Positions 1 through 6,464 of a stretch of 6,464 nt of DNA are shown here, piece after piece; the first letter of the stretch is position 1, and the number at the start of each line of letters is the position of its first letter. The stretch lies in assembly GCA_003193925.1 (NCBI GenBank), contig PSPG01000018.1:1-6464 (forward strand). The letters are read 5' to 3'. Made by a program: the position numbers and the translations under genes. The notes beneath the pieces are model-generated. The model saw only the letters and a program-made list of their open reading frames with translations, did not search any database and was not told where the DNA came from. Source of the stretch: Candidatus Thalassarchaeum betae. GTDB lineage: Archaea > Thermoplasmatota > Poseidoniia > Poseidoniales > Thalassarchaeaceae.

Positions 1-44
1 AGCAGGCTGATGGTCAGCAGCATGATGATGGCCGGCACGCTCCA
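1..44 (-). other. Start of a probable transmembrane segment near the C-terminus
   Basis: Residues 1642-1655 read WSVPAIIMLLTISL and are cut by the window edge. They follow the last Ig-like module and a polar linker, as expected for a single C-terminal membrane anchor. The full segment and any charged tail lie outside the window. Confidence 0.6.
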
Positions 45-3000
45 GCTCCCCAGCGTCTCGGTGGCCTGGTCTATCCACCCGTTGGAGGACTTGAGCCCGC
101 CCGGAATCTCGTAGAAGTTGTCCATCTCGCTCGACTCGACTATCTGGTTGTCAGGGTCGAGGATGATGGTCACGTCGTGCGACCCGGCCCTCACCGGGTA
201 GAGCAGCACTATCTCGGCCGGGTCGGCCCGGTCCGCCGCGTCGGGGCTCATCATCGCGCCGATGACCTGCCGGTACGCGACCGACTCCTCGGCGCAGCCG
301 TCGTTGGCCTTGATCTCGGCCAGCGACTGCTCGCAGACTATCACATGGATGTCCGTGGCGTGGACATTGCCGTCGTTGACGATGAACACGGTGATTGGCA
401 GCATGTCGCCGACATCCCCGCTCCGCTTCTCGACGGAGACGTCGTCGAAGCGCAGGTTGGGCGCCCTGAGCCGGATGGTGACCGGCAGCTCGTTGCTGTC
501 GAGCAAGTCGCCCTCCCAGGACTCGGTGTCGTCGTGGTCGCCGCCGTCGTAGGCGTTGCCGAAGAGCGAGCGGACCTTGAAGCCGAGGTCCTGGTTGCCC
601 AGCGCCGCCTCGCTGCTGATGTTGACCATGACCACCACCGGGATGGTGGTGTAGGCCGCCATCTCGGGCAGGATCCAGGTGTCGGTGGGGTGGTGGACGC
701 ACTCGTCCGCGGGCGCCTCGTCCCCGACCTCCAGTTCGCGGCACGGCACCTCGTAGGCGCCGTCCATGGTGGCCCACGATATCCTCCAGGTGGAGAGGTG
801 GCCCAGCCCGGGGGACTCGCCCCAGAGGCCGTTCGCGAGGTCGACGGTGTGGTTGTGCAGGGTCGCCCTGTCGGCGACGTTGCCGTTGTTGGTGACGTTG
901 AGGTTGAAGCGCACGGTGCGACCCGGTGCGGTGGTCTTGACGTCGCTCTCGACGAACGGGTCGAGCCAGATCTGCATGTCGTGGAACTCGTTCACGGTGA
1001 TGGTCAGCGTGACGCTGTCGCGCAGCCGCGTGGGCCTGCCCGCGGAGTCGGGGTAGGCCTCCTCGCTGAAGACGTCGAGGACGATCTCGTAGTCGCCCGC
1101 CTCGACCTGATGGGGCACGTTGACGCGGACCTCGATCTCCTCGACCTGGTCCCGCTGCAGCTCGCTGAGCAGGCCGCGCGGCACATCGACATCCCAGAGG
1201 ACATCGGAGCCGGAGGCGAGGGCGCTGACCCTCGCCACCCTGACGTCATAGCGGTCGGCGCCGTTGCCCTCGTTGACGGTGGTGAACGGCACCACTAGGG
1301 TCTCGGACGGGTCGACCGAGAACTCGGTCTCGGGGGTCGACGACTCGAGGTCGTAGACGTGGATGACGTTGGTCGAGAGCAGTACCGAGTCGGAGACCCG
1401 GCTGGCGCCGACCAGGTGCGCCTTGACGGTGAGGGCCGGCCCGAGGCCGGCGCTCGCGTTGTCGGGCGAGCAGATGACCGCCGTCACGGTGTACGGGTAG
1501 TCGATGGTGCCCCAGTGGCGGGGCTCGCTCATGCCCAGCGAGGTGCCGCCGGGGGCGTTGGTGAAGTCGAGCGAAACCACCCAGTTCTCCTGCCTCCAGA
1601 CGTGCTCGGGGACCTCGTCGGGCCGCGCACCGGGGGCGCCGGGGGTGGTGAACACCAGGTAGCCCGGCTGGAAGTGCTTGATGACATCTATGTCGTACTC
1701 GGCGCATTCGCCGGGGAGGACATACTCGGAGGTGTCGTAGATCTCGAAGACGATGTTGCCGCTGCTCCGTATCTCGACGTTGATCCACAGCTCGAGGACG
1801 TCCATGCTGCCCGACGAGACCGACTTGCGCGGCTCGCCGGTCGACCAGCCCTTCAGGAAGAGGGCGAACTTGCCGGGCTCCTGCGTGGCCGGGATGCTGA
1901 CCTCGAGGTTCTTGGTCACCGACTGACCGGGGTCGAGCGAGACCGACAGCGGGAAGCGGACCTGCCAGCCGAACGGCAGCAGCCACTCCTGCTGGCCCTC
2001 GATGGTGTTGGGGTCGTAGAAGGCGAAGGTGTCGAACACGTTCCCAGTGTTGGTGATGGTGATCGAGAAGATGGCGGTCTGCCCCTGCTCGACGTCCGCC
2101 TCGGAGTGGCTGGTGTCGAGCTGGATGCCGTGCTTGACGTCCATCATGGTCAGCGTCAGGCGGTCGCTGCGGATCGCCGGGTCCTTGTGCGATATCGCCG
2201 AGACCGTGACATAGGCGTTCTCGTCATGGTTGGCCTGGTAAACCGACGGCGCCCTGACCCGCATGTAGATGCGGGCCGACTCGCCGCCCCTCAGGTAGAT
2301 GTCCGTGTCGGGGAAGATGGCGGTGTGGTTGCTGGCGAAGAAGAGGGTCATCGACCAGTTGCCCGCGTTGCAGGTCTGGGATATCCCGTGCGCCTCCGCT
2401 ATCTCCCTTGGGATTACGCACAGCACGCTCATGTTCATCGAGTAGGTGTCAGCGACAAGGTCGACCGGTCCGGGCGTGGTGTTGTTGATGGTCATGTTGA
2501 AGATCGTCTCCTCGCCGGGCTCGATGATGTGCAGCCAGTCGGCGTCACCCTCCTCGAGGTAGACGTCGACCTGGCCGGTCAGGATGTGGGTGTAGCAGAT
2601 GGTGTACATGTTGTTGTTCGAGGTCCCATCGCACTTGCTGGTGTCCGACCAGGCGATGTGGGCGCCGCTGCCCATGTCGTTGGCGAAGGCGGGCGGCTGG
2701 CCCAGCTCGGGGGCGCGGCCGGTGTTGGGGCCGAGCTTGTCCGAGGCCCACCGGGTCACCGGGGTGACCTCCCACTCGTCGATGATGTAGGTGGCCAGCG
2801 AGTTGAGGGGGATGCCGTCGGGGTAGGCGTCGTTGGTGTGGTTGAGCCGGGTGTAGACGACCTCCTCGCCGGCGCTGACGTTGGAGTTCTCCAGCCACGC
2901 GATGTGGACATTGTCCTGGTTGTCCGTGAGGACCACCGGCATGTGGGAGGAGGGTCCCCACGGCCGCGAGGGCGGGATGTTGTTCTTGCCCTCGACGTTG

Positions 3001-4967
3001 GATATCGGGTAGTCGTAGATCTGCTTGATTCCGTACGTGGGCAGGCCGCCGTGCACCCCGTTCCACTCGGCTGCGCCGCGCAGGCGGAGGCGGGTGTACC
3101 AGACCTCGTAGTTGTCGTCCTTGTCGAAGCCGTAGCCGCGCCCGTCCATCCACACGAGGTGGGTGTTGCCGTTGGTGTCGATGGCTATGGAGGGGTGGAG
3201 GCTGAAGGAGTCGTCGATGGTGATTCTGGTGTCATTGACGACGACGAGGCTGCCGTAGCCCTGAGCATCGAGTGAGGGGCCGATTATCTCCTGATACGCA
3301 TTACCGCTGGTGATGTGTCCCTCATCACCGTACGCCCAACCCGGAGGTGGATTGTCGACAAGAGAGTGAGGGTCGAGGACGGTCATGTAGATCTCACGCG
3401 AGTTGTTGGTGGCGAGGTAGACCATCGCCTCGACGAGGATGTTCATCTGGTTGCTGCCGGTTGCGGGGAAGGCGTAGACCTGTCCTCCAGCATCTGTGTT
3501 CCTGGTGGTCGAACCCGGACAAATTCGAGTTCCCGTAGAGACTTGCCCGTTGGGGCACTGTGCCAGGTCCTTCATGTGCGACTGGATGGGGTTGCCGCCG
3601 CCCCATGTGCTGCCGTGCATTGGTACGGGGATGATACCCGCGCGCACGCAGGCGTCGTGCGCCTCGTTGATGCTCTGTATGTCGTCGGATTGCTGAGAGG
3701 GGTCGCCTCCGTAGGGACCCTCATCGGAGATGGGCATGACTATCTTGGTCGCGTTGGGGTTCCACTTGTGGTCCCTCTGCGTAGGAGGATTTCCGGGTGC
3801 ATTTCCGCTGGCGTCTATCCATGAGAGGCAGGCCCATGTCGAACCAGGGCCCCAGAACTCAGAGTAGTACCCACCGTCCTGAGGAAGGTTGACAGCTGAG
3901 CCACCGAACACGACCTCAGTCAACTTTCGGATTCCACCAGAGTCGTCACCCTGCACAAGACCGAGTGCCGTGGACCGCACATTGCCGCCGCTGCCGCCGG
4001 TTGCGTATGGGATTGCACAGGAGCCTTGCGTCGCGGCGCCCGGCGTGTTTCCACTTAGAAGATAGAGAGTTTCGTAGACGGTCATGTTGGCCTGCTCGAG
4101 CATCGGCTTGATGCCTTGGAAGAAACCGCCGCCGGACCAATAGCCGCCGTAGAGAACGGTGCACATGTCTGCCCATTCGGAATACATCGAACCTGAGGTG
4201 TCGATGGGGGCGACAATCTCCACCTTTCCACCACGGGTGTCGTCCCATACCACCTGAACGAAGTCATCTGCGTCGATTGCGATATCGGGATGGCCCTTGT
4301 GACCGATGACCGGGGTTAGAAGAGTATCATCGATTGCGGTGATGGCCTCTCTTGTCGCATAGTCGATGTCGAGCATCGTGTAGTATATCTGAGGCTGGTT
4401 GTAGAACTTGCCGAGCTGTTCGTACGCATCCTCCCAGACGATGTGAACGCTACCCTCCGAATCGATGTCGATTGCCGGCCAGTCGCGGTCCTGATTGCGC
4501 TGGCTGACTGTGTAATCGTCTACCAGACTGATTACGGAGTCTTCTCCTGACGAACCGTCCTGGTCGTCGTGGGCGGGGTCGAGAAGGGTGTAGAGAATGG
4601 AGTGCTGTCCCGACTTGTCAACCCAAGCGATGTGCACTCGACCTTCGTCGTCAACGACTATGTCCGGATGCCAGGCGCGATGGGCGCCGGGGTTGGAAAT
4701 CTGTGTCGCATCAATTACAGTTTGCGCGCGAGGATCGAGCATGGAATAGAATAGGTGCTGGGTATTTCGACTCCAGACAACATGTATGTTTCCTTCCGAA
4801 TCGGAGGCCACAGCGGCCATCCTATCGTTCACCTGTCCACCATCAACTATCTGCACAGCATCTGTGATTACCACCTGTGCTGCCTGCGTGGTTGGTGAAT
4901 AACCCGCGACAAAACTGCTGAACACCATCAGCAGGACCATCATCATACTCTTGTTCGTTTGATTCAT
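1..4967 (-). CDS. Giant secreted surface protein: seven-motif propeller with inserted vWA domain, then Ig-like (CARDB-type) modules; 3' end beyond window
   Basis: One uninterrupted minus-strand frame of about 1,655 codons with no stop before the left edge, so the C-terminus is missing. Residues 1-29 form a signal peptide. Propeller-like motifs end in Trp65, 115, 178, 241, 606, 691 and 773. A vWA domain (about 248-518) with MIDAS D256-T-S-G-S260 sits between motifs 4 and 5. Six Ig-like modules follow (about 798-1615), four carrying an N-x-G-N turn, then a hydrophobic stretch from 1644 to the edge. There are 16 visible cysteines and several N-x-S/T sequons. vWA domains bind ligands through a metal ion, and CARDB/NEW3-type modules are common in stalks of archaeal surface proteins; an adhesin or extracellular binding role is my inference. 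I chose the ATG at 4967 because GGAG lies 9 bases upstream; in-frame ATGs at 4973 and 4985 are alternatives. Specific function unknown. Confidence 0.9.
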   Translation of the reverse strand, partial: MNQTNKSMMMVLLMVFSSFVAGYSPTTQAAQVVITDAVQIVDGGQVNDRMAAVASDSEGNIHVVWSRNTQHLFYSMLDPRAQTVIDATQISNPGAHRAWHPDIVVDDEGRVHIAWVDKSGQHSILYTLLDPAHDDQDGSSGEDSVISLVDDYTVSQRNQDRDWPAIDIDSEGSVHIVWEDAYEQLGKFYNQPQIYYTMLDIDYATREAITAIDDTLLTPVIGHKGHPDIAIDADDFVQVVWDDTRGGKVEIVAPIDTSGSMYSEWADMCTVLYGGYWSGGGFFQGIKPMLEQANMTVYETLYLLSGNTPGAATQGSCAIPYATGGSGGNVRSTALGLVQGDDSGGIRKLTEVVFGGSAVNLPQDGGYYSEFWGPGSTWACLSWIDASGNAPGNPPTQRDHKWNPNATKIVMPISDEGPYGGDPSQQSDDIQSINEAHDACVRAGIIPVPMHGSTWGGGNPIQSHMKDLAQCPNGQVSTGTRICPGSTTRNTDAGGQVYAFPATGSNQMNILVEAMVYLATNNSREIYMTVLDPHSLVDNPPPGWAYGDEGHITSGNAYQEIIGPSLDAQGYGSLVVVNDTRITIDDSFSLHPSIAIDTNGNTHLVWMDGRGYGFDKDDNYEVWYTRLRLRGAAEWNGVHGGLPTYGIKQIYDYPISNVEGKNNIPPSRPWGPSSHMPVVLTDNQDNVHIAWLENSNVSAGEEVVYTRLNHTNDAYPDGIPLNSLATYIIDEWEVTPVTRWASDKLGPNTGRAPELGQPPAFANDMGSGAHIAWSDTSKCDGTSNNNMYTICYTHILTGQVDVYLEEGDADWLHIIEPGEETIFNMTINNTTPGPVDLVADTYSMNMSVLCVIPREIAEAHGISQTCNAGNWSMTLFFASNHTAIFPDTDIYLRGGESARIYMRVRAPSVYQANHDENAYVTVSAISHKDPAIRSDRLTLTMMDVKHGIQLDTSHSEADVEQGQTAIFSITITNTGNVFDTFAFYDPNTIEGQQEWLLPFGWQVRFPLSVSLDPGQSVTKNLEVSIPATQEPGKFALFLKGWSTGEPRKSVSSGSMDVLELWINVEIRSSGNIVFEIYDTSEYVLPGECAEYDIDVIKHFQPGYLVFTTPGAPGARPDEVPEHVWRQENWVVSLDFTNAPGGTSLGMSEPRHWGTIDYPYTVTAVICSPDNASAGLGPALTVKAHLVGASRVSDSVLLSTNVIHVYDLESSTPETEFSVDPSETLVVPFTTVNEGNGADRYDVRVARVSALASGSDVLWDVDVPRGLLSELQRDQVEEIEVRVNVPHQVEAGDYEIVLDVFSEEAYPDSAGRPTRLRDSVTLTITVNEFHDMQIWLDPFVESDVKTTAPGRTVRFNLNVTNNGNVADRATLHNHTVDLANGLWGESPGLGHLSTWRISWATMDGAYEVPCRELEVGDEAPADECVHHPTDTWILPEMAAYTTIPVVVMVNISSEAALGNQDLGFKVRSLFGNAYDGGDHDDTESWEGDLLDSNELPVTIRLRAPNLRFDDVSVEKRSGDVGDMLPITVFIVNDGNVHATDIHVIVCEQSLAEIKANDGCAEESVAYRQVIGAMMSPDAADRADPAEIVLLYPVRAGSHDVTIILDPDNQIVESSEMDNFYEIPGGLKSSNGWIDQATETLGSWSVPAIIMLLTISL
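120..2580 (-). repeat. Tandem Ig-like (CARDB/NEW3-type) modules forming a stalk
   Basis: About six beta-rich modules at residues roughly 798-930, 944-1050, 1054-1190, 1200-1318, 1326-1498 and 1500-1615. Modules 2, 4, 5 and 6 share a strand-turn signature N-x-G-N at N973-N976 (NTGN), N1232-N1235 (NEGN), N1360-N1363 (NNGN) and N1531-N1534 (NDGN). In modules 2, 4 and 5 a line of the type PGxTxxxxxxxxN (for example EQGQTAIFSITITNTGN) precedes it. This is the usual look of CARDB or NEW3-like adhesion modules in archaeal and bacterial exported proteins. Cysteine pairs 850/866, 1088/1166, 1409/1423 and 1545/1558 fall within modules 1, 3, 5 and 6. Module boundaries are approximate. Confidence 0.65.
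2649..4808 (-). repeat. Seven degenerate beta-propeller-like motifs, split 4 + 3 by the vWA domain
   Basis: The motif is roughly S/D-D-x-E/N-G-x-x-H-[IVL]-x-W, with its Trp at residues 65, 115, 178, 241, 606, 691 and 773. Examples are SDSEGNIHVVW, DDEGRVHIAW, DSEGSVHIVW, DTNGNTHLVW and NDMGSGAHIAW. Motifs 2, 3, 5, 6 and 7 are followed within about 15-30 residues by a Y-x-x-[ML]/Y-T-x-[LI] strand such as YTLL, YYTML, YTRL or YTHI. This resembles the Asp-box/BNR-like repeats of sialidase-type propellers, and seven copies suit a seven-bladed propeller. Motif spacing is 50-85 residues, except for the ~365 residues between motifs 4 and 5 that hold the vWA domain. The exact propeller family is uncertain. 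Confidence 0.65.
3414..4226 (-). other. von Willebrand factor A domain inserted in the propeller
   Basis: Residues about 248-518 of the giant protein. The opening strand VEIVAPIDTSGSM carries the MIDAS DxSxS motif (D256, S258, S260). A candidate second MIDAS threonine is T323, 67 residues later, in YATGGSGGN. The third motif is the strand IVMPISDEG with D415. The later helix ILVEAMVYL suits the end of a vWA fold. Six cysteines (269, 317, 380, 440, 471, 483) are confined to this domain, suggesting three disulfides. It is longer than a typical ~180-residue vWA, with extra sequence between D256 and D415 (aromatic, Gly-rich). A metal-dependent binding role is inferred from the intact motif. Confidence 0.8.
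4881..4967 (-). other. Sec-type signal peptide of the giant surface protein
   Basis: Residues 1-29: a short polar start with one lysine (MNQTNKS), a hydrophobic core MMMVLLMVFSSFVAG, and a polar stretch ending T-Q-A before A-Q-V-V, a plausible signal peptidase I site after Ala29. This implies export. Starting at 4973 or 4985 would add 2 or 6 residues (MPESME...) without spoiling the signal. Confidence 0.8.
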
Positions 4968-4976
4968 TTCCATCGA

Positions 4977-4980
4977 CTCC
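4977..4980 (-). promoter_or_regulatory. Candidate ribosome binding site (GGAG) for the giant gene
   Basis: On the minus strand GGAG is followed by TCGATGGAA and then the ATG at 4967, a spacing of 9 bases. The ATG at 4973 is only 3 bases from GGAG, too close for it to act as a Shine-Dalgarno site, and the ATG at 4985 lies upstream of it. This favours 4967, but leaderless or weakly led translation is common in archaea, so it is suggestive only. Confidence 0.35.
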
Positions 4981-5018
4981 GGCATCTCTGCCAACAGTCC
5001 CGAACGGGCTCAAAGTCC

Positions 5019-5027
5019 TACTTAACT
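5019..5027 (-). promoter_or_regulatory. Weak TATA-like element upstream of the giant gene
   Basis: The ~100-base gap between the small gene and the giant gene contains AGTTAAGTA on the minus strand, the most A/T-rich stretch there in a G+C-rich setting. With the usual archaeal spacing of about 25 bases, transcription would begin near 4997, giving a short leader before the candidate start codons. The match to a consensus TATA box is poor and I see no convincing BRE. Confidence 0.25.
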
Positions 5028-5070
5028 GCGCTCCCTTACGGTCAGTTGCAAGGAGTTGTGAAAAGCCGGT

Positions 5071-5688
5071 TCAAAGCCACTCTGACGGGTCGAAGCCAGA
5101 GCCAAAGGTCCCACCTTCGTCGGTGCTGACGACATTGTCCGTTGAGGGGGGTTGCTGCGCCCCTTCAGGAGCCTGCTGCCAATCATCCACGGGTCCCGGT
5201 CTTCCGACGCCCGGGCCGTACGAGTACTTGATTTCGTGAATCAGCGCCAACTTGGTCAGCCAAAGGTGGCGAAGCGTCTGCATCAACTCATTTTGGCTCA
5301 GTCCATCACTCCAAATCGGTTGGCTCAAGTTGAACGCCTGCAGAGGTCCGGGGGGTGCCTCGTTCGAGTTGCGGACATGCAGAACCCAATCGACTCCGCT
5401 GCGCGTGAGGTGGAGGCGGGTGTCGTGCAGCCAAGACTCCCAACCTTCGCCATCCTCAGCGGTGTTGCGCACCATCTCATCCTGCTGACCTGCATCGACT
5501 TGAGTGACAGTTGAGACCACCACGAGGTTGCGCTGTTTGGGTGATGCGATGATGAAGACGTGGCCGTGTGGGGTGGGGGGATAGCGGACAAGCAAGTGGA
5601 AGCGGGCACGGGGGTCGGGGCGATCCCTAACCTCCAGACCCTCGGAGGTGAGCCAGTTGCGAACGTTCGCCTCCATCTCGTCGGCCAT
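5071..5688 (-). CDS. Conserved-looking cytoplasmic protein of unknown function, possibly DUF2299-like
   Basis: A complete 205-residue protein, ATG at 5688 and stop TGA. No signal peptide or membrane segment, so probably cytoplasmic. Order: N-terminal helix with NWLTSEG (11-17), strand-rich part LEVRDRPDPRARFHLLVRYP (18-37), paired strands HVFIIASP (43-50) and NLVVVSTVTQV (54-64), helix ESWLHDTRLHL (84-94), strand DWVLHV (100-105), helix ELMQTLRHLWLTKLALIHEI (134-153), and a low-complexity Pro/Gly/Asp tail (158-205). The start (helix, then W-L-x-x-E-G-x-E-V-x-x-x-P-D-P-x-A-x-F-H) recalls archaeal DUF2299 proteins, a family of unknown function; this is from memory and unverified. It starts 20 bases after the stop of the membrane-protein gene, so the two probably share a transcript. 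No clear Shine-Dalgarno site precedes the ATG. I assign no function. Confidence 0.8.
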   Translation of the reverse strand: MADEMEANVRNWLTSEGLEVRDRPDPRARFHLLVRYPPTPHGHVFIIASPKQRNLVVVSTVTQVDAGQQDEMVRNTAEDGEGWESWLHDTRLHLTRSGVDWVLHVRNSNEAPPGPLQAFNLSQPIWSDGLSQNELMQTLRHLWLTKLALIHEIKYSYGPGVGRPGPVDDWQQAPEGAQQPPSTDNVVSTDEGGTFGSGFDPSEWL

Positions 5689-5708
5689 GGGTGGCGCTCG
5701 GCTTGGCC

Positions 5709-6464
5709 CTATTTGAGAGCGTCGAGCGTTGACGTAAGGTCATCGAGTTCAGTTTGGAGCGGCTTCCAAGCGGTGCTGCGAGAGGCTCTCATGGTTCTCA
5801 GATTCCGTCGCAGGTCACATATGAGGTTCAGGTAGAAGTTGCGGCAGAAGATGATGCATGCATCTGTCACAAGCCAGAGTACTGGGAATACGAGGATGGC
5901 CAGGAGCGGGCTGGATATGACACCAAACCAAAGGAGGGCTGCGATGGTACCGGCATGGACAAGCGGTCTGATGAACACGGTTCCAAGAACGGTCGGCATC
6001 ATGTGGAAGGTGGTGCGCTTGTCAATCGACTCGCCGTTGAACTTGGCCATCGCCGCGCCGACGAGTGCTTGGAAGCCGTTACCGAGAAGGGCGAACGGAG
6101 CGGCCACCGAAACGAATGGAATCAGGGCCAATGCCAACACCACCTTTGTGAGGTCGAGAGTTGACGCTGCAGGGTGAGAGGCGCGCGCATCGAGCCCCAT
6201 GTCGTGCAGAGCCGCTGCCGCCTTTCGAGCTCGCTCGGTGACCTCCGCACCCGCTGCCAAATCCTCCTCGCCGCACGCCTCAGGACCCTGCCAAACCCTA
6301 TCCGAAGAGCCTCGCAACCGATTCCTGAACTCACGGGCGGCCAAAACCTCCTCTTGCCAAGTTTCGGGGCGCCGGCCGTCCGCAGACGCTGAGAGATGGC
6401 CGAGCAGCAGCCAAGCCCTCCAAGTCTCAAGGTCGGGGGCGTCGGGAGTGAGGCAGCCGATTCG
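5709..6464 (-). CDS. C-terminal part of a membrane protein, probably a long PlsC-type (lysophospholipid/glycerophosphate) acyltransferase; 5' end beyond window
   Basis: The frame is open from the right edge to a TAG stop: 251 residues visible, no start required inside the window. A TTG at 6344 could be misread as the start, but 40 further in-frame codons continue to the edge. Visible residues 1-105 are polar and helical (ETWRAWLLLGHL, EEVLAAREFRNRLRG, ERARKAAAALHDMGLDAR). Then come hydrophobic segments at about 107-125, 126-140, 157-181 and 184-207, and a basic/helical tail (CDLRRNLRTMRASR, then LQTELDDLTSTLDALK). This resembles the region after the catalytic domain in long bacterial-type PlsC acyltransferases: a helical linker ending in an L-x-x-x-G-L-D turn, then membrane segments with a P-x-x-L-x-G-x-x-x-x-x-L line. 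The H-x4-D catalytic motif would lie to the right of the window, so the assignment is tentative; another multi-pass membrane protein is possible. Confidence 0.6.
   Translation of the reverse strand, partial: RIGCLTPDAPDLETWRAWLLLGHLSASADGRRPETWQEEVLAAREFRNRLRGSSDRVWQGPEACGEEDLAAGAEVTERARKAAAALHDMGLDARASHPAASTLDLTKVVLALALIPFVSVAAPFALLGNGFQALVGAAMAKFNGESIDKRTTFHMMPTVLGTVFIRPLVHAGTIAALLWFGVISSPLLAILVFPVLWLVTDACIIFCRNFYLNLICDLRRNLRTMRASRSTAWKPLQTELDDLTSTLDALK

Follow-up and report, generated by a model that had tools for sequence, protein, structure and literature searches.

The window, by which we mean the whole stretch of 6464 bases that was analysed, is the entire contig C14 of a 1.48 Mb archaeal genome (G000), and it carries on its minus strand an ORF (3..4994) of which 1664 amino acids lie in the window before it is cut by the contig end; the likely start Met is at 4967-4973. 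Homologues of the encoded protein come from Candidatus Poseidoniales / Thalassarchaeaceae, that is, from Marine Group II (MGII), so that the archaeal source suspected in the earlier note is confirmed. Marine Group II archaea are abundant surface-ocean plankton. As the ORF runs off the contig, the C-terminus of the protein was taken from relatives. The orthologues are ~1670-1730 residues long and carry a signal-peptide-like segment at the start and, at the other end, a membrane helix followed by a short tail (e.g. GRRAEVNNRLAEQSSL). In the window's own protein the hydrophobic, signal-peptide-like N-terminal segment comprises residues 10-38 (4881..4967, minus strand), is recognisable from the sequence and has a position conserved in the orthologues. 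The ends, judged by sequence, are of the export type, and we predict an exported protein of ~1700 residues. The Ig-like stalk proposed for it is also upheld, since 135..2558 (minus strand) matches DUF7507, NPCBM_assoc and CARDB and thus consists of Ig-like/CARDB-type domains; a choice_anch_T match in the same region falls just under the cut-off. Directly upstream lies a gene for a DUF2299 protein of 205 amino acids (5071..5688, minus strand), which was matched in 78 of the 83 loci searched and may be a partner of the surface protein. Further upstream, a membrane protein of at least 251 amino acids, cut by the contig end (5709..6464, minus strand), is matched in 69/83 loci and gave no Pfam or NCBIfam match; it evolves fast (~21-57% identity), yet its position upstream is kept across the order.

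The motif D-x-x-[GDNS]-x-x-[HQ]-x-x-W occurs seven times in the head (window 2649-4802, minus strand), four times ahead of an inserted domain and three times behind it, and the seven motifs counted from the bare sequence are therefore all present. Their number is far above chance: the strict form D..G..H..W is found four times where shuffled composition predicts 0.0045, and the relaxed core [GDNS]..[HQ][VILM][VIA]W exactly seven times where it predicts 0.002. Motif 4 has the form D..D..Q..W and motif 7 the form D..S..H..W; all seven motifs keep their D, H/Q and W invariant or nearly so in 45 orthologues. Based on the predicted model, the motif count and this conservation, the blades were delimited, all on the minus strand, as blade 1 (4686..4838, motif 4773-4802), blade 2 (4497..4685, motif 4623-4652), blade 3 (4308..4496, motif 4434-4463), blade 5 (2946..3200, motif 3150-3179), blade 6 (2700..2945, motif 2895-2924) and strands 1-3 of blade 7 (2571..2699, motif 2649-2678). 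Blade 4 is split. Its strands 1 and 2, HPDIAIDADDFVQVVWDDTRGGKV, occupy 4221..4307 (minus strand) according to the model, the motif count and homologues that lack the interruption, while its third strand, EIYMTVLDP (residues 534-542; 3369..3395, minus strand), was located by a held-out profile and coincides with strand 499-505 of the model; the rest of the blade, with the outer strand LVVVNDTRIT, is assigned by the model to 3201..3368 (minus strand). An N-terminal strand of the model, residues 40-52 (4839..4877, minus strand), is proposed to be the outer strand of blade 7, closing the ring in velcro fashion.

The earlier note had placed the break in the propeller between blades 4 and 5; the data put it instead within blade 4. 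In every blade the motif is followed by a third strand of xIxYTxLDP type, and when a profile built from the other six blades was run over the head, the held-out blade-4 strand EIYMTVLDP was the top non-training match in the whole head, with residues 534-542 scoring 12.7 and the next non-training window 5.3. Since this strand comes after the insert, the insert (residues 259-533) interrupts blade 4 itself, at the hairpin that joins strands 2 and 3. Uninterrupted homologues agree. Proteins at three loci of other Thermoplasmatota (L183, L185 and L187) have a homologous propeller, 27-30% identical to the N-terminal half of the MGII protein, and L183 has seven motifs; where the MGII protein carries 275 residues, these proteins have short blade hairpins (e.g. 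DSRDANPEIYY) and no vWA domain, and L185 and L187 resemble the MGII protein also in the CARDB/Ig-type sequence seen by eye after the propeller. When the insert was deleted in silico, hhalign crossed the junction, pairing WDDTRGGKVNSREIYMTVLD with WSDEYQTPSGEIFYMMLD and WTDSRDANPEIYYSLLKP (L183 and L187, respectively), and against L183 the score increased (129 before, 145-146 after), as did the number of aligned columns (176 before, 283-292 after). When the deletion was shifted off its place by more than a few residues, the L183 score mostly lay at 64-138, although a deletion of 259-504, with its end 20 residues earlier, still reached 143. The preference was clear with L183 only; with L187 and L185, possible slippage of the repeats made this breakpoint control ambiguous. 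Homologues without the vWA domain thus exist, but the propeller in them is continuous rather than one of two halves occurring alone, which supports an insertion over the joining of two unrelated halves.

To predict the structure of the head, residues 36-830 were modelled with AlphaFold2 from an alignment of 40 orthologues. The model has a pTM of 0.70 and a mean pLDDT of only 66, with values mostly above 80 in blades 1-4 and in the strand that follows the insert, and poor ones in the insert itself and the long loops. Compared by VIA-align with known structures, the head model matched CylK (Z 31.5, 352 residues, 2.8 A), YncE (Z 29.9, 299/315 residues, 2.4 A), RACK1 (Z 27.9), the Photorhabdus PLL lectins (Z 26-28) and the integrin alpha-M, alpha-X and alpha-L chains (Z ~24), with model residues 7-773 aligning to closed rings across the inserted domain. 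The near-complete coverage of the seven-bladed rings YncE, RACK1 and PLL supports seven four-stranded blades, a count which is a prediction backed independently by the motifs. The single closed seven-bladed propeller that had been suggested is therefore what the model predicts, its chain aligning as a whole, interruption included, to closed rings. It does not show two separate partial sheets, and an arrangement of the two halves as separate partial propellers was rejected on the whole-ring match. The N-terminal closing strand gave a weak profile score (3.3 vs 9.1 for an unrelated window), and closure of the ring by this strand consequently rests on the model. When the window protein or profiles derived from it were searched against Pfam and the PDB sequences, no propeller family came up as significant, and the head profile matched no PDB sequence.

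The inserted domain (residues 259-533; 3396..4220, minus strand) was identified as vWA-like from its conservation and from weak fold and Pfam matches. Its putative metal ion-dependent adhesion site (MIDAS) includes the motif DTSGS (residues 265-269; 4188..4202, minus strand), in which the D, S and S are invariant in 45/45 orthologues, as is the candidate MIDAS Asp, residue 424 in PISDEGP (3723..3725, minus strand); both motifs were found in 80/80 loci. These are the residues that the earlier note had listed as D256, S258, S260 and D415; counted along the ORF translated from its first TTG, as here, they are 265, 267, 269 and 424 (an offset of 9). For the third MIDAS residue, S385 or T386 in GPGSTW (3837..3842, minus strand) is the probable candidate, an uncertain assignment from spacing, S or T being present at 385 or 386 in 45/45 rows with no single fixed position. 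Six cysteines are likewise invariant in the insert across the 45 orthologues. The MIDAS residues stand as described before; for the vWA label itself the support is only moderate. Pfam VWA (PF00092) is the family matched by most members, yet only by 11/41 (best E 0.0041) and not by the window's own sequence, and neither Pfam nor the PDB sequences yielded a vWA domain when searched with the window protein or with profiles of it; the family search proposed in the earlier note thus yielded weak VWA matches and no propeller family. A separate model of the domain, of low confidence after residue 200, aligned by VIA-align to the integrin beta-8 I-like domain (Z 6.5), the alpha-M I domain (6.1) and VWF A3 (5.6), all below the Z of 8 under which such matches are not safe, and Foldseek with this model alone returned no match at E <= 0.001. 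The insert resembles VWF A3 and the integrin I domains (PF00092) in its predicted fold order and in the MIDAS motif, although the matches are weak; it differs from them in its six invariant cysteines, in the weakness of the similarity and, by spacing, in an apparent ~50 additional residues ahead of the third MIDAS loop. We regard it as a likely, though not proven, divergent vWA domain.

Homologues with the same domain order, a search for which had been suggested, proved to be widespread. Among 292 Thermoplasmatota genomes, 81 of them from Poseidoniales, the propeller and vWA family is present in 79 of the 81 Poseidoniales; it is absent from the six genomes of a different family in the class (presumably Marine Group III), any matches elsewhere among the 292 were to the propeller only, without the vWA part, and a scan of IMG/VR gave no relative. 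Two 510-residue proteins that seemed similar (L143, L144) have one motif each and were left out. Genome G000 has four copies, on C14 (the window), C7, C13 and C4. The C7 copy has the same architecture as that of the window, those on C13 and C4 have stalks of DxDxDG calcium-type repeats, and the C4 copy bears an extra domain after the vWA domain; stalks thus vary among paralogues between Ig-like and Ca-binding repeats. In the head, by comparison, the vWA domain is 44-74% conserved across all paralogues against 24-65% for the propeller halves, and being the best-conserved part of the head in every paralogue it is probably the working part. Some paralogues depart from the common plan: that at L008 (3475-8709, minus strand) has an extra domain of ~190-260 residues that follows the vWA domain and precedes the completing strand of blade 4, and that at L148 (1510-6702) reads DSSGG where DxSxS is expected, so that its metal site, by sequence, may be altered or lost. 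At L081 (5938-12869) a second gene copy follows the first by ~150 bases, and tandem copies occur in that genus.

The sequences together with the model point to export-type ends, an interrupted ring with a defined insertion point, a conserved MIDAS and a wide distribution in the order, and the reading we consider probable is that of a metal-dependent surface adhesin or receptor of Poseidoniales, with a MIDAS-bearing vWA domain inserted in a propeller head on a stalk. The protein would be anchored in the membrane as a type I surface protein and bear at its tip a PDIAV/BNR-like seven-bladed propeller, of a kind that also occurs insert-free in other Thermoplasmatota and into which the vWA domain would have been inserted within MGII. 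The stalk would carry the tip away from the membrane and give it reach, and the vWA domain would project from one propeller face, its MIDAS holding a divalent metal that could bind an acidic group of a ligand, be it a particle polymer, a glycan or a protein of another cell. The propeller would serve as a rigid mount and possibly as a second binding surface. Metal binding, the ligand, adhesion and any signalling through the short cytoplasmic tail are suggested by the vWA family, adhesion being a general function of such architectures rather than one deduced from a ligand.

Other explanations must be weighed against an adhesin or receptor. The presence of the family in 79/81 genomes, often as one full-length copy per genome in family f2, the conserved gene neighbourhood and the very high conservation of the vWA residues would also suit a structural, S-layer-like or S-layer-anchoring component of the envelope, in which propeller and vWA domain make lateral lattice contacts and the metal site is structural. 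We nevertheless think this unlikely, as the family f1 paralogues, several per genome and with quite different stalks, fit a set of receptors better. The propeller might instead do the work, as in sialidases, GH43 enzymes, polysaccharide lyases or the Photorhabdus lectins, making the protein a surface carbohydrate-active enzyme or lectin that the vWA domain positions or regulates. The best Foldseek matches are indeed sialidases, glycoside hydrolases, lyases and PLL lectins, the last of which are also in the VIA-align list, but such matches reflect a common propeller fold, the full-model TM-scores are low and the identities 6-14%. No catalytic set was identified in the propeller, whose conservation moreover falls short of that of the vWA domain in every paralogue, and an enzyme or lectin appears quite improbable. 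That the insert is some other Rossmann-like domain with a fortuitous DxSxS match would agree with the lack of a significant Foldseek match, the VIA-align Z below 8 and the failure of Pfam on the window's own sequence. It is hard to reconcile with the invariant DxSxS and the later PxSDE in the expected order, with VWA being the family matched by most members and with A and I domains heading the structural list, and we hold it to be very unlikely.

Taking the protein, then, as an adhesin or receptor, its closest architectural counterpart is the integrin alpha-I subunit, likewise a stalked type I membrane protein in which a vWA domain interrupts a seven-bladed propeller near the N-terminus. In propellers, the loops between strands 2 and 3 and those between strand 4 and strand 1 share one face, and the MGII insert should consequently project from the same face as the integrin I domain. 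The insertion point is different, lying within blade 4, unlike that of the I domain, which is placed between blades 2 and 3 (PMC3192720, PMC10659397). The blades differ as well, being PDIAV/BNR-like in MGII and FG-GAP in integrin alpha, and FG-GAP gave no Pfam match at E <= 1 with the window protein. Without FG-GAP repeats and with another insertion point, the protein does not belong to the integrin alpha family. Integrin alpha also has an obligate beta-subunit partner, whereas the neighbours of the MGII gene encode the DUF2299 protein and the membrane protein, and no beta subunit was identified among them. The MGII head is best called a convergent variant of the alpha-I arrangement, not a relative of it. 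Of the independently built integrin-like head envisaged previously, the apparent independent assembly stands, there being no detectable sequence relation to integrins, and the likeness does not extend to the insertion point. The blade motif is shared with the PDIAV motif-containing lipoprotein NF053835, which matches residues 18-131 with an E of 2.7e-16, yet at 60 of 90 bits this is below the cut-off and the 458-position model is matched only partly; no lipobox was seen in the MGII protein.

In the open-licence papers searched, no description of the MGII protein was found, and a vWA domain within a propeller was otherwise met only in chordate integrin alpha subunits. Thrombospondin genes are mentioned in the group by Rinke et al. 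2018 (PMC6461757), and these could correspond to the paralogues whose stalks consist of calcium-type repeats. We suggest, tentatively and at somewhat less than even odds, that MGII evolved independently of animals an integrin-alpha-I-like head as a near-universal, metal-dependent adhesion or recognition system diversified through its stalks. A second independent case with surviving uninterrupted relatives would mean that such heads can arise by a single domain insertion, and it puts a name to a concrete, near-universal surface protein of abundant uncultured archaea of the ocean, a group for which particle attachment is under debate.

Two observations concern the source of individual sequences. 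A contig titled 'uncultured Rhodobiaceae bacterium' (L095) encodes the archaeal protein at 59% identity and is probably a mislabelled or contaminated MAG. Over 5670 bases, contig C14 itself shares 95.0% identity with a contig from a MAG assigned to a different genus (L043), and the C7 copy of the same genome resembles same-genus genomes at 75-84%; C14 has probably been misbinned, or else was recently transferred.
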